Shown here one piece after another: positions 1-12,584 of a stretch of DNA of 12,584 bases; within the stretch, counting starts at the first letter, position 1, and each line of letters begins with the position of its first letter. The notes under the pieces were generated by a model. That model saw nothing but the letters and a program-made list of their open reading frames with translations, did not search any database and was not told the origin of the DNA. The stretch covers positions 1-12,584 of the forward strand of contig JAKLHU010000018.1 in NCBI GenBank assembly GCA_022709995.1, read 5' to 3'. This DNA comes from Verrucomicrobiota bacterium. Lineage in GTDB: Bacteria; Verrucomicrobiota; Lentisphaeria; Oligosphaerales; Oligosphaeraceae. The position numbers and the translations under genes were made by a program.

Positions 1-185
1 AGCCGGGCTTTCAGCTGGCCGCCGTGACGGCTCAGCCTATCCAGCAGCGGTTCGTAAAAGTCCGGATGAGCATAGTTCGGGCAGTCATGGAATGACGCCA
101 TGGCGTCGTCGAAGTGATGATCGGCCAGGAATTGTTTTTCGGTGGGGTTGAGTGCGAAAGCGGCCGCGAATTCGTCTAACGTCAT
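1..185 (-). CDS. Hypothetical protein, 5' part only (cut by window edge)
   Basis: An open frame on the minus strand starts with ATG at 185-183 and stays open to base 1, giving 61 complete codons; the rest lies outside the window. An AGGAG ribosome binding site (196-192) sits 6 bases before the ATG, which supports both the gene and this start. The visible part begins MTLDEFAAAFALNPTEKQFL and continues with a His/Asp/Phe-rich stretch (ADHHFDDAMASFHD), then a Leu/Arg-rich helix-like segment. There is no signal peptide or membrane segment in the visible part. I do not recognise a family, so the function is unknown. It is transcribed away from the candidate small RNA at 287-494. Confidence 0.6.
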   Translation of the reverse strand, partial: MTLDEFAAAFALNPTEKQFLADHHFDDAMASFHDCPNYAHPDFYEPLLDRLSRHGGQLKAR

Positions 186-271
186 GTCCGACTCCTGGTT
201 GTCTGGTCGGTGCGGAGGAGTTGTCGTCGCCGCGTCTCGGGCGATGACCTCAAGGGGCGAGTTTGGACAAA

Positions 272-280
272 TGGTATAAT
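272..280 (+). promoter_or_regulatory. Extended -10 promoter (TGGTATAAT)
   Basis: TGG followed by a perfect TATAAT (275-280) is a textbook extended -10 element for the housekeeping sigma factor. No good -35 box lies 16-18 bases upstream, as is common for extended -10 promoters. It stands out in GC-rich surroundings and has no coding region downstream before the IS, so the expected transcript, starting near 286-288, would be non-coding. Confidence 0.5.
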
Positions 281-286
281 TTACAT

Positions 287-494
287 GGGGGCAGCCAGCC
301 TGCAAATGGTTTGGTCGTCGCCGGAGCCGGTCGGCAGTCCCAAAGAATCAGAAGTCGACTTTTCCCTTGTCGCGCCCGTCCGGTTTGCAAAAAAGCTTTC
401 CGGGCGTAAGGTATCATGTCGCCCTGTGGGGTTGCACCTGTAAGCTGCTTGGCTTGTAAGGTTGTGCACCGCTTTGGGCGACTTTTTTGTTTTT
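287..494 (+). ncRNA. Candidate structured small RNA
   Basis: About 200 bases lie between the extended -10 element at 272-280 and a T-rich tract at 483-494. Strong pairings are visible: CGCCCG (373-378) with CGGGCG (401-406), and a long imperfect hairpin from 418 to 482. That hairpin is closed by GTCGCCC/GGGCGAC (7 bp), continues through GTGG with CCGC (including a G-U pair), and is tipped by AAGC/GCTT (442-445/452-455). No convincing reading frame fits. The layout of promoter, structured body and intrinsic terminator is that of an independent small RNA. I do not see the diagnostic cores of SRP RNA, tmRNA, RNase P or tRNA. Alternatively it is a leader or decaying sequence next to the IS. No function can be assigned. 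Confidence 0.35.
418..494 (+). terminator. Intrinsic terminator-like hairpin with T-run
   Basis: GTCGCCC (418-424) pairs exactly with GGGCGAC (476-482), followed at once by TTTTTT, G, TTTTT. The interior folds further, so the whole forms a long hairpin rather than a compact terminator. The stem joined to the T-run supports transcription termination on the plus strand, ending the candidate small RNA before the IS. Confidence 0.5.
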
Positions 495-541
495 AGGATG
501 GGACACGGGCTCAGGACTGGTTCAACGGTCGGCTTCGCCGC

Positions 542-2023
542 TCAAGTCGTATTGAATTCGAAGCGCCAGGTCCGTATGTCTATTTCACTCAACGGGATCA
601 TGAGCAGGTAGCGTTTGAGTTTGGCCAGCACGTTTTTAATGGTGCCGTACCATTCCAGCATCCGCCCGCGGATCGGGTGCCGGATGCGGTCCGGATTCTG
701 GTGCTGCTGCAGCCGGCGAAACAGGCTGCTGTGCAGGATGAGTTCCAAGATGAGGTGGGCGATTTGCACCATGTGGTAGTAGTTGAGTCCCGCGTGTCCC
801 GTTGTGCCGAACGCCTCTTCCAGTCCAAGCCCGTGACATTTCTGCACTTTGAATGATTCTTCGATTTGCCAGCGTGGTCGACTGATCCGGTCGAGCACCT
901 GTGTGACCTTCCTTTCGTTGAGAAAAATGGTTGTCGCATAGACGGATCTTTCCGTCTCTTTCTTGTCATTGACCTTGGCCATCGCCAGGACGTTCAGGTC
1001 CACTTCCGTTTTCCCGAACGTGTGCTTCACGTGATTGGTCCATGTCACCTTGCGCCTCCGCCGATCCACGGGGTCGTCGTCTTCGAGCCGGTTCCTGGGG
1101 TCGGCGGCCATTCTCCGATCGGCCTCCGCCAGGAAGGCCGGGGTCTTGTCATTGACCGTCACCGACAGCCCCCAGCGGTTTTCCCGGACCAGGTTGACGA
1201 TGTCCTCGCAGAGGTAGAGGCCGTCGAGCAGGATGATGATCGGCAGCCGGGGATGGCTTGCCTTCAGCCGGGGCAGCAGTCTCTTGGCCGCTTCGAGCTC
1301 GCAGTCCTGCTTGACGTAATCCTTGCCCTTGGGGTTTTCGATGAATTCGGTCATCAGGGGGATCCGGATGCCGTCCGGGCAGACGATTTGCGCCTCCAAC
1401 GCCATCAGCATATAGTCGACCGTGCCATCGGCATGCGTCCGGCGGGTGGAATGCGGCAGTTCCCGGCGCGACGTGTGGTAATGGACGCCGTCAATGGCGA
1501 CGAGAAAGCATTTCCCCCCGGTGACCGCCGGGTCGGTCCGCATGTCGTCCAGGATCTTGTTGCGGATGGCCCGGTCCACCATCTTGGCGCGCACTTCCGC
1601 TAGCTCCATGGGGTCAAGCCTCTCCATGGAATACTTCAGGGTGTCCGAATGCGGCAGCCTCTCCAGGCTGCAGCCGCTCAGCCGGTTGACGTTGTCCAGA
1701 AAGACCCGTTCGTCCTGTTCATAGTCGGTGTCGCGATTGGCGTCGTTGGCCATCAGCCGCGCCAGGAGGCACAGCCAGGCAACGCCGCGCATGGGGTAGA
1801 CGATGCGGTCCTGCCGCCGGAAATCATCGATGTCGTCCAGGTACCGGTTGAAGCCGGGGAAAAAGGCCTCTACGGCTCGGATGAGGTCTCCGTGGTTGAT
1901 GCCAGGATCGCGTTCCTGCGCTTTGCGGCCCGGGCGCGCGGCACGTGGAGCCGGATCACCCTTTCCGCCAGCTCGTCGATTTCTTTCATCAGCTTCTTGA
2001 TGCGCTTGTATTCGTTTGTCCAT
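542..2023 (-). CDS. IS4-like DDE transposase
   Basis: This transposase cuts and rejoins DNA at the IS ends. From the ATG at 2023-2021 (493 residues), the first DDE aspartate is D178 (VAIDGVHYH), the second is D267 (IILLDGLYL), and the glutamate is E388 in RWQIEESFKVQK. This last stretch fits the IS4 signature R-x3-E-x6-K (K395), although the usual Tyr three residues before the Arg is Ser here. The clearly conserved protein begins near GDLIRAVEAFFPGF, after the stop of the upstream gene. The only in-frame ATGs are 2023, with GAGG 7 bases upstream but inside the accessory gene, and 1792, which would lose conserved sequence. The frame is -1 relative to the accessory gene, so translation may use the overlapping ATG or a -1 frameshift. 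The first ~45 residues are Arg/Pro-rich and may be only a by-product of overlap. No frameshift or stop interrupts the catalytic part. Confidence 0.85.
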   Translation of the reverse strand: MDKRIQAHQEADERNRRAGGKGDPAPRAARPGRKAQERDPGINHGDLIRAVEAFFPGFNRYLDDIDDFRRQDRIVYPMRGVAWLCLLARLMANDANRDTDYEQDERVFLDNVNRLSGCSLERLPHSDTLKYSMERLDPMELAEVRAKMVDRAIRNKILDDMRTDPAVTGGKCFLVAIDGVHYHTSRRELPHSTRRTHADGTVDYMLMALEAQIVCPDGIRIPLMTEFIENPKGKDYVKQDCELEAAKRLLPRLKASHPRLPIIILLDGLYLCEDIVNLVRENRWGLSVTVNDKTPAFLAEADRRMAADPRNRLEDDDPVDRRRRKVTWTNHVKHTFGKTEVDLNVLAMAKVNDKKETERSVYATTIFLNERKVTQVLDRISRPRWQIEESFKVQKCHGLGLEEAFGTTGHAGLNYYHMVQIAHLILELILHSSLFRRLQQHQNPDRIRHPIRGRMLEWYGTIKNVLAKLKRYLLMIPLSEIDIRTWRFEFNTT

Positions 2024-2265
2024 TGCTCGACCTCGTCGGCCAGGCCGACTGGTATGTAGATGGCCTTGGTCTTGCCGGCGACCTTGCTGGTGACGGCATA
2101 AGCCGAATGCGGCTCGCCCCCGTTGGCGCAGGCGCAGGCCGGGTTGCCGCAGCGGCGCCGCTTGCGGACAAACGTGCCGGACAGGAACAGCCCGGCCTTT
2201 CCCAAGGCTCGGATTTTTGCATGCATCCGGGCCTTGAGCGTGTCGACCGATTCGGGCATTTCCAT
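1870..2265 (-). CDS. DUF6788-family IS accessory protein
   Basis: This small protein (131 residues from 2265) carries the typical DUF6788 core: GTFVRKRRRCGNPACACANG, then GEPHSAYAVTSKVAGKTKAI and YIP. The Cys-containing motif CGNPACAC could bind metal, and a charged helix (EQWTNEYKRIKKLMKEIDEL) follows. Members are often found just upstream of transposases; their role is unknown. Three ATGs compete (2292, 2271, 2265). AAGGAG (2279-2274) is 8 bases before the 2265 ATG but only 2 before 2271 and downstream of 2292, so 2265 is the best start. The gene ends with TAG at 1872-1870, inside the start region of the transposase, whose frame is -1 relative to it. The promoter is at 2327-2356. Confidence 0.75.
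   Translation of the reverse strand: MEMPESVDTLKARMHAKIRALGKAGLFLSGTFVRKRRRCGNPACACANGGEPHSAYAVTSKVAGKTKAIYIPVGLADEVEQWTNEYKRIKKLMKEIDELAERVIRLHVPRARAAKRRNAILASTTETSSEP
2031..2034 (-). promoter_or_regulatory. Possible ribosome binding site for transposase start
   Basis: GAGG on the minus strand (2034-2031) lies 7 bases before the ATG at 2023 that opens the transposase frame inside the accessory gene. It supports internal initiation, but such a short match occurs often by chance in GC-rich coding DNA. Confidence 0.3.
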
Positions 2266-2307
2266 GGCCATGACTCCTTGTTGACAACGCAACCCGTTGA
2301 TAATAAA

Positions 2308-2422
2308 CCGTATAAGTACGGCTCAGATAATATACCTTGCAAGGCAGGGATTTCAATGTGTTGCGATAAAAAAAACCAAAAAATCAAGGGCGGGAAAATA
2401 AGACGTATAATTACGGCTCAAA
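2308..2422. repeat. Direct repeat pair CGTATAAkTACGGCTCArA
   Basis: Two 19-base copies, 2309-2327 and 2404-2422, match at 17 of 19 positions and lie 95 bases apart in the same orientation. Each contains an inverted core: CCGTA/TACGG in the first and CGTA/TACG in the second. They flank the IS promoter. They could be transposase or repressor binding sites near the IS end, or the footprint of an earlier insertion. They are not arranged as terminal inverted repeats of the element. Confidence 0.5.
2327..2356 (-). promoter_or_regulatory. IS promoter, sigma-70 type
   Basis: On the minus strand TTGAAA (2356-2351) is followed 16 bases later by TATATT (2334-2329), or 18 bases later by TATTAT (2332-2327). 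Both are close to consensus and point at the DUF6788-type gene starting at 2265. The palindrome CCGTA-TAAG-TACGG (2308-2321) sits just after the -10 box, at about the transcription start, a place where an operator or attenuating hairpin could act. Confidence 0.5.
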
Positions 2423-2444
2423 AACCTGAAGCCCGATGGCAAAA

Positions 2445-2482
2445 TAATGGCCTTTGCGAACTATTCGTCGCAAAGGCCATTG
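2445..2482. repeat. Perfect 13-14 bp stem hairpin
   Basis: AATGGCCTTTGCG (2446-2458) is the exact reverse complement of CGCAAAGGCCATT (2469-2481). An inner A-T pair makes the stem 14 bp around an 8-base loop (ACTATTCG). No strong T-run follows on either strand, only ATTATTTTGCC on the minus strand, so it is a weak terminator at best. It lies between the IS region and the palindromic element at 2532-2674 and has no gene beside it. Confidence 0.7.
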
Positions 2483-2531
2483 AAATCACGCATGCTTTTA
2501 GCGCGAACTATTTCTCATTCTTTGTTACTGA

Positions 2532-2674
2532 GATAATCCGTAATCGGTCACCCATTGATAACTGGCGGCTGAGGGGAATTGGCGTGATCAAGTAGGCGCC
2601 TCAGGCCCTGAGGCGCCCAAGCGTTGACTCCTCTATAGCTCAGTTATCAATCGAGGACCGATTACGATAATCCG
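2532..2674. repeat. MITE-like palindromic element with flanking direct repeats
   Basis: Arms 2539-2564 and 2641-2666 are inverted copies of 26 bases, matching at 22. CGTAATCGGTC and ATTGATAACTG are exact; the four bases between them differ. The middle holds a near-perfect palindrome (2595-2617): GGCGCCTCAGG, one base, CCTGAGGCGCC. GATAATCCG occurs at both outer edges (2532-2540 and 2666-2674) in direct orientation, overlapping the arm ends by one or two bases, as a target-site duplication might. There is no reading frame inside. The layout suggests a non-autonomous transposon or REP-like cruciform element. It lies just upstream of the aminotransferase operon and could also affect its transcription. 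Confidence 0.7.
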
Positions 2675-2696
2675 CGCATCCGGCAAGGGGCGGCGA

Positions 2697-2725
2697 TTGC
2701 AGGGCGGGCCGCCAGCGGCTACAGT
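2697..2725 (+). promoter_or_regulatory. Possible promoter of aminotransferase-hydrolase operon
   Basis: TTGCAG (2697-2702) and TACAGT (2720-2725) are 17 bases apart and lie about 70 bases before the aminotransferase start. Both match consensus only partly. It is offered as the best candidate in the stretch between the palindromic element and the gene. Confidence 0.25.
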
Positions 2726-2785
2726 ATAGGCAAAGGCAAAACTGATGCTGCGACGTTCCGGTTTTGACCATGGCGTTCCCAAGCT

Positions 2786-2791
2786 AAGGAG
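2786..2791 (+). promoter_or_regulatory. Ribosome binding site AAGGAG fixing the aminotransferase start
   Basis: AAGGAG is directly followed by one ATG (2792, spacing 0) and by another 6 bases away (2798). Normal spacing selects ATG 2798 as the start, trimming two residues from the longest frame. Confidence 0.7.
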
Positions 2792-2797
2792 ATGGCA

Positions 2798-4060
2798 ATG
2801 AGCACGACGGACTGCAAGTATGGCATGGAAGAAGTCATGGAACTCCTCGACGTCTTCAATGTCTCCCCCTCGACCGCCGCGAAAATCCGCTGCCTGTTGA
2901 CGGAAGACCCCGACGGCCCCAATGGCGGCGTGTTTTTCCGCTACTACAACCCGCGCAGCAAGACGGTTGAGCTGGAGAAGCGTTTCGCGGCCCATGTCGG
3001 CGTCAAGCATGTCCTGGCCGTCAATTCCGGCACCAGCGCTTTGATTGCGGCCCTGGTCGCGGCCGGCATCGGTCCGGGGGATGAAGTCATCGTGCCGGCC
3101 TACACGTTTTTCGCCACGGCGTCGGCCGTCGTGGTGGCCAAGGCGATTCCCGTCATTGCGGAGATTGACGAGACGCTGACGATATCCCCGGACGCGGTCG
3201 AGCGTCTGATAACGCCGCGGACGAAGGCGATCATTCCGGTCCACATGCTCGGGTTGCCGGCGCGCATGGACGCGTTGTGCGCGCTGGCGAAGAAGCACCG
3301 CCTGGTGGTGATTGAGGACACCGCCCAGGCCTGCGGCGGCACGTTCCAGGGGCGCCATCTGGGCACGTGGGGCGACTTTGGCTGCATCAGCTTCGACGCC
3401 TACAAGATCATGGGGACGGGCGAAGGCGGGGTGCTGATGACCAATGATGATTTCTACTACACCCGTGCGCAGAGCTACCACGACACCGCCGCCTGCTGGC
3501 GACCGGAACGTTTCGGCCGGGAACGCATGCCCGGCGAACTGTTCTGCGGCGAGAATTACCGTATGAACGAACTGTCGGCCGCCGTCGGTCTGGCCCAGCT
3601 GCGGCGTCTGGACTGGACTATCGCCCGGATGCGGGAGCGTTATCACCAGATCCGGAACAGCTTGTCCCTGCCGGCGGGAATCAAATGGCTCGAACCGGCT
3701 GATCCCACTGGCGTCTGCGGCTCTTCCCTGGCGATGCTGTTTGACGAGGAAGACCATGCGGTGCGGGCCCAGAAGGCGCGGCTGGTCGGCGGCAATGCCT
3801 TGAATGACACCCGCGGGGTCCGCGATTGGCACCTGGCATGGAACTGGGAACACATCCTGGAGGAAAAAAGCGCGACAGCGGAGGGATGTCCATTCCATTG
3901 TCCATTCGTTAAGGAACGGCCGCACTATACCGTTGATTCCTGGCCTCGGAGCCGTGCCATCATGCGGCGACTGGGGTTGATCACCATCACCCCGCAGATG
4001 ACCGAGCAAGCCGCCAAAGACCTGGTGGAGAATGTGCAGAAGGGCTTGGCCGTATGCTGA
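2798..4060 (+). CDS. DegT/DnrJ/EryC1/StrS-family PLP aminotransferase
   Basis: This 420-residue protein belongs to the sugar aminotransferase family, which transfers an amino group to keto-sugars, usually nucleotide-linked, with pyridoxal phosphate. Fold-type I landmarks are in order: NSGTSAL (N76-L82) for phosphate binding, DEVIVPAYTFFATA, EDTAQACGG with the cofactor aspartate D174, and SFDAYKIMGTGEGG with the Schiff-base lysine K203, then NYRMNELSAAVGLAQL. The length fits the family. The C-terminal domain (RDWHLAWNWEHILEEKS and the Cys/His patch CPFHCPF) is less familiar and may shape substrate choice. There is no signal peptide, so it is cytoplasmic. The start at 2798 is set by AAGGAG. The stop overlaps the next gene's start (ATGCTGA), indicating coupled translation with the hydrolase. 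The substrate is unknown; a catabolic or regulatory relative of the family is possible. Confidence 0.9.
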   Translation: MSTTDCKYGMEEVMELLDVFNVSPSTAAKIRCLLTEDPDGPNGGVFFRYYNPRSKTVELEKRFAAHVGVKHVLAVNSGTSALIAALVAAGIGPGDEVIVPAYTFFATASAVVVAKAIPVIAEIDETLTISPDAVERLITPRTKAIIPVHMLGLPARMDALCALAKKHRLVVIEDTAQACGGTFQGRHLGTWGDFGCISFDAYKIMGTGEGGVLMTNDDFYYTRAQSYHDTAACWRPERFGRERMPGELFCGENYRMNELSAAVGLAQLRRLDWTIARMRERYHQIRNSLSLPAGIKWLEPADPTGVCGSSLAMLFDEEDHAVRAQKARLVGGNALNDTRGVRDWHLAWNWEHILEEKSATAEGCPFHCPFVKERPHYTVDSWPRSRAIMRRLGLITITPQMTEQAAKDLVENVQKGLAVC

Positions 4061-4857
4061 AAGAACTCCAGGTCGAGACCAATCCGGCCCTGGACAATGC
4101 CGCCGGGGTGGTGCCGCGAGGACTTTTGCGGCTGGAATATGGCAGCCCGGGCTGTCCCCGGGACCGCGATTGGGCTCTGGTCTATCCAACGGCGCCGGCC
4201 GGCCTCGGAGTTGTCGTCATTCATGGGCATGGCAGCACCGGCGACCAGCTCTACACCCGTCCTGACCTGAAGCACCATGCCGGGTTTCTGCGCTCGCTCG
4301 GGCTCGGCATCCTGACCCCGAACCTGCGGGGAAATGCCTGGATGGCGCCGCCCGCCGGCCAGGATCTGGCCGAACTGATCACTTTCGCCAAAACGACCTA
4401 CGGCTGGCGAAAAGTCATTCTCGCCTCCGGGTCCATGGGCGGAACCAGCAACTTGATTTTTGCGGCCCAGCATCCGGAACTGGCCGATGCGGTGGTGGCG
4501 AACAGCCCCGCGACGGATTTGGCCCGCTACGCCGCGTGGTGCGCCGAACGGCCGTTGTCCATTTGCCAACAGATCGCCGACGCGATCATGACGGCCTATC
4601 ACCACGACGCGGCGTTGCTGGCCCGTCATTCGGCCTGCGCCCTGGCCGACCGGCTGACCATGCCGGTCTGGCTTCGACATGGCGATGCCGATCCCATCAT
4701 CCCCGTCTCCGAATCACGCGCCCTGGCCTCTTGCCTGGCGAACAAGGCGGACTTCAGTTACCGGGAAATCCCGGACGGCGGCCATGACGCGGCCATGCCC
4801 TGCTTTGCCGCAGGCGTGGCCGCCGCCGCCGACGTGCTGTCCGCCGCCGAGTCGTGA
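4054..4857 (+). CDS. Alpha/beta hydrolase (esterase or S9-peptidase-like)
   Basis: This 267-residue protein has an alpha/beta hydrolase fold. VVVIHGHGSTGDQ near residues 50-62 is the HG oxyanion region. SGSMGG holds the likely nucleophile S127, HGDADPIIP the acid D213, and DGGHD the histidine H244. In the nucleophile elbow the usual first Gly of GxSxG is Ser (SGSMG). There is no signal peptide or membrane segment, so it is probably cytoplasmic. Its ATG overlaps the aminotransferase stop by 7 bases, and GAAGGG lies 9 bases upstream, so the two are likely translated together. Likely roles are deacylation of a sugar or another small ester; the substrate is unknown. A 26-base sequence from its 3' end is repeated just past the stop. 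Confidence 0.85.
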   Translation: MLKELQVETNPALDNAAGVVPRGLLRLEYGSPGCPRDRDWALVYPTAPAGLGVVVIHGHGSTGDQLYTRPDLKHHAGFLRSLGLGILTPNLRGNAWMAPPAGQDLAELITFAKTTYGWRKVILASGSMGGTSNLIFAAQHPELADAVVANSPATDLARYAAWCAERPLSICQQIADAIMTAYHHDAALLARHSACALADRLTMPVWLRHGDADPIIPVSESRALASCLANKADFSYREIPDGGHDAAMPCFAAGVAAAADVLSAAES

Positions 4858-4886
4858 GACCCGCCGCCGACGTGCTGTCCGCCGCC
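4823..4886. repeat. 26-bp exact direct repeat across the hydrolase stop
   Basis: The 26 bases at 4823-4848 are repeated exactly at 4861-4886, a 38-base period. The first copy encodes the last residues of the hydrolase (ADVLSAA); the second follows the TGA. Because 38 is not a multiple of 3, the duplication changes the reading of the end: the first copy ends AADVLSAAES, and the second, in its matching frame, would end ADVLSAAHRARPSRVVA. This suggests a slippage or tandem duplication at the gene's 3' end. Confidence 0.75.
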
Positions 4887-4959
4887 CATCGCGCTCGCCC
4901 CAGCCGCGTTGTGGCTTGAGCCGGAAAAGCTGGTGTTTTGGGGTTGTCGTCAAGCGGGC

Positions 4960-4999
4960 AGCCCTGGCTCTTGAGTATAGGGCTCGATTGAACTTTTTG
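4960..4999 (+). terminator. Weak terminator candidate after the hydrolase
   Basis: AGCCCT (4960-4965) pairs with AGGGCT (4979-4984) around a 13-base loop. A TTTTT run follows only 9 bases later. The stem is short and the T-run displaced, so termination is uncertain. It is the only terminator-like site in 4858-5003, which otherwise shows nothing beyond the direct repeat. Confidence 0.25.
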
Positions 5000-5003
5000 C
5001 GGA

Positions 5004-5212
5004 TGCAATAATCCAATGGGATATTTGTCCCATTGTCCTATCCACCGTCCCATACGTCTTATATGTCTTATAGGTCCCATATTCTTCACTTATGCGTAGT
5101 ACAGGCTGGAAACATGGGACTTATAGGACGGCGAAATAGGACGTATGGGACGTATGAGACGTATGGGAAGGCACATAGGACAATGGGACGAATAGGCACT
5201 GGCGTTATTGCA
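5004..5212. repeat. Large inverted element made of 9-base TATGGGAC-type repeats
   Basis: The right arm (about 5114-5194) carries tandem 9-base units (TATGGGACG, TATGAGACG, TATGGGAAG). The left arm (about 5022-5090) carries the same units on the opposite strand. Pairing is exact over 15 bp (GTCCCATTGTCCTAT with ATAGGACAATGGGAC). Further in, most differences are A/G, which become G-U pairs in RNA. Outer arms TGCAATAA (5004-5011) and TTATTGCA (5205-5212) are exact inverses and may mark the ends. An alternative 8-bp hairpin, CAATGGGA (5014-5021) with TCCCATTG (5028-5035), competes with the long stem. The central loop is about 5091-5113. No protein is supported inside. Similar short-unit runs are known from Lentisphaerae and planctomycete-type genomes (from memory). 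It may be a non-autonomous repeat family. Confidence 0.7.
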
Positions 5213-5720
5213 GTCGCCGAAAGCCAAACCCTACGTACGGCAGGCTGAAGCGGATGTGGGTCGTCACACGCTGCCGACCGGGCTGGACAACGCGACTCCG
5301 GCAGTGGCCGGGACCGGCGTCGGGAATGGCATGGACAGCCTTCCGGCTAAAACGGAAAGGCAGCCGGGACTGGCGATCCGCGGTTGCGTTTGCCGTTATC
5401 CGGCAGCGTATTGGGCCGTCTTGGCCGGGCAATCAGTGACATGGCGTCTCGAAGTCGGATCTCCCCCGCCGCTGCGGCTGGAGTTTTTCCGGCTCTGCCG
5501 CCCGTGCCAGCGCCCGGCCGGGAGTCATGGAAAACTCTCTTTGCCGGGAAAACACGCCATGGCCGCATTAGGAAAGAGAGCATTGCGGGGCATATTATCT
5601 CCTGTCGGTGTCCCGGGTGTCCCTGATTGGGGCGCCGGCGGTAGTTTTTCCGGTATGGTCATCATGTCTTGCCCGGGTTTTCGCCGGCTCTGTCCGGCCG
5701 TCACGATGGGGGTTGTCGCC
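5213..5720. other. 508-base gap without a convincing gene
   Basis: The frame of the large downstream gene stays open through this stretch back to an ATG at 5208 inside the inverted element. The translation is compositionally poor (Arg/Pro/Gly-rich, no domain, several Cys), and a signal peptide begins only at 5721. I therefore treat it as a leader or non-coding DNA. An imperfect inverted repeat near 5480-5535 (GAGTTTTTCC against GGAAAACTC) surrounds a GC-rich palindrome (CCCGGCCGGG). An AT-rich CATATTAT (5591-5598) could be a -10 box for the downstream gene, but no good -35 is visible. Confidence 0.5.
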
Positions 5721-8700
5721 ATGAAGAATCATCTTATGTTGACGATGCTGGCGGCCATGGCTATCCATGGCATTGCCCAGGAAGCGGTGACGCATGCTTT
5801 TTCCGGCCCCGGGGACTGGGAACCATCCCGCCGGGACAGTTTCTCCGCCGACGGCGTCTGCGCGGTCAGGGGCAACGGCGAGCTCTATGCGACTTCGGAC
5901 CTGATGGCGGTCAATCCCGAGGGGAAGACCGTCTTGAGCGGCGAGTTCAAACGCCTGCCCGCCGCCGGGAGTGACGCGAAATTCTGCTTTGCGCTGATTA
6001 CGTATGACCGTTATATGCGGCGTCTGGATGGCATCCATGTCAATGTCAGGCCCGGCACCGCCACGGAACTGGCCGCGGCCTGCCAGCCGGAGGACACCGT
6101 CCTGAAAGTCCGGAACGGGGCCAAGATCCTGCCGCATCATTATATTGTCTTCAACGCCAAGGATGATTTGTCCGACCTTCCGAACCGCCATGTCAACCGC
6201 CGCGCTCCGGTGACGGGCGTCGTACGCGTATCCGACGGCGTGTGGGAAGTGACTCTGAAGGAAGCGGTCGGCGAGGCGGCGGCCGCCGGCGCCAAGATTC
6301 GCGCCCATGAGGACAGTCCGTATCTGTATGCCGGGGCGTTCATGCAGCCGATACCGGAGGATTGGACTACCGTGACCGGGACCATCCAAGGCATGGCGCC
6401 TGGCAGCCACCGGGACAAGTGGCGGCCAGGAACGGCCTTCGTCCGGGTGGGAATCTGGGGGTTTTCGCCAACCAAGGAGCTGTTTCTGGCGTTCCGGAAC
6501 ATCACCCTGGCCGCGGCCGGCGGCGACGCCGGCGTGCCGGATCAGGCGGTGCGAGTCCCGGACCGCACCTGGGAGACGCGGCTCCGCCTGAACGTATCGG
6601 CCGAACCCAAGGCCATCCGCCTGCATTTCGGCGACGGAACGGCGCAGGGCATCGTGCTTTCCGTGTTTGACGACTATTTCCGGGATGCCGGCCAGACCAG
6701 CGACACCATCCTGCCCATGGCGGGCCTCGACGTGCAGCCGTTCAATGCCCGTTACCGGATGCGGCCGGGAGAGTTCAGCCCCGGCCAGAAAACCCCGGCC
6801 GAGCGTCTGGCGGCCTGGGGCGAGGCCCAGGCGATTTTGGGCCGGCCCTATGCCTTGGCCTTCCGGCAGACGGCCGCCGGTGTCGAAGTTTGGCTGAATG
6901 GCTCGTACATCGGCGTTTTGGCGGTCAAGGCGCCTTTGCTTGCCGTCAGCGGCGATGACGTCACCGCCGCGCTTGTTGACTTCAGGCCTGGCGCCGGGGG
7001 CGCCCCCGGCGACCAGGGCGCCGGCATGGTGCCGATCGACCTCGCTGGCAAAGGCCGCCCTGGCGCCGCCTGGGGCGGGGAGGCCACCCTGAACTTCAAG
7101 TCGGACGCCGTTGCCGCGCTGCCGCCCTTTCCCTTCGCGAGTCCCGCCGGCCTTGATCTTGGCCTGACGGCACGCCAGGCAAACAATGGCGATGCAACGG
7201 TCAGCCTGGCGGAAACACCGTCGTCGTTTATTTTCACGGTGCCGGCCGCCCAGTACACCCGGGCCTGGGTGCTGTTCGCTCTGGATGACGCCCCGGACAA
7301 AGACGCCTGCTTCAATGCCCGCCTGACGCGCTATAATCGCATTCCCGGCCAGAAATACGCCGGCCGCAGCTACGCCAGCCTCGCCAACACCCTGGTTGAA
7401 GACGTGTCAACCGCCCACGTGGTCGGCGCCGTGACCGCCGGCGGCCGCGAACGGCCGTTGCTGCTTCTCGAAGTGCCTCTGGCCAGCGGCGATATCCAGG
7501 ACATCATCTTCACGGACCAGCGTGCTTCGCATGCCTTGCGGAAGGGGCGTTACCTCGATTTCGAATTGTCCGGCCGGCCCTATCGCCGGCGTTTGCCGTT
7601 CGGGGATACGCGCCATTTGCCCGACCCGGGGAAGGTCAGCGCCGTGCAAGTCTTTGGCCTGACCTTGGAGACCTCGCCGGCCGAGATGGAAGTGCGGTCG
7701 GTCCAGGTCGGCAATATATTCCATTCCGGCGAGACCCCGGAGCTCGTCGTCGCCGTGCGGCCGCAACGGCCGGGAGACTACCGGCTGCGCTGGCAGATTC
7801 GCTCGGCGGAGGGACAGGTCGTCGGTGACGGCGAACGCGACGTGCCAGCTGACGCCGCGTCCGAGCATGCCTTGAGTCTGGCGCAGCCTGAGCTCGGCTG
7901 GTATGAAATCGCCATCAGCCTGTGGTCGGGACGGCGTCAGTTGTTGACGCACCAGGCGTCCTTTGCGCTTCTGGGCGAGGACACGCGTCAGGCCGGCCTG
8001 GCTGATTCACCTTACGGCAGCTGGTGGTATGGCGGGGCGCATTACACCCCGAGCCGGGTCGAAGAAGTCGGGCCGCTGTTCCTCAAGGCCGGCATGCGGC
8101 GGGCACAGGGAGCCGATCGCTATACCGAGGCCGAAATGGCGCCGTGGAAACTGGGGCCGCCTTGCGTGCGGCTGCCGCGCGACCTCAACGCCACCAAGGA
8201 GGAAATCATCACGGCCGTCCAGAACAGCCTCGAAAAATACCCGAGCGTGCGCAACGCGATGATCTTCCATGAACACGCCAAGTCTGGCTACCAAATCGCC
8301 CCGGAGCTGCTCGGCCGGAAGCCGCGGCCGGAAGACGCCTGGCCAGACGCCGACCAGCGCCTCGCCTTCGCCCTCCGCGTCGGACAAGCCCTGCGGGAAA
8401 ATTTTCCGCAGTTGAACATCACGATCGGCAATTCTCTCGCCTCGACGGAACTGGTGGCGGAAGTATTGCGCGGCGGCTTTCCGGAGGCGTATGCGGACTA
8501 TGTCGGGCTGGAAGTCGTCGGCCGCGATTCGTTGCCGGAGCGGCAGTGGGAGGCGTCTCTGCAGGCTGGCGATTTGATGTTGCAGACGGTTCGCGCGTTC
8601 GGCTGTTCCTGGCGTCTGAACGCGTGCTTTGAAAGCAATTACCGCATGGACGCCCAGATTGGCGCCGAGCGCCAGGCCGAGTGGTACGTGCGCGACCTTC

Positions 8701-9905
8701 TGGTTTCCCAGTCCTGGGGCTTCCGCGATATCTTCATCGGCATCATGTTCGACGTCGGCAACGACTATGCCAATTCCCCCTGGGGCTCGACGGGATTGTG
8801 CACGCGGCCGCCATACACGTATCCGAAAAAGTCGTACGTGGCGGTGGCCGTTGCCACCAAGATGCTCGACCAGGTGGTCGGCCGCAGGGCCATTCCGACC
8901 GGTTCGGAATCGGTCTATGCCCAGGAATTCACCCGGCGCGACGGCCGCGTGGTCACGGCCTTGTGGACTTCACGGGGGACGGCGGAGCTGACGTTGACCA
9001 CCAACGGCGCCGCCCTCCAGGTTTTCGACCTCTATGGGCGGGCGGCCGAGACCCGGCCCAATCCGCCTCGGCGCGAACCGGGGAACCGGCTGACGCTGAC
9101 CGCCGGCACGGCGGCAACGTACATTCTGGCGGCGGCGCCGTCCATCCTGGCTATCGTCTGCGGCCGCCGCGACTATCCCGACGACCAGCCGTCGGCCGGC
9201 GCCATCACGGTCAAGCGCCTTGACCGCGCCGACGACTGGCGCCTGGCCGCCGTCGACGAGCCGCTCCTGGAGCGGACGACCGGCCTTTTCATGCCTTACC
9301 GGACCCGTGGCGATTATGCTCTGCGGCAAGTCCAGGACGACGAACAGGGCTCCTGTCTGGAACTGGAACTGGTCCGGCCGGATTTGGCTTTGCCGACCGT
9401 GTTCTGGGAATACGCGGTGCTGGAACTGCGGGAGCCGGTGGAATTGTCCGGCGAGCCGCATTCCATCGGGATGTTCGTCAAGGGCAATTCCGGCTGGGGA
9501 CAGGTTTATTGGATAGTCGAGGACGCCGCCGGCCGGCGGCGCGTCTCCTGCGGCACCCGCATTCACAACGCCGATGTGTTTGACTATAATGGCCGGGTGT
9601 CGCTCTGCTTTGACGGCTGGAACTTCGTCAGCCTGCCGGTGACGGGGCAGTCGTCCATTCCCGATGTGTCCACCGGGACGGTGGCCAACCTCTGGGAATA
9701 CGGGACCGTGGCCGCCGATGGCACGTTCAAGCGCGGCCCGGCTGACGTGCAATGGCCGCTGAAGCTGGTCGGCATCGGTTTCGCCGCCCAATCGCGGCCG
9801 CTGTTTCTGACTGAACGGCGGCCGTACCGGCAGGCGGTGCGTTTCAGCGCCGTCGCGGCCTTTGACCACGCCAAACCCGACCAGGTCAAGGAAACACCCC
9901 GCTAA
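5721..9905 (+). CDS. Large secreted multi-domain glycoside-hydrolase-like protein
   Basis: This protein has 1394 residues. A Sec signal peptide (MKNHLMLTMLAAMAIHGIA, likely cut after A19) sets the start at 5721; GGGGG lies about 8 bases upstream. Regions I infer in order are: beta-rich carbohydrate-binding-like segments (about 20-250); a concanavalin/LamG-like segment (about 275-405, with VEVWLNGSYIG); further beta sequence; an Ig-like segment (about 654-755); and a TIM-barrel-like catalytic region (about 763-1065) starting SPYGSWWYGG. A post-barrel beta domain (to about 1140) and a C-terminal beta module follow. E851 (IFHEHAKSGY) and E971 (NACFESNYR), 120 residues apart, are plausible acid/base and nucleophile residues of a clan GH-A type enzyme. 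No exact family is recognised, so activity and substrate are unknown. The gene ends in tandem stops TAA TAG, with the next gene starting within about 90 bases and no clear terminator. Confidence 0.8.
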   Translation: MKNHLMLTMLAAMAIHGIAQEAVTHAFSGPGDWEPSRRDSFSADGVCAVRGNGELYATSDLMAVNPEGKTVLSGEFKRLPAAGSDAKFCFALITYDRYMRRLDGIHVNVRPGTATELAAACQPEDTVLKVRNGAKILPHHYIVFNAKDDLSDLPNRHVNRRAPVTGVVRVSDGVWEVTLKEAVGEAAAAGAKIRAHEDSPYLYAGAFMQPIPEDWTTVTGTIQGMAPGSHRDKWRPGTAFVRVGIWGFSPTKELFLAFRNITLAAAGGDAGVPDQAVRVPDRTWETRLRLNVSAEPKAIRLHFGDGTAQGIVLSVFDDYFRDAGQTSDTILPMAGLDVQPFNARYRMRPGEFSPGQKTPAERLAAWGEAQAILGRPYALAFRQTAAGVEVWLNGSYIGVLAVKAPLLAVSGDDVTAALVDFRPGAGGAPGDQGAGMVPIDLAGKGRPGAAWGGEATLNFKSDAVAALPPFPFASPAGLDLGLTARQANNGDATVSLAETPSSFIFTVPAAQYTRAWVLFALDDAPDKDACFNARLTRYNRIPGQKYAGRSYASLANTLVEDVSTAHVVGAVTAGGRERPLLLLEVPLASGDIQDIIFTDQRASHALRKGRYLDFELSGRPYRRRLPFGDTRHLPDPGKVSAVQVFGLTLETSPAEMEVRSVQVGNIFHSGETPELVVAVRPQRPGDYRLRWQIRSAEGQVVGDGERDVPADAASEHALSLAQPELGWYEIAISLWSGRRQLLTHQASFALLGEDTRQAGLADSPYGSWWYGGAHYTPSRVEEVGPLFLKAGMRRAQGADRYTEAEMAPWKLGPPCVRLPRDLNATKEEIITAVQNSLEKYPSVRNAMIFHEHAKSGYQIAPELLGRKPRPEDAWPDADQRLAFALRVGQALRENFPQLNITIGNSLASTELVAEVLRGGFPEAYADYVGLEVVGRDSLPERQWEASLQAGDLMLQTVRAFGCSWRLNACFESNYRMDAQIGAERQAEWYVRDLLVSQSWGFRDIFIGIMFDVGNDYANSPWGSTGLCTRPPYTYPKKSYVAVAVATKMLDQVVGRRAIPTGSESVYAQEFTRRDGRVVTALWTSRGTAELTLTTNGAALQVFDLYGRAAETRPNPPRREPGNRLTLTAGTAATYILAAAPSILAIVCGRRDYPDDQPSAGAITVKRLDRADDWRLAAVDEPLLERTTGLFMPYRTRGDYALRQVQDDEQGSCLELELVRPDLALPTVFWEYAVLELREPVELSGEPHSIGMFVKGNSGWGQVYWIVEDAAGRRRVSCGTRIHNADVFDYNGRVSLCFDGWNFVSLPVTGQSSIPDVSTGTVANLWEYGTVAADGTFKRGPADVQWPLKLVGIGFAAQSRPLFLTERRPYRQAVRFSAVAAFDHAKPDQVKETPR

Positions 9906-9981
9906 TAGGCGCCCCAGGGCCGGGGTCGTCGGCTTCGGCACCATATGAATGACGGCAAGCGCGAACATCTCAAATCAAGAC

Positions 9982-9985
9982 AGGA
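9982..9985 (+). promoter_or_regulatory. Possible ribosome binding site choosing start 9996
   Basis: AGGA is 10 bases before the ATG at 9996. The upstream in-frame ATG at 9945 has no such site, so 9996 is preferred, though the spacing is on the long side. Confidence 0.3.
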
Positions 9986-9995
9986 CGATGATGCC

Positions 9996-12584
9996 ATGAC
10001 CCAGCAGCCCGTTGAGCCATCAAGAAAGCGTACATATGCAACGGTCGAGCAGCTGTTGGCGGACTGGCCGCCGCCGCCGCCGAGCTCGGCGTGGGCGTTT
10101 GTCGACGACTTGCGGAAACCGGCGCCGCGACGTCTGCGCCGGGAACGGCTCTCCGCCCGGGCCGGGGAAGCCGATTTGAGCGGCGGCGTACGGGTCACAT
10201 GCGATTTTCCGGATCCGAATGGCCGTCTCGACACCGCGTATGGCGACCTAAACGCCCTGTTGCGCGAGAGCGGCCTGGCCGCCGATAGCATAGCCGCCGC
10301 CGGCGCCGCCGCCGACAATGTCTACACCGTCACCGTCGCGGCGGCGCCGACCGACTGCTATGAAGCGTATGCCGTCGCCATCGGCGCGCGCGGCGCCGCC
10401 ATCACCGCCAACGACGCCGAAGGCATCCGCCGCGGTCTGTACGCCTTTGAGGACATGCTGCTGGCGGCCGACGGGCCGTTCCTGCCGTGCGGCGTCTGCC
10501 AGCGCCGACCGTGGCTGAAAACCCGCATCAGCCGGTGCTTTTTCAGCCCCGTCAAACGCTGGCCGGTCAACACCGACGAGCTTCTCGATGACGTCAACTA
10601 CTACCCGGACGAGTATCTGAACCGCCTCGCGCACGAGGGCGTCAACGGCCTCTGGCTGGTGGTGGCCCTGCGGGAATTGGGGGAAACCAGCTTCACCTCC
10701 CGCGACCCGCAGGCTGACCGCCGCATCGCCAAGCTGCACCGGACGATCCGCCAGTGCGCCCGCTACGGCATCAAGGTCTTCCTGTTCAGCATAGAGCCAT
10801 TTTCCGTGCTGGGCGACGACCCGTTGCTGGCAGCCCATCCGGAGCTGTTTGGTGCAACCATCTGGGGGCGGCATTTGTTTTGTCCGAGTTCGCCGTCAAC
10901 CCGGCAGTATCTGCAGGAATTGACGGATGGCGTGTTCCGGCAGGCGCCGGACCTGGGCGGGCTCATCAACATCACCCATGGCGAACGCGGGACGACGTGC
11001 CTGTCCGCTCTGGGCGGTTCTGTCGACGCCTTGATTCCGTGCTCGCGCTGCGGCCAGCGCCCACACGGCGATGTCATCCACGACAGCCTGGCTGCCATGG
11101 CGGCCGGAATCCATGCGGCCGCGCCCGACGCCACCTTCATCAGCTGGTTCTACTTTCCGCATGTCGACGAACACGCGCCCTGGGCGCATGCCATTGGCGC
11201 TTCGGTCCCGGCCGATGTCGTTGCGCAGTTCAACTATGAATCCGGCGGCGCCAAAACACAGCTTGGGCGGGTGCATCACGGCGGCGACTACTGGCTCAGC
11301 TATGTTGGTCCGGCGGAGCGTTTTGCCCGGCAGGCGGCCGCCGCCCGGCAGGCCGGCGTCGAGGTGTCGGCCAAATTGCAGATTGGCTGCAGCTACGAGC
11401 TCGGCACCGTTCCCTTTATTCCGGCGCCCGGACTGGTCTATCGGAAATTGCGGGCCATGCGCGAACGCGGCGTCAGCCACGCCATGTTCTGCTGGTACGT
11501 CGGCAATTACCCCGGCCTCATGAACCACACGGGAGGACGGCTGGCGTTCGAAGATTTCAGTTTGGATGAACATGAATTTCTGCGGCGCCTGGCCCAGCCT
11601 TTGTGGGGTGCGGCCGCCGGTGCGGCCGCCAAGGCCTGGGAGCTGTTCAGCGCGGCTTATGAAAACATGCCTTTCTCTCTCATTTTTCAATACTACGGCC
11701 CTCAGAACACGGGCGCCGTCTGGCAGTTGTCGGCATACCCGCGTCTACGGCCGTTGTCGCCGCCATGGAAGCCGATCTTCCCGCCCAGCGGCGACGCTCT
11801 GGGCGAAGCCCTGGCCGGGTTTTCCCTGGACGAAGTCCTGACTTTGATGCGGCGGGTGGCCGACGGCTGGCAAGAGGGCCTGATGCACCTGCGGCAAGGC
11901 CAGGCGCTGGGACGGCTCAACTCAGAACGCCGCCATGACCTGTGCCTGGCCGAGGCCCTGGGGCTGCATTTCGAAAATACCGTGAATCTGCTCCATTTCT
12001 ATCAGCTTCGGCAACGGCTGTTTGCCGGCGGTGGACCGGCCCTCCTGGCCGAGATGCGCGTTCTGGCCGATCGCGAGGCGGCTTTGTCGCTCCATTTGGC
12101 CGAACTCTGCGAGGACGATTCACGGCTTGGGTTCCATTCCGAGGCGCTGTGCCACCGCTATTACCCAGAGTTGCTGCGCCGGCGTTCGGAACTCATCCGC
12201 ACGAGCGTGCTGCCGGAAATCGACGCCTTGGCGGCGGCGATGTCGGTCGGCCGAAGCCCCTGGCAGGAGTTTCTGGCCTTGGCCGAGGCGCCGACCGTCG
12301 TTGCCCCGAAATCCTGGCAATCGGCCGCCGGGGGCGGCTACGCCTGGCGCTTTCTGCTTGAAGACGGCGACTTCGTGCTTGAAGTCAACGCCGAGGGGGG
12401 TGTCGACGCCGCCCGCGTTCTGTCCGTCTACATCATCGACGCTCTGGGCGTGACTTTCCCCATAAATTTGAATTTGAGCTGGGGAAAGGACGGCTTGGCC
12501 GTGCAGAGTGATAATTTTCTGCATGTTCTCGGCCATGCCGCTCCGCTGGGACCGGCGGGGCGATATGTTTGTTCGGGGGAAGGC
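9996..12584 (+). CDS. GH20/GH67-like glycoside hydrolase, C-terminus beyond window
   Basis: The frame is open to the last base, giving at least 863 residues. ATG 9996 is preferred because AGGA precedes it; ATG 9945 would add 17 residues. An N-terminal alpha/beta domain ends with ITANDAEGIRRGLYAFEDML (residues 136-155), the hallmark of the domain that precedes the barrel in GH20, GH67 and related hydrolases. A barrel-like region follows (about 176-520): RISRCFFSP, GVNGLWLVVALREL, YGIKVFLFSIEPF, NITHGER with E330 as a possible catalytic acid, PCSRCGQRP (C349, C352), and TFISWFYFP. A helical region (about 530-760) and a beta-rich tail come next. The CxRC motif recurs in uncharacterised GH20-like proteins of Lentisphaerae and planctomycetes (from memory). 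No signal peptide is visible, so it may act inside the cell. The substrate is unknown. Confidence 0.75.
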   Translation, partial: MTQQPVEPSRKRTYATVEQLLADWPPPPPSSAWAFVDDLRKPAPRRLRRERLSARAGEADLSGGVRVTCDFPDPNGRLDTAYGDLNALLRESGLAADSIAAAGAAADNVYTVTVAAAPTDCYEAYAVAIGARGAAITANDAEGIRRGLYAFEDMLLAADGPFLPCGVCQRRPWLKTRISRCFFSPVKRWPVNTDELLDDVNYYPDEYLNRLAHEGVNGLWLVVALRELGETSFTSRDPQADRRIAKLHRTIRQCARYGIKVFLFSIEPFSVLGDDPLLAAHPELFGATIWGRHLFCPSSPSTRQYLQELTDGVFRQAPDLGGLINITHGERGTTCLSALGGSVDALIPCSRCGQRPHGDVIHDSLAAMAAGIHAAAPDATFISWFYFPHVDEHAPWAHAIGASVPADVVAQFNYESGGAKTQLGRVHHGGDYWLSYVGPAERFARQAAAARQAGVEVSAKLQIGCSYELGTVPFIPAPGLVYRKLRAMRERGVSHAMFCWYVGNYPGLMNHTGGRLAFEDFSLDEHEFLRRLAQPLWGAAAGAAAKAWELFSAAYENMPFSLIFQYYGPQNTGAVWQLSAYPRLRPLSPPWKPIFPPSGDALGEALAGFSLDEVLTLMRRVADGWQEGLMHLRQGQALGRLNSERRHDLCLAEALGLHFENTVNLLHFYQLRQRLFAGGGPALLAEMRVLADREAALSLHLAELCEDDSRLGFHSEALCHRYYPELLRRRSELIRTSVLPEIDALAAAMSVGRSPWQEFLALAEAPTVVAPKSWQSAAGGGYAWRFLLEDGDFVLEVNAEGGVDAARVLSVYIIDALGVTFPINLNLSWGKDGLAVQSDNFLHVLGHAAPLGPAGRYVCSGEG

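Follow-up and report, generated by a model that had tools for sequence, protein, structure and literature searches.

The stretch of DNA analysed here (the window) comprises 12,584 nucleotides from a Verrucomicrobiota bacterium, and its positions 5004-5212 hold two arrays of 9-base units (TATRRGACN) that face each other. How this arrangement arose, and whether its predicted RNA fold matters, are the questions that the locus raises. A first, sequence-only reading had proposed either that the RNA fold matters or that one arm is a recent fold-back duplication of the other. The features it described are all present in the sequence: the facing arrays, 8-bp arms in which TGCAATAA (5004-5011) is the exact reverse complement of TTATTGCA (5205-5212), and a block of exact 15-bp pairing between 5027-5041 and 5175-5189. 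A repeat search of the window identified inverted-repeat arms of 88 nt, 75% complementary, at 4993-5080 and 5136-5223, and the inverted repeat therefore extends past 5004-5212. The feature is real and non-random, and a composite of mobile repeats is its most likely origin.

Read from left to right, the window element consists of a reversed tail module (R), an array, a leader module (L), a second array and a second R, with the following features:

4968..5041, minus strand: tail module R, subfamily b, inverted, in the left arm (nhmmer E 2.2e-16, model 4-78)
5004..5011, plus strand: left 8-bp arm TGCAATAA, internal to R and not an element end (sequence; nhmmer)
5027..5041, minus strand: left copy of the 15-bp pairing block, part of R (ATAGGACAATGGGAC; R-hit comparison)
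5047..5081, minus strand: left-arm 9-mer array GTCCCATAC GTCTTATAT GTCTTATAG GTCCCATA (sequence; exact pattern matches 5047-5081)
5076..5142, plus strand: leader module L, CCCATATTCTTCACTTATGCGTA...GGCTGGAAACATGGGAC...AAATAGGAC, which contains the hairpin loop (nhmmer E 3.3e-20 over the full model, 1-67)
5143..5171, plus strand: right-arm 9-mer array GTATGGGAC GTATGAGAC GTATGGGAAGG (sequence)
5172..5230, plus strand: tail module R, subfamily a, in the right arm (nhmmer E 3.7e-17, model 1-59 of 81)
5175..5189, plus strand: right copy of the 15-bp pairing block, part of R (sequence; R-hit comparison)
5205..5212, plus strand: right 8-bp arm TTATTGCA, internal to R and not an element end (sequence; nhmmer)
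5231..5251, minus strand: first bases of another dispersed repeat (AGCCTTCAGGCTGCCGTACGTAG type), directly adjoining the truncated right tail (sequence)

The 8-bp arms had been taken for the outer bounds of the element, a view that does not hold because both lie inside R, which reaches 4968 in the left arm and 5230 in the right. L shares bases with the last unit of the left-arm array. The left-arm R lacks the outermost bases of the module (GAGCAT and beyond) and the right-arm R stops short of the terminal GAGTATTGG, where it meets the AGCCTTCAGGCTGCCGTACGTAG-type repeat, which also precedes L at several other loci in the same genome. The two R copies of the window are 71% alike over 56 aligned bases and fall in separate parts of the tail tree, which contains at least two tail subfamilies. 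Each has much closer counterparts elsewhere: the left-arm R is 93% identical to a copy on contig C18 and 91% identical to one on C201, and the right-arm R matches a copy on C69 with 98% identity over 57 bases. As read from this arrangement of modules, the window element most likely represents two members of one repeat family, placed head to head, rather than a self-contained fold-back.

The existence of such a family, anticipated as copies elsewhere in the genome, was borne out. The genome of origin (G000) is a fragmented MAG, 64% complete, whose 692 contigs total 2.93 Mb and in which the window element gave 76 BLAST matches at ~40 places, many of them running past 5212. Our set of 40 loci consisted of the window and 39 further stretches from this genome, and two modules account for them, with 9-mers in between: the leader L (CCAATGCTCTTCACTTATGCGTAACTCTGGCTGGAAACATGGGAC...AAATAGGAC) and the tail R (...ATAGGACAATGGGACGAATAGGCACTTGGGTTATTGCAGTCGCCCAAAGCCAAACCGAACCCTAAACTAAGGAGTATTGG). 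Across the 40 loci, nhmmer returned 37 L hits, 7 of which span just the array-proximal end and one of which (L049, E 3e-7) is doubtful, and 41 R hits, including one pair at L054 that overlaps across both strands. L and/or R occur at 39 of the 40 loci; L084 has neither, and L076 and L080 have a partial L only. R lies downstream on the same strand for 25 of the 37 L hits, in most cases with an array between, and L accompanies 24 of the 41 R hits. Since 12 L hits lack R and 17 R hits lack L, many copies are partial. To the question whether copies share the 8-bp arms the answer is that some do: TTATTGCA is exact in 12 of the 41 R hits and has at most one mismatch in 24, but it is not shared by the rest; the 15-bp block behaves similarly (exact in 12/41, at most one mismatch in 25/41).

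A complete core is typically ~170-190 bp long and consists of CCAATGCTC (CCAATRCTC), the leader, a few 9-mers (consensus GTATRGGAC), the tail and GAGTATTGG. The two ends are imperfect inverted repeats that match at 13 of 20 positions, a match equalled by 6 of 20,000 shuffles. Conservation drops past the core ends (27 left and 30 right ends compared), sharply on the right and less so on the left, where the boundary is not sharp because four columns outside it (-11, -6, -5, -2) stay conserved at 1.1-1.3 bits. The family core seems, then, to terminate in the short inverted repeats CCAATRCTC/GAGTATTGG. The composite order of the window recurs on C676 (L048), at 86% identity to the window, and in a more decayed form on C277 (L058). 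On C108 (L075:1631-2074), a reversed R-array-L core shares a 444-bp unit with AGCCTTCAGGCTGCCGTA-type repeats, and the 25-bp ends of this unit (GGTTAATGTGCAAAATGTGGTGAT...) are perfect; because of this larger unit, the true mobile unit may differ from the core. C6 (L128:2525-2820) carries a ~296-bp unit with ends similar to those of the C108 unit, less perfect, and no array. These two MITE-like units have 23-25-bp ends (GGTTAATGTGCAAAATGTGGTGA) and differing interiors, and only that of C108 holds an array core. Since the C108 and C6 units differ, cores, arrays and other repeats have been joined in several ways.

The copies are intergenic, 38 of the 39 loci being clear of genes called by a crude codon model. 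In the window, the upstream genes encode a DegT-type aminotransferase and an alpha/beta hydrolase by Pfam, in agreement with the context proposed earlier. The 'large hydrolase' proposed downstream is unsupported because the 1565-aa ORF there had no Pfam match at E <= 0.001; in the crude codon model its start is probably near 5706 rather than 5208. This ORF (5706-9905, plus strand) is large, has by eye a signal-peptide-like start, and lies within a block that both of the named relatives compared here lack at this locus. Those relatives, the two that match the neighbouring hydrolase gene, are both Lentisphaerae MAGs (ADurb.Bin082 and AS22ysBPME_247); they match window positions 2667-4832 and then diverge, and only AS22ysBPME_247 resumes, at 9973. 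Homology in both ends right after the hydrolase gene, so neither offers an empty-site allele of the window locus, and the element therefore sits in a replaced block.

Closer relatives were more informative about the family as a whole. Two genomes of the same genus, G001 and G002 (both 91% complete), gave 0 and 1 matches to the element, respectively. Seventeen of the 39 loci were probed with paired flank anchors; 10 were collinear in G001 and/or G002, and the remaining 7 were not collinear within a short distance and are uninformative. None of the 16 orthologous stretches from the 10 loci carried an array of two units or any hit to L or R at E <= 1, and L087 and L088 likewise lacked all three. 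Orthologous alignments were viewed for L048, L069, L070, L051, L049, part of L053, L071, L078, L086 and L064. L070 (on C257) is a clean insert, with G001 and G002 both continuous across the site. Most other loci are not clean single inserts, the spacers of the relatives being either shorter or of equal or greater length with other sequence and repeats, and at the C108 locus ~1.5 kb is replaced relative to G001/G002, with no clean site. The idea that relatives would show empty sites was thus upheld by absence in 16/16 stretches and a clean case at L070, but there is no such case at the locus of the window element. A clear target-site duplication was not seen by eye at L070 or at the ends of the C108 and C6 units. 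Other intergenic minisatellites, of TTAGTGGAC, GAGGGGC and CATTCAG types, occur at L071, L064, L086 and L065 and in the relatives' stretches L160, L167 and L162; the TTAGTGGAC array at L071 is common to G001 at the same site.

A search for the enzyme that might move these copies found no partner. Ten genes beside sites of the 25-bp end repeats were scanned, and none matched a transposase family; those with a match fall into ordinary families of metabolism, transport or regulation. The window itself contains an IS-like transposase gene (542-2356, minus strand; weak DDE_Tnp_1_assoc match), for which G019 has a relative of 72% identity and C47 of its own genome two more pieces. As a partner for the family it was rejected: G019 has it without an array match, and G010, which is without it, has 38 matches. 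No terminal repeats of this transposase were found in the flanks tried.

We consider it probable that the window element is two members of a non-autonomous, dispersed intergenic family with a leader-minisatellite-tail plan, joined head to head, and that its hairpin is most likely a by-product. In the window, a truncated array-and-tail copy on the minus strand stands head to head with a leader-array-tail copy on the plus strand, and the hairpin is long because the units of the two copies are alike. Cores would insert into spacers between genes, as their absence in the sister species, clean at one site, suggests. A transposase recognising the CCAAT ends would probably move them in trans. Mosaic joins, and an orthologous array with a different unit (below), suggest that arrays would then change by slippage, conversion and recombination, and that recombination would also join cores to one another and to other repeats. 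The hairpins may conceivably affect nearby transcripts.

The foremost alternative is that the hairpin is a functional RNA or a bidirectional, BIME-like transcript-end structure that stabilises or ends transcripts, so that inverted arrays are kept. The fold itself speaks for such a role. The RNA of the window element has a predicted energy of -103.3 kcal/mol, compared to -55.7 +/- 4.2 for 200 dinucleotide shuffles, with z of -11.3 on the plus strand and -9.7 on the minus strand; strong folding persists in the C676 composite (-95.4 kcal/mol; z -8.2 relative to mononucleotide shuffles); and inverted array pairs are common, accounting for 17 of the 39 array clusters in our loci and 5 of 8 in G034. 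However, the decayed composite L058 folds only weakly better than its mononucleotide shuffles (-88.6 vs -75.6 +/- 4.8), 22 of the 39 own array clusters lie on a single strand, and changed pairs are kept near chance. Between the window and L048, 6 of 17 changed stem pairs were kept (4.7 expected, 1.4 SD above), one of them through a two-sided change, and paired and unpaired sites changed at equal rates (18/168 and 4/41); between the window and L058, 14 of 33 were kept, 2 by two-sided changes, with 10 pairs gapped. This comparison comprises three sequences only (window, L048 and L058). Rfam gave no match at E <= 1 in 4500-5600, a T-run follows the main hairpin on neither strand by eye, and promoter and terminator scans showed nothing above chance; the single terminator-like site (0.9 expected) is a small stem at 5230-5244 on the minus strand, whose tail lies in the right R end. 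Nor is there enrichment at convergent genes: among 26 loci with both neighbours called, 16 pairs are co-directional, 6 convergent and 4 divergent, compared to 49, 12 and 8 for adjacent called genes at the same loci, a background that includes the 26.

The arms pair because all units are alike. In seven folded hairpins, of which L108 gave no in-register unit pairs, Watson-Crick pairing was found at 137 of 160 positions within facing units. Facing separator (free ninth) bases were complementary at 6 of 20 positions, or 10 of 20 with G-U; separator complementarity was therefore rejected as a sign of arm copying. We conclude that the window fold follows from unit similarity and that selection on it is unsupported, which, with so few composites, is an absence of support and not a disproof. 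A functional RNA or transcript-end structure accordingly seems to us improbable.

Still less probable is a REP/BIME-type element mobilised by a Y1 (RAYT) transposase. The excerpted text of PMC3733652 describes REP/BIME and GTAG/CGTC-tagged palindromes as single short palindromes associated with Y1-type transposases, and the window family resembles them as a set of small intergenic repeats that form hairpins and occur as singletons and dimers in several orientations, head-to-head pairs included. G034, moreover, combines 13 Y1 matches with hairpin arrays. In contrast to the elements of that account, however, the window family is built of tandem 9-mers, and its own genome, at 64% completeness, has 0 Y1_Tnp (PF01797) matches; G007 and G023 also bear arrays yet lack Y1_Tnp, although 33 of 40 genomes have it.

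The distribution of the 9-mer bears on a further alternative, that spacers simply fill with short tandem repeats by minisatellite drift, with no mobile carrier. Among 387 genomes, all of the same phylum, 24 (own included) contain three exact units in a row, under 11 family labels by our own count; a reversed-pattern control occurred in 0/387. Match counts were 36 in G007, 38 in G010 and 23 in G023; matches exceed places as overlapping ones are counted, and in G336, with 35 matches, ten listed places lie in one array. In G008, G010, G034, G056 and G190, no array cluster out of 48 reaches into a called gene, with 52-77% of the stretches called coding. Unit position 2 is A in 54/64 units of the own genome, 91/102 of G008, 32/34 of G034 and 23/27 of G010, and in 38/72 of G056/G190; position 4 is nearly always A or G; and most units in every group keep G, A and C at positions 6-8, the lowest being G010 (17/27 each). 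These counts refer to the unconditioned unit beside a seed pair, and overlapping seeds count units repeatedly.

What surrounds the arrays differs among genomes. With arrays masked, flanks match one another (E <= 1e-4) inside the own genome (496 pairs, 45 clusters), G056, G190, G034, G010 and G008, and between genomes, in the groups compared, just for the same-genus pairs G056/G190 and G008/G023. In 20 stretches from ten further genomes, outside this comparison, flanks look unrelated between genomes by eye. Arrays of G034 have their own GC-rich hairpin carrier, and most of those in G056/G190 adjoin a GC-rich GGCGGC-type hairpin. The stretches L116-L127 (G056, G190) show short 9-mer arrays, mostly with GGTAGGAC before and the GC-rich hairpin after, and represent another repeat family, from a distantly related family of the phylum. 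In G008, arrays are nearly free-standing, with 2 flank pairs among 15 clusters. An orthologous locus with near-identical flanks carries GTCCTATAC/GTCCCATAC units in G008 (L093) and GTCCCCTAC units in G023 (L178); arrays therefore turn over as a block. At another G008 array (L091:1658-1767), the right flank is a dispersed repeat of high copy number, matched dozens of times in G023 and G017. A pattern scan of IMG/VR returned 8 contigs, at least one of which (L134) looks like a collagen-type coding repeat; L135, L137 and L138, labelled viral, have four-unit arrays between GC-rich flanks.

Drift would account for the scarcity of shared flanks in G008, and orthologous spacers do carry TTAGTGGAC, GAGGGGC and CATTCAG arrays. 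Nevertheless, it cannot alone explain the family because leader and tail are shared among the masked flanks of the own genome, and for the window we give it only a very small chance; arrays of the G008 type may still have arisen in this way. Least probable of all is that one arm was recently duplicated by fold-back or gave rise to a hairpin-mediated palindrome, which would explain the 88-nt inverted arms at 75% complementarity but is unsupported because those arms come from different tail subfamilies, 71% alike and 93-98% identical to copies elsewhere, with facing separators that are seldom complementary.

Returning to two mobile repeat copies joined head to head, the closest known kind appears by comparison to be a BrickBuilt-type MITE, and the window family may work like one rather than be one, since unit length differs (9 vs 23). 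According to the excerpted text of PMC4596501, BrickBuilt of Porphyromonas gingivalis has a 23-nt unit and 19 copies, with no BLASTn match outside the species. In both families a leader and a tail, with small inverted repeats at the ends, enclose a tandem array; BrickBuilt is described there as always intergenic, with partial copies common, long predicted stem-loops and no Rfam match, and the window family is similar in plan. Unlike BrickBuilt as described in that excerpt, the window family has a 9-mer unit, at least two tail subfamilies, head-to-head composites and ~40 places in a 64% complete MAG, and its unit is also found in further genomes of the phylum, flanked there by other sequence. 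The TAACTGA heptamer repeats, reported in an excerpt of PMC4679880 from Beggiatoaceae, Cyanobacteria and Bacteroidetes and lying, in one of the genomes, for the most part immediately before start codons, share with GTATRGGAC the pattern of one short intergenic arrayed unit in distant lineages with no evident spreading mechanism. They differ in being heptamers, and between that excerpt and our data a leader/tail carrier is described for the window family alone. No description of the repeat was found in the excerpted open-licence PMC papers searched, including PMC6749651, and the array string was absent from them. The family, whose unit is unusual, is apparently undescribed in this literature.

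It is possible, if unlikely, that the GTATRGGAC unit belongs to no single mobile element, that a factor conserved across Verrucomicrobiota-type bacteria (a protein that binds the DNA, or an enzyme for writing or extending the unit) places and maintains intergenic arrays of it, and that MITEs of individual lineages took the arrays as cargo or as landing sites. An odd hairpin can in any case now be read as a family, in which copies, subfamilies and element-free sites are recognised, and it illustrates that very strong predicted RNA folding can arise when two repeat copies meet head to head. Distant members of a single phylum carry the same degenerate 9-mer array in intergenic positions, and its flanks are not shared among them. 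If something recognises or writes the 9-mer, this would point to a new host or mobile function; if nothing does, the arrays would be a clear case of convergent minisatellites.
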